Source of the DNA: Natronocalculus amylovorans
Lineage (GTDB): Archaea > Halobacteriota > Halobacteria > Halobacteriales > Haloferacaceae
Length of the DNA stretch: 64,000 bases
Reading direction: 5' to 3'
Assembly (NCBI RefSeq): GCF_023638035.1
Contig: NZ_JAKRVX010000003.1
Location: 124,001-188,000, forward strand
In this document: positions 1-64,000 of the stretch, piece by piece
How positions within the stretch are numbered: the first letter of the stretch is position 1
Layout: every line of letters starts with the position of its first letter
Notes under the pieces: generated by a model
The model's database searches: none
What the model was told of the DNA's origin: nothing
What the model saw: the letters and a program-made list of their open reading frames with translations, nothing else
Translations under genes and position numbers: made by a program

Positions 1-324
1 TCGAGGGACGTGGATTGAAACGGTTTGTTCGCCGGGGAGGATTCGCTCACTCATGATGGAGAACGATCCTGCGCCCTCGGGCTGTTGGACAGATTCGGAG
101 ATCGTCACTCGTGTTGGCCGATCGGCTTCGAAGACAATCCGAAAGACTTCGGCTTCTGAATCGTACTCGTGATCCACGACTCGGACATGATTATCAACAT
201 GGAGTGGGTGACTCTCATTTTGTTGGGCTTGGGCTGTATCAGTAGCTTGAGCGGCAACACCACTAACTCCCATTATGAGTGATCCAACGAGTACGAATAG
301 TACGACCGTGAGCTTTGTCTTCAT
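1..324 (-). CDS. Exported protein, partial (runs off left edge)
   Basis: The reading frame opens at the ATG at 324 and stays open to the window edge, giving 108 residues with no stop. Residues 1 to about 25 form a classical signal peptide: MKTK, a hydrophobic core, then VSGVAAQA, a good signal peptidase site. The rest is polar and acidic. The start overlaps the stop of the upstream spike-like gene as ATGA, so the two are translationally coupled in one leftward operon. In pleolipovirus genomes a small membrane or secreted protein often follows the spike gene, so a virion or envelope role is possible, but I do not recognise the family. The C-terminus is not visible. Confidence 0.7.
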   Translation of the reverse strand, partial: MKTKLTVVLFVLVGSLIMGVSGVAAQATDTAQAQQNESHPLHVDNHVRVVDHEYDSEAEVFRIVFEADRPTRVTISESVQQPEGAGSFSIMSERILPGEQTVSIHVPR

Positions 325-2153
325 GACGTGCTCACCGACCCAGCAATGAAAACAATGAGCAAGGCAATAACGCCGTAAACAATACCACCACCTCTATCAA
401 ATTCGGGAAATGAAATTCCACCGCCTTGAGCGTCCTCGTATTTCTCGATCAGTCTTTCATTTTCCTCGCGCATTGCGTCCCACTCATCGGATGAGATATA
501 GTTGTCATCAGTTTGTGGTTCACTTGATGAAAACTCAGCACTGTTGTATTCCTCACCATCAGAATCAGTGATTGATTCGATGGTGAACTCATCTTGCAAT
601 TGGACGGTTTCGTATTGCGTTTGGTCCATATCACTGTAGAATTCGATTGATTCGACGTTTGTAACAGAGTCGTCTAGATCGTCGGAGAGGTCAACAGTCC
701 AATGTTCAGGTCCGTCTTCGTCGTCTTCGCCTTCAGAGTCGAAGTCGGAACCCGATATATGGACAGTCTCACCAGCAACAGTTTCAACAGTGTAAAGAGT
801 CTCATCGAAGGGTTCAGCGGTGAACGTGAGAACCCCACCGTCGATACCCTCCTCGAAATCGCCCCACGTACCGTGACCGCGTGATATGTCGTACGTGAGA
901 TAGACGGACCCATCGAGATCGTCAGGGTCGTAGCTCTCTCCAGAGTTGATACCGTCGTCGGGAGGCTCAGTGAGTGCAAGCGACCCGTAGATAGTTGCAT
1001 CTATGTCATGGAGATAGACCTCCGCCTCACGTTCGAGATCGACGGGGATATTGAGTGCTTGGAGATCAGCGACCGCTTGCGGGTAGCCTTCGTCATCGGG
1101 CATGAGTTCGGCCAATTCACGACTTGTGAATAGCTCCTCAGTGTCGAGATCGCCAGCTTGAACCTCTCCATAGACGCCAGAGACCCATGTTTCAAGACCA
1201 TCTTTTACGTCGTCAAATTCGTCATTGACTTTTTCGACGACAGAGTTCCAGTCGTCATAATCGAGATATTCGGGAGCGTCGAAGTCAAGCGTCGGCTTGA
1301 CCTTCGACCGAATATGATAATCGCGTGAGTCTATGTTACTACCCGTCGTCATAGAAACACTGCTCGATGTTTTATCACGGTCAAAGGGAGTCCAATGAGT
1401 TGTGTGGTCTCCCTCTTGGCTACCTTGGTGACCACCGTCAAAGTAGACATAGGTCTCAATCTCTACGAGATCATGAGTGTCCCCGTTGGGGAGCTCGTAT
1501 TCTATCGTTTCGATAGTAATGTCGTCATCGGGGTTGTCTCCATCCCACGCACCGCTCCCGTATTCATTGAGTTCAACGTTATCGAAGGACTCGGGAACCG
1601 TGAGTTCGTCATGTTCGCGGATGGATTCGACAAGATATTCAAGCTGTTGTGCAGACTCATTCCACGAGCGAATGAGGTTTGTAAGTACTGTTGATTGATA
1701 TTCAGTGACGGCTTCGTGGGCAGCATCGAGCACGTCTGATTCAGATACTTGTTCATTTAGTGCATCGATTGCAGCTATCTTCCCATCGGCATATGCAGCA
1801 TGATCGAGACCAACGAAAACCGTATCATTATCAACGAACGTGCTTGCGTTGTCCGACTGTCGGTTAGTGATTGCATCAGCGACGTTTTTTTGGAGTGCAT
1901 CAGGAGTCATCCCCTCAGGTGGGGGATTCGAGCCGATCGCCTCAGTTTCGCGGAGCGTCCAGCCGATAGCCATGCCAGCCGCAGCAGAGCCAGCAGTGGC
2001 CGCGCCGATAACGACCGCGGGAGCAATGGCTTCAGCCTCACCGACCGGTTGCCGATCAAATTTGTTGCTTGCCCCGACCACTCCAACGGTTCCGATCGCT
2101 GTTGCTGCCGATCGCCGCATGAACGCGCGTCGATCCATCACTTCGGTGCTCAT
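321..2153 (-). CDS. Spike-like envelope protein (betapleolipovirus type), Tat-exported
   Basis: This 610-aa protein opens with a twin-arginine signal (RRAFMRRS at residues 8-15 followed by a hydrophobic run), then has a second glycine/alanine-rich hydrophobic segment at about 44-65, a long acidic ectodomain, a short heptad-like stretch near 556-580 (EENERLIEKYEDA), a GGG linker and one membrane helix at about 588-608. Signal sequence, large ectodomain, coiled coil and C-terminal anchor is the architecture of pleolipovirus spike proteins, which mediate receptor binding and membrane fusion. It follows a four-helix membrane protein and a 32-aa membrane peptide with overlapping start and stop codons, as expected of a viral structural operon. 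The assignment to a provirus is inferred from architecture and order; a chromosomal S-layer-associated protein is the alternative. Confidence 0.65.
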   Translation of the reverse strand: MSTEVMDRRAFMRRSAATAIGTVGVVGASNKFDRQPVGEAEAIAPAVVIGAATAGSAAAGMAIGWTLRETEAIGSNPPPEGMTPDALQKNVADAITNRQSDNASTFVDNDTVFVGLDHAAYADGKIAAIDALNEQVSESDVLDAAHEAVTEYQSTVLTNLIRSWNESAQQLEYLVESIREHDELTVPESFDNVELNEYGSGAWDGDNPDDDITIETIEYELPNGDTHDLVEIETYVYFDGGHQGSQEGDHTTHWTPFDRDKTSSSVSMTTGSNIDSRDYHIRSKVKPTLDFDAPEYLDYDDWNSVVEKVNDEFDDVKDGLETWVSGVYGEVQAGDLDTEELFTSRELAELMPDDEGYPQAVADLQALNIPVDLEREAEVYLHDIDATIYGSLALTEPPDDGINSGESYDPDDLDGSVYLTYDISRGHGTWGDFEEGIDGGVLTFTAEPFDETLYTVETVAGETVHISGSDFDSEGEDDEDGPEHWTVDLSDDLDDSVTNVESIEFYSDMDQTQYETVQLQDEFTIESITDSDGEEYNSAEFSSSEPQTDDNYISSDEWDAMREENERLIEKYEDAQGGGISFPEFDRGGGIVYGVIALLIVFIAGSVSTS

Positions 2154-2248
2154 AGCGCACCCCCGAGGATGAACGCGCCCAAGCCCACAACACCGATCGC
2201 AAAGGTTGCGGCTGCTATGCGGATTTGAAAGTGTGATAATTGAATCAT
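2150..2248 (-). CDS. 32-aa single-helix membrane peptide
   Basis: ATG at 2248 leads through 32 codons to TGA at 2150-2152. The peptide has a short polar N-terminus (MIQLSHFQIR) and then one continuous hydrophobic helix ending GGAL. Its TGA overlaps the ATG of the spike-like gene (ATGA), and its own start lies 5 nt past the stop of the four-helix membrane protein. Such tight packing makes it very likely to be translated. Small single-helix proteins are common in haloviral structural operons, but no specific function can be given. Confidence 0.65.
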   Translation of the reverse strand: MIQLSHFQIRIAAATFAIGVVGLGAFILGGAL

Positions 2249-2252
2249 TGGC

Positions 2253-2645
2253 TTACTCCGAGTAGCTGATCCACACCGCGACTGCCGCGATCGCGATCCA
2301 TGCAACGAACTTCACAGCGTCACTCGTATCCAAGAGCGTCTGGAACGCAGGGACGAACGAGTACAGTGGTACGAGCAAGAAAACGCCCGCTATACCGAGG
2401 TACTCCCACTGCTCGTAATTCGACCCGTCCAGCTCGTTCGTCACCACAATCCACGCGATCGAGGCAACAGTGAGAATGAGTGCAACGGAGATCTCCGCGC
2501 CAGCTCCTTCCCACAATGGGGTGGCGAAATCATACCCGCCGAAAATGTTCAACCCGAAACTGAAGACACCGAGCACAAAGCTCGCCATCACCGGGAATAT
2601 TACCAATGCTCCTACGTCGATCAAATCAACTTGTTGTTGTGCCAT
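2253..2645 (-). CDS. Four-helix integral membrane protein (pleolipovirus VP3-like)
   Basis: This 130-aa protein is almost entirely hydrophobic, with four predicted membrane helices at about residues 10-33, 47-67, 82-100 and 109-127 and short acidic loops. Pleolipoviruses carry two major structural proteins: a small internal membrane protein with about four helices and a spike. This gene sits directly upstream of the spike-like gene in the same operon and matches the internal membrane protein in size, topology and position. The family link is inferred from these properties and not from residue-level alignment. A TATA-like element and a 7-bp inverted repeat precede the start. Confidence 0.6.
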   Translation of the reverse strand: MAQQQVDLIDVGALVIFPVMASFVLGVFSFGLNIFGGYDFATPLWEGAGAEISVALILTVASIAWIVVTNELDGSNYEQWEYLGIAGVFLLVPLYSFVPAFQTLLDTSDAVKFVAWIAIAAVAVWISYSE

Positions 2646-2648
2646 AAC

Positions 2649-2681
2649 GACGGTCAGACGACCGTCCGCTCCATCATATAA
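2649..2681 (-). promoter_or_regulatory. Promoter and operator-like inverted repeat of the leftward viral operon
   Basis: On the minus strand a TATA-like TTATATGATGG lies about 30 nt upstream of the ATG at 2645, the usual distance for a leaderless haloarchaeal transcript. Between them sits a perfect 7-bp inverted repeat, GACGGTC (2649-2655) and GACCGTC (2660-2666), separated by 4 nt. Its position over the expected transcription start suits a repressor site. No protein can be assigned to it. Confidence 0.4.
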
Positions 2682-2773
2682 CTCAGTTTTTCTATAGGTT
2701 TCCTATCGTGACTCTATCGTTCGCAGTACAGTCACAGTAATTGTTAAGTACAATCGGATGGCCCGCTTTCTCG

Positions 2774-2980
2774 ATGTTTCGTACTCTACGAAATCACGAC
2801 GGTACGCCACTGGTGGCGTTAGATCGCGATGAACTGCAGATGGACGGCGTATTAGACGGTCAGGGAGCTGTGCCGGACGACCAACCGATGCACATCCAGC
2901 GCGTCGGCAAAGCCTGCTATCTTGTCCGAGCTGTAAACGAAGATGGGCTTCCAGATCTCGATGAGGTGTTTCGGCTATGA
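2774..2980 (+). CDS. Small conserved-looking acidic protein, unknown function
   Basis: From the ATG at 2774 this gives 68 aa beginning MFRTLRNHDGTPLVALDRDEL. The pattern, a short basic strand followed by the turn around DRDEL and a second strand near PMHIQRVG, resembles the swapped-hairpin AbrB-type and related small beta proteins found beside haloarchaeal plasmids and proviruses, but this is only a resemblance. An upstream in-frame ATG at 2741 would add 11 residues. It diverges from the viral structural operon, and the 95 nt between them must hold both promoters. Confidence 0.5.
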   Translation: MFRTLRNHDGTPLVALDRDELQMDGVLDGQGAVPDDQPMHIQRVGKACYLVRAVNEDGLPDLDEVFRL

Positions 2981-3051
2981 ACCTCGTGGAAAGGGGTTCT
3001 CAACTCCGACCCCGTGGGGTTGCGCTCAGATGTATTCAACCGACCCGATGT

Positions 3052-3124
3052 ATGCACACGTTGGGCCGGTTGGGAGTGGTGAGTGTGCATAGATCGCGTG
3101 GGCTTGGGCCGCGATCGGGAGTGG
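3052..3124. repeat. Inverted repeat ATGCACAC/GTGTGCAT and adjacent direct repeats
   Basis: In the 240-nt gene-free stretch 2981-3220 an 8-bp perfect inverted repeat, ATGCACAC (3052-3059) and GTGTGCAT (3083-3090), flanks 23 nt. A near-direct repeat of TTGGGCCG-(n)-GGGAGTGGT occurs at 3061-3080 and again at 3104-3124. The half-site is the same word as in the operators near the repressor genes at 7.27-7.37 kb. The stretch also holds the CCCCGTGGGG palindrome near 3010-3020. It may be a regulatory or replication-control region of the integrated element. Confidence 0.45.
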
Positions 3125-3220
3125 TCGGTGACGGTGGAAGAGTGGTTAATATAAAGAAACGAGTGTTCAGTGAGTCGAAACCAACGGGTTTCGTTGGCCG
3201 GTCATACATTGGTACTTAAA

Positions 3221-3481
3221 ATGGCGAGTAAACGGACAACTATTCGGCTGAGTGATGAACGGCAGCTGTTGCTCGATCGGGCTTCAGAGATTGTAGCCAG
3301 TGGGCCAGATGACGATCCACCAACTTCGGACGTAATTGATGCAGCTCTGACTCACTTAATTGAGTCAAGAAAAAATATGCAGTCTGCACGCAAAAATCTA
3401 GACCCAGTAACTATACAACAATTTAATACGCCTGTTCTCGCGCTACAATATCGAGCAGTGATTGATGAACGTTGGAGATAG
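3221..3481 (+). CDS. Ribbon-helix-helix-like small protein (haloarchaeal family)
   Basis: The 86-aa protein from ATG 3221 begins MASKRTTIRLSDERQLLLDRASEIV, then has SDVIDAALTHLIESRK. A short basic beta strand followed by two helices is typical of MetJ/Arc (ribbon-helix-helix) DNA-binding proteins. The C-terminal half, ending LQYRAVIDERWR, is a motif I recall from a halo-specific family near mobile elements. The start is chosen because the preceding TTAAA and intergenic DNA suit a promoter; the longer frame from 3170 adds a non-acidic, unlikely extension. It is probably a transcription regulator or partner of a local toxin or viral function. Confidence 0.6.
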   Translation: MASKRTTIRLSDERQLLLDRASEIVASGPDDDPPTSDVIDAALTHLIESRKNMQSARKNLDPVTIQQFNTPVLALQYRAVIDERWR

Positions 3482-3546
3482 GTCAATCAGTTGTATGCTC
3501 TTTGTAATATTACAATAAAATAATGAGAAATTATGAGTTTATAAGC

Positions 3547-4017
3547 TTATGAAGACACGTCGGACTCAGTGAACTCGTATGTTTTGAGTGTGGTTGAGCG
3601 ATCGCCGTCATCAAATATAAGTGAAACAGTGTCACCTGCTTCTAGTTCATCACTAGCTTCTGTTGCATTTGCATCAAGTGTTCTTCCAGCATTGAAAGTT
3701 CCTTGAGAAATGTCTTTTTCTACATCAATATTTGAAGTGTTGAAGCTACCAACCACGTCTAAGTTATCTGCACTAATGGAGTCACCACTTCGGTGAGTGA
3801 ACGTTACAAGAGTTTCATCCGCCTCAAAATCATCCAATCCGTCCCCAGGGCTTGCGTCAACAGATGCACTTGGTGTGGTACTACCAATATCGTCACCGAG
3901 ACCAATGACAAATGTTCCGATCACTGCTGCGAGAATGACAGTGATTGCGACCATGAGGATAACCCCTATGACTGGAGAGACTGCGCGATCGTTTGTGAAT
4001 AAGTTTTTGAGTTTCAT
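3547..4017 (-). CDS. Archaeal type IV pilin-like protein
   Basis: This 156-aa protein opens MKLKNLFTNDRAVSPVIGVILMVAITVILAA: a basic N-terminus, the prepilin peptidase region before AVSPVIGVILMVAITV, and a hydrophobic helix, which is the hallmark of archaeal type IV pilins (PilA-like). The remainder is a small acidic beta domain of about 110 residues. The product would be processed by PibD and assembled into adhesive pili, or be a pseudopilin of unknown partner. No pilus assembly ATPase or platform gene is visible here, so it is an orphan that would use machinery coded elsewhere. It converges on the RHH-like gene. Confidence 0.85.
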   Translation of the reverse strand: MKLKNLFTNDRAVSPVIGVILMVAITVILAAVIGTFVIGLGDDIGSTTPSASVDASPGDGLDDFEADETLVTFTHRSGDSISADNLDVVGSFNTSNIDVEKDISQGTFNAGRTLDANATEASDELEAGDTVSLIFDDGDRSTTLKTYEFTESDVSS

Positions 4018-4190
4018 GTTTTCACGTTTGACACGTATGACCGGTAGAAGGGCTTATCATTGTCTGATACATCAGAACACTTGCAGGCCAACTGAGGCCG
4101 CACACATCCTTCTTGCCAAGTACTTGTGTCGTTAGTACCAACTACTCACCAAGTGACTTAAAATCGATGGGTCACCTATCAACAATGAGA

Positions 4191-4997
4191 ATGAGCACTC
4201 CAGGTGGGCGAGGAATCTTTTGCAATGAATCTCCTCTAATTGATACCTATTCACCGACCGGCGGGCTTTCCGCTGCGCAATCCGTCCAGCAGTACCGTCG
4301 TGTCCTTGAATACTGCGCCGAGCATCCACAACAGAAGTCTATGGCAGTCTCATCTGCACTTGACCTCCCACGAAGTCGTATCCGTACGTGGGTAGACGAG
4401 AACGGAGCACCGGATGCAGCTCGTGCAGTCGATGAAGCACACACGTTGGGGTGGCTTGGAGAGTTGGATACTGCGCGACAAACCCACTTTTCTACCCTCG
4501 TTGCAGGAATCTTCTCAGGTGGCTCGATTTCATCCGACTTGTACGTACCATCGTGGACCGTCGATCGCCCATCTGTGACTGACGCGATCGAAACGGCACT
4601 CCGAGAGCTTGGGTCTTCGGTTCGGTGCCGTCATGAAAATGTGGACAGCCGATCGACAGAGATCCTGCCAGAGAGGCATGCGTCACTCCTTGGGCGTGTC
4701 TTGGTGTGTATGGGTGCTCCGCTTGGACAGAAGGCAATTGACGACGATCTTCGAGTCCCGCCGCGCCTGTTTGATGCTTCTGAAGAAGTCCGGTTGGCAT
4801 TCTGTGAGGTGTACCTTCGAAATCGACTCAGCCCAATAGACGGACGAGCAAGTGGCCCGATTATGGAAGATCGACCAGCAGTGTATCGTGAGCAACTGGC
4901 TAACTTATTCCAGTCAGTCGGGATCGATGCGCGATCGGCAGAACGAACAGTTACCGTTCGATTCGACTCGCTGCCGTTTTCGATCGAAGAACTCTAA
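4191..4997 (+). CDS. Halo-specific protein with homeodomain-like HTH N-terminus, unknown function
   Basis: The 268-aa product from ATG 4191 begins MSTPGGRGIFC and carries a helix-turn-helix-like stretch at about residues 25-65 (QSVQQYRRVLEYC, then ALDLPRSRIRTWV). I recall related haloarchaeal proteins starting with MSTP-GRGIFC and SPTGGLSA, often in variable regions, but no biochemical function is known to me. Two further ATGs lie 24 and 78 nt upstream in frame; the family start favours 4191. The C-terminal 150 residues contain no motif I recognise. It could be a sequence-specific DNA-binding protein; LAGLIDADG or nuclease residues were not found. Confidence 0.6.
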   Translation: MSTPGGRGIFCNESPLIDTYSPTGGLSAAQSVQQYRRVLEYCAEHPQQKSMAVSSALDLPRSRIRTWVDENGAPDAARAVDEAHTLGWLGELDTARQTHFSTLVAGIFSGGSISSDLYVPSWTVDRPSVTDAIETALRELGSSVRCRHENVDSRSTEILPERHASLLGRVLVCMGAPLGQKAIDDDLRVPPRLFDASEEVRLAFCEVYLRNRLSPIDGRASGPIMEDRPAVYREQLANLFQSVGIDARSAERTVTVRFDSLPFSIEEL

Positions 4998-5435
4998 AAT
5001 CAATCGAGTTTTTCACGCCAATATCTTCGTTCAAATACTCCACATTTTACCCACACCGATTCGAATGTGTTAGTCTGAGGCTCGATCGAGCGCTTTCGAT
5101 GTTACATTCTCACCAGTTGCTTCTTTGAGATTGTCCTACTCTCGAGCACGAGTATCTGTCTTTTCGATTCGTATAATTGCACAACCACCTCGAAATCATA
5201 GGGTTTTGCGGTGACTCAAACTGTGTTTGTATATAAATAGGCCAACTCTTGGCGTTGGGCTGGGCCACGATATGTGTACAGACGATCGCGATTCGGTAAT
5301 TTTCGCACAACCACCGACCGGATTACTTGTGCAAAAACGCGGAAGGGATTTTTACGACGTGCAACCCCACGCGTGTGGGTGTCCTTTTTTCGTGTGGGGG
5401 TGATTCGCCCAGAGAATTAGGAAAGTAAAAGATGA
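4998..5435. other. 438-nt gene-free stretch with repeats and a hairpin plus T-tract
   Basis: No convincing gene is seen. An 11-bp direct repeat GCACAACCACC occurs at 5179-5189 and 5305-5315. GCACAA (5305-5310) and TTGTGC (5327-5332) form an inverted repeat. CCCAC-GCGT-GTGGG (5366-5379) followed by six T residues at 5385-5390 resembles a terminator for rightward transcripts and immediately precedes the AT-rich island. Confidence 0.5.
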
Positions 5436-5819
5436 TTATTTTTCGTCATCTAGATCCATCATCAATTTTACGATGTCTCCTCTAGACACATCTTGATTGT
5501 CAAGAGAAGGGTTTTTTGTTAAGCTCTTGGGTACACTTGTAAAATAAGACGAGAAGTCAAGTCCTCCCGTGTTTTCATCCGTCACCATTATCGAGTATTT
5601 TTCTTCAATTTCAACTGGTCTTACTCTTGCAATGCGATATTCAATCTGTCCAAGGTCTTCACCACTATCTGGATCTTCAATCGGGTCGCTTATTTTGTAA
5701 ATTCCATATCTTTGGGACTCTGTAACTCCATCTTTAGTACCAAGATTAGTCATAACAGTATATTCGTTTATAGTCTCGGCCACCTTACCCTTAATAGTCA
5801 TATTTGAGTCCTCGCTCAT
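5436..5819 (-). CDS. Small FlgT_C-like (beta-barrel) protein of an AT-rich gene pair
   Basis: This 127-aa protein contains KGKVAETINEYTVMTNLGTKDGV, then YGIYKI and DPDSGEDLGQIEYRIARVRP. I recall the same layout (a KVIEV strand, NLGSKDGV, then DPETGE-LG) in small bacterial proteins with the C-terminal domain fold of FlgT. The start is either the ATG at 5819 or the one at 5801, which gives a smaller overlap with the upstream membrane gene. It is co-oriented and overlapping with that gene, so the two probably work together. The DNA is very AT-rich and lacks the CGATCG hexamer, which points to acquisition from a distant source. Function is unknown. Confidence 0.65.
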   Translation of the reverse strand: MSEDSNMTIKGKVAETINEYTVMTNLGTKDGVTESQRYGIYKISDPIEDPDSGEDLGQIEYRIARVRPVEIEEKYSIMVTDENTGGLDFSSYFTSVPKSLTKNPSLDNQDVSRGDIVKLMMDLDDEK

Positions 5820-6591
5820 ATCTAATTTTTTGGAGCGTCTTTAGAGTCGTTTGTAACCGCTCTTTTTCAATGTTCGCTACGTCGTCAGTTAAAATTTTCA
5901 TCCTTGCGTACCCATTTTTGAGATCACTTTCTGCGTTTTTTTTCCAGTGTTCATCATCGTCTTTCCATTCGGTTATAACAAATTCAAATAATTTACCTGA
6001 CGTACTCTCAGACTCAATTAGTTCAGCTTTTCCAATTCGGCCATTCACAATTCCACAATGATTATCATCTGAGAATACATTGAATAATAGACCTTTAGCC
6101 AAACTCAATTCGTCTTCGGAGTTTGCGACAATAATCTCATTATCGCTCCGATAATCAACAACTCTAAGACCATCTGTTTCTTCGGTAGAATTCAAATATT
6201 CAGTAATTGCAAGCTGTTTATTTATTAAATTAATAGTCTCTTCTATTGGATCTCCGTATTTCCAGCTTTCTTGTAATTCAATCTGCTCCCCTATTTCATT
6301 GAGCAGTGGGATTACAGACGAGATATATTCGTGTTTTTGGCTAACAATCGGTGATATATCTTGTTTTTCACCAATTGCAAACCGCTTATCGTATATTATA
6401 ACAGAATTATGTTCCGATGATTCGCTTACAAGGAGTAAAAAGCCAAATATAAAAAGCAGAAATCCAATAAAGAGGGTTCCTGCTGACCCAAGGGAAATTG
6501 TATGAAACAGTATATCATACGTAACTACGACCATTATAATAAAACCAAGAAGTAGGGCTGCAAGAGATATAATTGGTTTTAATTTTCCCAT
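5791..6591 (-). CDS. Two-helix membrane protein with cytoplasmic domain, unknown
   Basis: The 266-aa protein starts at ATG 6591. Two membrane helices at about residues 7-30 and 37-57 form an N-terminal hairpin, followed by a roughly 200-residue soluble domain that is rich in Lys, Glu and Ile, unlike its acidic haloarchaeal neighbours. I recognise no catalytic motif. It overlaps the FlgT_C-like gene by up to 29 nt. A short membrane hairpin joined to a soluble domain, coupled to a small partner gene, inside an AT-rich island next to phage-type repressors and an integrase, is a layout seen in several antiviral defence systems; that role is a guess from context only. Confidence 0.7.
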   Translation of the reverse strand: MGKLKPIISLAALLLGFIIMVVVTYDILFHTISLGSAGTLFIGFLLFIFGFLLLVSESSEHNSVIIYDKRFAIGEKQDISPIVSQKHEYISSVIPLLNEIGEQIELQESWKYGDPIEETINLINKQLAITEYLNSTEETDGLRVVDYRSDNEIIVANSEDELSLAKGLLFNVFSDDNHCGIVNGRIGKAELIESESTSGKLFEFVITEWKDDDEHWKKNAESDLKNGYARMKILTDDVANIEKERLQTTLKTLQKIRYERGLKYDY

Positions 6592-6668
6592 ATGAGTTAG
6601 TTCCTGTTAAAGTAAAAACTCATATTACTTTTATTTTAGTATTGGAGTAAGTAGCTATGACACTGCGC

Positions 6669-6962
6669 TCATTGCTCCTGTGACCATCGACGTAATAGAT
6701 CTGCATCTAGATCGCCACGCAGGTACGCTAATCCCCAGGTTGTAATCTCATACATATCTGAATGAACTGGCTCGATCAACTCTCGTTCAGTCAGCTCACG
6801 ACAGCGCTCGCGAACACGAGCAGTGGAACATTGAAGATCGTTGAAACTCGGATCGTCAGCAATCAATTCAGGGGTTGACCAACCTTCTTCGGCAAGGTGT
6901 TCAAGAATTCGTTCATCAAGCTGTTGCATCCACCGCCCGGTCTTTCGTATTGGAGAGCCCAT
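6669..6962 (-). CDS. PhiH1 repressor-like winged-helix protein
   Basis: The 97-aa protein has the family pattern RKTGRWMQQLDERILEHLAEEG, then a recognition region (TARVRERCRELTERELIEPV) and a wing (MYEITTWGLAYLRGDLDADLLRR). Winged-helix proteins of this type are named after the repressor of halovirus PhiH1 and are found in proviruses and plasmids. It lies just downstream of, and in the same direction as, a second member of the same family, with only 5 nt between the genes. It probably controls lysogeny or maintenance functions of the element. Confidence 0.8.
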   Translation of the reverse strand: MGSPIRKTGRWMQQLDERILEHLAEEGWSTPELIADDPSFNDLQCSTARVRERCRELTERELIEPVHSDMYEITTWGLAYLRGDLDADLLRRWSQEQ

Positions 6963-6967
6963 TCTAT

Positions 6968-7255
6968 CTATGCACTCGCAGTACCCTCTCCTTCGCTCAT
7001 ATCCTGCAGTTCATCAGCGTCAAGCTCACCCTCAAGATACCGCTCTCCTTGGTCGGTGATGACGTAAACACCATTTCCTAAATGCGTAAGAAGCCCATGA
7101 TCAGCAAGCCGACTAAGACGGCGTGTGATCGTAGATCGAGAGACCCTGATGTACTTATGATTGGCAATATCTGTTGCATTACCGGAATCTGAATCTCGGA
7201 TAATCTCTAAGATTCTATCATCCCAGATCGTCATCCATGCACCACTCTTTCTCAT
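6968..7255 (-). CDS. PhiH1 repressor-like winged-helix protein (second copy)
   Basis: From ATG 7255 the 95-aa protein begins MRKSGAWMTIWDDRILEIIRD, a common opening of this haloarchaeal family; a longer frame from 7291 would put start sequence inside the palindromic operator and is less likely. The HTH region is VSRSTITRRLSRLADHGLL and the wing VYVITDQGERYLEGELDADEL. It is first in an operon with the 97-aa paralogue. Palindromes containing TGCACA overlap its promoter, so autoregulation is likely. Confidence 0.8.
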   Translation of the reverse strand: MRKSGAWMTIWDDRILEIIRDSDSGNATDIANHKYIRVSRSTITRRLSRLADHGLLTHLGNGVYVITDQGERYLEGELDADELQDMSEGEGTASA

Positions 7256-7267
7256 TAGCACACACAT

Positions 7268-7368
7268 TGCATTAATGCACAATGTGTGCATTGGATAGTG
7301 AGTAATAGCACACTATAGCCTTAATCACTCATTGTGTTTGAATTCAATTAATCAGTGCATTTATGCAC
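7268..7368. promoter_or_regulatory. Cluster of palindromic operator sites
   Basis: Four perfect palindromes lie in about 100 nt between the repressor operon and the zinc-ribbon/integrase operon: TGCATTAATGCA (7268-7279), ATGCACA-ATG-TGTGCAT (7275-7291), TTGAATTCAA (7338-7347) and GTGCAT-TT-ATGCAC (7355-7368). Three share the half-site ATGCAC(A). Position between divergent operons suggests that one or both winged-helix proteins bind here and switch between them, as phage repressors do. Confidence 0.6.
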
Positions 7369-7388
7369 ACCTAGCTTAATTGTGTACT

Positions 7389-7473
7389 GTGAAGTCACCT
7401 GTTGGTTGTAGATGAGTCTTGTCGGGTGTAGTAGAAAGGACGGCGTCCCAGCGCCGCCCTGTGGTGGCTTCAC
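7389..7473 (+). promoter_or_regulatory. Structured 5' leader of the zinc-ribbon/integrase operon
   Basis: GTGAAGTCACC (7389-7399) and GGTGGCTTCAC (7463-7473) pair with one mismatch to close an 85-nt structure that contains an internal GGCG-TCCCAG-CGCC hairpin at about 7444-7457. The stem ends 12 nt before the first ATG of the operon. In haloarchaea most transcripts are leaderless, so a long structured leader is unusual. It could be a regulatory leader or a recombinase binding site. Confidence 0.4.
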
Positions 7474-7485
7474 TGTTCGCAAACA

Positions 7486-7719
7486 ATGAGCCAAAGTAGC
7501 TCTGCGGGTGTGAGAACCCGCACACGACAAGATGCGCCGCCCATCAATAACCCCACTGATCGCCCATGCCCACACTGTCATATTCGATCGGCAACTGGCT
7601 TCGACGCAAACAGAAGCACCCCAAGCTGTAGGTTGTGTGCGTCGTTGCAGCGGGTCGATCGGTTCATGCTCGGTTCTGAGTTGATTACGGTTCGATCGGA
7701 GGCCGATCGGAATGAGTGA
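7486..7719 (+). CDS. Small zinc-ribbon protein, first gene of integrase operon
   Basis: This 77-aa protein contains a CPHC pair and a CRLC pair about 19 residues apart, a likely zinc ribbon, in an otherwise basic and polar chain. Its stop overlaps the next ATG by 8 nt. Integrases of the IntSNJ2 type from temperate haloarchaeal pleolipovirus SNJ2 are known to be co-transcribed with small accessory proteins needed for integration, and this gene holds that position. It may be an accessory DNA-binding factor or directionality factor. Confidence 0.6.
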   Translation: MSQSSSAGVRTRTRQDAPPINNPTDRPCPHCHIRSATGFDANRSTPSCRLCASLQRVDRFMLGSELITVRSEADRNE

Positions 7720-7999
7720 AGAGACCGATCGAGAGGAGAAACCAACGCCACCGATTCCACCGACGAGTGTCGATGTGATTCCGAACGCCGGAACCAAACG
7801 GCGTTTAGATCGAGAGGCAGTTGAGCGGTGTGATTGCGGCGGTATGGTGTGGGATGAACAGATTGCAACCGGACATTTAGTAGTCGGTAGGTGGGATGAG
7901 GCTGATTTCGATTCTGAAGAGTGGAAGCTACACACCGAGTGGGATCAGACAGAGAATGAAGTTCGGTGCGATCGCTGCGGATGGGGGTACGATTACTGA
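7712..7999 (+). CDS. Small zinc-binding protein, second gene of integrase operon
   Basis: The 95-aa protein has a disordered, proline-rich N-terminus (residues 1-30) and then a CDCGG motif near residue 40 and CDRCGWGYDY at the end, giving four cysteines that could hold one zinc ion. The final cysteine pair at the extreme C-terminus is typical of small halo zinc ribbons. Stop and next start share one base (TGATG). By position it is likely an accessory protein of the recombinase. Confidence 0.65.
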   Translation: MSEETDREEKPTPPIPPTSVDVIPNAGTKRRLDREAVERCDCGGMVWDEQIATGHLVVGRWDEADFDSEEWKLHTEWDQTENEVRCDRCGWGYDY

Positions 8000-8121
8000 T
8001 GACCATCACACAGTTTGCGTACTGCGATCGGTGTGGAACGCGACGTGAGCTCGTTCCGGTTGGTGACGGCGTGTTTGCGTGCTACTATTGTGATGCGATT
8101 GTTGGAGGTCGATCGAAATGA
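7999..8121 (+). CDS. 40-aa zinc-ribbon protein, third gene of integrase operon
   Basis: ATG at 7999 to TGA at 8119-8121 encodes 40 residues with CDRC near residue 9 and CYYC near residue 30, a minimal zinc ribbon. Its start overlaps the stop of the preceding gene (TGATG) and its own stop overlaps the integrase start (ATGA), so it is embedded in an unbroken chain of coupled genes. Tiny zinc-ribbon proteins just before the integrase are a feature of SNJ2-like modules. Confidence 0.7.
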   Translation: MTITQFAYCDRCGTRRELVPVGDGVFACYYCDAIVGGRSK

Positions 8122-9161
8122 TCGAGCCGTCTGACCTAACACCACGTCAAGCACAGCAGAATTTTCTTTCAAAACGGAAGGCAAGCAGCTCTGACTGGAC
8201 GATTCGAACGTATCGATACCAGCTCAACGAGTTCGTTCACTTTCTCGAAGAGAATGGTATCGAGACGATCGGCGAAGTGAACGGCTGGGTGATTGACCAG
8301 TATGAGCGGAAACGCCGTCAGGAGGTGAAGCCTGCAACTGTTCGCGGTGACATGGTTGCAGTGAAGCAGCTGATAGATTACTGTGTCACGATCGAGGCTG
8401 TGGACCCGACGCTACCGGAGCGGATCGACGTACCTACGCTTTCGAAAGAAGATGGCAGTAGCAGCGATCGGCTGGAAACGAAAGACGCGATAGAACTCTT
8501 GGATTTCTTCAGGAATTCAACTGCGTACTACGGAAAACCGATGCACGCAGTACTAGAGATTTTTTGGTGTGTTGGGTGCCGTCTTGGTGGGCTACAGGCA
8601 CTCGATCTCAAAGACTACATCGAGGATGGGCCGTACCTGCATTTCAAGAACCGAACTGGTACGCGGTTGAAAAATGCAAGCGATGGTGAGCGACCTGTGC
8701 AGATTAGCCCGCAGGTTGCTGATGTGCTTGATACGTACATCGCTCGAGAGCGTTGGGATGTTCGCGACGATCGCAGTCGTGAACCGTTGTTTACGTCTCG
8801 TCGTGGGCGGGCATCGAAGACAACGATTCGAAACTGGACGTACACAGCGACCTTCCCGTGTTGGTTCCGATCGTGTCCACATGGTGAGGTTCCGTCTACG
8901 TGTGAGTTCAAGCAAGTTCATCGGAAACAGAGTCAGTGCCCGTCATCGAAAGGTCCCCACGCGATCCGTACTGGATCGATCACGTGGCAGTTGAATCGTG
9001 GGATTCCGATCGAGGTGGTGTCTGAGCGAGTGAACGCGAGCCCGGATACGATCAAGCGGCATTATGATAAGGAAGAGCCGTTCGAGGAACTTGAGCAGCG
9101 GCGTTCGCAGTGGGTTCATGACCTCGATATTGATAAGGAAAATGAGAGTTTAGGTGCGTAA
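8118..9161 (+). CDS. Tyrosine recombinase/integrase, IntSNJ2-like
   Basis: The 347-aa protein has an N-terminal SAM-like core-binding domain (about 10-95) and a C-terminal catalytic domain. The catalytic residues can be read: Arg155 in GCRLGGLQALDL, His281-x-x-Arg284 in PHAIRTGSITWQL, and the nucleophile Tyr316 in RHYDKEEP. A cysteine-containing insert (CWFRSCPHGEVPSTCEFK) between the two catalytic Arg boxes may bind zinc and is a feature of haloarchaeal integrases. It is the last gene of an operon with three tiny zinc-ribbon genes. It would integrate and excise the element that includes the viral cassette. Confidence 0.9.
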   Translation: MIEPSDLTPRQAQQNFLSKRKASSSDWTIRTYRYQLNEFVHFLEENGIETIGEVNGWVIDQYERKRRQEVKPATVRGDMVAVKQLIDYCVTIEAVDPTLPERIDVPTLSKEDGSSSDRLETKDAIELLDFFRNSTAYYGKPMHAVLEIFWCVGCRLGGLQALDLKDYIEDGPYLHFKNRTGTRLKNASDGERPVQISPQVADVLDTYIARERWDVRDDRSREPLFTSRRGRASKTTIRNWTYTATFPCWFRSCPHGEVPSTCEFKQVHRKQSQCPSSKGPHAIRTGSITWQLNRGIPIEVVSERVNASPDTIKRHYDKEEPFEELEQRRSQWVHDLDIDKENESLGA

Positions 9162-9638
9162 TCATGGATATCAGATTTTTGGTAGGTCAGAAAACGGGAG
9201 GTAGAGGGTTTGAGGGTGTTGATAATGGTGTTGGGGGGTGTCCCTCCGTCCCCATTCCGTTGTTAAAACTTTGTTGACCCTTAGGTTAGTCCTAACCGAT
9301 TCTACAGTACTAACTCTTTCGGGGGTTGATGGTCCCGCTCCGTAGCTGAGTGTGAATAGCCCGCGCTGTACGGACCATTGATGTCAGTTATGTACTATAC
9401 GTACGTTCGGAGAGCCCGTACATGACTCGCTGAGCTGGGCGCTCAGCATGCCAAGGGAGCCGATCGCATCTGCGATCAGTCCGTTCAAAAAGTCATGTAT
9501 TCAGTACGCAGCGAACAAATTTGTCTTACAAATCAACCAAACAATAATACCGTATGTCGTATAAAGATCCGTTTTAGTTGTTCTATCGACAATACAGACG
9601 ATCCGCGATTTTATTTTCCTTTCACTCGCCTATTATGT
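9162..9638. other. 477-nt gene-free stretch after integrase, possible attachment region
   Basis: No gene or tRNA is recognised. It contains a GGTTAG-TC-CTAACC palindrome (9284-9297), a 7-bp inverted repeat ATGGTCC/GGACCAT (9329-9335 and 9372-9378), ATGTAC/GTACAT arms around a CGTACG core near 9390-9425, a CTGAG/CTCAG hairpin near 9432-9448 and a GATCGCA-TC-TGCGATC palindrome near 9463-9478. Density of inverted repeats just past an integrase gene suits an attachment or recombinase binding site. The matching second copy would lie outside the window. Confidence 0.4.
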
Positions 9639-10385
9639 ATGGATCGATCGGGACCACCTATCTACACTCTCTCTCACCAAGTTCATACCATCCGACAGCT
9701 TCGATCGATCATTGGCACACTCATCTCGATCACGTTGCGACTTGTGGTTGTTGTTGCGGTATCGCTTGCAATTGTACTTGCAGCAGGTGGGTTCGATACC
9801 ACCCAACTGCCAGCAGTTGAACTCGATACGGAGTCGAATCCGTTAGCACCAGCTACTGAACGACCGGCAGATCAACCGGACACGCAACCACAGCCAACCG
9901 TCTCAGAGGTTTCTGAGTCACGTATTGAACAAGAGATCCATGATGTCGTTAATCGTGAGCGGGAAGCCGAAGGAGTAGATCCGGTGACATTCGATACTGA
10001 TCTCAGAGAGATCGCACGGTATCACTCCACGCGCATGGCAACAGAGGACTTTTTTGCACATACGGCACCGGATGGAGAAACGCTGGGCGATCGGTACCAA
10101 CGGTTTGGCTACCGCTGTCAGGTCTCTTCGGATGACGGCTGGTATCGAACGGGAGGAGAGAATCTTGCACAAACATGGTATGACCAACCGATCGCAACGG
10201 ATGATGGAACGGTCGTCCATGAATCAGAATCTGATATTGCGGAGGGTGTTGTCACCCAGTGGCTCAACTCGCCAGGCCACAGGGATAATATGCTCGATGA
10301 GCATTGGGAGGGTCAAGGGATTGGTGTGGTCGCGATTGAAACTGACGACGGCATCAAAATATTTGCAACGCAGAACTTCTGTTAG
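9639..10385 (+). CDS. CAP-domain (SCP/PR-1 family) extracytoplasmic protein
   Basis: From the ATG at 9639 the 248-aa protein has a hydrophobic signal anchor at about residues 31-51, a proline/threonine-rich linker at about 60-90 and a CAP domain to the end. Visible motifs are RYHSTRMATEDFFAHTAP, GENLAQTW, WLNSPGHRDNML and the terminal FATQNFC. CAP proteins are secreted; in prokaryotes the role is mostly unknown, with proposed binding of lipids or cell wall components. The longer frame from 9495 adds a non-halophilic N-terminus and is rejected. It is probably the first chromosomal gene right of the element. Confidence 0.85.
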   Translation: MDRSGPPIYTLSHQVHTIRQLRSIIGTLISITLRLVVVVAVSLAIVLAAGGFDTTQLPAVELDTESNPLAPATERPADQPDTQPQPTVSEVSESRIEQEIHDVVNREREAEGVDPVTFDTDLREIARYHSTRMATEDFFAHTAPDGETLGDRYQRFGYRCQVSSDDGWYRTGGENLAQTWYDQPIATDDGTVVHESESDIAEGVVTQWLNSPGHRDNMLDEHWEGQGIGVVAIETDDGIKIFATQNFC

Positions 10386-10412
10386 CGGTAGCCCACCGCT
10401 GCTGGGGCGTCG

Positions 10413-11225
10413 CTACTGACGCTGTCTTCGCTGTGCACTGACGGTTGTTTCTGCGTATCGCACGGTCAGGTATACGGTGACTGCAAGTGAAAACAAGGCC
10501 GCAGTGACAGCAGTGACAGGGAGCCACCCGCCAAGCTCTGCCACAGAGAGACTGGTGTATAGCTCTACATATGGAAGCACAAGCCCCACAATAAACAGTA
10601 TTGTTCCACCGACAACAAGGATACTGCCCCATTCACGGTTCCCAACTGTCACACTGAGTGCAGTCCCTGCAAGCATGAAGACAACGTATGGCAGAATTCC
10701 AAAGAGCCAGACAAGTTCAGTTGTCTCTCCAATGCTTGGTCCACTGGCCACCGACTCGCTTCCCGGAAGAAGCCCTGTCTGAAGAATGTATGTCCGTTCA
10801 TCGTAGGTAACGAATGTAAAAATCTCGCTCGCTGAACCTACACCGTATGTGAAATCGGTCGGTGCGTCCCGTGTCGTATCACAGGTGAGGAGCCATGGCT
10901 CACAGACCTGTAATTCATACTGGCTCCACCCATCATCCCCTTCGCTTGCATTGATGGTCTGTAAGAACACAGCAGCACCAGCAGGTGTTAATTCGGAGAT
11001 ATCAATCGAATCATCCGGATCAAGATCGTATAACTCAACCGTTTCAGCGAATCGAGAATCATCCTCTGACACCGCAAAGTGTGTGTACTCTCCAGCATCA
11101 CCATCAACATATGGGCCAGCAAAGAACGGATGCGGAGCGAGTACTGCGGCAAACAAACAGAGCCCAACGAGTACTGCCGCGCCAATAAGTATTCGATCTG
11201 CACGCTCAAACGGGAGTGAGACCAT
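10413..11225 (-). CDS. Haloarchaeal four-helix membrane protein, unknown
   Basis: Starting at ATG 11225, the 270-aa protein has one helix at about residues 10-28, a roughly 130-residue acidic extracytoplasmic domain with a CxxxxLLTC pair (possible disulfide), and three C-terminal helices at about 165-255. I do not recognise the family beyond a general memory of similar halo proteins. It lies downstream of the pteridine operon in the same direction but with a 47-nt gap that leaves room for its own promoter. Confidence 0.65.
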   Translation of the reverse strand: MVSLPFERADRILIGAAVLVGLCLFAAVLAPHPFFAGPYVDGDAGEYTHFAVSEDDSRFAETVELYDLDPDDSIDISELTPAGAAVFLQTINASEGDDGWSQYELQVCEPWLLTCDTTRDAPTDFTYGVGSASEIFTFVTYDERTYILQTGLLPGSESVASGPSIGETTELVWLFGILPYVVFMLAGTALSVTVGNREWGSILVVGGTILFIVGLVLPYVELYTSLSVAELGGWLPVTAVTAALFSLAVTVYLTVRYAETTVSAQRRQRQ

Positions 11226-11272
11226 ACAACTAGTTGGGAAGAACCTAACAAATTGGTTGCGCAATGAGCGAC

Positions 11273-11677
11273 TCAGATTTCTGTGGTAAATGACGCATAC
11301 GCCTCATCATCTTCCCACAGTCGAACCGTAATCTGCGTTGGAACATCAACTGCTGTTGACTCAAGAATCTCTTCACACACAATCCGAGAAAAATGCTCGA
11401 CACTCGGGTTCAACCCCGAAAATGGTGGTAACTCGTTGAGGGTCTCATCGCCATATGTGTCAACGATCGCATCCATGGCTTCTTTGATTGCATCAATGTC
11501 TACCAGATAGCCATACTCATTCAGTCTATCACCACTGAATGTTACTTGCAAGCGGAACTGGTGTGAGTGGAGCTCCCCTTCTGGACCTGGGTTTGGGACC
11601 GTCAGAAAATGTTGCGCGATGAATGATCGTTCAACAGAGACTCGATACGTGCCTGTGGCAGCCTCAGTTGTAGACAT
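11273..11677 (-). CDS. 6-pyruvoyl-tetrahydropterin synthase/QueD-like protein
   Basis: The 134-aa protein starts at ATG 11677 (the far longer open frame runs into the neighbouring dehydrogenase and is not real). It has the T-fold signature: FIAQHFLTV (first metal His), ELHSHQFRLQV (second and third His) and LVDIDAIKEAMD, with a later ELPPFSGLNPSVEHFSRIV block. The catalytic Cys of classical QueD is not evident. It is the third gene after GTP cyclohydrolase III and an MDR dehydrogenase, so it likely acts on a GTP-derived pyrimidine or pterin. Confidence 0.8.
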   Translation of the reverse strand: MSTTEAATGTYRVSVERSFIAQHFLTVPNPGPEGELHSHQFRLQVTFSGDRLNEYGYLVDIDAIKEAMDAIVDTYGDETLNELPPFSGLNPSVEHFSRIVCEEILESTAVDVPTQITVRLWEDDEAYASFTTEI

Positions 11678-11717
11678 ACTGCTACTATGGGCCACAGATT
11701 GAAAATAGTATGCAGCG

Positions 11718-12743
11718 TTAGTAGTGGAATCTGACACCAATCGCATCAGCTGGGGACCGATCAAGCGTCTCATACGCTTTTGGTGCATCATCAAATGGCA
11801 TCGAGAGCAGTTCAAGGCTCGTTTCATCAAGTGTTGAGAGCTGCTCCCAGACAACGTCGAAACGTCTATCAGCAGTCCATCGCCCCCGAAGTGCAGGGTC
11901 GATCGTACTGACTTGACTTGCTTGCAATGAGATTCGGCTTCGGTGGAACCGACCTCCAAGAGAGAGTGAGACATCCTTATTGCCGTACCACGACCCAATA
12001 ATAACCCGCCCGTCGTAGCCAGTTACCTCAACTGCACTATCAAGCGCAGCAGGATTTCCAGACAGCTCATAACAGAGGTCACAGCCAGCAAGCTCACTGT
12101 CGGCGTTTTTCGGGAGCATAATTGTGTCTTGTAGTTCAGCAGGATGAATGCTTACATCTGCACCACACTGTCGCGATTGCGATCGGCGAGCAGAGATCGG
12201 ATCCACGGTAATGAGCCTGGACAACGGAAATGATGAAAGCACTGTCGTCAAGAGCAACCCAACCAAGCCTTGCCCGAAAACAACCACTTCCTCACCGATT
12301 TTCGGTGCCCCGTCATGTGCAAGCGAGATTGCGGTTTCCATTGTTGGCAGTAGCGATGCGACTGCTGGTTCGATCTCATCCGGCACCGGTCGAAGCACAT
12401 CCGGTGTAGCGACAAAATGGCTCTGATGCGGCTGAAACCCAAATACCTGTGTGCCGAGCCATGAGGAAGAGACGTGCTCACCGACAGCAGTAACAACACC
12501 AACTGCAGCATACCCGTACTGAAGCGGATATGAGAGCGAGCCATCCAGCGAGTCGATCGAGAGATCGGCTGGAAGGTCTGTTGGCGCGTCGCCACGATAA
12601 ATCAGTAGCTCTGTCCCCGGGCTGACCGCTGAAACGCTGGTTTCGACGAGCACCTCTCCAGCCGCTGGTGTTGGTTGCTCCTCTTCTCGAAGTTCTGCCG
12701 ATCGCGGGGCAGTGAAGTACAGTGCCCGGCGAGATTTACTCAT
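11718..12743 (-). CDS. MDR-family (alcohol dehydrogenase-like) oxidoreductase without zinc ligands
   Basis: The 341-aa protein follows the medium-chain dehydrogenase plan: GroES-like N-terminal domain (VETSVSAVSPGTELLIYRG) and a nucleotide-binding domain with VVFGQGLVGLLLTTVL at about residue 152. The Cys and His ligands for catalytic zinc are missing (SPGTE replaces the usual C-G-T-D), as in zinc-independent members. Start and the previous gene's stop share a base (TGATG), so it is co-translated with GTP cyclohydrolase III. Its substrate is unknown; context argues for a reduction in a pyrimidine/pterin route. Confidence 0.8.
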   Translation of the reverse strand: MSKSRRALYFTAPRSAELREEEQPTPAAGEVLVETSVSAVSPGTELLIYRGDAPTDLPADLSIDSLDGSLSYPLQYGYAAVGVVTAVGEHVSSSWLGTQVFGFQPHQSHFVATPDVLRPVPDEIEPAVASLLPTMETAISLAHDGAPKIGEEVVVFGQGLVGLLLTTVLSSFPLSRLITVDPISARRSQSRQCGADVSIHPAELQDTIMLPKNADSELAGCDLCYELSGNPAALDSAVEVTGYDGRVIIGSWYGNKDVSLSLGGRFHRSRISLQASQVSTIDPALRGRWTADRRFDVVWEQLSTLDETSLELLSMPFDDAPKAYETLDRSPADAIGVRFHY

Positions 12744-13522
12744 CAGTCGCCACTTGCGTGTGCTTTTGAGCCTGCAAACTCGACGGTTGTGCCGTCAAAT
12801 CGACAGTCCTCAAGCGCATGTTTTGCAGCGATCCCTGCTTCATGTGGTGACTTGCCATTGCCAATTCCAACCTTTAGTTCGACGTTGACATCACTACGGA
12901 CGTGATCAATCGCCGCTTGGTACTCTGTCGATGTAAGCGATGGGCAGACGGCGATGATGTTGTCTCCACCAACAAAGAAGGACAGTGCACCATGTTCGGT
13001 CCGCATATACTCCATCAGGGAGGCATAGCTTCGCTCGATATGGATGAATGAGTCATACTCGTTCATCTGGTCTGTGTAGCGCCCGGTTGCATCATTGACA
13101 TCAAAGTGCGCGATATGGATCTCCTGCACATCCTCTTCAGGGAGGAATGTGCCGCTCAGAACCTCTGTTCGGTCTTTATCCTGTGCGCTGCCTGCTGCTT
13201 GAATGTGTTCGGTTGCCTCATCGAGTGCAACCGCAGGTGTTGCTCCGACACCGACACCAAGACTGATCGTTACCGGATATCGATTGCGGATACTTTCCTG
13301 TAGGATTCTGTGTTCTTCTCTGTCGATCCCGTTTGTGACGGCGACCATATTGTCAAACCGTGTGTAGAATACGTACCCATTCCGACCACCAATGAACTGT
13401 GCAATATCTGCGAAAAGCCGGGATTGGAGGGTCTGAAGATCCATCTCTCTGCGGGGCTCGGGAGTTACTGTCCATGGGCCGTAGTTATCGATCTGAATGA
13501 GCGTCAACTGGGTAGTTGTCAC
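12743..13522 (-). CDS. gch3: GTP cyclohydrolase III (archaeal, FAPy-forming)
   Basis: The 259-aa protein begins at a GTG codon (13522) and reads TTTQLTLIQIDNYGPWT, the typical family opening. Two related halves resemble GGDEF-type nucleotide cyclases: FTRFDNMVAVTNG then SLGVGVGATPAVALDEA, and later FFVGGDNIIAVCPS then KVGIGNGKSPHEAG. The enzyme converts GTP to 2-amino-5-formylamino-6-ribosylaminopyrimidinone phosphate, the first step of archaeal riboflavin and F420 chromophore synthesis. It leads an operon with an MDR dehydrogenase and a PTPS-like gene. Confidence 0.92.
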   Translation of the reverse strand: MTTTQLTLIQIDNYGPWTVTPEPRREMDLQTLQSRLFADIAQFIGGRNGYVFYTRFDNMVAVTNGIDREEHRILQESIRNRYPVTISLGVGVGATPAVALDEATEHIQAAGSAQDKDRTEVLSGTFLPEEDVQEIHIAHFDVNDATGRYTDQMNEYDSFIHIERSYASLMEYMRTEHGALSFFVGGDNIIAVCPSLTSTEYQAAIDHVRSDVNVELKVGIGNGKSPHEAGIAAKHALEDCRFDGTTVEFAGSKAHASGD

Positions 13523-13651
13523 AATACGACACTATACGTACTGCATCACATAGTGTCTTTCCGTTTTTGTGTTGTATACCGATATCGGAACGGTTAATTT
13601 CATCAACAAAATGATCGGCGGATTGAATGGATCGTAGCACGTACATTGACT

Positions 13652-14437
13652 ATGAATTATCGGGCAGTAATTTTTGATGTTGATGGCACGATCGTGCGCG
13701 GGGACACACCAATTGACGGTGCACGTGTTGGTCTGGAAACTGCCGAAGATGCAGGACTCAACCGGCTGTTCGTTTCGAACAATCCAACAAAAATGCCTCC
13801 CGCATATCAAGCCCGGCTCGCACATGCTGGTGTTACTGTTACTGGTGATGATGTCATTACTGCGGGCACTGCAACAACAACATACCTCTCTGAGTTTCAT
13901 GCGAATGAGGACATCTTTCTGATCGGTGAACCGGGCGTCTCCACGCAGTTTGAAGAGGCCGGACTCTCCCAGACCGAATCGGTTGAGCAGGCAGAAACGC
14001 TCGTTGCGTCGATCGATTTCAACTTCTCGTACCAAGATCTACAGGATTCGTTGACAATTCTCAAAGACCCGTCGATCCCGTTCATTGGGACGGACCCGGA
14101 TATTATCATCCCGACTGATCACGGAGACATCCCTGGCTCTGGAGCAATTATTGGTGCGATCGAGAACGTCACCAACCGCAGCGTTGAGCAGATCTGTGGA
14201 AAACCGTCACCATACACGGCGCAACTCGCACTCGATCGGCTCGGAAATCCCGATCCAAGCGAGTGTCTTGTAGTGGGCGATCGACTTGACACAGACATTC
14301 TGTTGGGTAAAAACGCAGGAATGACCACCGTGCTCGTCAAAACCGGCGTGACAGACAATACGACGCTCTCTGAGAGCGATATTCAACCGGACTATGTTCT
14401 TGAGTCGCTTGCTGAGTTCGATCGCGTTCTCTACTAA
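13652..14437 (+). CDS. HAD-superfamily hydrolase, NagD type
   Basis: The 261-aa protein from ATG 13652 starts MNYRAVIFDVDGTIVRGD with the nucleophile Asp9 and acid/base Asp11, followed by the second motif FVSNNP, the C2 cap of NagD-like phosphatases, and the late motifs GKPSPYT and VVGDRLDTDILLGKNAG. The physiological substrate is probably a sugar or glycerol phosphate or a nucleotide; sequence does not tell. A TTG two codons earlier is possible but less likely. It is divergent from the gch3 operon. Confidence 0.9.
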   Translation: MNYRAVIFDVDGTIVRGDTPIDGARVGLETAEDAGLNRLFVSNNPTKMPPAYQARLAHAGVTVTGDDVITAGTATTTYLSEFHANEDIFLIGEPGVSTQFEEAGLSQTESVEQAETLVASIDFNFSYQDLQDSLTILKDPSIPFIGTDPDIIIPTDHGDIPGSGAIIGAIENVTNRSVEQICGKPSPYTAQLALDRLGNPDPSECLVVGDRLDTDILLGKNAGMTTVLVKTGVTDNTTLSESDIQPDYVLESLAEFDRVLY

Positions 14438-14461
14438 TTATCATGTGAGGTATTAACTAGC

Positions 14462-14473
14462 ATATATTTTTAT
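14462..14473 (+). promoter_or_regulatory. TATA box of the 42-aa gene
   Basis: An A/T-only run TATATTTTTATA is centred about 28 nt before the ATG at 14496. That spacing fits a leaderless haloarchaeal transcript and supports the short gene. Confidence 0.5.
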
Positions 14474-14495
14474 ACTAGTCGACAAATGTGTTCGT

Positions 14496-14624
14496 ATGGA
14501 GTCGAACCATTCACCGTACGTCTTCCGTGACGAACGCGAGCCAACGCCTCAATACCATGTGTCGGAAACAGATGTCGTAATTGTTGATGGGGCCGCAATG
14601 ACGTATCGAGCGTACCGTCGCTAA
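14496..14624 (+). CDS. 42-aa haloarchaeal protein, unknown
   Basis: The frame MESNHSPYVFRDEREPTPQY then SETDVVIVDGAAMTYRAYRR ends at TAA 14622-14624. A strong TATA element at the leaderless distance and the biased composition (acidic middle, basic Arg-rich tail) suggest a real gene. I do not recognise the function. It lies in the gap between the HAD hydrolase and the convergent OsmC gene. Confidence 0.55.
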   Translation: MESNHSPYVFRDEREPTPQYHVSETDVVIVDGAAMTYRAYRR

Positions 14625-14682
14625 GCGTTCGCTATTGGTTGCGTCTGCTGCACAAAAGAAAGTTGAACTGGTGTCGGAGCCG

Positions 14683-15081
14683 TTAGAACGCGTTACCGTG
14701 GACGTCGATCGATGCGTGAAGCTCCGGTTTGAGTGCTGCGTGAACGTGACAGATTCCTTCTGCTCGTTCGACGATTGCAGCGAACTCCTCATCTGAGAGA
14801 TCCGCTTCAACGTGCATTGTAAACCGAATTGCAGAGAGATCATCCCCGTCATCAAGGTCTGCTTCTGCATCGATCTGGATCTTTCCAAGATCGTCAACGC
14901 CTTCTTTTTGGCCACCAACGCGGAACGCAGGGAGGAAACACGCCGCATAGTCTGCGACGAGCACAGCATTCGGATTTGGACCGGCTTCATCAAGTGCGTC
15001 AATTGACAGTTCAAACTCGCCAACTTGGCTCGTGCTTGCGTATCCTTCTTCGCTTACGGTGGATGTTTCAATGTCGCTCAT
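14683..15081 (-). CDS. OsmC/Ohr-family protein
   Basis: The 132-aa protein shows the OsmC fold pattern with two conserved cysteines: one in ADYAACFLPAF near residue 48 and one in AEGICHVHAALK near residue 110. These are the peroxidatic and resolving cysteines of organic hydroperoxide reductases. The Arg and Glu residues around GQKEGVDDLG fit the active site. It would detoxify organic peroxides in the cytoplasm using dithiol reductants. It is a single gene between convergent neighbours. Confidence 0.85.
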   Translation of the reverse strand: MSDIETSTVSEEGYASTSQVGEFELSIDALDEAGPNPNAVLVADYAACFLPAFRVGGQKEGVDDLGKIQIDAEADLDDGDDLSAIRFTMHVEADLSDEEFAAIVERAEGICHVHAALKPELHASIDVHGNAF

Positions 15082-15258
15082 AGCGTTTACACTAATGTCT
15101 GCATCCGTCCTAAAGCTTGCTCAAGCGGTTCCGTCTCTTACTAACAGAACATACAAGTGTCTGTGTGTATCCACCAAATCTGCTTGTAAGCGTGTCAATA
15201 TAAATACAAAAATATTCAGTGTTTACGATCGTCTGTGGGCAGTGCTACCCACAGTTAT

Positions 15259-15984
15259 TTATTCCAACTGGAACGGTTCATCCGCTTCAAGTACATGGAC
15301 CTCCGTGTTCGATCCAGTTGCCTTGACTTCACGAACGAAGTCGTCTGTATCGACTTCGATCGGCGGGAACGTATCATAATGCATCGGGAAGGCGTGATCG
15401 ACACTCAGCCAGTCAACAGCAACCGCAGCCTGCCATGGTCCCATAGTGAAATGATCACCGATCGGGACGGCTGCAGCATCCGGTTCAAGATATGAGCCGA
15501 TTACCTCACGCATCTCGGTCATGAGGCTTGTGTCTCCAGCATGATAGAATGTCGTTGATTCTCCGTCGGAGACCTGTGTTGGTTTTGTATCGCTGATAAC
15601 GTAGCCAGCAGGCATCCCTGCGGAGGTATCATAGCCCGTGTTGATTCCGTTACTGTGGTCTGCACGGACCATTGTTACATACGCATCGCCACATTCAACA
15701 GTCCCACCAAGGTTCATTCCCATCCCACCAACTGCATTTTCTAACCCGAACTCGTCGTTCATGAAGGATGCAAGCTCCGGTGTTGCAACAATCGTCGCCT
15801 CCGGGAATGCTTCTGCATCAGCAATATGATCCGCGTGCCCATGCGTTAACAGCACGTAGTCCGGCGTCTCAATGTCGCTTGCATCAAGTTCCGTCTTTGG
15901 GTTGTCAAAAAACGGGTCGATCAGAAGCGTCGTCTCACCAACAGTCACATACCAAGTCGAGTGGCCGTGCCACGTGAGTTCCAT
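15259..15984 (-). CDS. UPF0173-type metal-dependent hydrolase (metallo-beta-lactamase fold)
   Basis: From ATG 15984 the 241-aa protein begins [16 protein letters not shown] and carries the metal motif [13 protein letters not shown], a further His in RADHSNGIN, Asp in YHAGDTSLM, and the final His in [10 protein letters not shown]. Length and order match the UPF0173 family, whose substrates are unknown. A second ATG 6 nt upstream is equally possible. It faces the FAH-family gene with 127 nt between starts. Confidence 0.88.
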
Positions 15985-16111
15985 CGTCATAATCCACCTA
16001 CATATACTCGGTAAATCCACATAAAAGATGGCGGCGCTCCGACTGACTATCTCGAGTGCATCACCTGCCGATGCACGAACGCTTTTTCATCCTGCTATCG
16101 TGAGGGTGGGT

Positions 16112-16849
16112 ATGTACACTGCACGATTCCGTGATCCCGCGGGGACAGTTCGAACCGGCACATACAACGAAGGTACGGTCACTGCAGGCGGCGAAACATA
16201 TGACCTCTCCAAAGACGATGTGACACTCCTTGCTCCCTGTGAGCCATCCAAGATTGTCTGTGTGGGATTAAACTACGCAGACCACGCTGCAGAACGTGAT
16301 AAGGAGGTTCCAGAACGGCCCCTACTATTTTTGAAACCGCCAAACGCGGTCTCGCCACCGAATAGCACTGTCACGTTGCCTGCTGGAAAAGATCGGATTG
16401 ACTGGGAGGCTGAGTTCGCGATCGTCATCGGTGAACAGTGTCGAAATGCTACTGCAGACGATGCGTTGGCGTCTGTCGCGGGCTACACCTGTATGAACGA
16501 TATCTCGAACCGTGATGATCAGGATATTGAAACGAACTGGGTTCGTGGGAAGGCGTTTGATAACAGCGCTGTCCTCGGCCCAGTGCTTGCAGACCCGACA
16601 GCGGTTCCCGAGGACGCATCGATCGAGCTCCGTGTGAACGGCGAGACAAAGCAGTCCTCATCAATCGACCAGTTCTTCTTTTCGGTTCCTGAGCTCATTG
16701 AAGAGATTTCAGCATATATGACGCTTGAACCCGGTGATGTCATCTCGACTGGAACGCCTGCAGGCGTTGGCCCACTCTCTGACGGTGACGACGTGGCAAT
16801 CGAAATCGAAGGGATCGGAACCCTCGAACACAGTGTCCGCATTCCGTAG
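16112..16849 (+). CDS. Fumarylacetoacetate hydrolase family protein
   Basis: The 245-aa product from ATG 16112 has a short N-terminal domain and the FAH C-terminal catalytic domain. Motifs include CVGLNYADHAAE, the metal ligands in DWEAEFAIVIG, NDISNRDDQ, KAFDNSAVLGP and a final ISTGTPAGVG loop. Members hydrolyse C-C bonds of acylpyruvates or decarboxylate oxaloacetate. The exact substrate cannot be told. The upstream in-frame ATG at 16028 adds an implausible 28 residues. Confidence 0.88.
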   Translation: MYTARFRDPAGTVRTGTYNEGTVTAGGETYDLSKDDVTLLAPCEPSKIVCVGLNYADHAAERDKEVPERPLLFLKPPNAVSPPNSTVTLPAGKDRIDWEAEFAIVIGEQCRNATADDALASVAGYTCMNDISNRDDQDIETNWVRGKAFDNSAVLGPVLADPTAVPEDASIELRVNGETKQSSSIDQFFFSVPELIEEISAYMTLEPGDVISTGTPAGVGPLSDGDDVAIEIEGIGTLEHSVRIP

Positions 16850-16911
16850 GCCGAGGGCACTGACGGCGAGGTGTAAGCACTCTTAAGGCTCGGCGGCCGA
16901 ATTCGACGCAT

Positions 16912-18009
16912 ATGCAACCGCGGGATCTCTCTGCAAACGCCCCGTACGTCCCAGGTCGAGGGATCGAAGAAGTCGCCCGTGAACTCGGGCTCGATCCATC
17001 CGAACTGATCAAACTCTCATCAAACGAAAATCCACATGGCTCCAGCCCAAAGGCAATTGAAGCCGTCGTGACACACGCCGAAACAAATGGGCTCAACGTC
17101 TATCCAAAGGCCTCACATACGGACCTTACTGCGGCGATCGCAGACAAGTGGGGCGTCACTGATGAACAGGTTTGGCTCACACCTGGTGCCGATGGGGCGA
17201 TCGATCTACTCTCACGCGCAATGCTCGAACCGGGCGATCGGATTCTCGAACCTGAACCTGGCTTTTCATACTACAGCATGAGCGCAAAGTACCATCACGG
17301 TACAGCGACGAGCTACACCCTCTCAAAGGAATCCGACTTTGCACAAACCAATGCTTTGGTTTTAGATGCGTATGCTGGCGAACGAATTGTCTATCTCACA
17401 AGTCCACACAACCCAACTGGCAAGGAGTTCTCACGAGCGGCGATTGTTGAAATTGCAGATGCGGTCGACGATGACACGCTCATTGTGGTTGATGAAGCGT
17501 ATGGTGAGTACAGTGAGCGACCAAGCAGCATCGGACTGATCGATGACGATGACCATGACAATATTGCTGTCCTTCGAACGTTCTCAAAGGCATATGGCCT
17601 TGCTGGTCTCCGTATCGGCTATGCGGTTGTTCCTGAATCGTGGGCTGATGCATACGCTCGTGTGAATACACCATTTGCCGCGAACGAGCTTGCCTGCCGG
17701 GCTGCACTCGCTGCCCTCACCGACGACGAGCACGTCACACAGTCCGTAGAGACAGCACAGTGGTCCCGTGAATACATGCAATCAAACCTCGACGCCCAAA
17801 CGTGGGATAGCGCAGGGAACTTTATTCTTGCAGATGTCGGCGATGCAAAAACAGTCGCAGCAGAGAGTCAAGCACGCGGCGTAATCATCCGTGACTGCAC
17901 AAGCTTTGGACTTCCACAGTGTGTTCGCATTTCGTGTGGAACTCGATCGGAGACACACAAAGCCGTTGAGACGCTGAATTCGATTCTCAACGAGGTTGCG
18001 ATCCACTGA
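16912..18009 (+). CDS. hisC: Histidinol-phosphate aminotransferase
   Basis: The 365-aa protein is a fold-type I PLP enzyme. It shows the N-terminal SSNENPHGSS loop, the phosphate-binding GADGAIDLL, VDEAYGEYS with the PLP-contacting Asp/Tyr, and the Schiff-base Lys226 in RTFSKAYGLAGLR, with the final Arg in CVRISCGTR. It converts imidazole-acetol phosphate to histidinol phosphate in histidine synthesis. Its stop shares a base with the adenylate kinase start (TGATG), and the order hisC, kinase, CDP-alcohol transferase is a common haloarchaeal operon. Confidence 0.92.
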   Translation: MQPRDLSANAPYVPGRGIEEVARELGLDPSELIKLSSNENPHGSSPKAIEAVVTHAETNGLNVYPKASHTDLTAAIADKWGVTDEQVWLTPGADGAIDLLSRAMLEPGDRILEPEPGFSYYSMSAKYHHGTATSYTLSKESDFAQTNALVLDAYAGERIVYLTSPHNPTGKEFSRAAIVEIADAVDDDTLIVVDEAYGEYSERPSSIGLIDDDDHDNIAVLRTFSKAYGLAGLRIGYAVVPESWADAYARVNTPFAANELACRAALAALTDDEHVTQSVETAQWSREYMQSNLDAQTWDSAGNFILADVGDAKTVAAESQARGVIIRDCTSFGLPQCVRISCGTRSETHKAVETLNSILNEVAIH

Positions 18010-18521
18010 TGCGCGTTGCTGTTACCGGGACTCCTGGAACTGGAAAAACGACTGCTGTTACTGCAGCAGACTCCCTTTCAGTGCCCATCGTCCATCTTAA
18101 CGAAACAATAACTACCCATGAACTGTGGACGGAGCGCGACACCGATCGAGATTCGCTCATTGCTGATCTCGACGCCGTTCGGTCTCACCTCGGTGCATGG
18201 GAGGGAATCGTCGAGTCACATCTTTCACACTATCTTGATGCCGATCGAGTGATTGTTCTTCGATGTGAGCCTGCAACACTGGAATCACGACTACTTGACC
18301 GTGGTGAGACACCGAAAAAGGCACGGGAAAATGCTGAAAGCGAAGCCCTCGATGTACTCCTCTCGGAGGCGGTTTCCCAACACGGTGCAGAGAAGGTGTA
18401 TGAGATTGACACAACTGGGAAAAAACCGAAAGAAGTTGCAACCGAAATTGAAGCCGTCGTCACAGGAACAAAAGAACCAAGCGCTGGGACGGTAGACTTT
18501 ACGCAGTACCTCACACAATGA
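18009..18521 (+). CDS. AK6/Fap7-type adenylate kinase
   Basis: The 170-aa protein starts MRVAVTGTPGTGKTTAVT with the Walker A loop at residues 7-15, then HLNETI, a Walker B-like RVIVLRCEP and a short lid (RLLDRGETPKKARENAESEAL). Size and motifs match the archaeal/eukaryotic AK6 (Fap7) group, which has adenylate kinase activity and in some archaea acts with ribosomal protein S11 in small-subunit maturation. It sits in a fully overlapped operon between hisC and a CDP-alcohol transferase. Confidence 0.88.
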   Translation: MRVAVTGTPGTGKTTAVTAADSLSVPIVHLNETITTHELWTERDTDRDSLIADLDAVRSHLGAWEGIVESHLSHYLDADRVIVLRCEPATLESRLLDRGETPKKARENAESEALDVLLSEAVSQHGAEKVYEIDTTGKKPKEVATEIEAVVTGTKEPSAGTVDFTQYLTQ

Positions 18522-19123
18522 CACTTGATCAGTTCCGCCCTGTTGCAAACCGACTGCTCTCCCCATTTGTCACTGCCGCCGATAAAGTGGGGCTCACGCC
18601 AAACAGCGTCAGTGTCCTTGCAGTTGGGTTTGCAGGCGCTGCGGCTGTTGCCTTCTCGTTTGCTGAACCGATCTGGTATCTTCTTGGTGCGCTATTTGTC
18701 TTAGCAAACGGGTGGCTGGACCTTCTCGATGGTGCACTCGCACGTGAGCAGAACAGCGCATCAGCAAGCGGCGATCTTCTTGATCACGTTCTGGATCGGT
18801 ATGCAGATATTATTATCCTTGCTGGACTTGCTGCTGGAATTGAACAGTACGCGCTTGGCTTTGCAGCGGTTACCGGTGTGTTGATGACCTCGTACCTCGG
18901 GACACAGATCCAAGCGGTTGGCCTCGGTCGAGCATATGGTGGCCTGCTTGGGCGAGCCGATCGACTCGCACTTATCGGTTTTATTGGCGTCGCGACGGCT
19001 GTCTACCCGGCAGCGCTCATTTTCGGGCTTAATTTAATTGGCCTCTTGCTTGTGCTGTTCGCGGTTGTAGGCCATCTCACCGCATTCCAGCGATTCTGGG
19101 GTGCGTGGTCAGATATTGAGTAG
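18518..19123 (+). CDS. CDP-alcohol phosphatidyltransferase family membrane protein
   Basis: The 201-aa integral membrane protein has the complete family signature, read as D-x2-D-G-x2-A-R-x8-G-x3-D-x3-D in LDLLDGALAREQ then SGDLLDHVLD at about residues 67-91, and about six membrane helices. It transfers a phospho-alcohol from a CDP-activated lipid or a CDP-alcohol, for example in archaetidyl-inositol or -glycerol phosphate synthesis. The exact head group is not evident. The start overlaps the kinase stop (ATGA). Confidence 0.88.
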   Translation: MTLDQFRPVANRLLSPFVTAADKVGLTPNSVSVLAVGFAGAAAVAFSFAEPIWYLLGALFVLANGWLDLLDGALAREQNSASASGDLLDHVLDRYADIIILAGLAAGIEQYALGFAAVTGVLMTSYLGTQIQAVGLGRAYGGLLGRADRLALIGFIGVATAVYPAALIFGLNLIGLLLVLFAVVGHLTAFQRFWGAWSDIE

Positions 19124-19179
19124 TAACGCAGTTATCCGACGACGCACCTTTTTTATTCGGGGGCAGTGTAACGGAAGGT

Positions 19180-19716
19180 ATGCCACAGTGCGAGATGTGT
19201 GGTGCGACTCAAGGGTCGCTCACTACCACGAAAGTTGAAGGTGCCGAGCTAGAACTCTGTGACTCGTGTAAGGATTTCGGCACTGAAGTCCGCACTACGT
19301 CGCCATCTAGCTCCGGAAGCAAATACTCTACCTCCTCCAGTTCTGGGAAAGCTAGCGGTGCTTCCACAAGCTCTGCGGGCGCAGGATCGTCTTCCAGCTC
19401 CGGATCGACTCGTCGACGCCGTGATATGTTCGATGATATGGACGAGATTGCAGCAGACTATGACGATCGGATTCGGAGTGCGCGAGAGTCACGAAATCTG
19501 ACACAGGAGGAACTTGCAAACAAACTCAATGAAAAAGCAAGCCTCATTCGCAAACTCGAACGCGGTGATATTCTTCCGAGTGATGGCGTTCAAAAGAAAC
19601 TCGAACGATCGCTCGATATCTCACTTACCGAAGGAACCGATGTTGATGCTGATGACTGGTCTAGCGGATCCAGCAGCGGGATGACACTCGGTGACGTTGT
19701 CAAGCGAAAAGACTGA
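19180..19716 (+). CDS. Multiprotein bridging factor 1 homologue (MBF1)
   Basis: The 178-aa protein has an N-terminal zinc ribbon (CEMCG near residue 4 and CDSC near 27), a Ser/Gly/Ala-rich linker at about residues 42-84, a basic RRRR patch and a Cro/C1-type HTH at about 100-155 (RNLTQEELANKL then SLIRKLERGDILP). This is the archaeal MBF1 layout. In eukaryotes MBF1 bridges activators to TBP; in archaea it associates with the ribosome. The serine-rich linker is long and of very low complexity. Confidence 0.92.
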   Translation: MPQCEMCGATQGSLTTTKVEGAELELCDSCKDFGTEVRTTSPSSSGSKYSTSSSSGKASGASTSSAGAGSSSSSGSTRRRRDMFDDMDEIAADYDDRIRSARESRNLTQEELANKLNEKASLIRKLERGDILPSDGVQKKLERSLDISLTEGTDVDADDWSSGSSSGMTLGDVVKRKD

Positions 19717-19731
19717 TCACGAACGACCAGG

Positions 19732-20487
19732 TTATTTTTTGAGCAAGTCCGAAGGATCCGAGGAGTCTCCACCGTCTGTCTCAACAAATCCATAGCTTGT
19801 CGTGAGATGTGAAATAATATAATCGACGGTACTCGGATCATAGCTCCAAAAGCCGTAGAACTGACGTGGCTCTCGTTCTTCAGCCAAGAGCGCGCATTTA
19901 TTTTGGTCAATCCCTGCTCCATCATAAGCAACAAACCATGTGTTTCTGATTTCAGGTGCCCGCTCGACGTGGATCGTAAATCCGTCATGATCTGGGACAT
20001 CCCCTTCCGGTGCGGCATACGCATGCACATCAAGTCCGTCTCGAGACCCAATCCGGTTGTATGTTGGGACCTCTCCTGCAAGCACCGATAGCGTCTGGAA
20101 GCCGGAGTGTAGCTGGCCTCTACCGATTCGGAAGGCTCGGTCTTCAATTTCGCGGGAGGCAGCGACCATCTTTCCGATCGAGTAGGAGGTAAACATCGTC
20201 TCGTCAAGATGATCCAATATTGGTCTGTACGTTTCCGTTTCAAATCCAGGCTCTGTAGAGCTACTTAAACCTAAAATTTCATCAACACCTGCTGCAGTAA
20301 CAAATTCGCCGTCGCGGCTCAGCACAACAAACGATTGCGGACTACCATCCAGTGTCCCGGATTTGACAGAGATGTTGCGATCGGAAAAGTGCTCTCGGAG
20401 CGAATCCACTGCCTCTGGATCCGCATTAACCACAGTGAGCACCTTTTCATGGGCTTCAACGCCCGAGATAAGTTCGATGAGGGACAT
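19732..20487 (-). CDS. DICT sensory-domain protein
   Basis: From ATG 20487 the 251-aa protein begins [21 protein letters not shown], a typical opening of haloarchaeal DICT-domain proteins, followed by a mixed alpha/beta domain with [12 protein letters not shown] and [22 protein letters not shown] domains are sensory modules found with GGDEF, HTH and two-component proteins, and may sense light or redox. This one has no output domain, so it probably acts through a partner. It is convergent with MBF1. Confidence 0.75.
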
Positions 20488-20634
20488 CCTCGATACAAAT
20501 ACTACACTGCACAACTATTTGGAGTTTTGCACTGCATTAACACGATCAATGCGCTGGTACATACACATCTCGACGCAACTGTAGCCGAAATGATCAAGCT
20601 ATTTGCGTTTCAGGACGAACGGCAATATGTACAA

Positions 20635-21279
20635 ATGTTCATTCTGGTTAATTTGAAAGCGTACCCGTGTGACCCAGTCGAAATCGCAACTGCAGCGAAT
20701 ACGGTTGCAGAGTCCTCTGGTGTTAGAATTGCTGTCGCTGCACAAGCAGCGCATCTTGAACGTGTCTCAGAAACCGGCGTCGAAACGTGGGCCCAACACG
20801 TCTCGCCAAACGGACATGGAAGTTTCACTGGTAGCACGCTCGCGGAAGCGGTCGCGGATGCAGGTGCGGTTGGAACGCTGATCAACCACTCGGAGAACCG
20901 ACGCAAACTTGCAGATATTGACGGTTCGATCGAAGCCGCAGAACGCGTGGGACTTGAAACATGTGTCTGTGCGAACAATCCTGAACAAACCGCAGCGGTT
21001 GCTGCGTTGTCACCTGACTCTGTTGCGGTTGAGCCACCGGAGCTAATTGGTGGGGACGTGTCCGTAAGTAGCGCCGACCCAGATATTGTCAAAGATGCCG
21101 TTTCGGCTGCGGCTGCTGTGAACGAAGACGTCGACGTATTCTGTGGTGCTGGAGTTTCAACTGGCGATGATGTGGTTTCTGCAGGCGAACTCGGTGCAAC
21201 AGGTGTGCTTCTTGCAAGCGGTGTTGCAAAAGCAGACGATCCAAAAGCTGTACTTGAAGATCTCGTATCCGGGCTCTAA
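20635..21279 (+). CDS. tpiA: Triosephosphate isomerase (archaeal type)
   Basis: The 214-aa protein from ATG 20635 starts [14 protein letters not shown] with the catalytic Lys and shows [13 protein letters not shown] (catalytic His region), [11 protein letters not shown] (catalytic Glu) and [12 protein letters not shown] and [11 protein letters not shown] phosphate loops. It is shorter than bacterial TIM, as in other archaea. It interconverts dihydroxyacetone phosphate and glyceraldehyde 3-phosphate. The much longer open frame upstream overlaps the divergent DICT gene and is not coding. Confidence 0.93.
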
Positions 21280-21333
21280 AATAGGTGCTTTGGTCTCGCC
21301 TTGTGCGTATGTGAGGTATCAGCTGCGTCCGAG

Positions 21334-23139
21334 CTAATCCATATCAAACATAAATCCGGGTGTCGATGCTTTGCTCGGGCGGGTCTCTCGTGGATCTTCA
21401 ACCTCTGACACAAACGCGGATTCCACAGCCGCAACCATCTCGGACACTTCATCGTCTGCAAGTTGGTGTGCATATGCATCATCGATTAAATCCGGAACTG
21501 CATACTCGTACTCTCCACGACCGATGTGTTGGACAACACCTGCTTGTCTGAGCGGGCGATGCCGACTGTATGCGAACTGTTGGTCTGCATCGCCTCCAGT
21601 TTCGATATGTGCGGTGAGCGGGTCGCTTGTTTTGACTTCCCGATAGTGACGGAGAATTTCGAGACTCGGCTCTGGGAGCTGTGTAACCCGATCGACTAAT
21701 TCCTCAATGACTGCCTGTCGGGTGCCAATGTCGACCGCCTCTGCAAACTTCATCGCTTCCTCAGCGATCTCTTCCCTTGATACCGTCCCTAACCTGGCAA
21801 GTGCTGCAATTTCGTCATCGACATTCTCTTCGGAGGGTTGTGCGTGTGCCTCTGCCTCTACGTCTGTATCACCTTCTCCCTGGTCTGACTTTGCCCATGC
21901 CCGAACCTGCTCGTCCGTCCACTCGTCTGTATCTGTCGTTGTCTCCTGATCTGTTTCTCCCTGTATTTGTGTTCCGGATGATTGGTCAAGCTCTCCGTCT
22001 ACGTGCTCGCCAGGCTCATACTCGTAGAGATCGGACTGCTCATCATCACGCGCAAGATTCCGTCCTTCACCACCATGATACGGCGCCTCCGATCGTTGTA
22101 AGAGCGCTTGTGCAAACTGATCGGCCATACGACTGAGATCTTTGGCCTCCTCAAGTTCGCGTTTGAGCTGTCGGATCGTTGCATCTTTCGTGTCCAACTG
22201 CTGGCGGAGATCGGCGATCGTACTCTCTCGGCGCTGTTTTTCGTCAGAGATATCTGCGAGCTCAGAAACAAGGTTTCCACTGACGGATTTTAATTCCGGT
22301 CGCTCAAAATCGTCTAACCCAGGTGTTGCACCAGCATCGAATGTGCGCTTTCGGTGGAACTGCACGCGGCGAATTGATTCGGACCAGTCAGTGACAAGAA
22401 ATCCTTCACCATCCCCAAGATCCTCAACCGCACTTGCATACTCATTTCCAAGGATACGGCCAACAACTTTGGTGTCGTTTCGCCATGTAAGGCGGTGCCA
22501 AACAAGCCAATCACATTGCGTAATGAAATCTTTCTTTACATCTGCAGGCCGCTGGCTAATTCCTAAAATCCCGAGGCCGTGTTTTCGCCCTCGCTTTCCG
22601 ATTTTAATGAGCATCTTTCCAGCCTCGCCCATCCCGCCTTTTTCGGGGATATACTCGTGGCACTCCTCAATGACAAGCAGAAACGGTTTTTTAAGTTTCT
22701 TTTCTTTGGCGAATAGATGCCGGGCAGTCTCTAAGATCAACTCTTGGGCATCCGAATCATCTAAATACCCTGACACGTCTAAAATAATTGGAACGTTCTG
22801 TTCGAGCGCTAAGGAAGCAATCTTTTCTGCATGCTCCGGACTGACTTGAATGTCACACTCCTCATCCGCGCCGACATGTAGTACCTCGTACTCTTCTTTC
22901 AAGCCATAGTATTCGCCATCCGAATCAACAACAAGCACTGGAAAGTTGTTATCCAGCAAATTTTCCATCATCACGGACGCGGTGTTTGACTTTCCAGACC
23001 CTGACTTTCCGGTGACAAACCCTCTCCCCGTAAGGATGTCGACAACAGGGAGTTCAACGGGAGTTCCAGGCTCGATCTCGTCGGTTCCACCAAGTCCGGC
23101 GCTTACATCTGCGACGGTGATTTTCTCCGCGTTACTCAT
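21334..23139 (-). CDS. HerA-like (DUF87) ATPase
   Basis: The 601-aa protein has Walker A GKSGSGKSN near residue 45, DSDGEYYGL, a Walker B in FLLVIEECHEYIPEKGG and sensor GISQRPADVKKDF, all typical of HerA/FtsK-superfamily ATPases. A coiled coil at about 305-350, a long acidic low-complexity segment at about 360-460 and a C-terminal helical/HTH-like domain follow. HerA with NurA resects DNA ends, but no nurA is adjacent. The N-terminal HAS barrel of true HerA looks absent, so it may be a HerA relative with a different partner. Confidence 0.85.
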   Translation of the reverse strand: MSNAEKITVADVSAGLGGTDEIEPGTPVELPVVDILTGRGFVTGKSGSGKSNTASVMMENLLDNNFPVLVVDSDGEYYGLKEEYEVLHVGADEECDIQVSPEHAEKIASLALEQNVPIILDVSGYLDDSDAQELILETARHLFAKEKKLKKPFLLVIEECHEYIPEKGGMGEAGKMLIKIGKRGRKHGLGILGISQRPADVKKDFITQCDWLVWHRLTWRNDTKVVGRILGNEYASAVEDLGDGEGFLVTDWSESIRRVQFHRKRTFDAGATPGLDDFERPELKSVSGNLVSELADISDEKQRRESTIADLRQQLDTKDATIRQLKRELEEAKDLSRMADQFAQALLQRSEAPYHGGEGRNLARDDEQSDLYEYEPGEHVDGELDQSSGTQIQGETDQETTTDTDEWTDEQVRAWAKSDQGEGDTDVEAEAHAQPSEENVDDEIAALARLGTVSREEIAEEAMKFAEAVDIGTRQAVIEELVDRVTQLPEPSLEILRHYREVKTSDPLTAHIETGGDADQQFAYSRHRPLRQAGVVQHIGRGEYEYAVPDLIDDAYAHQLADDEVSEMVAAVESAFVSEVEDPRETRPSKASTPGFMFDMD

Positions 23140-23221
23140 TCTCTATCGAATAGCAACGCCGAAGACACATAGTTTATACTGTGAATTGTGACTTTCTGTA
23201 CCGAGGATCGATCGCTTCACA

Positions 23222-24583
23222 CTACTCTTGCGGATCGACGTCTGAATCCGAAAATGAAAATAACGACGCTTGCCCCTCAGATATAGACCGCTCTTCGGTT
23301 GCATCATCCGTTGTGTCTGGTGGATCGACCCAGTCTAACAGCGTCTCACCGGTAGGTGTGTCCGGATCTGTGCCGGAATCTGACTGTCGCGATGTGTCTC
23401 CCTGTTCGTTCTCGAATCCACTCAATGTGACCTGATCGCTCGCTCCAAAATCAAGGTTTGAAACACGCACTCCCACTTTTCTTACAGTTGCTCCCACAAA
23501 CTCAGTATACAACTCATCTGCAATCGTTGACACTACATCTGGGTCATCAATAGGCCCGGGAAGCGATCGTGCCCGGGTGTTTACGTCGAACGGTGGAGAG
23601 ACAATTTTAATTCCAATTGTCCGATACAACGCCCCACGGCTTCGGGCACGGGTTGCAACATCCCCAGCAAGCGCCTGTATCTTTTCTCGAATCTGTGCAG
23701 AATCATCTGTTGACGCTGTGAATGCAGACTCCCGTGAGAGGCTTTTCGGGTTTCCGCTGGGTGTCACCACCCGTGAATCTTCTCCCCGCGCTCGTTCATA
23801 CAGTTCTTCACCGCGGCTACCGAACTGTGTTATCAACATCGTCCGATCGGCAGATGCAAGTCCTCCTGCGGTCTCAATCCCGTGTTCTCTGAGTTCACGC
23901 GCGGTCACTGGACCAATACCATGGATATCGTCGATCGGAATTGGCTCCAGAAACGATCTGACTGTTGCTGGCGGAACGACCGTTAATCCATCCGGCTTCT
24001 CAAAGTCGCTTGCGATCTTTGCAGTTGCCATATCAGGGGCGACCCCGATGCTTGCAGGAACACCGACTTCCCGATCAATTCGATCCTTGATATATCGGGC
24101 GTAACCCTCTGCGAGCGTTCTCGTGTCACCGTCAGAGACTGTATCCCACCCTGTCCGATCGGTTACATCGAGGTATGCCTCGTCAATGCTGACTTCCCGA
24201 ACGGTTTCAGCACACTCATGAAGAATTGATTTCACTTCACTTGCAATGTCTTTGTAAAACTCCATGTCAACAGGACGGTAGTGGCCGACAGGGCCATCAT
24301 ACCCTGCGTCTGTGTGTCCAACGCGTGGGAGTGCGTCTAGTGCCTGCCGTATTGGCTGGGCACTTTCAACACCATGTGCTCGTGCCTCATAACTGGCTGT
24401 TGCGACCGCACCATGGGTCTCACCATGCTCGTATCCCATCCCAACAATAACAGGCCTACCGTCTAAGGACGGCTCTTTCAACCGCTCACAGGATGCATAA
24501 AAACAGTCCATATCGACATGGAAAATGATCCGATCGACCGGATCCTCACCCACGTCTGTCCCAGGGAGCTGACCTGTTGTCAT
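23222..24583 (-). CDS. dinB: DNA polymerase IV (DinB, Y-family)
   Basis: The 453-aa protein shows IIFHVDMDCFYASCE and VSIDEAYLDVTD with catalytic acidic residues, IGVAPDMATAKIASDFEKP, and the helix-hairpin-helix at DDIHGIGPVTARELREHGI, then the little finger domain. It bypasses lesions during replication. Residues 350-440 after the little finger are acidic and disordered, and the last 20 residues contain QASLFSFSDSD, a PCNA-interacting (PIP) motif expected for archaeal Y-family enzymes. The start at 24583 places 13 extra residues before the polymerase core. Confidence 0.93.
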   Translation of the reverse strand: MTTGQLPGTDVGEDPVDRIIFHVDMDCFYASCERLKEPSLDGRPVIVGMGYEHGETHGAVATASYEARAHGVESAQPIRQALDALPRVGHTDAGYDGPVGHYRPVDMEFYKDIASEVKSILHECAETVREVSIDEAYLDVTDRTGWDTVSDGDTRTLAEGYARYIKDRIDREVGVPASIGVAPDMATAKIASDFEKPDGLTVVPPATVRSFLEPIPIDDIHGIGPVTARELREHGIETAGGLASADRTMLITQFGSRGEELYERARGEDSRVVTPSGNPKSLSRESAFTASTDDSAQIREKIQALAGDVATRARSRGALYRTIGIKIVSPPFDVNTRARSLPGPIDDPDVVSTIADELYTEFVGATVRKVGVRVSNLDFGASDQVTLSGFENEQGDTSRQSDSGTDPDTPTGETLLDWVDPPDTTDDATEERSISEGQASLFSFSDSDVDPQE

Positions 24584-24692
24584 CGCACAGTGTCGCTTAC
24601 AGTTGCGAGGGGTTTAGTATTCGGTACGCACGGTGAATGTGGACAGACAAAAAACCACATCAGCTAAACGCCCCGCTCACAAAAGAATATCA

Positions 24693-25022
24693 ATGCTTGA
24701 GGCGATCGTTCTGTTTGGCTCTGCAACCCTTTTAACATATCTTGGCTACCAAATTCGGTATCGTGGGCGTGTCGATCTTATTTCAGGCCCGCAGCCAGAA
24801 CAAATCACGGATCATGCAGGATTGGCACATTTTGCTGGTGCTGCAGTGTTACGAATCGCATTTATTACGTTTATTATGGGTGTTACTGTGTTTTTCGAGT
24901 ACGACTCAACCGTGATCTGGGGAATCTACATTGTGACTATGTTGTTACTTGTCGGAATCGTTGTCGTCGGCTCATTCCGATTTTTCGAACCTGCAGAACC
25001 GACCGGTGTTGATGAAGAGTAA
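24693..25022 (+). CDS. Three-helix membrane protein, unknown
   Basis: From ATG 24693 the 109-aa protein has helices at about residues 1-20, 47-70 and 76-98 and a GYQIRYRGRVDLISG motif after the first helix that I recall from small prokaryotic DUF3784-like proteins. No function is known. The upstream in-frame start at 24633 adds a basic extension unlikely in this organism. It lies between dinB and a convergent Lrp regulator. Confidence 0.65.
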   Translation: MLEAIVLFGSATLLTYLGYQIRYRGRVDLISGPQPEQITDHAGLAHFAGAAVLRIAFITFIMGVTVFFEYDSTVIWGIYIVTMLLLVGIVVVGSFRFFEPAEPTGVDEE

Positions 25023-25053
25023 CCTCTCTGCGACGTGCGGTCTGTTCGACTCT

Positions 25054-25482
25054 CTATTTTAATCGCTCTTGTAGAAATGACGGATGTGCAGCCGTCACAC
25101 CATCGATCGCCAAAATCTCCTCTGCAATTATAGTACCCAACTCATCACCGTCACCAGCACGTACTTCTGCCATCAGCATGTGGTCTCCTGAAGAGGTATA
25201 CAGCGACTCGATCGAATCAAGCGCCTGCAGCTTTCGGGTGACTTCGACGTACCGGCCGCTATCGACATCCATCCCCACGAATGCAATTGATTGCGAGGAG
25301 AGCTTTTTCGGATCAATATCAGCAGAGTACCCAACGATGACGCCGCTATCTTCAAGCTGTCTAATGTATTTTCGAACTGTTGGTTTTGATACTCCTGCTC
25401 TGTCAGCAATCTCCGCATAGGATGCTTGTGCATCATCCTCAAGAACGGAGAGAATACGATCCGCGGTAGACGTTGTGCTCAT
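25054..25482 (-). CDS. Lrp/AsnC-family transcription regulator
   Basis: The 142-aa protein has an N-terminal HTH (ASYAEIADRAGVSKPTVRKYIRQLEDSGVI) and a C-terminal RAM domain (YVEVTRKLQALDSIESLYTSSGDHMLMAEVRA) for oligomerisation and amino acid sensing. It lies 98 nt downstream of korB on the same strand, with its own promoter likely in the gap. The proximity suggests control of 2-oxoacid or amino acid metabolism, though such regulators often act on distant genes. Confidence 0.92.
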   Translation of the reverse strand: MSTTSTADRILSVLEDDAQASYAEIADRAGVSKPTVRKYIRQLEDSGVIVGYSADIDPKKLSSQSIAFVGMDVDSGRYVEVTRKLQALDSIESLYTSSGDHMLMAEVRAGDGDELGTIIAEEILAIDGVTAAHPSFLQERLK

Positions 25483-25580
25483 AACTACCTATTTTGTTTC
25501 GCAGAAAAAATACCTTGCGAACACGTAAACCAAAACACACCCTGTGAGTGCTCGGTTTTCGCTTCGCGCAGTGTGTCTTG

Positions 25581-26519
25581 TTATTTGTGCTTGTCGAGGA
25601 AGTGGTCTGCCGATCGCTCCCACTCGTAGGAGTCGTCGAAGTACCGCTCTGCAAGCGGTTCTTCTGGAATCTCGCCAATTGCACGTTTCTCCTGTTGGTA
25701 GGATGGTCGGTCCTCGTCAACGTAGAATCGACCAGTAAGGACGGTTCCCTCGTGGAGCGCATCCTCAACCTCTGCCATCATTGCTGCTGCTTCGCGTCGA
25801 TCGTTGACGTCGAAGTCGTAGTCATCGGAGTCTTGTACGTCGATGTATGGGACGTACTGGCGTGCATCCTTGTTCCAGGTTGGACATTGGGTGAGGAAGT
25901 CAATGTGTGCAAAGCCGTCGTGCTCCATTGCCTCAATAATGATCTCTTTTGCCTGGTTTGGATTCACTGCTGCCGTCCGTGCGACGTAGGACGCACCGGA
26001 TGTCAGCGCTAGCGAAAGCGGTCGGATTGGATCCTTTGCGCTTCCGGATGGCTGTGTTTTCGACTTATGGCCTTTCGGACTCGTTGGGGAGGTCTGTCCC
26101 TTTGTGAGGCCGAAAATCTCGTTGTTGAACACAATATACGTCATATCGTGGTTCTCACGAGCGGTGTGCATGAAGTGATTGCCACCGATACCGTAGCCAT
26201 CACCGTCACCACCTGCTGCAACCACTTCGAGACCTGGGTTCGCAAGTTTTGCTGCACGAGCGATCGGGAGCGATCGGCCGTGGAGCGTGTGGAATCCATA
26301 GCTCTCAAAGTAGCTGTTGAGTTTTCCAGAACAGCCGATACCGGTCGTGAGAAGAATCTCATCCGGTGTTCGGCCGAGTTCTGCTGAAGCGCCTTTCAGT
26401 GCCTTCAGGACACCGAAGTCACCACATCCTGGGCACCACGTCGGCTGTGGTTCAAGACCAGGGGTAAACTCGTTTTGATCAACGTCTCTTCCGTCTCCGA
26501 TTGCATTGAACGCACTCAT
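25581..26519 (-). CDS. korB: 2-oxoacid:ferredoxin oxidoreductase, beta subunit
   Basis: The 312-aa protein carries the TPP-binding half of the enzyme: the cysteines in TWCPGCGDFG and TGIGCSGKLNSY, the metal/TPP motif AAGGDGDGYGIGGNH and NNEIFGLTKGQTSPTS. With korA it oxidatively decarboxylates pyruvate or 2-oxoglutarate to acyl-CoA and reduces ferredoxin, replacing NAD-linked dehydrogenases in haloarchaea. It starts 2 nt after the alpha subunit stop. Confidence 0.93.
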   Translation of the reverse strand: MSAFNAIGDGRDVDQNEFTPGLEPQPTWCPGCGDFGVLKALKGASAELGRTPDEILLTTGIGCSGKLNSYFESYGFHTLHGRSLPIARAAKLANPGLEVVAAGGDGDGYGIGGNHFMHTARENHDMTYIVFNNEIFGLTKGQTSPTSPKGHKSKTQPSGSAKDPIRPLSLALTSGASYVARTAAVNPNQAKEIIIEAMEHDGFAHIDFLTQCPTWNKDARQYVPYIDVQDSDDYDFDVNDRREAAAMMAEVEDALHEGTVLTGRFYVDEDRPSYQQEKRAIGEIPEEPLAERYFDDSYEWERSADHFLDKHK

Positions 26520-26521
26520 AA

Positions 26522-28420
26522 TCAGTCACCTGCTGCAGGAACGAATTTGGTCTCCAGCCCTTGGAGATCGTCCCCTTTGATGATGGTTGTTTTGAAGCCT
26601 TCGACGATGTCTGCTGGCTCGAATGGGTTTCCGTTGTATTTGAGAAGGCTCGAAAGTTTCTCGCCGTAGCGTCCAAGTTCCTTCTGGGTGAGTCCACGGA
26701 ACTGTGCGGATGCATTCATCTCAATAACAAGTGCCTCATCGACACTTTCGAGGAATTCGGTAACCTCCTCAACTGGGTACGGCATCATATCACTCACGCC
26801 GAGCGATTTGACTGAGTAGCCCTGGTCAACGAGGACATCAACTGCCTCTTCGACAGTTCCCTGCTGGCTACCGAACGTAAGGAGACCGTATTCGGCGTCA
26901 TCGTCACCGTGGTAGGTCTGGTGTCCGTCCTCGAGGTCGTCGAGGTACGCGCGGATTGCCTCCTGTTTCTGCAGACGTCGGTTCATCTGCGCAACACGGT
27001 TCTCTGGGGTCTCTGCAATGTGCCCCTCTGGAGTGTGTTCGTTACCGGTTGCGAGGTATCGGCCGCCCTTCTGACCGGGGATCGATCGTGGGCTGACACC
27101 GTCTTTAACATCGTGTTGGAATCGCTGGTATTTGCCAGTGTCCGAGTGTGGAGCATCCTCGAGCTCAGCCTCGGTCAGTACGCTGCCGAGGTCTGGGTTT
27201 GGATCTCGATCGAAGTGGCTTGCCGGTACGTTCATCAGCTCGCCGCCGAGCTTCTGATCATACAGGATAAGCGATGGAATCTGGTACTCGTATGCGATCT
27301 TGAACGCCTGTCGCGTCTGATCGTACGCCTCTTCAACAGTTCCCGGTGCGAAGACAACACGTTGGGAGTCTCCCTGTGAGCTGTAAAGGACGTGTTCCAA
27401 GTCAGCCTGCTCTGGCTTCGTTGGCATACCAGTCGATGGACCTGCACGCATTGCCTCGATAAGGACAATCGGCGTTTCGGTCATCTCTGCAAGACCAAGC
27501 GGTTCGCCCATCAGTGCAAAGCCACCGCCGGAGGAGCCCGACATTGCTTTGACACCTGCGTGGCTTGCACCAACAGCGAGTGCCGCTGCAGCAATCTCAT
27601 CTTCGACCTGCTCTGAGATGCCGCCGATCTTTGGGAAGTTCTGACAAAGAATGGTGAACACTTCGGTCCACGGAGTCATTGGATAACCTGCAATGAACCG
27701 GCATCCTTCGTCGATCGAACCGTATGCGATCGCATCCGATCCTGAAAGCAGAACCTGTTCTTCATCGTGCTCTCCCTCTGGGACCTTCACGTCGTGTGCA
27801 TCGACGTCGTACTCGTCTTGTACGAGCTCATATGCCTCGTGAAGAATCTCGAGGTTTGGCTCGAGAATCTTCTCCGGCATCGCATCCGTCATGAGATCTT
27901 CGATCCAATCCGTGTCGATGCCTGCGAGCGCACACGTGACACCAACACCGGCGGTGTTACGCATGACTTCACGGCCGTGCTCACGAGCCATCGATCGGAG
28001 GTCAAGGTCGTAGACGTGCCAGTTGTTTGCCTCGACGCGCTCGTCGAAGTCTTCGATCTCGGATGCATCAAGCAGTCCCGAGTCGTAAACAATCACACCA
28101 CCTTCTCGAAGCTCATCAAGGTTCTCCGAGAGCGGTTTAATCTCCTCGTTTCCGTAGTACGCACCCTCTTTTGGGTTACGTGCGAAGGAGTCACCAAGTG
28201 CAAGAAGGAAGTTGTAGCCGTCCCCTCGTGACTTGACTTTTTCGCTGGAAACGCGGATTTCCGTGTAGGTATGGCCGCCACGGATACGTGATGGATAGTG
28301 TCGATGCGTGAATACGTTCAGCCCCGAACGCATCAGTGCTTTCGCGAAGTTCTGGCTCGTCGAAGCGATCCCGTCACCGGAACCCCCCGCGATTCGCCAG
28401 ATAAGTTCGTCGTCAGTCAT
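26522..28420 (-). CDS. korA: 2-oxoacid:ferredoxin oxidoreductase, alpha subunit
   Basis: From ATG 28420 the 632-aa protein begins MTDDELIWRIAGGSGDGIAS. It is a fusion of the gamma domain (about 1-190) with the alpha domain (about 220-632), as usual in haloarchaeal KorA/PorA. AAAALAVGASHAGVKAMSGSSGGGFALMGE and RAGPSTGMPTKPEQADL are alpha-domain signatures. Whether pyruvate or 2-oxoglutarate is the substrate is not decided by sequence reading. It is first in the korAB operon; the 215-nt upstream region contains the promoter. Confidence 0.92.
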   Translation of the reverse strand: MTDDELIWRIAGGSGDGIASTSQNFAKALMRSGLNVFTHRHYPSRIRGGHTYTEIRVSSEKVKSRGDGYNFLLALGDSFARNPKEGAYYGNEEIKPLSENLDELREGGVIVYDSGLLDASEIEDFDERVEANNWHVYDLDLRSMAREHGREVMRNTAGVGVTCALAGIDTDWIEDLMTDAMPEKILEPNLEILHEAYELVQDEYDVDAHDVKVPEGEHDEEQVLLSGSDAIAYGSIDEGCRFIAGYPMTPWTEVFTILCQNFPKIGGISEQVEDEIAAAALAVGASHAGVKAMSGSSGGGFALMGEPLGLAEMTETPIVLIEAMRAGPSTGMPTKPEQADLEHVLYSSQGDSQRVVFAPGTVEEAYDQTRQAFKIAYEYQIPSLILYDQKLGGELMNVPASHFDRDPNPDLGSVLTEAELEDAPHSDTGKYQRFQHDVKDGVSPRSIPGQKGGRYLATGNEHTPEGHIAETPENRVAQMNRRLQKQEAIRAYLDDLEDGHQTYHGDDDAEYGLLTFGSQQGTVEEAVDVLVDQGYSVKSLGVSDMMPYPVEEVTEFLESVDEALVIEMNASAQFRGLTQKELGRYGEKLSSLLKYNGNPFEPADIVEGFKTTIIKGDDLQGLETKFVPAAGD

Positions 28421-28647
28421 AATTACGGTCACGGCCCCGGTGGGCCACTAGTGATCATAACTTACAATGACCGCGTAAAAGACTTTGCTATGCAATGGCT
28501 AGGAACAATCATTAAAGACTTGATTTGCTGGACGAATGTCCATGAAATATCGTTCAAAATTCTCGTAATTTGACGATCAAAACGTAATATATGACTAGTC
28601 TCTACAGTGTCTAATATAAGGCCATATATAGATGTTAATTTCAAGCG

Positions 28648-29199
28648 CTAGAACAATCCGGCTGCGCCACGGACACCATAGCCTGCTGCAACAAGGAAGA
28701 CAATATAACACACATTTCCACAGAACGACGTAAGTAGAAACCGTCGTCGTGGGTAGTTACTCATCCCCGCTGGAATTGTCATGAGACATCGAATCCCCGG
28801 TATTGCATTGGTACCAACAATCCCCGCACCGCCGTAACGATCGAACACGGTATCAACAAACTGCATTCGTTTTTCACCAACTCGTGCCCTGCTCCACTCA
28901 GGAAGTTCATCCAATCGTGGAACCGTTTTCCGTATCCCTATGAACTCGGTTGCACCATCTACAAATCCACGGTATAGCGTCCACTGGCCAACCGTTGCTG
29001 CAATAACACACAACACACAAATGAAGAGAAGATGGCTGTTTGTCGGTGATAACACGCCAACGTATGCGATGAACACGATCGGTGGCTGTAGCAGTTTTCC
29101 AACAATGAGGCCCTCAAAATAAAAGAGGACAACAAGCGCAGGGATCCCAACCGTCAGTGCAACTGTGACGATCGTGCCGATCGGATCCGAGAGAACCAT
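28648..29199 (-). CDS. DedA/VTT-domain membrane protein
   Basis: The 183-aa protein has several hydrophobic segments and the VTT-domain features: an amphipathic FEGLIVGKLLQPP region, RVGEKRMQFVDTVFDRYGGAGIVGTNAIPGIRCLMTIPAGMS with the conserved Arg, and a terminal YIVFLVAAGYGVRG. DedA proteins handle lipid scrambling and membrane homeostasis; the archaeal role is unknown. It stands alone between korA and aroC, transcribed leftward. Confidence 0.8.
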   Translation of the reverse strand: MVLSDPIGTIVTVALTVGIPALVVLFYFEGLIVGKLLQPPIVFIAYVGVLSPTNSHLLFICVLCVIAATVGQWTLYRGFVDGATEFIGIRKTVPRLDELPEWSRARVGEKRMQFVDTVFDRYGGAGIVGTNAIPGIRCLMTIPAGMSNYPRRRFLLTSFCGNVCYIVFLVAAGYGVRGAAGLF

Positions 29200-29249
29200 A
29201 CGTATCGTACTAGATCACGACTGAAAATAAACCGGTATGTTTGTCGAAA

Positions 29250-30401
29250 CTACTCGTTGTGCGGGCTTCGGGGATGGTACTCCGTATCGTATTTCCCAGG
29301 AGCATTATCAAGTCGATCGGCATTGATCCGACCGGACAACAACATGAAATCCAAAATTGTCAGATTAAGCATTGCCTCGACAACGGGAACTGCGCGCGGC
29401 GGAAGCACTGGGTCGTGTCGGCCAACAACCTGAATCTCTTTCTCTTCGCCGGTTTCCCAATCGACCGTGATCTGTTTTTTTGGAATTGATGTCGGTGCGT
29501 GCCACGTTGCTTCACCCCAAATCGGCTGTCCAGTTGTTATTCCACCCTGAACTCCACCGTGTTTGTTTCCAACTGGTTCTGGATCGCCATCGTCGTCGAA
29601 TTGCCAGTCCTCGTTTCGATCTTTTCCGGTCCATTCTCTGGCTTCTTTTCCAAGCCCAAACTCAACATGTGTTGTCGCTGGAATGGAAAACAGTGCTTGT
29701 CCAAGCCGTGATGGGACCGAATCAAATCGTGGTGCACCAAGCCCGCGTGGCACCCCGCGGGCCTCGAAGTAGATCGAACCTCCAATTGAGTCACCTTCTT
29801 TCTGGTACCGATCGGCTTCCTCACGCATTTTTTCGGCTGCATCCGGGTCCGCACACCGGACGTCATTTTCTTCGGTGTTCTCCAAGATATCTTCCCACGT
29901 TACATCGCCTGCTTTGACATCACCAATCTGGTTGACGTGCGCTTTGACCGTAATGCCGTGTTGCTCGTTGATGAGTTTCGCAACTGCGCCCGCTGCAACC
30001 CAATTTACTGTCTCGCGCGCGGACGATCGACCACCGCCACCCCAGTTTCTGGTTCCAAACTTTGCCGAGTAGGTGAAGTCACCGTGACTTGGGCGTGGTG
30101 CGGTGACGTATGGTTCGTATTTTCCCGATCGTGCGTCTTTGTTCTCGATGACCATTCCGATCGGTGTTCCCGTCGTATAGCCGTCTTGGACGCCGGAGTT
30201 GATGGTTACCGCATCAGGTTCGCCGCGGCTTGTCGTAATCATTGATTGGCCGGGCTTTCGTCGATCGAGCTCTTTTTGAATCGCTGCTTCGGTCAGTTCC
30301 AATCCCGCTGGACAGCCGCTGACAGTGACACCCATGGCTTTACCGTGGCTTTCACCATAGGTCGTCACCTGAAAGAGCCGACCAAACTGATTTCCATTCA
30401 T
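29250..30401 (-). CDS. aroC: Chorismate synthase
   Basis: The 383-aa protein from ATG 30401 begins MNGNQFGRLFQVTTYGESHG and shows all family signatures: GESHGKAMGVTVSGCPAG, the Arg-rich RPSHGDFTYSAKFG and GGGRSSARETVNWVAAGA, and a late RHDPVLPPRAVPVVEAM. It makes chorismate from 5-enolpyruvylshikimate 3-phosphate with reduced FMN. The upstream start at 30449 is rejected because it lacks conserved sequence. Confidence 0.95.
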   Translation of the reverse strand: MNGNQFGRLFQVTTYGESHGKAMGVTVSGCPAGLELTEAAIQKELDRRKPGQSMITTSRGEPDAVTINSGVQDGYTTGTPIGMVIENKDARSGKYEPYVTAPRPSHGDFTYSAKFGTRNWGGGGRSSARETVNWVAAGAVAKLINEQHGITVKAHVNQIGDVKAGDVTWEDILENTEENDVRCADPDAAEKMREEADRYQKEGDSIGGSIYFEARGVPRGLGAPRFDSVPSRLGQALFSIPATTHVEFGLGKEAREWTGKDRNEDWQFDDDGDPEPVGNKHGGVQGGITTGQPIWGEATWHAPTSIPKKQITVDWETGEEKEIQVVGRHDPVLPPRAVPVVEAMLNLTILDFMLLSGRINADRLDNAPGKYDTEYHPRSPHNE

Positions 30402-30510
30402 TACGATACGTTGAGAGCGGGGGCCATTTGAACCTTGCAATCCATACAAAGACTACCGCACACCAAATGAACATACGAAACTATCAGTCTCTGCGTAATG
30501 TATATCATAT

Positions 30511-30660
30511 ATGAACAGTGTAGTACCGCAGTTGGGGCCGATTGACGCGCTTATTTCAGTATTTGGCCCATTTGCACTGCCCGTTCTTTTGTTTTTCGTC
30601 GGTCTCTGTGGCTATCTCGCTCTGTTAAAACTCAACCAGTGGTGGGTTGCTCGATCGTAA
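30511..30660 (+). CDS. 49-aa single-helix membrane protein
   Basis: ATG 30511 to TAA 30658-30660 encodes MNSVVPQLGPIDALISVFGP followed by one strong membrane helix and KLNQWWVARS, a basic, tryptophan-containing cytoplasmic tail. The hydrophobic composition and positive-inside ending suggest a genuine small membrane protein. No function is known. It is divergent from aroC. Confidence 0.5.
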   Translation: MNSVVPQLGPIDALISVFGPFALPVLLFFVGLCGYLALLKLNQWWVARS

Positions 30661-31066
30661 CAACCGTTTTTGTTTGCGTGGCTCTGTTGAATTTCTCAAT
30701 CAGTGATCTGCTTTTTGCGATCGTGCAAGATAAAGAAAATGTATTCAGCACGATCATTTGGACTTGGCAGACATACAATATTAGTAGGACCGATCGAAGC
30801 GAAATAGCACGATATCTATCTAATGGCACACGCAAGCGTGAGCAATCGGTCGGGCGATGGGATACGGTAGTTCAAGATACGAACGGCAGTAGCTCGATGT
30901 TGAGATTTCACCCTGGATGAAGACTTTGCCTACTGCTTTTGAGCCACATCGGTGCGGTTATTGTTTCATATTTGAAACTACTTTTGATTTGGAGAATTAC
31001 AGACAGAAGCCCTAATGAACCTTTTGAGAATGTTTAAGCTCTCATAGAGCATGTTACCTATTATTT
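30661..31066. other. 406-nt gene-free stretch with possible insertion-sequence remnant
   Basis: No credible gene is present; the open frame 30639-30920 has unbiased codons and a non-acidic product. GGCTCTGTTGAA at 30680-30691 resembles an IS6-family terminus but no partner end was seen. A perfect palindrome GTTTCA-TATT-TGAAAC lies at 30963-30978. A TGTTTAAG TATA-like box near 31032-31039 serves the exported protein that starts at 31067. Confidence 0.45.
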
Positions 31067-31600
31067 ATGAGGTACTTACCACCGACGAAGGCATTCATTC
31101 GCGTTTTCCTTGCGCTTGCGCTCGTCACTGCCACAGTTGGCGCCGGTGCCACCCCGGTCGCAGCCCAGAGTGACCAACCTGACTGGGCGGTCGATATGTT
31201 CGGGGAAATAGAACCGGTGATACAAACGTACAATGCGAACGTGGACGTATCAAAGGAGCATTTCGTAGTACGGTGGTCTATCAGCATCTTGGGGGGTGAA
31301 ACGGTGAACCTTCACGTGTTTGACCACGAGAACGACACCATTGCGACCGCATCATTCCATCTAGACAACGACTTGCAGATGGAGGAGTTTGAACTGGGCA
31401 CTCGTGACGACGCTACGCTGCATATCCTCACGGACAAAGACACGTTGGAAAAAGTCCTCACGTCTCCCGATCCCGGTTCTGAATTCCGATCGGCCTACCT
31501 GAACGGAGATCTGCGTTTCTCCGGTAACGGGATGATCAACTCACTCAAGTGGAGCCTCGTTCACGGAATCAGCTGGGTGCATTCCGCAATCTTCGGCTAG
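31067..31600 (+). CDS. Exported SCP2-like protein
   Basis: The 177-aa protein has a signal peptide of about 34 residues ending in GATPVAAQS. The mature part reads like a sterol carrier protein-2 fold: VVRWSISILGG and FHLDNDLQMEEF strands, then DATLHILTDKDTLEKVLT, SEFRSAYLNGDLRFSGN and a final helix. In SCP2 proteins the D-x-T/L-x-I pattern, the F-x-x-A helix and G-x-L/I-x-x-S/G strand are conserved. A secreted form is unusual; the ligand could be a lipid or polyprenoid. The fold is inferred from pattern only. Confidence 0.6.
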   Translation: MRYLPPTKAFIRVFLALALVTATVGAGATPVAAQSDQPDWAVDMFGEIEPVIQTYNANVDVSKEHFVVRWSISILGGETVNLHVFDHENDTIATASFHLDNDLQMEEFELGTRDDATLHILTDKDTLEKVLTSPDPGSEFRSAYLNGDLRFSGNGMINSLKWSLVHGISWVHSAIFG

Positions 31601-31637
31601 CGTGGTCAGCGCACCTCAGACGACCTCCTCGTTTGCG

Positions 31638-32438
31638 TTACCGCCACGGCGCGCCGTCCGGATCGATCACACGCATTTCACGATCGATAGTTTCGATCTC
31701 TTCAAGATCGGCCTTCGTTAGTTCGATCTGTTGTGCCTCGTAGTTTGCACGAATATGCTCGCCAGTTGCCTTTGGGATCGGGACAACAGTCTCTTGTTCG
31801 AACGCCCATGCGAGACAGACTGCTGCAGTCGTTGTATCGTGACGCGCTGCAATCTCGACAAGTTCTGGTTCAGAGAGAATTTCTCCGCGACCCAGTGGCG
31901 AGTACGCGACCAGATGATGGTTGTGCTTTCGTGCGTAACGTCGAAGCTCCTCCTGTTGTAAAAACGGATGACATTCGACTTGATGTGCGGCAATCGGAAC
32001 CGAGAGGTGATCGCGGGCGTCATCGAGCAACTCCGGCGTGAAGTTTGAAACACACAGATGATCCATCACGCCGTCATCGTACAGCTCCTCAAATGCAGCA
32101 AGTGTCTCCTCTGCGTCATATGCGCTGATCGGCCAGTGGACATAGAGCATCTCAACCGATTCGACACCGAGCCGATCGAGACTTGCTTTTGCCGTCCGCT
32201 TTGCATCGTCCGGCGCTAAATTATCCGGATGGACTTTTGTTGCGAGAATCACATCCGATCGATCAACACCGCTCCGTTCGATTCCCGCGCCAACATACGC
32301 CTCGTTTTCATACATCTGTGCGGTGTCAATATGACGATACCCCACATCAAGCGCGGTTACAACGCTCTCTGCACACTCATCTGGGTCTTTGTTTGCGGAT
32401 GTTCCAAGTCCCAACGCAGGAAGTTCAAGACGACTCAT
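31638..32438 (-). CDS. Aldo/keto reductase
   Basis: From ATG 32438 the 266-aa protein has the full AKR tetrad: Asp in DTAQMYENE, the catalytic Tyr in the same motif, Lys in ILATKVHP and His in MLYVHWPIS. NFTPELLDDAR and PLGRGEILSE then PIPKATGEHIRANYEA complete the NADP site. It reduces aldehydes or ketones with NADPH; the substrate is unknown. The longer frame from 32579 overlaps the NCS2 gene tail and is not used. Confidence 0.9.
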   Translation of the reverse strand: MSRLELPALGLGTSANKDPDECAESVVTALDVGYRHIDTAQMYENEAYVGAGIERSGVDRSDVILATKVHPDNLAPDDAKRTAKASLDRLGVESVEMLYVHWPISAYDAEETLAAFEELYDDGVMDHLCVSNFTPELLDDARDHLSVPIAAHQVECHPFLQQEELRRYARKHNHHLVAYSPLGRGEILSEPELVEIAARHDTTTAAVCLAWAFEQETVVPIPKATGEHIRANYEAQQIELTKADLEEIETIDREMRVIDPDGAPWR

Positions 32439-32490
32439 GCGACTACGTTCACAGTCCGCTAAAAAATAGCTGTGTACCGCGGCGATCGCC

Positions 32491-34053
32491 TCAGTCCGTG
32501 TTTGGTGTCTTTTTGCGAATAAATCGGTCGTATGCTGAGAGGAACTCCTCGTTCGACTCTGCGGTTGCTTCCCACGCAATCAGCCCACGCTCTTTGTCAG
32601 TTCCACTAATTGTGTTATCCAAAAACAGCGCAATGAGCCCGCCGACAGCCATCCCTGTCGAGCCAATCACAAGGATAGTTGTTGCGATTGCGTCGACACC
32701 AAGTAGCAGTCCAACGTATGGAATTGCATCAAGCGTAAGCACGATCGTTCCGAGTACTGCCGCATCAGTCAGGCCGGCTGCGATCGCATCAACGCCATCG
32801 ATGTTGCCCATGTATGCTGGAATTGCCATTCCTGCAAACATCGAAATTCCGACAATGAAGAGATTTCGTTGCGAATCAAGTTCGACATATTTCAGATTCG
32901 CAAGACCAACAGCAATAATTTGGCCGAACATTGCGATATACAGTCCACCGATGATTGGACTTGGAATTGATGCAACAAGCGCGCCGAACCAGCCGGAGAA
33001 TCCGAAAATCAACATGACAACCGCACCGATCTGGACAACATACCTCGAAGCAACACCGGTGAGACCGATCGCACCGATGTTTTCGGAGTATGATGTTGAC
33101 CCACCTGATCCCATGACTCCTGAAAAGACGTTCATGATCCCTTCCATTCCAATTCCGTGGTTGATTCGTTTTTCGCTTGGTGCAGCAGCGCCTGACAGTC
33201 TGGCAACCGCATAGTAGTCACCGAGACTTTCGACGATCGATGCTGCAACTCCTGCGAGCATCCCGATTACGAATGCAGCGGTAATCTCTGGAATTCCCCA
33301 CTGGAACGGTGTGATTGGAAGTAGCGCGGGAGTTTCGTTCAGTGTCTGTGCACCAAAGTCAACGTAGCCCGGCGCATCCGGGGAGTAGATACCAACCGTC
33401 GAGAACAAGAACGCAATGACGTATGCACCAACGATTCCTAACAAGACTGGGAAAAGTTTGAACAGGCGATTCGTGTCGAGATACTGTGAAAAGAGGACGA
33501 TGAGCGCAAGTGTAAGACCAAGCAGCCACCAGTCCTGATTGGCGGTAGTAATATCAGGTGCATCAAAGAGCGAAAGGCCGATAAGTGCGATCGTTGGAGC
33601 GATCACCACTGGAGAAAGATACTGTTTGAGCTTTCCAACAAGCCCAAGATACCCGATCACAACCTGGACGATCGCCGCAACAATAATCGCACCCTGTAGC
33701 TGTAACAGTGCAACCTGCCACGCCTCACCAGCGGGATTCGTTGCTTGGACAACTGCAATAACTGCAAGTGCAGGCGCGAGCAGGGAAAACGGGGCACCTT
33801 GGACGATCGGATACCGATTTCCAAACGTCGTTTGGGCTAGTGTTGCGATTCCAGAGACAACAAAGAATGTCCCGATGAACTGTGGCCACAGCTCTTGTGG
33901 CATACCAAGTGCTTCAGCCAGAATAAGCGGAACCGCAATATTTGCACCAACCATCGTGAGGTAGTGCTGAATGCCCAGAAACGCGGAGGTGACAACCGGT
34001 GGTTTGTCATCAATACCATACTTTACAAGTTTTTCTCGCTCCACGTCGCTCAT
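32491..34053 (-). CDS. NCS2-family nucleobase permease
   Basis: The 520-aa protein has 12-14 membrane helices and the NCS2 (UraA/PbuX/UapA) plan: FLGIQHYLTMVGANIAVPLIL in helix 1, the QGAPFSLLAPALAVI segment of helix 3, and AAFVIGMLAGVAASIVESLGDYYAVARL with the substrate-contacting Glu of helix 8, then GSGGSTSYSENIGAIGLTGVASR. It probably imports uracil, xanthine or a related purine by ion symport. No purine catabolic genes are adjacent. Confidence 0.9.
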   Translation of the reverse strand: MSDVEREKLVKYGIDDKPPVVTSAFLGIQHYLTMVGANIAVPLILAEALGMPQELWPQFIGTFFVVSGIATLAQTTFGNRYPIVQGAPFSLLAPALAVIAVVQATNPAGEAWQVALLQLQGAIIVAAIVQVVIGYLGLVGKLKQYLSPVVIAPTIALIGLSLFDAPDITTANQDWWLLGLTLALIVLFSQYLDTNRLFKLFPVLLGIVGAYVIAFLFSTVGIYSPDAPGYVDFGAQTLNETPALLPITPFQWGIPEITAAFVIGMLAGVAASIVESLGDYYAVARLSGAAAPSEKRINHGIGMEGIMNVFSGVMGSGGSTSYSENIGAIGLTGVASRYVVQIGAVVMLIFGFSGWFGALVASIPSPIIGGLYIAMFGQIIAVGLANLKYVELDSQRNLFIVGISMFAGMAIPAYMGNIDGVDAIAAGLTDAAVLGTIVLTLDAIPYVGLLLGVDAIATTILVIGSTGMAVGGLIALFLDNTISGTDKERGLIAWEATAESNEEFLSAYDRFIRKKTPNTD

Positions 34054-34177
34054 ATGCTCACCTGCATTGAACGTGACTGAATAACTGAAAGAATATATAC
34101 GTACCTATGTTTATTTTTCACCCACCACCCAATTCTAACTCATATTACAATGCACAAACATGAATATCACGTCTGTT

Positions 34178-35149
34178 TTATTGCGCATTCATAAAAGCCG
34201 CTAGCTCTGACTGTGTTGGCAGTGCGGTCATTGCACCTGGTGCGGTTGTCGTGAGTGCAGCAACTGCATTCCCGCGTTCGAGTGCTGTGTTGAGCGAACT
34301 TTCGGTTGCCAGTGCAGAAATCAATCCTGCGGTAAACGCATCACCGGCCCCGGTCGTGTCAACTGGATCGACACTGAATCCACTATGAGATATACTCCGG
34401 GTTGAATCGGAATTATTCCACGGCGCTTCCGGCGTTGATCCAGCAGTGACACCATCTGCACCACGTGTGAGACAGACCGTATGTGGTCCTTCATCTCTAT
34501 TCAACAGCGAGCGAACGATTGCGTCCGGGTCGACGTTCGTATCGAATCCAGCAGCGTCTAGATCGTCCGTTGTAACTTTCAATACGTCTACAACAGAGAG
34601 AATATCACGAATAGACTCACCGAAATCGAACGTGGTCCAGAGCTCAGGTCGAGCATTTGGATCGAAGGACACTGGAATCCCGTGTTTTTTAGCCGCAGTT
34701 GCAAGCGCTTGGGTTGCAGAGCGGGAAGGCTCGTCAGCCAACGTTACACCGCCAACGTGGACCCACGATCGCCCGGCGAGCAGTGCATCGTCTACTGTAT
34801 CCGCGGTCATTTGTGTGTCGGCACTTTCGTGACGATAGAAACTGAACTCTCGCTCCGCATCCGTCCCTAAACTTACAAACGCAAGCCCCGTTTTTGCGGC
34901 TGAGTCACGTTCAATGTGCGCCGTCGAGAGCCCCTCAGCGGTTAGTGTATCCACGAGAAAGTCACCAAACTTGTCGTCACCAACACGGGTCCAGAACATC
35001 GGTACTGTCCCAAGCCGAGCCAGCCCAACAGCGACGTTTGCTGGTGCACCGCCTGGTCGTCGTGAGAATGATTCAACGGTTGAAAGAGAGCCAGCACTGT
35101 CCGGGAGAAAATCAATGAGCGTCTCACCTGCAACGAGTATCTGATGCAT
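34178..35149 (-). CDS. PfkB-family carbohydrate kinase (fructokinase-like)
   Basis: The 323-aa protein from ATG 35149 begins MHQILVAGETLIDFLP and has the PfkB motif 1 FSRRPGGAPANVAVGLARLG and motif 2 DTTGAGDAFTAGLISAL with the catalytic Asp. Sequence order is closest to fructokinase and ribokinase. It phosphorylates a sugar using ATP. A serine/asparagine-rich insertion (EAPWNNSDSTRSISHSG) precedes the anion hole. No sugar transporter is adjacent. Confidence 0.88.
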   Translation of the reverse strand: MHQILVAGETLIDFLPDSAGSLSTVESFSRRPGGAPANVAVGLARLGTVPMFWTRVGDDKFGDFLVDTLTAEGLSTAHIERDSAAKTGLAFVSLGTDAEREFSFYRHESADTQMTADTVDDALLAGRSWVHVGGVTLADEPSRSATQALATAAKKHGIPVSFDPNARPELWTTFDFGESIRDILSVVDVLKVTTDDLDAAGFDTNVDPDAIVRSLLNRDEGPHTVCLTRGADGVTAGSTPEAPWNNSDSTRSISHSGFSVDPVDTTGAGDAFTAGLISALATESSLNTALERGNAVAALTTTAPGAMTALPTQSELAAFMNAQ

Positions 35150-35210
35150 AATTGTTCGAGTAGAGTAACATGTGTGCACCGTCTTAGACTATCCGGACAT
35201 CGACAAGCCA

Positions 35211-37490
35211 CTATTGGCTTGTTCTATGTACACGGTCATCTCCGCGAGGAGCATCGAATGATGGAAGTGAAAATGTACACCGAACTTCTGTCCCACTATC
35301 TGGTGCGGCAGTGAAACTGATTTCTCCTTTCACGCTCTCTACAATCCAGATAACAAGCCAGAGCCCCAGCCCACTAACGTGTTCTAGTGGTGTTTCCGTC
35401 CCTGACTCCACGACACGCCTTTCACCGACTGGAATGCCAGGGCCGTTGTCCTCGATCGTGAGTTCGACGCGTTCTGTGTGTTGTTCGAGTCTAACGGTCA
35501 CTGTTGGTTTGTCTGCAGTATTATGTTCGATTGCATTCTCCAACAGATTCCGAACAGCAACACTGAGCGATGAGTCACCTAAAATAATGCACTCGTTTTC
35601 AATCTGTGTTCGAACAGTCGCATCAGGGTAGGAGTCACAAATTGCAGTCACTTCTTCGGTAACAATCACAGAGATATTTGTTCGCGTTCGGACTGGTTTC
35701 GTTGTTAGCTCTTCGTCAATTCGTCGAACTTTTTCACCCAACTCAACTAACGACATTGCTTTTCGTCGAATGATTTGTGCATGACGAGTACCGCCATTAT
35801 TTGCTTCTAACAAGAGGTCTGCATGGCCAAGGACGACATTCATATCATTGCGGAGGTCATGCCGTAACACACGATTCATCACTTGCAGCCGCCGTTGATA
35901 TCTGTGGTTTTCAGTTACTTCACGTGCACTGATAATGATACCCTCAATTTCAGGTGTTTCCAGATGATTGAGTGCCACACACTCGTACATTCGCCATGAT
36001 CCGTCTGTATCTTGGATTCGATAGCGCGATCGAATCTGCTCTCCAGTTGTCACCACTCGTTGAAACTGTTGGAGGGCCGTATCTTGTTCATCTTCGTGAA
36101 TGAAACTGAATACCTGCTCTCCGAGTAGCTCTTGCGGTGTATACCCCAGTTGTTGGGTGAGCGTTGGGCTGCTGTATCGTAGACACCCTTCTTTATCAAG
36201 CACAAGAATAATATCTGACGTGTGTTCAATGAGCGATCGGAACTGTGTCTCCGTCTTCCGGCGCGCGGTAATGTCCCGAAAGACGAGTAACTGACCATCA
36301 ATTGCAGCAGTCATTCGAACCGATTGTACCGTCACCAGATAGTTACGCTCTTCACCGCTGCTCAGTGTGATGGCCAGATCAATCTGATTGGTCTCGGCTG
36401 CTTGCTGGGTGTCGTCAATATCATCGGTCAGCGGAAGATTCTGTCGCTCAGCAACTGAGACATCGTATTTCGCCTGTTTCTTGTTTCTTTTGGTAGTTTG
36501 CCCTGCAGTTACCTGTCCCGTTTTTGTAGCGATCGATTCAGCAAAATGTCCTCCATCTGGCCGAGGGTGGTGATCCTGCTGTGTCTTTTGGAGTTGGCTA
36601 ATAATCACTTGGAGTGGACGATACTGTCTGGCATCATCTCCGATTACGGTGTCTGGAAGCTCAAGCCCATCTCGGGCGGCACTATTTGCTTCTACAATCT
36701 GTCGATCGCTATTGAGAACGATCACCCCGTCACGCATTCGGTTGACAACCTCATCCCGTGCAATCGATCTCACATCAAACAGTGCGTACCGAACCGTCCC
36801 AAATAGAACAAGTAAGATCGAACCGGACGCAACGAAGGGAAGTGCATCCACTGAGGCAGTTCTAAACTGAAGCAATGAGATCGAGATACCAACCAACGGA
36901 AGGACTGTTGCCACCAGCAGGACAACCGTTTGCTTCGTGTAAACACCCGAGCTGCCGCGTAACGATCGGCTCAACAATCCAACCGATGCGACAGAGACCG
37001 TGATTACATAGGCTGCAAAGAGCGCATATGCAGGGCCATATACAACAACCAGTGCGTCTACCCCACCGATCGGTTCGATTGTCGTCTCGCTCACAAATAA
37101 TCCATGTACTGGATGCGTAATCGTAATACAGAGCAATCCAACCGGAACCGTCGCCAATAGCGCTACGGTGCGTTTTGTGAGTGCTGATTTATGGCCTGTG
37201 TAGGTCAAAATAAACACAATCCAGCCAAAAGGAAAGAATATTGCACCGAGAACCACCGGTATCAACGTCCAGAGTCCATAGGTGGCTCCGATGGCAAGCT
37301 GCATTCCATACCCACCAACCCACAATGAACTGGCTACTGCTGCAGTTGTGAACCCAATCGCCGCGACTCGGTGATGGGTATCAGCCTGTCTGTAACAAAT
37401 AACCGCGGTAAGCACGGAGAGTGCTGCGGCTGTAACTCCGAAGACGACGGTCGGGGATAGCGCAACTATACCATTCACGTTGTGTGTCAA
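35211..37490 (-). CDS. Membrane-bound PAS sensor histidine kinase
   Basis: The 759-aa protein has seven N-terminal membrane helices (about 1-225, the His_kinase_N 7TM region), a degenerate PAS domain at about 245-395 with a 70-residue insert, a second PAS domain at about 410-535, and a kinase core. The phosphoacceptor is the His in LRHDLRNDMNVVLGH, the variant H-box of haloarchaeal kinases; N-box LLENAIEHN, G1 DNGPGIP and G2 GLGLWLV are present. The input is unknown. No receiver gene is next to it, so it is an orphan kinase. Confidence 0.9.
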   Translation of the reverse strand: MTHNVNGIVALSPTVVFGVTAAALSVLTAVICYRQADTHHRVAAIGFTTAAVASSLWVGGYGMQLAIGATYGLWTLIPVVLGAIFFPFGWIVFILTYTGHKSALTKRTVALLATVPVGLLCITITHPVHGLFVSETTIEPIGGVDALVVVYGPAYALFAAYVITVSVASVGLLSRSLRGSSGVYTKQTVVLLVATVLPLVGISISLLQFRTASVDALPFVASGSILLVLFGTVRYALFDVRSIARDEVVNRMRDGVIVLNSDRQIVEANSAARDGLELPDTVIGDDARQYRPLQVIISQLQKTQQDHHPRPDGGHFAESIATKTGQVTAGQTTKRNKKQAKYDVSVAERQNLPLTDDIDDTQQAAETNQIDLAITLSSGEERNYLVTVQSVRMTAAIDGQLLVFRDITARRKTETQFRSLIEHTSDIILVLDKEGCLRYSSPTLTQQLGYTPQELLGEQVFSFIHEDEQDTALQQFQRVVTTGEQIRSRYRIQDTDGSWRMYECVALNHLETPEIEGIIISAREVTENHRYQRRLQVMNRVLRHDLRNDMNVVLGHADLLLEANNGGTRHAQIIRRKAMSLVELGEKVRRIDEELTTKPVRTRTNISVIVTEEVTAICDSYPDATVRTQIENECIILGDSSLSVAVRNLLENAIEHNTADKPTVTVRLEQHTERVELTIEDNGPGIPVGERRVVESGTETPLEHVSGLGLWLVIWIVESVKGEISFTAAPDSGTEVRCTFSLPSFDAPRGDDRVHRTSQ

Positions 37491-37556
37491 TAAAAACGAA
37501 GGAAACCCCGATATTAATCCCGATGTTTAAAATATCAGTATTGATACCGAGTGTGG

Positions 37557-38699
37557 TTATAGTCCCAACTGACGGCCAATAATAAGATGTTGGATCTCAC
37601 TTGTCCCTTCGCCAATCTCCATTAGTTTTGCATCTCGGTAGAATCGTTGTGGTGCGAAGTCTTCTGTATATCCATAGCCGCCAAGCACCTGCACTGCATC
37701 TTCTGCAACCTCACGCGAGGCTTCTGATGCATCGAGTTTGGCAAGAGCGGATGCCTTTGTGACGGGCTTTCCATTGTCGTATCGCCATGCTGCGTTGTGT
37801 GTCAAAAGGCGTGCTCGTTCAGTTTTCCTGTACATGTCAACGAGTTTGTCCCTGATTGCATCGAACTTCGATATTGGCTTGCCAAACTGTTCGCGCTCTT
37901 GTGCATACTGATGCGCCGCTTCGTATGCACCTTGTGCCAGTCCTGTTGAGAGCGCTGCGATCGAGATTCGACCACCTTCAAGTGTTTTCATTGTCTGTGT
38001 CCATCCTTCACCCGCTTCACCAAGGAGGCGGTCAGCAGGCACGCGAACATCGTCCAATGCAATTTCACAGGTAGGTGAACAGTTCAACCCCATCTTATCC
38101 CATACAGTTGTCACCGCAAACCCGTCGTCGTTCTGTGGGTCGATAATGAAAGTGGAGATGCCGTCGTAGCCTGCATTTGGGTCAGTCACTGCTTTGACAA
38201 GAACGGAATCTGCGACGTTTGCATTGGTAATAAACTGTTTTGTCCCGTTGAGAACCCACTCGTCTCCATCTTTGACGGCAGTTGTATCCATGTCGCTTGC
38301 ATCTGAGCCACTTCCTGGTTCGGTAAGCGCCCATGCACCCATCCCATCCCCTTGCGCTAGTGGAGTGAGCCATCGTTCTTTCTGTTCTTCGGTTCCGAAT
38401 GATTCGATCGGTTTCGAGCCAAGCGAGACATGTGCTGCATACGACAGGCCAATTCCACCGGAGACGCGCCCAAGCTCTTCAGTGACAAGCGCATACATGA
38501 GTTGGTCGCCACCGAGGCCGCCGTACTCCTCGCTTACAGGGACACCCATCATATCGAGTTTCCCAAGTTGATCAAACACCTCTTTTGGGAACCGATGTTC
38601 CGATTCCACTTCTTGAGCGATCGGTTTGATCTCCTCCTCACAGAAATCCTGAACAGTATCTCGAATCATCCGATGTTCAGGGGAGAGTTCAAAGTCCAT
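37557..38699 (-). CDS. Acyl-CoA dehydrogenase
   Basis: The 380-aa flavoenzyme has the typical ALTEPGSGSDASDM and WVLNGTKQFITNA FAD motifs and the C-terminal GYTEDFAPQRFYRDAKLMEIGEGTSEIQ block, whose Glu in EGTSEIQ is at the catalytic base position. It oxidises acyl-CoA to trans-2-enoyl-CoA and passes electrons to ETF. Short- or branched-chain substrates are likely but not proved. An enoyl-CoA hydratase at 58.2 kb could supply the next step. Confidence 0.93.
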   Translation of the reverse strand: MDFELSPEHRMIRDTVQDFCEEEIKPIAQEVESEHRFPKEVFDQLGKLDMMGVPVSEEYGGLGGDQLMYALVTEELGRVSGGIGLSYAAHVSLGSKPIESFGTEEQKERWLTPLAQGDGMGAWALTEPGSGSDASDMDTTAVKDGDEWVLNGTKQFITNANVADSVLVKAVTDPNAGYDGISTFIIDPQNDDGFAVTTVWDKMGLNCSPTCEIALDDVRVPADRLLGEAGEGWTQTMKTLEGGRISIAALSTGLAQGAYEAAHQYAQEREQFGKPISKFDAIRDKLVDMYRKTERARLLTHNAAWRYDNGKPVTKASALAKLDASEASREVAEDAVQVLGGYGYTEDFAPQRFYRDAKLMEIGEGTSEIQHLIIGRQLGL

Positions 38700-38799
38700 G
38701 TCTCTGAGTTATCGACACAACGTATAAATGATGCGAACAACCATGAAGAATACTCCAAAGCCGACTGTTTATGCCGACTGCACGCGTGTAACTTTTATA

Positions 38800-39600
38800 A
38801 TGGAGTTCCGACGTCTCGTTCGGGGCCGTGTTGATTGGTCGGATCTGGAATCAATCGCTCGGGCAATCGCCGATCGGTACGATCGCTCGGAGCTATCGGT
38901 CCGTTTTTTGGATGCCGATAACTGGCTCTCGACACCGATGGTTGTGGATGACGACCTCTTTGTCAAGGTTATTTCACCACAAAATACGCTTGTTCATGCA
39001 ATTTTCACAACCGGCCGAAATCTTGGTGTCCTCTCAAGTGGTGTTGAAGGGTTTTTTGAGCCGTTCCAGACGCCCTTGGAGATGGCACAACACGAACTCG
39101 CAGCAACGGAACAGATGCGAGCGCTTGGAATACACGCCCCCAAACCGATCGAAGCGTTTGAACACAACGGGTTTGGAATTGCAGTATTAGAATACCTCCC
39201 ATCATTTCGACCACTCGACGAGTTAGACACCGCAACCGAGATTGAACTTGCACCGGAGCTGTTTCAATCGTTAGCAACACTGCACCAAAATGGCCTTGCA
39301 CATGGTGACCTCCGTGCGGAAAATGTACTGATCCGAAACGGAGAACTCTACTTTATTGATGCAACAAACGTCAAATCCTCCGCAGAGGCCGATGCAAAGT
39401 CATATGATCTTGCATGTGCGCTTGCGGCGTTAGAGCCGCTTATTGGTGCCCACAAAACGGTTTCAGCTGCACTTACGATCTACTCCGCGGAAGAATTGCT
39501 TGCCGCGCTTGACTTTTTGGATTTTGTTAATATCCGTCCGGATCATGATTTTAATGCGATCGTTCTTAAAAGCGAGATTGAAAAACATCTCACACCGTAA
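38800..39600 (+). CDS. RIO/Bud32-like protein kinase family
   Basis: The 266-aa protein from ATG 38800 has a kinase-like fold with DDDLFVKVISP (beta-3 Lys), MEFRR N-terminus, catalytic loop NGLAHGDLRAENVLI (HGD-x-R-x-x-N) and metal motif ELYFIDATNVK. This catalytic loop is that of RIO, Bud32 and aminoglycoside-type kinases. Its substrate is not known. It has a short leader and lies opposite acadH with 100 nt between the starts. Confidence 0.8.
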   Translation: MEFRRLVRGRVDWSDLESIARAIADRYDRSELSVRFLDADNWLSTPMVVDDDLFVKVISPQNTLVHAIFTTGRNLGVLSSGVEGFFEPFQTPLEMAQHELAATEQMRALGIHAPKPIEAFEHNGFGIAVLEYLPSFRPLDELDTATEIELAPELFQSLATLHQNGLAHGDLRAENVLIRNGELYFIDATNVKSSAEADAKSYDLACALAALEPLIGAHKTVSAALTIYSAEELLAALDFLDFVNIRPDHDFNAIVLKSEIEKHLTP

Positions 39601-40102
39601 TCAGACATTTTGTTTTCACTGGTCAGTAACTTATCATCATACACGACACCCACTATGGGCAGCAAGCCAAAATGTGGGAGCAATGTAGCTCACTGCCGGT
39701 GGGTAACGAGAGAGTCAATCTCTCGCCGCAGATGTAACGGACGGTCTGTAGGGGCATCGATCCACGTGTAACACCGGGGAGCGTTATAGTGTGGATCTAT
39801 CAACGTTCATCTACGGCATTCTAAAAGCACCGGAGCGTTCATTTAATCATTCTTGTCAAATTATCAAAATCGGTAATTGCCGTTTCGAGGTCGGTGTCTC
39901 AACTATTGTAGAACAGATTGAAAGGATGTGTGGATGGTTGATACAACCGTTATTGACATGCCCCGAGTTCATCTCAATAACCACGGGAATGGTTGTATCA
40001 GACAGTTGGCGGCGTTGGCGAGTGTTTATCACCGACACACGACGAGAAAAGCGTCGTCAGTCGGTATCAAACCGTACGTAATCAACAGGGATAAACCCAC
40101 CG
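39601..40102. other. 502-nt gene-free stretch rich in inverted repeats; possible structured RNAs
   Basis: It lies between two convergent genes. At least five hairpins can be read: GAGC/GCTC (39678-39691), CGAGAGA-GTCAA-TCTCTCG (39707-39725), GATCCAC/GTGGATC (39759-39797), a long bulged stem built from TGATACAACC/GGTTGTATCA (39939-39948 with 39991-40000) and GTTATTGA/TCAATAAC (39949-39956 with 39974-39981), and ACGACG-AGAAAAG-CGTCGT (40039-40057). It does not look like SRP RNA, RNase P RNA or tRNA. Two separate RNAs or a mobile-element remnant are possible. Confidence 0.45.
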
Positions 40103-40918
40103 TCACAGTCGACGATCGCGAAGCGATGGAAAATCAGCTCTAATTGCGGCCACTCGATCGGGATCGAGCTCTGCTGTAACAATTGTTTCGTCGTCTCCTG
40201 CACCGGCGAGTGTCGTCCCCCATGGATCGTAGATGGTCGATCGACCACACAGTTGCGAATCTCCGAACGTTCCAACCCCGTTCGCAGTCAGCACGTATGC
40301 TAGGTTCTCAATTGCTCGAGCACGGCCAAGCGTTTCCCAGTGCTCTGTTCGTGGATACGGCCATGCGCTCGGTACGATGATTGTATCAACACCTGAGTCA
40401 ATCATCGATCGATACAACTCCGGGAAGCGAAGATCATAGCACACCGATATCCCCAAGGTAAGCTCACCAAACTCTACGACTGTCTCACGTTCACCAGCCA
40501 CGAGCAGCGTTGCTTCCGCAGATTCATACCCAAACAGATGGCGTTTTCGGTACACGCCTTCTAACGAGCCATCAGCATCGAATATTGTGACTGTATTTGC
40601 ATATCCCTCCGTGGCCGGCGTGTCGAACCCCGCAGTGTGGCTTGCGTTGAGGTCCTCAACAAAGCTTCCAGCAACAAGACCGACTCCATTCTCAACAGCA
40701 ATCGATCGGAGCCGGTCAACGAGTGGGCTCTCCAATCCAACCGCACTGTCTGCATATGCGTCAAACTCAAAGAAACCGATCGTAAACAGCTCTGGGAGAA
40801 CCACAAGCTCCGCACCGTTTTCTGCAGCCGTTTCGACTGCTGCCGCTGCCCGTTGGAGGTTTGTGTCTACTGCAACAGGCTCAATGTCTAATTGAACAAG
40901 GGCAACTGAAACGGTCAT
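40103..40918 (-). CDS. Nitrilase-superfamily carbon-nitrogen hydrolase
   Basis: The 271-aa protein has the Glu-Lys-Cys triad of the superfamily: Glu in LVVLPELFTIGF, Lys in YRKRHLFGYE and Cys in ISVCYDLRFPELYR. The group resembles omega-amidase and Nit2-like amidases that hydrolyse alpha-keto amides, although N-carbamoyl hydrolases share the motifs. It is cytoplasmic. An SRPBCC gene ends just upstream in the same direction with 1 nt between them. Confidence 0.9.
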   Translation of the reverse strand: MTVSVALVQLDIEPVAVDTNLQRAAAAVETAAENGAELVVLPELFTIGFFEFDAYADSAVGLESPLVDRLRSIAVENGVGLVAGSFVEDLNASHTAGFDTPATEGYANTVTIFDADGSLEGVYRKRHLFGYESAEATLLVAGERETVVEFGELTLGISVCYDLRFPELYRSMIDSGVDTIIVPSAWPYPRTEHWETLGRARAIENLAYVLTANGVGTFGDSQLCGRSTIYDPWGTTLAGAGDDETIVTAELDPDRVAAIRADFPSLRDRRL

Positions 40919-40919
40919 G

Positions 40920-41360
40920 TTAGGTTGTATTTACAGAGTCTGTATCAATATCTTCACGGAGTGCCGATTCAAGATTCTCCAGTTCGGTGTCGAAGTTTCG
41001 TTTGAAGAATCGCTCAACACCGGGGAGGCGGCCGTCAACCACAAACTCGTTTTCGAGTCGGCATCCAGTATCCGTTTCGATTATTCGATGCTCGCCAGTC
41101 ACGTTGAATGCTTTCGATCGCCCAATAAATTTCACACGAGATGGTGGCTCATTAATAACCTCTTCAGTTTTTACATCGATCGTCGATCGAATCATTGGAA
41201 TCGGTAGCTCAACATGCCACGTTGCAGATCCATCTGCGTGTAGGTCGAACCGTTCAACGACACTTATTGCCCCAACACGCTTTCGTGGGTCTGAAATAAA
41301 ATCCCAAATACGCTCCGGCGGGACGTCAAATGCAAACGCTCGTGATACACGGACAGTCAT
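40920..41360 (-). CDS. SRPBCC-family (CoxG-like) protein
   Basis: The 146-aa protein follows the START/SRPBCC fold: RVSRAFAFDVPPERIWDFISDPRKRV, then strands with RFDLHADGSATWHVE and CRLENEFVVDGRLPGVERFFKRNF. The pattern is that of CoxG/polyketide cyclase-like ligand binders, function unknown. It leads a two-gene operon with the nitrilase, which suggests a common metabolic context. Confidence 0.82.
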   Translation of the reverse strand: MTVRVSRAFAFDVPPERIWDFISDPRKRVGAISVVERFDLHADGSATWHVELPIPMIRSTIDVKTEEVINEPPSRVKFIGRSKAFNVTGEHRIIETDTGCRLENEFVVDGRLPGVERFFKRNFDTELENLESALREDIDTDSVNTT

Positions 41361-41403
41361 TACTTCCTCTTAGAAGCAACAGGTGAAAATATTGCGGGGT
41401 TGG

Positions 41404-41628
41404 TTATGGGAGTTCGACTCGCCACGTTGTCGAACGTGCACGACCCCATTTTTCTATATGCACGTCGTCAGATTTCTCGGCGAGCCGAGGGAGACGCGAT
41501 CCAACCTGTTTTGCAGAAAGGCCAATGGCCTCTGCAATGTTTTTTGCACGGAAGTATCGATCACCGCGAGAGACACTATCCCGTAGGTACGCGATGATAC
41601 GTTGTTCTTCCTCGGTGTATTCGGTCAT
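41404..41628 (-). CDS. Small winged-helix protein (haloarchaeal)
   Basis: From ATG 41628 the 74-aa protein begins MTEYTEEEQRIIAYLRDSVS and continues RAKNIAEAIGLSAKQVGSRLPRLAEK, a clear HTH, and ends with a wing-like SDDVHIEKWGRARSTTWRVELP. I recall near-identical small proteins across haloarchaea. It may regulate transcription, but no target is known. The longer frame to 41724 overlaps the neighbouring membrane gene. Confidence 0.75.
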   Translation of the reverse strand: MTEYTEEEQRIIAYLRDSVSRGDRYFRAKNIAEAIGLSAKQVGSRLPRLAEKSDDVHIEKWGRARSTTWRVELP

Positions 41629-41698
41629 CCTCGTCCCATATTGGATGGTGATGATATTAACAATTTCGCGGTTGTGGCCCGACAGAATACTCGTGGAA

Positions 41699-41884
41699 TC
41701 AGTCCCAAAAGAGGTGGATTGCAACCACGCCGATTATTGAGGCGATCATCGCTGCGCCGAATCCCCATGCGCGCAACAACTGTGTATCGCCTGCATACAT
41801 AACCACTGCACCGATCAGTGTCAATGCTGCAAATGCCATTCCCAGGCCGATTCCTTTGTCGCTCGTGACTGAGCCCGCTGTCAT
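41699..41884 (-). CDS. Two-helix small membrane protein
   Basis: From ATG 41884 the 61-aa protein has two helices at about residues 13-30 and 38-58, with short acidic and basic loops (SDKGIG, GDTQLLRA). It ends HLFWD. It is the likely first gene of a pair with the 74-aa winged-helix gene 70 nt downstream. Function unknown. Confidence 0.6.
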   Translation of the reverse strand: MTAGSVTSDKGIGLGMAFAALTLIGAVVMYAGDTQLLRAWGFGAAMIASIIGVVAIHLFWD

Positions 41885-42057
41885 ACTCGCAGTGAGTCGT
41901 GGTATCAACTTAGTTCATTCGACACTGATTTTTTGCCTCCACCACAAAATCACAGACCCGATGTACACGGTTTCTCGGACCGGATCATCACTTAATCCGT
42001 ATTAACTCAGCTTTAGTAACATTGCTATTTACACGGGTACGGCCACAGTGGACGAAC

Positions 42058-43017
42058 ATGGATCGACATGACCTCGCTGGGATTCTCCTCATTCTACTTG
42101 GAGCTGGGCTTGTCCTTGCTGGAGGATTATCATCTGCTTCGGCGAGTGTGATTACGACTGCGTCTGATTATGATGTTGAAACGCAAAACAATACTGACGT
42201 CCTCTCGAGTGGTGAGCGGCTCGCCGGTGTAGTTGGTGTCCACCAAGTCGAACTTGAATCGACCGTCTCAGAGCGAGCGTTTGACCGAACCGTTGCAAAC
42301 CGATCGGCTGCAGAGAAAGCAACTGTCGCTGGAGCGAGCGTTGACCGTGCAGAAGAGCGGCTTGTTGCACTCACAGAAGAGAAACAGCGACTTGAGACCG
42401 CACGTGAGAATGGGACACTCTCGAATGGACAATATCGGGCGCGAATTGCACAACTTGAGAGTGAAAGACAGTCTATCGAACGCTCACTCAACCAATCTGA
42501 ATCGGTCATATCCGATCTTCCACAGGCCGATCGCGAACGATCAGGGGCCAACGAGTCACGGATTGAACAGCTCCGAGACAATGCACGTGAGCTCTCAGGT
42601 CAGGATGTCCGAGCGATCGCACAAGAGATTGCAGGGCCACCAACTGAGAGGCCTGGTGGACGAAGCGATACCGGACCACCACAGGGCACTCCGGGACCAC
42701 AACAACCGAACGATGAGAACGCATCGGCTGGGCCTAACCTAAATACATCCACTCCGCCGGGACACGATCGACAAAACGAGACCGCTGAACAAGAGCCGCC
42801 ACAGTCTGCTGATCGCGGGGCCGCACAAACTGAGAACAGAAGCGCGACAGCAGCTGCAAATAACAATACTGATCAAAATACCACCGAACGGGGCGCACCT
42901 GATCAAAGGGGCTCCTCTGAAGAGCGTGGTGAGCCGAACGCACCAACCGATCAAAATACCGAAACAACGACTGAAACTAACTCACAGACACGGGAGCGGG
43001 GGGCAGGCCGACCATAA
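42058..43017 (+). CDS. Exported coiled-coil protein with low-complexity tail
   Basis: From ATG 42058 the 319-aa protein has a signal sequence of about 30 residues (GILLILLGAGLVLAGG then SSASAS), a coiled coil at about 95-165 (RAEERLVALTEEKQRLETARE) and a 120-residue Pro/Asn/Thr/Gln/Glu-rich tail with repeated TDQNT units (residues about 200-319). It has no C-terminal anchor and ends RERGAGRP. The tail looks disordered and could be glycosylated. Function unknown. Confidence 0.7.
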   Translation: MDRHDLAGILLILLGAGLVLAGGLSSASASVITTASDYDVETQNNTDVLSSGERLAGVVGVHQVELESTVSERAFDRTVANRSAAEKATVAGASVDRAEERLVALTEEKQRLETARENGTLSNGQYRARIAQLESERQSIERSLNQSESVISDLPQADRERSGANESRIEQLRDNARELSGQDVRAIAQEIAGPPTERPGGRSDTGPPQGTPGPQQPNDENASAGPNLNTSTPPGHDRQNETAEQEPPQSADRGAAQTENRSATAAANNNTDQNTTERGAPDQRGSSEERGEPNAPTDQNTETTTETNSQTRERGAGRP

Positions 43018-43043
43018 CCCATTCTATCCAGTATGAGTGGCTA

Positions 43044-44075
43044 TTACTGAATTTCTACGTGTTCTGATTCTTCATTAAGCGCAAGGTTCGCCGCGATCTC
43101 CGCGTTTCGCATTGCATACTGTGCAGTCTGTTGCAGACTCACCAGAACCTCCCGAATTTGGAGTAAATCTTTGTTATCCATCTCTGGAAGGTCATCAAGG
43201 ATCTCTTTTTCTCGGTTTGAGATCTCATGAAACAGATGTCGACAATCGATCGTCAGATCATAATCGCGTTCAACAACCGATCGAACTGCGAGTGTTGTCA
43301 GTTCATCAACCTTGTCGGTAAACTCACGAATACGCCGAACCGTCGCATCGTCAACATTGAGTGCGTGGCCATCAGCCTCGAGCACGATGTCTGCGATGTC
43401 TTCAGCATTGTCAGCAGTGAGTTCAAGATTCTTTGCGACCGATCGGTACCCGATCAGTGGGAAGCTTGATTCGAGCCCCACCGCTCGGCAGAGGTTCGGA
43501 TTTTGGTACGCTGTAAAGATCAGTCGAAGCAAAAGAACGAAAATCTTGTTTGCTTGGCGCTCACGATTGAGTGCTCGTTGTGCAAGGTCTGGGTTGTTAT
43601 GAGCGATTGCTTTCACTGCTTCACCACGCATTGTGCTGCCGGTGTTCTCCAGCCGCTCAAGTAGATTATCGAGTGTAAAATCTTCAGGATCAACTGAACA
43701 CCGAATTGCAATATCTTCCGGTGTCTCTTCGATCACACCAAGTCCCATTAGCTGTGTTTCTGCACGGTAGACGGCATTGATGTGTTCACTCTCGAGCGCG
43801 CCTTCGAGTTTTTGAACATGGATCACGCGACGACCAAGCACGTATTGTGCAACGATCGCTCGCTCAAGCGCCCCTGCATCAAGATTATCTGCATGAATGA
43901 TCGCCTCTGACTCCTCTGTGTGCGCTGATTTTGGAAGGACAGTCAGTGTCCCTTTCCCACCGAGTCGGATCGACACCTCGTCACCCTTGTTTACACCATG
44001 ATCCCGTGCCCACTCAGCTGGAAGTGTCATCGCAAGCGTTGACGGACCGAGCCGTTGGACCTTCCGTGTTTCCAT
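43044..44075 (-). CDS. AbrB-PhoU domain regulator
   Basis: From ATG 44075 the 343-aa protein begins METRKVQRLGPSTLAMTLPAEW, an AbrB/SpoVT swapped-hairpin DNA-binding domain (residues 1-45), followed by two PhoU-type three-helix bundles (about 110-335). Haloarchaeal PhoU-like proteins with this fusion are thought to regulate phosphate or other transport genes. A metal-binding E-x-x-x-D pattern appears in DNAEDIADIV. It is downstream of the NAD kinase family gene with a 91-nt gap. Confidence 0.88.
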   Translation of the reverse strand: METRKVQRLGPSTLAMTLPAEWARDHGVNKGDEVSIRLGGKGTLTVLPKSAHTEESEAIIHADNLDAGALERAIVAQYVLGRRVIHVQKLEGALESEHINAVYRAETQLMGLGVIEETPEDIAIRCSVDPEDFTLDNLLERLENTGSTMRGEAVKAIAHNNPDLAQRALNRERQANKIFVLLLRLIFTAYQNPNLCRAVGLESSFPLIGYRSVAKNLELTADNAEDIADIVLEADGHALNVDDATVRRIREFTDKVDELTTLAVRSVVERDYDLTIDCRHLFHEISNREKEILDDLPEMDNKDLLQIREVLVSLQQTAQYAMRNAEIAANLALNEESEHVEIQ

Positions 44076-44166
44076 GTGATCCAGTATCGCACCAATATCC
44101 TTAATCTTGTCTATACACATGGTTATGTAGACATAGATCTACAAGGAACAATTATGATCTAGCTGC

Positions 44167-45264
44167 TCAGACAACCTGTATCATCCGCTTTTCAAACCGT
44201 CCAACACGAACTTTTGTCCACCCCGAGAGCGTTTCATCCAACTCTGGATCATCTGTATCAACACGGAGGGTTCGAAGACCGTCGAGTTTCGATCGTGATC
44301 CAATAATTTCGATCTCACAACGCCGAATAACCGCCGGTGAGAGCTGTGGATTCCCACGACCGAACACAAATCCTTGTCCACCAATCGGAGACACAATAAT
44401 CACATTTCGATCACCAAGATTTTCGAGAATCTCCGCTTCCGTTGCATCCTTGCAGAGCACCTTTCCGGTCCACCCACGATCGGCGTTTGCATCCGGAACT
44501 GCTCGCCAAATATCAACGCCGATCGGCGATCCCTCAAATCCCAATTCAGTTTTCACCGTTCCAACTGTCGAACCAGGGGCGAGAATGTACGTCGTCCCTG
44601 GTTTGATATCATCAACAACGCCTGCGGCAAGCGCTTCGACAGTTCCTCCACCAAGCTGTTTTGATGATTGTAGGTCATCGGCAACAGGGACCGTTGCAAC
44701 CGCTCGAAGTTCAGGATGAACCTCTCCTTGCCTGTACTCATCCTCATTAATATCAAGCACTTCTCGCCGCTCCGTTCGATCGAACGTCGACGCAATTATG
44801 CCAGCATCTTCCGGTGACACTGCAAACACTGAAGAGTACACTTTCACACCAGCTGGAACGCCAAGCATCGGTGTCGTCGTATCCCCGATCGATTCAAGCA
44901 GCTCTGCGACGTCGGTCGCGGTGCCGTCGCCACCAACAAAAAGGATCAACGCGACATCCTCATCGGAAAATATCTTGACTGCATTCTGCGTGTCTTTTGC
45001 GGTTGTGTCTCCCTTTGGTGTGTAGACAACAGTTGGCTCAAACCCGGCGTCACGGATGATCGACGCACCCATTGGATCATCAATAGCGAGAATCTCGGCA
45101 TCTGGTCGACGTTGCTGGAGGATGTCCAGCGCTCGCGCTGCGCGCTGTGGTGCCCGTGGCTCTGCACCCAACTGCTTTGCCTCTTCGACTTTTCCGTCAG
45201 TTCCTTTTAATCCTACTCGGCCACCCATCCCCGCGATCGGATTAACAAGGACCCCAACTTTCAT
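44167..45264 (-). CDS. ATP-NAD kinase family protein (COG3199 type)
   Basis: The 365-aa protein from ATG 45264 starts MKVGVLVNPIAGMGGRVGLKG and shows the family GGDGTATDVAE loop (about 115), GVPAGVKVYSSVFA and GQGFVFGRGNPQLSP. These are predicted polyphosphate- or ATP-dependent NAD kinases, related to diacylglycerol kinases. The exact role is not proved. A TATA-like TTTATTAC about 25 nt upstream fits a leaderless start. Confidence 0.85.
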   Translation of the reverse strand: MKVGVLVNPIAGMGGRVGLKGTDGKVEEAKQLGAEPRAPQRAARALDILQQRRPDAEILAIDDPMGASIIRDAGFEPTVVYTPKGDTTAKDTQNAVKIFSDEDVALILFVGGDGTATDVAELLESIGDTTTPMLGVPAGVKVYSSVFAVSPEDAGIIASTFDRTERREVLDINEDEYRQGEVHPELRAVATVPVADDLQSSKQLGGGTVEALAAGVVDDIKPGTTYILAPGSTVGTVKTELGFEGSPIGVDIWRAVPDANADRGWTGKVLCKDATEAEILENLGDRNVIIVSPIGGQGFVFGRGNPQLSPAVIRRCEIEIIGSRSKLDGLRTLRVDTDDPELDETLSGWTKVRVGRFEKRMIQVV

Positions 45265-45337
45265 ACTGTAACACAATTTTGCAGTAATAAAAACCGTCGT
45301 GGGTTGCGTGACCGACACGTTCGCCGGAACTCGAATG

Positions 45338-45344
45338 ATTTTAA
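45338..45344 (+). promoter_or_regulatory. TATA-like box of the 39-aa gene
   Basis: ATTTTAA is centred about 28 nt before the ATG at 45369 and gives a leaderless promoter geometry. Confidence 0.4.
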
Positions 45345-45368
45345 CAGGTGGTTGTGTAACAGACTTTT

Positions 45369-45488
45369 ATGATTCCACTTACCGCGGATGCGCCAATGGG
45401 GCCACTTCCTGTTGAGGCAACCGGCATTGCTGTACTGTTGATCAGCGTACTCTTTGCTGTTGCGTGGCTTGCATACCTATACCGATAG
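45369..45488 (+). CDS. 39-aa single-helix membrane protein
   Basis: The frame begins MIPLTADAPMGPLPVEATGI, has one helix and ends AWLAYLYR, a positive-inside tail. A TATA box at the right distance supports it. It lies between the divergent NAD kinase and the convergent cinA-type gene. I recall similar tiny proteins next to this gene in other haloarchaea, but function is unknown. Confidence 0.55.
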   Translation: MIPLTADAPMGPLPVEATGIAVLLISVLFAVAWLAYLYR

Positions 45489-45495
45489 AACCCTC

Positions 45496-46200
45496 TCATT
45501 CAGTCTGTTCGTCAGGTACAACGTTTGACTGTGCTTCGAGCCACGCTTTTGCGTCACGAACAACTGCAGGATCTTCACCGGTGAGTTTCACTCGCACGTA
45601 GTGTCCAGGGTAGCTTCCAACAGACACGTCGAACTTCGATTGGACGTCATTTAGTCGATCGACTAGCGTGCTTTCGGGTTCATCAATCGTGACGGTCTCT
45701 GTTACCGTCTCCGTTCCAACAAACGCATCGGAAATCTGCTCAAACATCGCTTTCATTTCGGTAGGAACACCCGGAAGGACGTAGATTCGATCGACGATTG
45801 CACCAGGGGCTACGCCAACCTCATTTTTGAGCAGCTGGGCGCCTGCAGGCAACTGTGCTGCTTGCTCATTCCGCTTAGACGCTTTGTATCCACCTGATTT
45901 TTCAAGCCATGCTAGCGCGTCTGTGTGTGGCTCGATCGACCGACCAACGGCTGCACCAACGCCTTCCATCGTGACATCATCGTGGGTGGGGCCTAATCCA
46001 CCAGTGACAATCACTGCATCGTACGCTGCTTGGTATTCGTTGACAACACGGGCGATATCTGCGATGCGATCGGGGACGGTCGTAATTCGCGCAACCTGTA
46101 CACCGTTATCGTGAAGCTGCTCACAAATCCACGATGCATTCGTATTCACTGTCGAACCTGCCAAGATCTCATCACCAACGGTAACAATTGCAGCCTGCAT
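45496..46200 (-). CDS. CinA N-terminal / MoaB-like competence-damage protein
   Basis: From ATG 46200 the 234-aa protein begins MQAAIVTVGDEILAGSTVNTN and carries VIVTGGLGPTHDDVTMEGV and APGAIVDRIYVLPGVPTEMKAMF, the molybdopterin-binding (MoaB/MogA) fold of CinA. Family members are ADP-ribose pyrophosphatases or nicotinamide nucleotide amidases; only the N-terminal part is present here. A TTATTTTATGG TATA box lies 20-30 nt upstream. Confidence 0.85.
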   Translation of the reverse strand: MQAAIVTVGDEILAGSTVNTNASWICEQLHDNGVQVARITTVPDRIADIARVVNEYQAAYDAVIVTGGLGPTHDDVTMEGVGAAVGRSIEPHTDALAWLEKSGGYKASKRNEQAAQLPAGAQLLKNEVGVAPGAIVDRIYVLPGVPTEMKAMFEQISDAFVGTETVTETVTIDEPESTLVDRLNDVQSKFDVSVGSYPGHYVRVKLTGEDPAVVRDAKAWLEAQSNVVPDEQTE

Positions 46201-46442
46201 GTCTGTGTAAACCCTCGCCATAAAATAAGCCCTTCCGCCCCACGATGCTCAATAAATACCATACGGAAGCGATCGCTCCTGCTCTGTTATAACATATACC
46301 ATGGTGTACATAGTAATAAATTTCCTAAAATATCCTTCAAATATTGTATCTGGCTGCGCCTACACGACACATGTTTGCACAAAAATACAGAATAATTCGT
46401 ATTCGTCCAGTAATATTTGCCAGTGATTGATGAGTAGCAACA

Positions 46443-46449
46443 TTTAAAT
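46443..46449 (+). promoter_or_regulatory. TATA box of the tctCBA operon
   Basis: TTTAAAT is centred 30 nt before the ATG of the substrate-binding gene (46476). The preceding 190 nt is AT-rich and contains the palindromic ACCATGGT near 46290-46300, a possible regulator site. Confidence 0.5.
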
Positions 46450-46475
46450 CGGCAATTCCATTGTAGACACATGGT

Positions 46476-47501
46476 ATGGAAAGACGTACCTTTCTGAAAA
46501 CGACTGGCGCAATGAGCACAGTGGGTATTGCTGGGCTTGCAGGATGTACCGGAGACGACGACAACGGTGAGTTCCCAAGCGAAAATCTAACGTGGATGAT
46601 TCCATGGTCAGAAGGTGGAGGAACTGACGCATACGCTCGACAGCTTGCTCCGCTTATGGAGGACCCGCTTGGACAATCTGTCCAAATCGACAATCGCCCT
46701 GGTGCAGGCAGTTTGCAGGGATCTGAGTGGCTACACGGTCAAGACCCAGATGGCTACACGTTTGGGACTGTAAACACACCAGGATGGGACTTCACGTGGC
46801 GTGCACAAGAGGTTGAGGGCTGGGACGTTGAAGACTTCGAGCCAGTCAGCTATGCTGGTATCTTCGGATACACACTGATTGTCAACAATCAGCACGACAT
46901 CTCGGACTTCGGTGAACTTCGAGATGCGTACGCAGATGACGAAATCAGCGGTTTCGGATTCCAGGGCGTCGGTAGTGACAGCCACTTGGGTACGCTTCTG
47001 CTTCGCGAGAACTACGACCTTGCATACGATACCGCCGTCGCGTATGATGGTGGTGGCCCAACTCAAGAAGCAGTTATTTCGAACGAGGTCGCTGCAGGAT
47101 TCGCAACAAACACCTCTGCAGTCGCTGCCGAAGAGTCAGGAGAAGCAACAGCCATCGTTAATTTGATGGACGTTGACATCACTGATACGTTCCCAGAGAT
47201 TGACTCCATTACGAACTACGGAGATAGCCTCGCATGGATTACTGAGTTCTTGCAGGCACAGATTGCACCTCCTGGAACACCTGAAGAAGAACGACAGATC
47301 ATCTCTGAAGCCGTCAGAGAGGCCTGTGAGTCTGAAGACTCCCAACAGTGGGTGGAAGAAACAGGAAACATTATTGAGTACGGTACGATGGAAGAAACTG
47401 CAGAACGACTGGACGGAGTTGTTGACACGATCGAATCGGAAGTCGATGCTGCAATCGGTGGCTTCGACGAGTTCCTCCGCATCGTCGAAGAGGAATCATA
47501 A
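46476..47501 (+). CDS. Tripartite tricarboxylate transporter substrate-binding protein (TctC family)
   Basis: The 341-aa protein starts MERRTFLKTTG, a twin-arginine signal, and has a lipobox at GLAGC (Cys24), so it is a Tat-exported lipoprotein. The mature part has TTT-family motifs: TWMIPWSEGGGTDAYARQLAP, VQIDNRPGAGSLQGSEWL and DGYTFGTVNT. It would capture a carboxylate (citrate-like, or another organic acid) outside the cell. It is first in an operon with the small and large membrane subunits. Confidence 0.92.
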   Translation: MERRTFLKTTGAMSTVGIAGLAGCTGDDDNGEFPSENLTWMIPWSEGGGTDAYARQLAPLMEDPLGQSVQIDNRPGAGSLQGSEWLHGQDPDGYTFGTVNTPGWDFTWRAQEVEGWDVEDFEPVSYAGIFGYTLIVNNQHDISDFGELRDAYADDEISGFGFQGVGSDSHLGTLLLRENYDLAYDTAVAYDGGGPTQEAVISNEVAAGFATNTSAVAAEESGEATAIVNLMDVDITDTFPEIDSITNYGDSLAWITEFLQAQIAPPGTPEEERQIISEAVREACESEDSQQWVEETGNIIEYGTMEETAERLDGVVDTIESEVDAAIGGFDEFLRIVEEES

Positions 47502-47561
47502 GACGCGCAAAACCGTTTTTTGTACATACACTAATACCAGAGACCTACGACGAATATCACT

Positions 47562-48191
47562 ATGGACCAAATAAAAGGGGCAGCGGTTTCCGTCCAGCAG
47601 TCTGTTGCTGACGTCGGAGAAATTGTCCTGCGAGAGCGGCCAACGATGGAACACGTGTTACTCGTGCTCTTTCTTGCTGCAGCGACGTATATGTACCTTG
47701 GTGCATCAGAGTTCGCTGCGGCTGCAGCAGTCTTCCCGCGAGTAACTGCAGGGGTAACGATCGTTCTCTCAATCCTTCTTCTCTTCAGAAACTACCTTCC
47801 AGGGCCGATCCGATCGTTTGTTGCTGAACCGATGCAGCTTGGCAGCAAAGAGGCGATTATGGGTGAAGATGAAGACGACGATGGAGATGACGAACCAGCT
47901 GAAGAGTCGACACAACAAGCAGGAGCATATACATATGATATTGACGATCCACGTGGACCAGCAGTAACTGGTTTCCTCTGTGTGTTGTATATGGTTCTCA
48001 CATTTACGATCGGAATGTTGTATGCAACACCAATCTTTGTCGCGTTGTACGCATACTGGGCAAAGATGGAAAAATTCCGCGCGATTTCGCTCACAATATT
48101 GAGTTTTGTCATCGCATATGCGTTTTATTCACTCATTACGAGCGATATCGCAATCGGCTTCTACACTGAATGGAGGCTCCCAGTTCCATGA
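47562..48191 (+). CDS. TTT small membrane subunit (TctB family)
   Basis: The 209-aa protein has four membrane helices at about 26-45, 50-75, 125-150 and 160-195, and an acidic cytoplasmic loop of about 45 residues (GEDEDDDGDDEPAEE) between helices 2 and 3, which is longer than in bacterial TctB. Its stop overlaps the start of the large subunit (ATGA). The start context after a 60-nt gap fits operon translation. Confidence 0.85.
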   Translation: MDQIKGAAVSVQQSVADVGEIVLRERPTMEHVLLVLFLAAATYMYLGASEFAAAAAVFPRVTAGVTIVLSILLLFRNYLPGPIRSFVAEPMQLGSKEAIMGEDEDDDGDDEPAEESTQQAGAYTYDIDDPRGPAVTGFLCVLYMVLTFTIGMLYATPIFVALYAYWAKMEKFRAISLTILSFVIAYAFYSLITSDIAIGFYTEWRLPVP

Positions 48192-49684
48192 GCTTTGCAG
48201 TCTTCCTTGGTGCGGTTGAAGCCTTATTAAATCCAGTTACACTGGGTTGGATATTTGTCGGTATCATGATTGGCATCATTGTTGGTGCCCTTCCTGGTTT
48301 GGGGCCACCACTCGGCATGGCGATCATCCTTCCACTTACACTCCCACTGCAGCCTGCTGATGCAATTATCTTGTTAATTGGTGTCTACAGCGGGTCGATG
48401 TACGGCGGGTCGATCGCTGCGGTATTAATCAATACACCCGGGGTATCCTCATCAGCAGCGACAATGTTTGATGGCTATCCCATGTCCAAACAGGGGAAAG
48501 CGGCGGAGGCACTCTCAATCTCTGCAACTGCCTCCGCGATTTCAGGATTATTCACAATAACGGCGCTTATTCTCTTCTCACCACTGCTTATTACGATGGT
48601 ACTTGCAGTTGGAACGCCTGAGCGATTCCTTATTGCAGTGCTCGGGCTTGCAATGATTACCGTCGTAACGCGTGGGTCGGTTGCAAAAGGAATCCTTGCG
48701 GGTGTGACTGGCCTGTTAGTCACAACTGTTGGGTCTGCACCGATGACGCTCGATCGACGCTACGCTGACTCACTGCTCCTGTTTGATGGCATTGATTTCG
48801 TTGCGGTGTTGATCGGCCTGTTTGCGATCGCAGAGATGATGAAACTCGCAGGACAGGAAGGTGGCATTGCAGAGGGCGATGTCGTGATCGGTGGAAGCGT
48901 GTTAGAGGGTGTAAAAACAACAGTCAGACATCCCGTTACGATCGTCAAATCCGGGATGATCGGAATGATTGTTGGTGCAATTCCAGGTGCGGGTGCAACG
49001 GTCTCGAACTTCGTTGCATACTCGGAAGCGGTCCGCAGCTCCGATGACCCTGATTCATTCGGAACCGGAAATGAAATGGGTGTGCTTGCATCTGAAGCAT
49101 CCAACAACGGAACTGTCGCTGGATCGCTTGTCCCAGCACTCTCGTTCGGTATTCCGGGGAGTTCCTCAACGGCAGTCCTCATTGGTGGATTGCTAATGCA
49201 TAACCTTCGTCCAGGCCCAAGCATGTTCCAAGCGGATGGAAACCTGCTTTTGACCTACACCATGTTGCTTGCACTCCTTGCAGGAAACGTGTTGATCCTC
49301 GCATTTGGATTGACGATGGTGACAAAACTCGGATATCTTACAAAGATCGACACCGACTACATCATACCGATGGTTGTGGTGCTGTCGTTCCTTGGAACGT
49401 ATGCACTTCGTGTGAACCCGATCGACATTGTTACGATCATCTTCTTCGGTGTCATCGGCTTCTACATGGTGCGGTACAACTACTCGGTGATCGCATTCGT
49501 GTTAGGGGTGGTGTTAGGTGATATTGCAGAAGACAACCTGTATCGATCGCTTCAGCTTTCGGACGGATCGTGGATGATCTTCATCAACCCATTCGAGTAC
49601 GGCCGGTGGATCTCACCATTCATCGTGCTTGCGATCGTTGCACTGCTCTTTGGGCCGTTCATCAAGCGAGCTATTAGCCGCTAA
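48188..49684 (+). CDS. TTT large membrane subunit (TctA family)
   Basis: The 498-aa protein from ATG 48188 has 10-12 helices and the duplicated TctA signatures: GIIVGALPGLGPPLGMAIILPLT in the first half and GMIVGAIPGAGATVSNFVAYSEA in the second, plus LVPALSFGIPGSSSTAVLIGG. It forms the channel for ion-coupled import of the bound carboxylate. The start is fixed by the ATGA overlap; the upstream ATG at 48170 adds six residues. It ends the operon. Confidence 0.93.
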   Translation: MSFAVFLGAVEALLNPVTLGWIFVGIMIGIIVGALPGLGPPLGMAIILPLTLPLQPADAIILLIGVYSGSMYGGSIAAVLINTPGVSSSAATMFDGYPMSKQGKAAEALSISATASAISGLFTITALILFSPLLITMVLAVGTPERFLIAVLGLAMITVVTRGSVAKGILAGVTGLLVTTVGSAPMTLDRRYADSLLLFDGIDFVAVLIGLFAIAEMMKLAGQEGGIAEGDVVIGGSVLEGVKTTVRHPVTIVKSGMIGMIVGAIPGAGATVSNFVAYSEAVRSSDDPDSFGTGNEMGVLASEASNNGTVAGSLVPALSFGIPGSSSTAVLIGGLLMHNLRPGPSMFQADGNLLLTYTMLLALLAGNVLILAFGLTMVTKLGYLTKIDTDYIIPMVVVLSFLGTYALRVNPIDIVTIIFFGVIGFYMVRYNYSVIAFVLGVVLGDIAEDNLYRSLQLSDGSWMIFINPFEYGRWISPFIVLAIVALLFGPFIKRAISR

Positions 49685-49747
49685 CCTCGCGTTCGGCTCA
49701 ATTCCGATACGATTTTGAACTGTTGTGCATCAAAACTACATATACAT

Positions 49748-49924
49748 ATGAACGATAACATACTCTGGGGCGGAATCGGCGTCCTCCTCGCAGTCGGTGG
49801 CGCAGCAGTAATCGGTCTTGAAATGACACAGGCAGATCCACTAACACAGATTTACGGCGTCGGTGTCATACTCGCTGCACTCCTCACCGTGCTTATTGTC
49901 GCTCCGTCGTTCAGAGCAAACTAA
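49748..49924 (+). CDS. Small two-helix membrane protein
   Basis: From ATG 49748 the 58-aa protein begins MNDNILWGGIGVLLAVGG and has two helices (about 4-24 and 34-53), ending with APSFRAN. It follows the tctA gene by 60 nt; the A/T run at 49736-49747 is too near the start to be its promoter, so it is either read through from tctA or uses a weaker site. Function unknown. Confidence 0.55.
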   Translation: MNDNILWGGIGVLLAVGGAAVIGLEMTQADPLTQIYGVGVILAALLTVLIVAPSFRAN

Positions 49925-49973
49925 GTTGCCGCTTATCGGGGTGTTTTTTATCCCCTCTACCTTAGGGTAAATC

Positions 49974-50660
49974 GTGTTAACTGTCGAGCTACATACCCAT
50001 TCGGAGCTTTCACATGACGGGAGAGATCCTGTTGAACTGTTGCTTGAACAGGCAGCAGCGGTTGGGCTCGACGCAATTGCGATCACGGACCACGACGAAA
50101 TTGACGCGAGTTTACATGCCACCTCAATTGCACCAGAGTACGGTCTTGTAGGGATACCGGGCATTGAAATCACTTCTGCGGCCGGACATATTCTTGGGTT
50201 AGGTGTTACAGAAAAAATTCCTGCAGGGCTTTCGTATGATGAAACGCTTGACCAGATTAGAGAACAGGGAGGGATTGCAATCATACCGCATCCGTTCCAG
50301 AAATCTAGACATGGCGTCGCACCACACATTTCAACCGACCAGCTTGCAAGTGCAGATGCGATCGAAGTGTATAATTCACGCCTTCTTACTGGCCTCGCCA
50401 ACCGAAAAGCAGAGCAGTTTGCAATCGAGCATGGACTTCCAATGACCGCAGGGAGTGATGCACATATCTCGGAGATGGTTGGACAAGCCATAACAGAGGT
50501 TGGAGCCGAAGAGCAGTCCGCGGCTGCAATCCTTGATGCAATTCGAACTGGGCGAACAAGCGTCATTGGGCAACGGACACCATGGCACATTAGCTTTCGG
50601 CAGGCAGCGGGCGGGGCAAGACGACGGGTTGCACGAGGTATTTCGGAGCTATTTAGATGA
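49974..50660 (+). CDS. PHP-domain phosphoesterase
   Basis: The 228-aa protein starts at GTG 49974 and has the four PHP metal motifs: ELHTHSELSHDG, AITDHDEIDAS, IIPHPFQKS and TAGSDAHISEM. Members hydrolyse histidinol phosphate, nucleotides or short phosphodiesters; the substrate is unknown here. Its stop overlaps the start of the asparagine-synthase-like gene (ATGA), so the two are coupled. Confidence 0.9.
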   Translation: MLTVELHTHSELSHDGRDPVELLLEQAAAVGLDAIAITDHDEIDASLHATSIAPEYGLVGIPGIEITSAAGHILGLGVTEKIPAGLSYDETLDQIREQGGIAIIPHPFQKSRHGVAPHISTDQLASADAIEVYNSRLLTGLANRKAEQFAIEHGLPMTAGSDAHISEMVGQAITEVGAEEQSAAAILDAIRTGRTSVIGQRTPWHISFRQAAGGARRRVARGISELFR

Positions 50661-51775
50661 CTGAACACACTGCAGTTGACGGTGCAGAGCCGGGATTTAT
50701 TCATGATGCGATCGACCGTAGCGACCCGCTTCCCGGATCCGGTGGCTTTGCAGGCCGGATTGAACATGGCAAACGAGGCCCAGTTCTGGCACGTGATGTG
50801 TTGGGTCGTCGCCCATTATTTTCTGAACGTGACTCAATTGACCCGACAGCAAAAACAGCGTATGCATTCTCTCCGACAGAACTTGATGAGCCGATTGCAG
50901 TCCCTGCGGGAGTGCTCAGATCGATCGATGGAGATATCCAACATTGGACGCTCCCGCAACTTCCAGCGCACTCCGAACCGGTAGCCATGGATCGAATCAC
51001 AGATGCGGTGGGTGAATCAATCAGCGCAGTTGCTGAGCGCGACCTTGCAGTTGCATTCTCCGGTGGTGTTGACTCAGCACTCGTCGCTTCAGCCGTCCAA
51101 GACGCCCCATGTTATGTGGTCGGATTTGAAGGCTCACACGATGTTGAAAAAGCCAAGCAGGCTGCAGATTCGATGGGACGGTCGCTTACTGTTGTCGAAA
51201 TCACCCATGATGATCTGATCCGTGCAATTCCACGCATTGCGACCGCAATAAACCGGACGAACCCGATGGATATCGCCATTGCACTGCCACTGTATCTCGT
51301 TGCAAAAAAAGCACACAGTGATGGCTACAATCGGCTTGCACTCGGACAAGGAGCTGATGAATTATTTGGTGGCTATTCAAAACACGTTTCTCCGGCAGAT
51401 GACCACCGTGTCAACGCAGATACGGTCCGAGGTGCAATCAGAGAGAGTATTGGCACGCTTCCTGCGCAACTTGAACGGGATGTGTTGACACTCCGGTCGG
51501 TTGGTGTTGAACCGGTGACACCATACCTACACGACAGAGTCATTGTCGCAGCACTTGGCCTTCCCGCGTCACTGCTTGCGACACCGAGCGAGCGAAAAAT
51601 CGCGCTTCGACGGATTGCTGCTGACCATCTTCCAGAACCAGTATATACTGCAGACAAGAAGGCGGTTCAGTACGGAACATACGTGAGTCGAGAACTCGAT
51701 CGGCTTGCCCGCCAAGCCGGATTCAAACGCCGAATGGACGACCATGTTGGGCAGTACATTCGATCGTTATTGTAA
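50657..51775 (+). CDS. Asparagine-synthase-related ATPase (no classical glutaminase Cys)
   Basis: The 372-aa protein has the PP-loop LAVAFSGGVDSALVASA at about residue 135 and RLALGQGADELFGGYSKH, the synthetase motifs of AsnB. The N-terminal 110 residues resemble a reduced class II glutaminase domain (ARDVLGRRPLFS) but lack the N-terminal Cys nucleophile, as the protein starts MTEHTA. It probably uses ammonia or acts on another carboxylate or thiolation substrate. It is coupled to the PHP gene. Confidence 0.85.
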   Translation: MTEHTAVDGAEPGFIHDAIDRSDPLPGSGGFAGRIEHGKRGPVLARDVLGRRPLFSERDSIDPTAKTAYAFSPTELDEPIAVPAGVLRSIDGDIQHWTLPQLPAHSEPVAMDRITDAVGESISAVAERDLAVAFSGGVDSALVASAVQDAPCYVVGFEGSHDVEKAKQAADSMGRSLTVVEITHDDLIRAIPRIATAINRTNPMDIAIALPLYLVAKKAHSDGYNRLALGQGADELFGGYSKHVSPADDHRVNADTVRGAIRESIGTLPAQLERDVLTLRSVGVEPVTPYLHDRVIVAALGLPASLLATPSERKIALRRIAADHLPEPVYTADKKAVQYGTYVSRELDRLARQAGFKRRMDDHVGQYIRSLL

Positions 51776-51784
51776 CCCGATGTA

Positions 51785-52267
51785 TTAGTTCGAGGACAGT
51801 GCCTCATCAACGACACTAATTGCCTCACAGCCGATTGTAGCTGTATCTGTGTCAATGTCACGTTCTCGTAGCTCTGTTGGCGTATACCACTCCCACACGT
51901 CTGCGGCTGCTTCGCCTGCAGGTGGGTCAATATCTCGACTTTCAACCACCGCAAAATAGATGTGATCGATATGTTGATGACCGACAGTACCATTCGAGTG
52001 CACATTAATATCGTATAGCATCATATGCCGTGGTTCAGGAAGCGTCTCTCCTGCCGGTGCAGGGATCGTTGTGGTATCGTCGATTAGTGTCGGATTGAGG
52101 CCCGTTTCTTCACGGACTTCTCGAAGCGCAGCTTCGTGTGGGAGCTCGTCGCGGTCGACATGGCCCCCAGGTGGAATTGTTATTCCAAGCCGGTCATGAA
52201 GGTGCAGTGCAGTCGCACCATCGTTTACAATGTATGTTGTTGCAGTAAAATGGCGTGTTGTTTCCAT
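51785..52267 (-). CDS. NUDIX hydrolase
   Basis: The 160-aa protein has a full Nudix box, G-x5-E-x7-REVREETGL, in GGHVDRDELPHEAALREVREE. The N-terminal MRHFTATTY-like strand and C-terminal EWYTPTELRER fit the fold. It hydrolyses a nucleoside diphosphate linked to another moiety. It converges on the AsnB-like gene. Confidence 0.9.
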   Translation of the reverse strand: METTRHFTATTYIVNDGATALHLHDRLGITIPPGGHVDRDELPHEAALREVREETGLNPTLIDDTTTIPAPAGETLPEPRHMMLYDINVHSNGTVGHQHIDHIYFAVVESRDIDPPAGEAAADVWEWYTPTELRERDIDTDTATIGCEAISVVDEALSSN

Positions 52268-52373
52268 ACCTAACGCTACTGGAGTAGTGATTTACCGGTT
52301 TCGAGATAATATAGGGAGGACCGATCGGGCGACAAGGCTGCTCCGATCAGCATCGATAGTATGGGATGAGCAG

Positions 52374-52410
52374 GCGCAAAAACTCGCCCTTCAGGGCGGG
52401 GAAGATGTCA
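52374..52410 (+). mobile_element. Solitary IS200/IS605-type right end
   Basis: CGCCCT-TC-AGGGCG (52385-52398) followed by GGGAAGATGTCA (ending 52410) matches the terminal hairpin and end that I recall for haloarchaeal IS1341/TnpB-type elements. No tnpA or tnpB gene accompanies it, so it is a relic or a minimal non-autonomous copy. Its terminal TCA is exactly the TFB stop codon on the other strand. In complete elements this end is also the 3' end of the TnpB guide-RNA scaffold. Confidence 0.6.
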
Positions 52411-53385
52411 AACGCGTACGTTTTCTTCGGCTTCGAGCAACTCGTGGTACCGGTTTCTGATTGTTACTTCGCTAATGTTTGCAACATCGCTCACTTCGCT
52501 CTGTGTTACCTTCTCGTTTGTCAGAAGGGATGCCGCATACACTGCTGCAGCCGCGAGACCAACAGGGGATTTACCACTGTGAATCCCCTCTTGTTTGGCC
52601 GTCTCAAGAAGGTCGCGTGCTCGTCGTTCGGACTCATCCGAGAGCCCGAGATCGGACGCAAACCGAGGGACATATTGCCCAGGATCTGCTGGTTTAATCT
52701 CAAGTTTTAGCTCACGAGCAACGTATCGGTATGTCCGCGCAATCTCGTCTTTTTCAACTCGAGAGACGCCGGCAATCTCATCTAAACTCCGTGGTGTTCC
52801 TGCTTGTCGGGCCGCGGCATAGAGTGCGGCTGTTGCGACACCCTCAATCGATCGGCCAGGCAGCAGATCGTCGTTGAGTGCTCGTCGGTAGATTACCGAT
52901 GCAGTCTCCCTTACGTTGTCTGGAAGGCCAAGCGCAGATGCCATCCGATCGACCTCACCAAGGGCCTGTTTGAGATTGCGCTCTTTGGAATCACGAGTCC
53001 GGAAGCGCTCGTTCCATGTTCGGAGTCGTTGCATCTTTTGTCGCTGTCGTGATGAGAGCGACTTTCCGTAGGCGTCTTTGTTCTGCCAGCCGATGTTGGT
53101 TGACAGTCCTTTATCGTGCATCATTTGGGTTGTGGGGGCACCAACCCGGCTTTTTTGATCTTTTTCGCTCGAATCAAACGCACGCCACTCTGGACCGTGG
53201 TCAATCTCGTCCTCCTGAACAACTAAGCCACAGTCTCGACAGACTGTTTCGCCATGTTCTGTATCTGTCGCAAGCTGTCCGCTACATTCAGGACATCGAA
53301 CGTCCTCTTTCTTTGACCGTTCGGTTGTGTCTTTCTTACGAGTTGCAGTGCGCTGATCGGTGAAACGTCGAACGTTCTCACTCAT
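52408..53385 (-). CDS. tfb: Transcription initiation factor IIB (TFB)
   Basis: The 325-aa protein has a 25-residue basic N-terminal extension, a zinc ribbon (CPECSGQLATDTEHGETVCRDCGL), the B-finger region, and two cyclin-like repeats: about 125-215 (ERNLKQALGEVDRMASALGLP) and 220-318. It recruits RNA polymerase to TBP-TATA. Haloarchaea have several tfb genes, so this may be one of them. The last residues are EENVRV and the stop codon lies within the solitary IS end. Confidence 0.95.
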   Translation of the reverse strand: MSENVRRFTDQRTATRKKDTTERSKKEDVRCPECSGQLATDTEHGETVCRDCGLVVQEDEIDHGPEWRAFDSSEKDQKSRVGAPTTQMMHDKGLSTNIGWQNKDAYGKSLSSRQRQKMQRLRTWNERFRTRDSKERNLKQALGEVDRMASALGLPDNVRETASVIYRRALNDDLLPGRSIEGVATAALYAAARQAGTPRSLDEIAGVSRVEKDEIARTYRYVARELKLEIKPADPGQYVPRFASDLGLSDESERRARDLLETAKQEGIHSGKSPVGLAAAAVYAASLLTNEKVTQSEVSDVANISEVTIRNRYHELLEAEENVRV

Positions 53386-53443
53386 ATATTGGGTGGGGTG
53401 GAACCTTCAGGTAGATATATCTCGTACCTTGTTCCATGTACTT

Positions 53444-53471
53444 CTATTAAGGGGCTGAAACCACTTAATAG
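53444..53471. promoter_or_regulatory. Perfect 8-bp palindrome upstream of tfb
   Basis: CTATTAAG (53444-53451) and CTTAATAG (53464-53471) form an inverted repeat with a 12-nt spacer, 59-86 nt before the TFB start codon. It looks like a dimer operator, perhaps for autoregulation of TFB expression. The remaining 200 nt to gatC holds no gene. Confidence 0.4.
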
Positions 53472-53670
53472 TATGTTATATATTCACTGGAATAAGTGCT
53501 GAAAATTGCAAGACGGGAGCGGGGTGAAAATCATGATAAACAAGGTCGTCGCCTGCTTGCACTTTTTGACGCTCAACATCCGCCAATAAATTAGTATCTT
53601 TGGATTACCTCATATACTGATAACAATCGATCCGAAACCCTTACTCGCCATGCACGGTTGAGTGAATAAT

Positions 53671-53949
53671 ATGAGCGATTCGCCTGTCGATGCTGATGCA
53701 GTTCGACACGTCGCCGATCTTGCTCGCGTGAATCTCGATGAAGAGGATGTCGAAACATTCACAGAGCAGTTCGGTGACATTCTATCGTACTTTGATGCAC
53801 TTGACGAGGTTCCTTCCATCGATCGTGAAGCGGAACTTGTCAACGTAATGCGCCCCGATGAAGTAACGGATGGCCTCTCACAAGACGAGGCACTCCAAAA
53901 CGCAACCGAGACTGAAGATGGATTCTTCAAGGGGCCAAACGTCTCATGA
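53671..53949 (+). CDS. gatC: Asp-tRNA(Asn)/Glu-tRNA(Gln) amidotransferase subunit C
   Basis: From ATG 53671 the 92-aa protein begins MSDSPVDADAVRHVADLARV and continues LDEEDVETFTEQFGDILSYFDALDEVPS, then the MRPDEVTDGLSQDEAL region, the conserved GatC plan. It stabilises GatA and bridges GatB. The stop overlaps the gatA start (ATGA). Confidence 0.93.
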   Translation: MSDSPVDADAVRHVADLARVNLDEEDVETFTEQFGDILSYFDALDEVPSIDREAELVNVMRPDEVTDGLSQDEALQNATETEDGFFKGPNVS

Positions 53950-55217
53950 GCTACAATATCTTTCTCAACGAGGAACAGATCGACGGTGCAGCTGATGGCC
54001 CCCTCTCGGAGATGACAATCGCGATCAAAGATAACATCTCAACAGAAGGCGTTGCAACCACCTGTGGGTCAAACATGCTTGCGTCATACGTCCCTCCCTA
54101 TGACGCCACCGTCGTCTCAAAAATCAAAGACGCCGGTGCAACGATCGTCGGCAAAGTAAATATGGATGAGTTCGGTATGGGTGGCACCACCGAAACCTCG
54201 GCGTTCGGTCCAACAAAGAACCCTGTCGATCCAGAGCGCGTCCCTGGCGGGTCCTCCGGTGGATCGGCCGCTGCAGTCGCTGCTGGAAAAGCAGACCTCG
54301 CAATTGGGTCTGACACTGGTGGCTCTGTTCGAAACCCTGCCGCATTCTGTGGCGTTGTAGGCATTAAGCCAACGTACGGGCTTGTCTCCAGATATGGCCT
54401 AATCGCCTATGCGAATAGCCTTGAACAGATTGGCCCGCTCGCAAACTCCGTCGAAGACGCCGCACGCTTACTCGACGTCATTAGCGGGCAAGACCCACAC
54501 GATGGAACCACACGATCACAGGGTGACAACTCCGCGTATGCTGATGCAGCAGATGGAGACGTTTCAGGGATGACGATCGGTGTCATTCGCGAGCTGTTTG
54601 ATGGTGCTGATAAACGTGTCGTTGAGACGGTTGAGCAATCAATCGAAGCGCTTGAGTCACAAGGTGCAGAGACGATCGATGTCTCGCTTGCGTCGCTTGA
54701 GCACGCCGTCCAAGCGTACTACGTCATTGCAATGTCGGAAGCATCCTCGAACCTCGCTCGATTTGATGGCGTTCGCTATGGACTCTCTGGTGGCTATGAT
54801 GGCAATTGGAACGAAACGTTTGCGGACGCCCGAGAGGAAGGATTTGGTGACGAGGTAAAGCGTCGGATCCTGCTTGGAACATATGCGCTTTCAGCTGGCT
54901 ATCACGACAAATACTACAAGAAGGCCCAGGATGCCCGTGCATGGGTCAGACAGGACTTTGACAACGCATTTTCGGATGTCGATGTCCTTGCATCCCCAAC
55001 GATGCCCGTTCTCCCACCGAAACTCGGTGAAAGCCTCTCGGATCCGCTCCAGTTGTATCTGATGGATGCAAACACCGTACCTGTTAATCTCGCAAATCTA
55101 CCGGCAATTTCAGTCCCTGCAGGTGAGGCAGATGGGCTTCCAGTTGGACTTCAGCTCATTGGCCCACAGTTCGGTGAAGAGTCGATTATTCGCGCAGCCA
55201 GTGCCGTAGAGAACTAA
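53946..55217 (+). CDS. gatA: Asp-tRNA(Asn)/Glu-tRNA(Gln) amidotransferase subunit A
   Basis: The 423-aa protein is an amidase with the Ser-cisSer-Lys triad: Lys in MTIAIKDNIST, the Ser-rich GGSSGGSAAAVAAG and the nucleophile in GSDTGGSVRNPAAFCGVVGIKPTYG. It releases ammonia from glutamine for transamidation of mischarged tRNA. No gatB follows; in archaea gatB is often elsewhere. Confidence 0.95.
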   Translation: MSYNIFLNEEQIDGAADGPLSEMTIAIKDNISTEGVATTCGSNMLASYVPPYDATVVSKIKDAGATIVGKVNMDEFGMGGTTETSAFGPTKNPVDPERVPGGSSGGSAAAVAAGKADLAIGSDTGGSVRNPAAFCGVVGIKPTYGLVSRYGLIAYANSLEQIGPLANSVEDAARLLDVISGQDPHDGTTRSQGDNSAYADAADGDVSGMTIGVIRELFDGADKRVVETVEQSIEALESQGAETIDVSLASLEHAVQAYYVIAMSEASSNLARFDGVRYGLSGGYDGNWNETFADAREEGFGDEVKRRILLGTYALSAGYHDKYYKKAQDARAWVRQDFDNAFSDVDVLASPTMPVLPPKLGESLSDPLQLYLMDANTVPVNLANLPAISVPAGEADGLPVGLQLIGPQFGEESIIRAASAVEN

Positions 55218-55229
55218 CTTCTCGTCCAG

Positions 55230-55778
55230 TCAGCGTTTGAGATGGTCGGAGTTCGTCGTCACATCAAGTGAGACCGATCGGCGCTCGCCCTCGATATCTT
55301 CGACTGCGCTGGTGAACACACGCTCTGCCTCTTTTCTGATAAGCGGAACTGCTTTTTTAATTACCCAGCCGATCGACACCAGCCGCGGAAGATTCAACGC
55401 ATCTGACTCCGCAGAGTGCGGATCAAACGTTACGTCAAGAATCACTGTACAAGCATGCTCTGCACCTGCTGGTGCATCTGCAGGGAGTTCATCAAGCGGT
55501 TCAATTCGCCAACAACCATGTGCATCAATATCCTTGATTATTTTCCAGTCAATCACCGTTGGCGGTGTTACATTGGTCACTTCAGAGTGGGCAGTGTACG
55601 TCAGCTTCCACCATGAGAATCGGAGCGCATAGCGCGTTCCTGGACCGCCATCACCTTGGAGTGTCCGGACCGCTTGGAGATGCTCGGAGTACTGTGCATA
55701 GCCGGGGAAATCTCGAAGAAACTCATAGATCGTCTCCGGTGACTCGTACACAACGGTACTAACAGTGAGTTCGTCCAC
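55230..55778 (-). CDS. SRPBCC-family polyketide cyclase/START-like protein
   Basis: The 182-aa protein begins MDELTVSTVVYESPETIYEFL, with YAQYSEHLQAVRTLQGDGG and strands WWKLTYTAHSEVTNVTPPTVIDW, the pattern of ligand-binding START domains such as the coenzyme Q-binding COQ10 group. It is convergent with gatA. The ligand is unknown. Confidence 0.82.
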   Translation of the reverse strand: MDELTVSTVVYESPETIYEFLRDFPGYAQYSEHLQAVRTLQGDGGPGTRYALRFSWWKLTYTAHSEVTNVTPPTVIDWKIIKDIDAHGCWRIEPLDELPADAPAGAEHACTVILDVTFDPHSAESDALNLPRLVSIGWVIKKAVPLIRKEAERVFTSAVEDIEGERRSVSLDVTTNSDHLKR

Positions 55779-55869
55779 GCCTCACGTTTGGACGAGACTG
55801 TCTTAATTGTTCACTGCCCGTCCTGCCGACTCCGTCGCTTACTACTATCCTGAGTGTGGAACACAGACA

Positions 55870-57831
55870 ATGAGTAGTGACCGTCGCGACGACAACGTTT
55901 TTGACGCCTATCGTGAACGGGTCGATCGGCCACTGTTACGGCTCTTTCAGGAATACGGCCTCAAAGAGATTGAGTGGTTTACCGTCGGAATGGTTGCAAA
56001 CGTGATCGCTCGGGTCGCCAGTCTGCTCCCACCGCTTGTTCTTGGTGTCGCGATCGATGCCATATTCAATGAGACAAGTCCGTTCACACTCCCATTTGTT
56101 CCACAGGCATGGATTCCTGCGACCCAAGCAGGCCAGTTTCAGTTTGCTGTTGCGTTAATTGTTGGCTCATTTGTTGTGACTGGCATCTTCACTTGGATCT
56201 ACGGCGTGGCAGCAAACAACTTCGCCCACCGTGTGATGCATGACGTTCGTACCGATAGCTTCGAGAAGATGCAACAGCTCGATATGACATTTTTTGACGA
56301 CAAGCAGACGGGTGAAGTGCTCTCGGTGCTCAACAACGACGCATCAAATCTTGAGGTGTTTTTGGATAACGCACTGCAGAACTCCGCACGTCTTGGTGTG
56401 ATGGTACTCGGGATTGCTGGAATCTTGTTCTATCTCAACTGGCAACTTGCACTTATTACGCTGGTGTTTATCCCTGCGATCGTCCTATTCACACTCTGGT
56501 TCATGCACGTTGTCGAGCCACGGTACGTCGAACAACGTGCCAGTGTTGGTGATCTAAACACTCGACTTGAGAATGCCCTTTCGGGGGTGGAGCTTGTAAA
56601 AACCTCAAATACGGCGCAGTATGAGGCTGAGCGTGTTGAATCCGCATCGATGTCATATTTTGAAAAGACGATGACCATTCTCAAACTCAACTACATCTAT
56701 CGCCCAGGGATGGAACTCCTTGCAGGATTATCGTTCGCCGTGACGTTCATCGTCGGCGGTGTCTGGATATTCCAAGGGCCACCCGGACCGCTCACCGGTG
56801 AGCTCACTGTTGGTGTCTTTGTAACGTTTATCCTCATGACACAGCGGTTTGTCACGCCGTTAGCTGAGGTGTCAAATATCATCGACCAGTACGAGAATGC
56901 AAAAGCATCGAGCGAACGGGTATTTGGGCTCATGGATATTCCGGTTCGGATCACTGACGATGAAGATGCGATCGACCTACCAAACCCTCGTGGCGAGGTA
57001 ACGTATCAAAACGTCTCATTTCGGTATGCATCTGCAGCCGAAGCGTTCGATCTCAACACGAATGGATCGACCCAGCAGAACGGCGAGTACGTCATCCAAA
57101 ACGCATCATTCACTGTTGACCCTGGCTCAACAACGGCATTTGTTGGGCCGACAGGTGCAGGCAAGTCTACACTTTTGAAACTCCTGCTGCGGTTGTATGA
57201 TGTCACAGATGGAGAGATACGTGTTGATGGCCACGATATCCGATCGCTGACTGTACAGAGCCTTCGAGAGTCGATCGGCTATGTGAGCCAAGAGACGTAT
57301 CTCTTTGATGGAACGATCCGAGAAAATATTGAGTACGGCCGATTCGACAGCGAGTTTGCTGACGTGGTGGCTGCTGCAACGGCCGCGGAGGCCCACGAAT
57401 TTATTGAACGGCTTCCAAAAGGGTATGACACTCGGATTGGAGAGCGCGGTGTCAAACTCTCCGGCGGCCAGAAACAACGGCTCTCGATTGCCCGCACCGT
57501 ACTCCAAGATCCGGAGATACTCATCTTGGATGAGGCGACCTCCGCAGTCGACACCGAAACGGAGATGCTCATCCAACGAAGCCTCGATCGACTCGCAACC
57601 GATCGGACGACCTTCATCATTGCACATCGGCTGTCGACGATTAAGAATGCGGAGACGATCTGTGTGCTGGATAACGGTGAAATCGTTGAGCGCGGCGGCC
57701 ATGATGAACTGCTTGCACACGATGGCATCTATGCGAAATTATGGCGCGTCCAGGCAGGCGAAATTGATTCGCTCCCAGAGTCGTTTCTTGCCAATCTCAA
57801 AGAGCGGCAAAATGAATATACACAATTCTGA
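55870..57831 (+). CDS. ABC transporter, fused permease and ATPase (exporter type)
   Basis: From ATG 55870 the 653-aa protein has six membrane helices (about 35-340) and an ATP-binding domain with Walker A GPTGAGKST, Q-loop YVSQETYLFDG, signature LSGGQKQRLSIA, Walker B LILDEATSAVD and H-loop AHRLST. It is a half-transporter that dimerises to export lipids, drugs or peptides. The helix 1-2 loop has a halophile-like insert (FNETSPFTLPFVPQA). Confidence 0.93.
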   Translation: MSSDRRDDNVFDAYRERVDRPLLRLFQEYGLKEIEWFTVGMVANVIARVASLLPPLVLGVAIDAIFNETSPFTLPFVPQAWIPATQAGQFQFAVALIVGSFVVTGIFTWIYGVAANNFAHRVMHDVRTDSFEKMQQLDMTFFDDKQTGEVLSVLNNDASNLEVFLDNALQNSARLGVMVLGIAGILFYLNWQLALITLVFIPAIVLFTLWFMHVVEPRYVEQRASVGDLNTRLENALSGVELVKTSNTAQYEAERVESASMSYFEKTMTILKLNYIYRPGMELLAGLSFAVTFIVGGVWIFQGPPGPLTGELTVGVFVTFILMTQRFVTPLAEVSNIIDQYENAKASSERVFGLMDIPVRITDDEDAIDLPNPRGEVTYQNVSFRYASAAEAFDLNTNGSTQQNGEYVIQNASFTVDPGSTTAFVGPTGAGKSTLLKLLLRLYDVTDGEIRVDGHDIRSLTVQSLRESIGYVSQETYLFDGTIRENIEYGRFDSEFADVVAAATAAEAHEFIERLPKGYDTRIGERGVKLSGGQKQRLSIARTVLQDPEILILDEATSAVDTETEMLIQRSLDRLATDRTTFIIAHRLSTIKNAETICVLDNGEIVERGGHDELLAHDGIYAKLWRVQAGEIDSLPESFLANLKERQNEYTQF

Positions 57832-57889
57832 CTGCTTGATTAATAAGATATTTCCACAACTCCTTACGTCTTGAATCCGACCCTGACAT

Positions 57890-58174
57890 ATGGTTGATAC
57901 CGAAACATACACCGTCGAAGGACCGAACGGAGACAGCGACACAGTTGACCTTCCAGCAGGACTTGTTGACACCCTCGCAGAGCAGGGTGAGGAACCATCG
58001 AAAGTCATCAGTGACATCGTGCTCCAAGCGCTTGCACAGCACGCCCATGCACTCGCCCATCACTCCCAAGGAGACACACCAGAAGACCTCGTTGAGATGA
58101 ATGAAAAAGCTGAGGAGCTCTTTGAAGCACGTTTCGGTGTGTCGCTCGCCGAAGCGACCGGTCACCACCACTAA
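57890..58174 (+). CDS. Small haloarchaeal protein with His-rich tail
   Basis: The 94-aa protein begins MVDTETYTVEGPNGDSDTVD, then has a helical region with AQHAHALAHHSQGDTPEDLV and ends ATGHHH. The histidine-rich stretches could bind metal. I recall it as a conserved halo family with no assigned function. It has its own spacing of 58 nt from the ABC gene. Confidence 0.65.
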   Translation: MVDTETYTVEGPNGDSDTVDLPAGLVDTLAEQGEEPSKVISDIVLQALAQHAHALAHHSQGDTPEDLVEMNEKAEELFEARFGVSLAEATGHHH

Positions 58175-58231
58175 CGATCGGTCTGACGCGAACGCTTTTC
58201 TTTTCCCGCAGTGAGTTCCGCAGTAGTAGCG

Positions 58232-59005
58232 ATGACCACTGACACACTAACTGTCGAGACCACCGAGGCTGGCGTGACAACCATCACAATCGATCGTCCG
58301 GACAAACTCAATGCGTTAAACGTTGAGACGCTTGAGGCGCTTGCCGAGACACTTGCGTCCGTACAAGAAGATACTCGGGCACTGGTTCTTACTGGTGCTG
58401 GTGAGAAGGCATTTATCGCTGGTGCGGACATCAGCTACATGCAATCGCTTTCGGTTGCGGAGGCTCAATCATACGCAGCGCTTGGTCACCGAGTAGCCGA
58501 TGCACTTGAGACCTTTCCTGCCCCTACGATCGCCGCCGTAAACGGCTATGCATTCGGCGGTGGTTGTGAACTTGCACTCGCTTGCGGCATGCGTGTTGCG
58601 AGCGAACGTGCCGTTTTGGGGCAGACCGAAATTGATCTCGGAATTATTCCTGGCTGGGGCGGCAGCCAGCGACTCCCACGGCTTGTTGGTGATGAGACTG
58701 CCCGTCGACTCATCTTCTTTGGCGATCGGATTGACGCAACGGACGCATACGAACATGGTATTGTCGGTGAGGTTGTTGCACATGATGAACTCGATTCGCA
58801 TGTGACGGAGATGGCGGAGACGCTCGCAGCAAAACCACGGTTTGCGCTTGCTGCAGCCAAAGAGACGTTAAATATGGCACACGAGGCAACATTGGATGCC
58901 GGACTCACCTACGAGAAACGAGTATGGAGCGGCTTGTTTGGAACGCATGATCAGCGCGAAGGGATGGAGGCGTTCGTTGAGAAACGTGATCCGGAGTTCG
59001 AGTAA
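58232..59005 (+). CDS. Enoyl-CoA hydratase/isomerase
   Basis: From ATG 58232 the 257-aa protein has the crotonase motifs: the oxyanion-hole AFIAGADISYMQSL, NGYAFGGGCELALACGM and ERAVLGQTEIDLGIIPGWGGSQRLPRLVG, with the catalytic Glu in QTEIDLG and a second Glu in the preceding loop. It hydrates trans-2-enoyl-CoA in beta-oxidation. The start fits the TTD then LTVETTEAG reading. Confidence 0.92.
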   Translation: MTTDTLTVETTEAGVTTITIDRPDKLNALNVETLEALAETLASVQEDTRALVLTGAGEKAFIAGADISYMQSLSVAEAQSYAALGHRVADALETFPAPTIAAVNGYAFGGGCELALACGMRVASERAVLGQTEIDLGIIPGWGGSQRLPRLVGDETARRLIFFGDRIDATDAYEHGIVGEVVAHDELDSHVTEMAETLAAKPRFALAAAKETLNMAHEATLDAGLTYEKRVWSGLFGTHDQREGMEAFVEKRDPEFE

Positions 59006-59011
59006 GCGGTG

Positions 59012-60154
59012 CTACAGCTGCTCGGCAAACCGATCGAGACTGAACAGGCCAATGTCGTGTGTTGTCTCGCCACTGGTTGAGAGATCCGCCAGAATCTCGC
59101 CAATGACGCTTGCAAACTTGAATCCATGACCCGAGAATCCAGCGCCAATCGTGATCTGTGGGAACTCAGGGTGGCGATCGAGAATGAAATGCTGATCAGG
59201 TGTATTGGTAAACATACAGGTTGCTAACTGCATTGTGGGGCCTGCACCTGATGGGAAATACGTCTTAGCGTACGATCGGAGCAGTTCTTCATCCGTCGTT
59301 GTTGGCTCAGTAAGTGACTGTGTTGGATCAACGACTTCGTTTCGATGGTTGAATTTTCCGAATTTGAATCCTGGGACATCATACACAGGGAAGCCATAGA
59401 AGTGTTCACCCTCGACCTCATGGACGAATATTGGGAACGATGACTGATCGAACAGCGCAGGCTCGTTCGGCTGCAGCCATGCAAGCACCTGTCGCTCAGG
59501 TACAGCAACCGATGCGATTTCAGGAATCAGTTTAGGAACCCAGGCACCTGCGGTCACAACCAACCGATCGGCTTCATACGTTTCTTTTGTTGTTTCTACC
59601 CTCACGCTCTCATCCTCAGTCGCTTCGAATGCAGTCACCGGTTCGCGAGCGCTGATCGTTGCACCGTGTTCGATCGCAGATTCAACATGTGCAATGATAC
59701 ACTGCTCAGGAACGACAAATCCACCCTCGGGCTGGTAGATTGCATATTGGTCTTCGGGAACAGCATACCCAGGGAAGCGAGTATTGACCGTATCCGCATC
59801 CAACACGTCGTATGCAATGTCATGCTCCTCACAGGATCGGCGGGCTTCGGAGAACACCTTGCTTTCTTTGGTTCCAATATCAAGCCCGCCTGTAATGTGA
59901 AGCAGGTCACGGCCGGAATCCGACTCCAGCGATCGCCACAGTTCATATGCACGCTCGACGAGCGGCACGTATGCTGGGTCTTCATACTGTGGCTTTCGAA
60001 TAATTCGGGTGACCCCATGTGAGGAGCCGTGAGTATGTGGGATGTCATACTGTTCAAGCCCTAAGACGTTTTGGCCCCTGGCTGCAAGGTGTGCGACTGT
60101 TGCACTCCCCATACCACCAATGCCAATCACAATAACGTCATACCGATCGGTCAT
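59012..60154 (-). CDS. N-methyl-L-tryptophan/sarcosine oxidase-like FAD enzyme
   Basis: The 380-aa protein has the Rossmann FAD motif VIGIGGMGSATVAHLAARGQNV and the SHGVTRIIRKPQYEDPAYVPL segment of monomeric sarcosine and N-methyltryptophan oxidases, with Cys in LATCMFTNTPDQHFILD for covalent FAD attachment. It oxidises an N-methyl amino acid to formaldehyde and amino acid. The MFS gene nearby may import the substrate. Confidence 0.9.
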   Translation of the reverse strand: MTDRYDVIVIGIGGMGSATVAHLAARGQNVLGLEQYDIPHTHGSSHGVTRIIRKPQYEDPAYVPLVERAYELWRSLESDSGRDLLHITGGLDIGTKESKVFSEARRSCEEHDIAYDVLDADTVNTRFPGYAVPEDQYAIYQPEGGFVVPEQCIIAHVESAIEHGATISAREPVTAFEATEDESVRVETTKETYEADRLVVTAGAWVPKLIPEIASVAVPERQVLAWLQPNEPALFDQSSFPIFVHEVEGEHFYGFPVYDVPGFKFGKFNHRNEVVDPTQSLTEPTTTDEELLRSYAKTYFPSGAGPTMQLATCMFTNTPDQHFILDRHPEFPQITIGAGFSGHGFKFASVIGEILADLSTSGETTHDIGLFSLDRFAEQL

Positions 60155-60198
60155 ATGCCATCTTCGAGAATGTGCTTCAAATAGCTACGTGCTAGCAA

Positions 60199-61518
60199 TT
60201 AGTCTTGTGTCGCTGTGGCTCTTCGTTCCTTTGCAGCCTCTACATCTAAGGTCTCCTCCACCTGTGTGTACACCGCAATAAATCCTAACAGGGCCAAAAA
60301 CGCCCCGACCGCAAATGGTGCAATGAGTCCAAAGGTCACAAGGAAGCCGGATGCAAGCGGGCCGATCGCAATGCCAAGACCAAAGCCCATTGTCAGGATC
60401 GAAAGCGTGGAACCAGACTGACCTGCTTTTGCAAGATCACCGGCAAGCGCGAGCGATGGGGCGAACACAAGGGCCACAGCAACACCCTGTGCTAGCCGAA
60501 CGAGGACCATCACTCCGGAAGAGGTTACAATTCCTTGCAGCAGCGTTGCTGGAATCAGGATTATAAACCCGACAACAAGGAATGGTCGGCGACCATACCG
60601 GTCACATGCTCTGCCGATCGGAACCTGCAGTAGAACGTTCGCAATTGTAACTGCACCAAACTGTGCTGCGAACAGGACGGGACCCTGATTAAGAAGTTCA
60701 TTTATCTCGTTTTGGAGCGTTGCAAACAGCGCAATACAGATTCCCATTGAGATTGTGGCCAGCCCAAGCGTAAACACCGGATCAAGGAGCCGATCTTCAC
60801 CACGGATCCGAATAGAGATATCATCGGATGCTGGTTCTTCGACATCATCCGCGTCGTTGACAAATATATAAACAAGAATAAAACTCGTGAATGCACCCAC
60901 GAATGCCCCAACAAAGGCCGCGTTGAACCCCGACAGTACGAAATCCGTCCCCGGAATTGCGTATGGGCCTAACTCGATGATGATCCCGGCTAAAATTGGT
61001 CCAAACCCAAATCCAATTAGCCGAAACGTATTGTAGACGCCGAAGTTTCCTCCACGATCGGACGCTGACGCTGCGTACTCGTTAACAAGCGCAACCGTTG
61101 CAGGAACGATGAATGCAGCACCAAGCCCCTGCATCGCGCGCAACAATACGATCGAAATATAATCCGAGGCAAACGCGAACCCCAAACTTCCGGTTCCTAA
61201 CAGCGCAATCCCAAAGAGAATGAAGGGTTTCCGTTGTGCTCTCCGATCGGACCATCTGCCGGTAAACGGCTGTGAGAAACTGTTTAAAAAGCCGAACAGC
61301 GAGAGCACAACCCCGATGAGGATTGGCTCAGTCATGGTCACAGTTGTGTTTCCGACCGTTACCGACGTATTAAGGAGTGTGCCAATATCAACCGCATCAC
61401 TTACAATAAAAAGCGGGAGGACAACAATAAGAAACGAATTCCCGATCGCACCGACCATTCGAGCCAGTGCGAGAATAACGACCCGACGATCGGTGCCAAA
61501 CAAAAGCGCACCAGCCAC
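60199..61518 (-). CDS. Major facilitator superfamily permease
   Basis: The 439-aa protein begins at GTG 61518 and has 12 helices with a central acidic loop (about 215-240). The motif GRWSDRRAQRKPFILFG between helices 2 and 3 and GRACDRYGRRPFLVVGF in the second half are the MFS motif A. The substrate is unknown; drug efflux and sugar uptake are possible. Confidence 0.9.
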   Translation of the reverse strand: MAGALLFGTDRRVVILALARMVGAIGNSFLIVVLPLFIVSDAVDIGTLLNTSVTVGNTTVTMTEPILIGVVLSLFGFLNSFSQPFTGRWSDRRAQRKPFILFGIALLGTGSLGFAFASDYISIVLLRAMQGLGAAFIVPATVALVNEYAASASDRGGNFGVYNTFRLIGFGFGPILAGIIIELGPYAIPGTDFVLSGFNAAFVGAFVGAFTSFILVYIFVNDADDVEEPASDDISIRIRGEDRLLDPVFTLGLATISMGICIALFATLQNEINELLNQGPVLFAAQFGAVTIANVLLQVPIGRACDRYGRRPFLVVGFIILIPATLLQGIVTSSGVMVLVRLAQGVAVALVFAPSLALAGDLAKAGQSGSTLSILTMGFGLGIAIGPLASGFLVTFGLIAPFAVGAFLALLGFIAVYTQVEETLDVEAAKERRATATQD

Positions 61519-61650
61519 TAAACGACCACCATTATTAGCTAGTTAGAAATGAATCAGTATGGGTGTTGTGAATCCGGGGATGTGCGCCGACAAAAAAGCG
61601 GTGAGTAATCGGCCGCTTAGTTGATTAGCTTGGACGCAGATGTAACATAC

Positions 61651-61908
61651 ATGGAAGATAATGTTAAATTGAGCAGGCTACAAAACGTATTGACAGAGAT
61701 TTCCTACCCAGTGAGCCATCAGACGGCTGTTGAAGCGTTTGATGATGTAACTGTACTTCTCGCAGATGGTGAACAGAATCTTGGAGACCTCGTTGAACAG
61801 ATTCCTGCCGACCAGTTTAGAAGCCCTGGTGATCTATACACAGAACTTAATAATGTGATGCCGATCGAGGCACTCGGCGAGCCAGGACAGTCTGACGGTG
61901 ACGCATAA
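61651..61908 (+). CDS. DUF5789-type haloarchaeal protein
   Basis: From ATG 61651 the 85-aa protein reads MEDNVKLSRLQNVLTEISYP, then FDDVTVLLADGEQNLGDLVEQIPADQF, the pattern I recall for a small conserved halo family with no known function. The frame from 61621 adds residues with no support. Confidence 0.7.
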   Translation: MEDNVKLSRLQNVLTEISYPVSHQTAVEAFDDVTVLLADGEQNLGDLVEQIPADQFRSPGDLYTELNNVMPIEALGEPGQSDGDA

Positions 61909-61958
61909 CCCAGTCGAAATCCCCGCTCTTAAGTATCGTTGCGGACGTGAAACCTGCT

Positions 61959-62291
61959 ATGGAATTCTGCGACGAATGCGGTTCGATGATGCAGACAGAT
62001 GGTGATGTTTGGGTTTGCGGGAGCTGTAGCTTCGAGAAGCCACGAGATAGTGCAAAAGAGAAAGCATTCCAAGAGGCGACAACCGAGAGTCAGTCTGATG
62101 AGGAGGGTGTTGTTGACATGTCGGATGTTGATAAATCCGAGATTGGCCCAACAACCAAAACAATCTGCCCATCATGTGGTCACGATCGCGCCCGCTACGA
62201 AATGAAACAGATTCGATCGGCTGATGAGTCCGAAACTCGATTCTTCACGTGTGTCGAGTGCGACCACAAGTGGCGCGAAGACGATCACTAA
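61959..62291 (+). CDS. Transcription factor S (TFS, archaeal TFIIS homologue)
   Basis: The 110-aa protein from ATG 61959 has an N-terminal zinc ribbon (CDECGSMM then CGSCSFEK) and a C-terminal ribbon (CPSCGHDRARYEMKQIRSADESETRFFTCVECDHKW). The QIRSADE loop carries the acidic DE tip that stimulates RNA cleavage by RNA polymerase. It rescues arrested polymerase. Its order is typical, next to small unknown genes. Confidence 0.93.
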   Translation: MEFCDECGSMMQTDGDVWVCGSCSFEKPRDSAKEKAFQEATTESQSDEEGVVDMSDVDKSEIGPTTKTICPSCGHDRARYEMKQIRSADESETRFFTCVECDHKWREDDH

Positions 62292-62308
62292 CGTATCCAG
62301 CACTGCCA

Positions 62309-62908
62309 ATGCGCACCGATCCACCTGCACCTGATGTGCCGATTGATCGATTTTCCGGGTGGGAGTGCGTCGAAGAGGGAGTCGAATATCCGTTCAAGAC
62401 CCCAGTTGTGACTGTTGCGGCATACACTACGGTCTTTGAAGATCGAGCGGGTGCTGCAACGTTTCAAGATGCAACCGGAATCGATACCGTTTGGCGATTC
62501 TGTTTTGTGAGCCGAATACAGATGACACCGCACACTCGTCCATCGGCACTTCTCGATCGGATTGTCCGGCGTGGTGCGGCAGATGGGTTTACCGATCGGC
62601 TTCAAGAGCGTGGACTTGACGCAGTCACTAAACGACGGACAGAATCAGTTCAAGTTGGATCCCACGATGGGACCTGCATTCGATACGGTGCGCGCTGTCG
62701 AGTTGATGGAACGACGATCCCGCTTGAGGGACTTGTTGTCGTGTGGACAATGGATTCGACATACTACATTGGTGGCGGTGTCTACCCGGTTGCGATTCCG
62801 ACTGACGTATCACACAGTACGGGAGACTCACTCACCGATCCTGAGCGTGACAGAGAGATGCTGTTTGCACTGTTCAGTGCTGTCGGTGAGACGAGCACAG
62901 ACGAATAG
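62309..62908 (+). CDS. Unknown haloarchaeal protein
   Basis: From ATG 62309 the 199-aa protein begins MRTDPPAPDVPIDRFSGWEC and has an alpha/beta pattern with a central RLQERGLDAVTKRRTESVQV region and FALFSAVGETSTDE tail. No motif is recognised. The spacing to TFS is 17 nt, so they could share a transcript. Confidence 0.6.
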   Translation: MRTDPPAPDVPIDRFSGWECVEEGVEYPFKTPVVTVAAYTTVFEDRAGAATFQDATGIDTVWRFCFVSRIQMTPHTRPSALLDRIVRRGAADGFTDRLQERGLDAVTKRRTESVQVGSHDGTCIRYGARCRVDGTTIPLEGLVVVWTMDSTYYIGGGVYPVAIPTDVSHSTGDSLTDPERDREMLFALFSAVGETSTDE

Positions 62909-62918
62909 GTGGACGCTG

Positions 62919-63647
62919 TTACTCGTTGCGTGCAAATGTTAGATAGCCAGTGTGACCCACACCCCGTGTCGACGGTCGTGAACCACGGTCATCGAACTGC
63001 ATCTTCCGTTGGAGTGTCTCCAACGTCTGGATATCAGATAACCCAGCGTCTCGTGCCGCAGTTACGACCTCTCTGGTATTTTCAACAAATGGTGAATACA
63101 CCGCGAGATAGCCACCGGCGGACAGTAGCTCCGACGCATGTGCAACAACGTCGGGTGCATCACCCGTATCGAGCGTCAGTACGTCGAATGGTCCCTCTGT
63201 AATTAGTGCGTCAACATTCTCAACAATGTTCCCCGATCGAACCGTCACGTTCTCTTCGACGCCGGCGATACGCATGTTTTCGCGAGCAGTCTCCGCGAAC
63301 TCGGCATTCTGTTCGTACGTGGTGACTGTTGCACCAAGCCGGCCAAGATAGGACGAGAGAATACCGGTACCGGTTCCTGCATCAAGTACGCGATCGGTCG
63401 ATTCAACACCAGTATGCCCAATTACAAGTCCGATATCTCTCGGCATCATTGGTGCGCCCGTCCGTTCTAAGTGATTGAACAGGTCCGGGCCGCGGAGCCG
63501 CCGAACGGTAAACTCTGTGCCGAGATGTGTCTCAAGTGTGTCTCCCGGCTCGACATTTTCGGGGACAGTGAGTACGCCGAGGTCGGTTTGGAGTTCCTCA
63601 CCAGGTGCTCGGACGTACTCTCTGTCGCCGTGAACGAGGACGATCAC
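62919..63647 (-). CDS. tRNA (adenine-N1)-methyltransferase (TrmI type)
   Basis: The 242-aa protein has an N-terminal beta domain (about 1-60), then the SAM motif VLDAGTGTGILSSYLGRLGATVTTYEQ and motif DVLTLDTGDAP (LD-x-x-x-P class), ending with the HTGYLTFARNE strand. Archaeal TrmI methylates A57/A58 of the tRNA T-loop. The stop at 62919 faces the unknown gene, and its start overlaps the nac stop. Confidence 0.88.
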   Translation of the reverse strand: MIVLVHGDREYVRAPGEELQTDLGVLTVPENVEPGDTLETHLGTEFTVRRLRGPDLFNHLERTGAPMMPRDIGLVIGHTGVESTDRVLDAGTGTGILSSYLGRLGATVTTYEQNAEFAETARENMRIAGVEENVTVRSGNIVENVDALITEGPFDVLTLDTGDAPDVVAHASELLSAGGYLAVYSPFVENTREVVTAARDAGLSDIQTLETLQRKMQFDDRGSRPSTRGVGHTGYLTFARNE

Positions 63648-63994
63648 TCGAAGCTAGCGATCGCCACTGCGAGGTCGCCGTCCGCTTCTTCGAGTGCCGC
63701 GCGCGCATCGTCTTCGGAGACGCCTGCCCGCGTCGCAACAATCTGGATATCGTCTGCAGGGATTGCAGCGGGTGCACTCTCTTCTGCAGGCTCATCGTCG
63801 GATGCCTCGCGAGTTGTTGGATCGCCAACGATTTGGTAGGTTTGCGTTCCTTGTGCGTTCATTTGTGTGACTTGGGGTGCGTCGAAGACGATCTCTTCGC
63901 CATCGGTTGTCGTAATAACAACCTGCTCGGCGTCGATCTCGTCGACGTCGATTCCCATCTGTTTCATCATCTGTTGCATCTTCCGCGGGTTCAT
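63644..63994 (-). CDS. nac: Nascent polypeptide-associated complex protein (NAC), start probably beyond window
   Basis: The 116 visible residues begin MNPRKMQQMMKQMGIDVDEI and have the NAC domain (about 20-60), an acidic linker and a C-terminal UBA domain (about 78-116, IQIVATRAGVSEDDARAALEEADGDLAVAI). It binds the ribosome and emerging chains. The frame is open upstream with GGC-GGA codons at the window edge, matching the Gly-rich start MFGGGG that I recall for haloarchaeal NAC, so the true start likely lies outside. Confidence 0.9.
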   Translation of the reverse strand: MNPRKMQQMMKQMGIDVDEIDAEQVVITTTDGEEIVFDAPQVTQMNAQGTQTYQIVGDPTTREASDDEPAEESAPAAIPADDIQIVATRAGVSEDDARAALEEADGDLAVAIASFE

Positions 63995-64000
63995 TCCGCC

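Follow-up and report, generated by a model that had tools for sequence, protein, structure and literature searches.

Proteins with two transmembrane (TM) helices are a recurring endpoint of bacterial immunity, and the known effectors of the 2TM-beta type are switched by nucleotide signals. The 2TM-beta protein of Panoptes belongs to a two-gene unit; without an active partner it is toxic, and it kills by making the inner membrane collapse (PMC12657230). Silencing through a partner, as seen for the Panoptes effector, is what we propose for the gene pair of this study, which occurs in a haloarchaeal provirus and lies within the window (the whole 64-kb stretch of DNA that was analysed). According to a structural model and a TM scan of the family, the longer protein of the pair, hereafter the hairpin protein, has the build of the CBASS Cap15 and Panoptes 2TM-beta effectors, namely, two N-terminal TM helices and a C-terminal beta domain. 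However, its partner is a predicted barrel protein, unlike the enzyme partner of the Cap15/Panoptes systems. The hairpin proteins had no match to Cap15-type sequences in Pfam, PADLOC, or NCBIfam, Cap15 was absent from the listed structural matches of the hairpin-protein model, and no nucleotide cyclase was matched among the scanned neighbours of the window pair. Membership in the Cap15/Panoptes family was therefore rejected, given that neither a Cap15-type sequence nor an adjacent cyclase was found.

The fold predicted for the small partner is shared with the barrels of FlgT and TsaP. FlgT is an exported protein of the flagellar basal body, whereas the small partners are standalone proteins on mobile elements and have no TM or signal-like segment; unlike FlgT and TsaP, they are coupled to a hairpin gene and, in most loci, have no flagellar or pilus context. 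In its genomic location, the pair resembles the antiviral hotspots of phages, which likewise lie between a repressor and an integrase or beside AbiD, retron-type reverse transcriptase, DUF4238, and RM genes; the DUF4238 family appears in a paper on these hotspots (PMC9122126). However, the pair is not among the systems that we found described there, and it also occurs in archaea and on plasmids. The literature search returned no paper with FlgT_C and no description of the pair. As far as the searched libraries and papers go, the module is undescribed.

The gene pair and its provirus

An AT-rich island of two overlapping genes at 5436-6591 had been proposed in the initial annotation, and this description was borne out. 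The two minus-strand ORFs (Table 1) overlap by 29 nt, and with a GC content of 0.36, compared with 0.51 for the window, they form the lowest-GC 1.16 kb within all 64 kb. The enrichment in Lys and Ile was also confirmed: the Lys fraction is 0.071 in each protein (window mean, 0.026) and the Ile fraction is 0.113 in the hairpin protein, both values being the maxima of the window. The proteins are not less acidic than others, as had been claimed; their D+E fractions are 0.162 and 0.205, compared with a mean of 0.149 among window ORFs of at least 250 aa. Although the motif CGATCG is indeed absent from the pair, this absence has no evidential weight because it is accounted for by the AT-rich composition alone; of random copies of the segment with matched composition, 84% are likewise without the motif, and the CGATCG-free gap (5283-7585) extends over the repressor genes as well as the pair. 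No model in Pfam, NCBIfam, or PADLOC covers either gene of the window pair.

Table 1. Positions of the genes and sites considered in this study, in window coordinates unless a locus is named.
Feature	Position	Strand	Remarks
Hairpin protein gene	5791..6591	minus	266 aa; ORF list, TM scan
Small partner gene	5436..5819	minus	127 aa; ORF list
Winged-helix repressor-like gene	6669..6962	minus	97 aa; directly upstream of the pair; homologous to the pair-side repressors of G367; no Pfam match of its own
Winged-helix repressor-like gene	6968..7291	minus	107 aa; HVO_A0261_N and MarR matches; 56% identical to G367 counterpart
Tyrosine integrase gene	8118..9161	+	Phage_int_SAM_1 and Phage_integrase; 51% identical to G367 integrase
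Right attachment-site repeat TCCCTCCGTCCCCA	9241..9254	.	Other copy is the tRNA-Trp 3′ end, window -6659
Pleolipovirus spike gene	321..2153	minus	36-40% identical, along most of the gene, to spikes of Halorubrum pleomorphic viruses; relatives at this identity are HRPV-13, -2, -3, -6, -9, and Humcor2
DUF4238 gene	-4080 to -3133 (L126:11921-12868)		Outside the window, same provirus; PF14022, E 1e-34
Pair nested in type III operons of two distant bacteria	L050:5006-9973; L058:4970-9993		

The integrated element with repressors that had been suggested as the setting of the pair is a provirus; winged-helix repressors and an integrase are both present. The provirus is pleolipovirus-like and spans approximately 15.9 kb (window -6659 to 9254; G000:C14 about 117342-133254). 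Its insertion site is the 3′ end of a tRNA-Trp gene that contains an intron, and the element is bounded on either side by a 14-bp repeat. Compared as a candidate for an empty attachment site, the genome G074, in which synteny stops at tRNA-Trp, supports the left boundary alone; its right flank is not conserved. For the supposed DNA-binding gene at 4113-4997, Pfam gave no match. The DUF4238 protein encoded in the same provirus belongs to a family that was reportedly validated in a study of phage antiviral hotspots. An archaeal type IV pilin-like gene (window 3547-4017; Pilin_N, E 3.5e-23) also lies inside the provirus, which is unusual for a pleolipovirus-like element.

The pair is rare in haloarchaea. 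Among the matches listed, the hairpin gene and the small-partner gene occur in the same 3 of 391 sampled haloarchaeal genomes (the window's own, G367, and G072); haloarchaeal matches at E of about 5e-4 (L017-L022; G064, G129) were excluded as probably spurious. The proteins of G367 are 39% and 48% identical to those of the window pair, their genes again overlap, and they are flanked by two homologous repressors in an element whose integrase, spike, and ATPase are also homologous. The G072 locus has a large DUF7845 gene in common with the window provirus (33% identity). A fourth archaeal pair is carried by a Haladaptatus plasmid; the genes after it encode a helicase-type protein and a nuclease with matches to type IV restriction and PDC-S02 models. 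The hairpin protein is conserved in G367, G072, and Haladaptatus. At the G072 locus (L009:1504-2576), two more small genes lie 3′ of the pair; one of them has, by eye, a GIY-YIG-like stretch and gave no Pfam match.

Predicted structure of the two proteins

The TM helices of the hairpin protein span residues 4-29 and 34-55 approximately, and in its AlphaFold model (mean pLDDT 64) they are followed by a helical linker and the C-terminal beta domain. The top two PDB matches of this model are FlgT structures, with weak scores (E 0.03, prob 0.92-0.95), and a profile comparison of the soluble domain with the small barrel gave no significant homology. Therefore, the FlgT likeness of the hairpin protein derives from a weak structural match. 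The pair may plausibly consist of a membrane-anchored barrel and a related free one. The soluble domain varies widely, being a coiled coil in many Firmicutes prophages and a beta domain elsewhere. No known sensor or enzymatic domain was found, and the first genome scan with the hairpin protein as the query returned no match.

The small partner has no TM segment, no signal peptide was seen, and its AlphaFold model is a beta-barrel with a pLDDT of about 95 over residues 10-80 and a disordered loop. The likeness to FlgT_C noted in the initial annotation stands at the level of the model, for which FlgT structures are the best matches in the PDB (E 2e-4), and of the family, in which 17/40 members match Pfam FlgT_C (PF16538); however, the window protein itself matches neither FlgT_C nor any other Pfam model. 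The profile search with the small partner also finds TsaP, and the family has a conserved DP-T-GE-LG-type motif. Judged by its predicted fold, the small partner is an FlgT_C-type barrel. Five small proteins of the first scan, including the window protein, match phrog_27728 (function unknown; best E 7e-9), whose library entry gives neither a function nor a hairpin partner. FlgT_C proteins of approximately 300 aa, in which the domain is C-terminal, form a class separate from the standalone small partners; these proteins (most of L069-L125) served as controls.

Distribution of the pair and coupling of its genes

Starting from the small protein, we searched phage, plasmid, IMG/VR, and GTDB collections for homologues with short patterns, so the counts below are those of samples rather than of a census. 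At least 48 standalone members of the small-partner family were found. In 39 of the 48 loci listed, the gene upstream encodes a protein with an N-terminal TM segment, mostly a two-TM hairpin. The two genes overlap in 24 of these 39 loci, and their spacing lies between -35 and +20 nt in 37. The hosts include Firmicutes, Proteobacteria, Cyanobacteria, Gastranaerophilales, Campylobacterales, Bacteroidetes, one actinobacterium, and Archaea. Furthermore, the pair is AT-rich compared with its flanks in 38/39 loci (mean 9 points, p=8e-8), and the anomalous composition of the window pair is therefore a property of the whole family. The pair is thus a conserved, mostly overlapping, patchily distributed, AT-rich unit carried by prophages, plasmids, and defence operons.

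Defence and lysogeny genes beside the pair

A gene-neighbourhood search had been recommended in the initial annotation, and it places relatives of the pair in prophages, a satellite-like element, and plasmids, as well as beside or inside known defence operons. In the type III RM operons of a Micavibrio (L050) and a member of the Gastranaerophilales (L058), the pair sits exactly between mod and res, as identified with the MTase_III and REase_III models. Elsewhere it adjoins AbiD in a satellite-like arrangement, where an integrase gene and a primase-like gene are close by (L057), a type IIG RM gene (L037), an HSDR_N protein gene (Lacticaseibacillus phage P7.1), or a directly following DUF4238 gene of the same family as that in the window provirus (L035). 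In phage phi575, a lone partner gene has cI on one side and AbiD on the other. In L012, L023, L041-L045, L074 (a Lysinibacillus prophage), and L128, the pair lies in a lysogeny module, among repressor, ImmA-type, and integrase genes.

With homology to genes of these kinds from other loci as the criterion, we found defence or lysogeny neighbours in 16/39 pair loci compared with 1/52 control loci (p=2e-6), a test whose null is imperfect because the controls are chromosomal FlgT_C genes. In the genome-derived loci alone, the figure is 6/19 (p=0.001). Like defence and superinfection-exclusion cargo, the pair is associated with mobile elements and with known defence genes.

In one P2-type prophage, a retron-type reverse transcriptase gene (best model RT_VI) lies beside the pair (L025:3450-4553, minus strand, and 5454-6378).

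Proposed function and alternatives

The pair is most likely an undescribed immunity module, either a membrane effector restrained by a barrel or a superinfection-exclusion complex, and we infer its defence activity from the features described above. The initial annotation had singled out an acquired, coupled gene pair as a candidate for an undescribed defence system. The coupling and the mobile and defence context lend this proposal partial support, whereas the arguments from acidity and CGATCG fail. That the pair has an immunity or exclusion function of some kind is probable. For the more specific reading, in which a mobile two-gene immunity module is carried as cargo by a pleolipovirus-like provirus and the whole chain from restraint to effector operates, we estimate a probability of roughly 40%. 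It is a more tentative proposal that the pair represents an undescribed anti-virus system that Bacteria share with Archaea and that travels as virus, satellite, or plasmid cargo, its membrane effector being controlled by directly touching an FlgT-type barrel rather than by a nucleotide signal.

In the mechanism that we propose, the two proteins would come together through their beta domains on the cytoplasmic side of the cell membrane, and the two-TM protein would be the membrane effector. The small barrel would restrain this effector and read the trigger, which may be the arrival of a virus or a disturbance of the complex by that virus. Upon triggering, the two-TM subunits would cluster and disturb the membrane, and the infected cell would stop making the rival virus. 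Both the anti-virus activity and the action of the pair at the membrane are presumed here. Because the pair adjoins the provirus repressors, its expression in the lysogenic state is suggested. If the proposal is true, a widespread two-gene form with a protein barrel as the sole partner would represent a different mode of control from that of the known 2TM-beta effectors, and archaeal pleolipoviruses would carry the kind of antiviral cargo known from P2/P4-type elements, with DUF4238 in the same provirus. The pair is small enough for direct laboratory testing.

The main rival to the restrained effector is superinfection exclusion without killing, in which the anchored complex, seated beneath the membrane, would stop related viruses at genome entry or at a step of injection, in the manner of prophage exclusion proteins. 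The membrane anchor, a Lipoprotein_Ltp-family neighbour, and the many loci in prophage lysogeny modules are consistent with such a role. However, type III RM operons and small plasmids also carry the pair, and there the exclusion of related viruses is a less natural role; moreover, exclusion does not require a small regulatory partner. We regard this explanation as less likely than the restrained effector. The two cases of nesting between mod and res and the helicase and nuclease genes that adjoin the Haladaptatus pair could also mean that the pair is no independent system but supplies accessory subunits, which would tether nearby defence or replication proteins to the membrane or regulate them there. 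This view is improbable: most loci have no common neighbour, and the pair alone moves between contexts.

A role in the envelope or in housekeeping, akin to that of FlgT, TsaP, or CsgG-type assemblies, appears less probable still. The closest structures of the partner are FlgT and TsaP, there is a distinct class of approximately 300 aa with a C-terminal FlgT_C domain, and a pilin gene lies in the same provirus, yet the partner has neither a signal peptide nor a TM segment, its presence is patchy (3/391 genomes among the matches listed), and it is encoded at low GC on mobile elements. The least credible explanation is that the pair encodes a structural or replication function of the provirus itself. 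Pleolipovirions contain membrane proteins, and the pair is carried by two haloarchaeal elements whose integrase, repressor, ATPase, and spike genes are homologous. However, neither pair gene matched a pleolipovirus of the phage collection among the matches listed, whereas the spike gene found 14 haloarchaeal virus records there, also among the matches listed. The conservation in isolated pleolipoviruses that marks a core gene was thus not seen, and for this reason the pair looks like cargo. Moreover, its composition is far from that of the remainder of the provirus, and its relatives occur in tailed-phage prophages and plasmids.

For the restrained effector, the coupling of the two genes provides a further argument. 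Homologues found separately had been named in the initial annotation as evidence against the proposal, and such separation was seen for the partner, which occurs without a hairpin gene in Staphylococcus phage phi575, the Streptococcus satellite Javan321, and some chromosomes. The genes otherwise stay together, in 39/48 of the loci listed and in 3/3 haloarchaeal genomes, and searches that started from hairpin proteins reached only partner-bearing loci, including the new locus L128, with no hairpin gene lacking a partner among the matches listed. This one-way dependence is what effector restraint predicts. The pair resembles toxin-antitoxin systems in that its genes overlap or adjoin and its putative toxin was not found without the partner among the matches listed. 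Because it may stand alone, the partner may also have a role of its own. In two cyanobacterial loci (L053 and L056, the latter without a hairpin gene), a very long gene, chlH-like by eye, is located upstream of the small gene.
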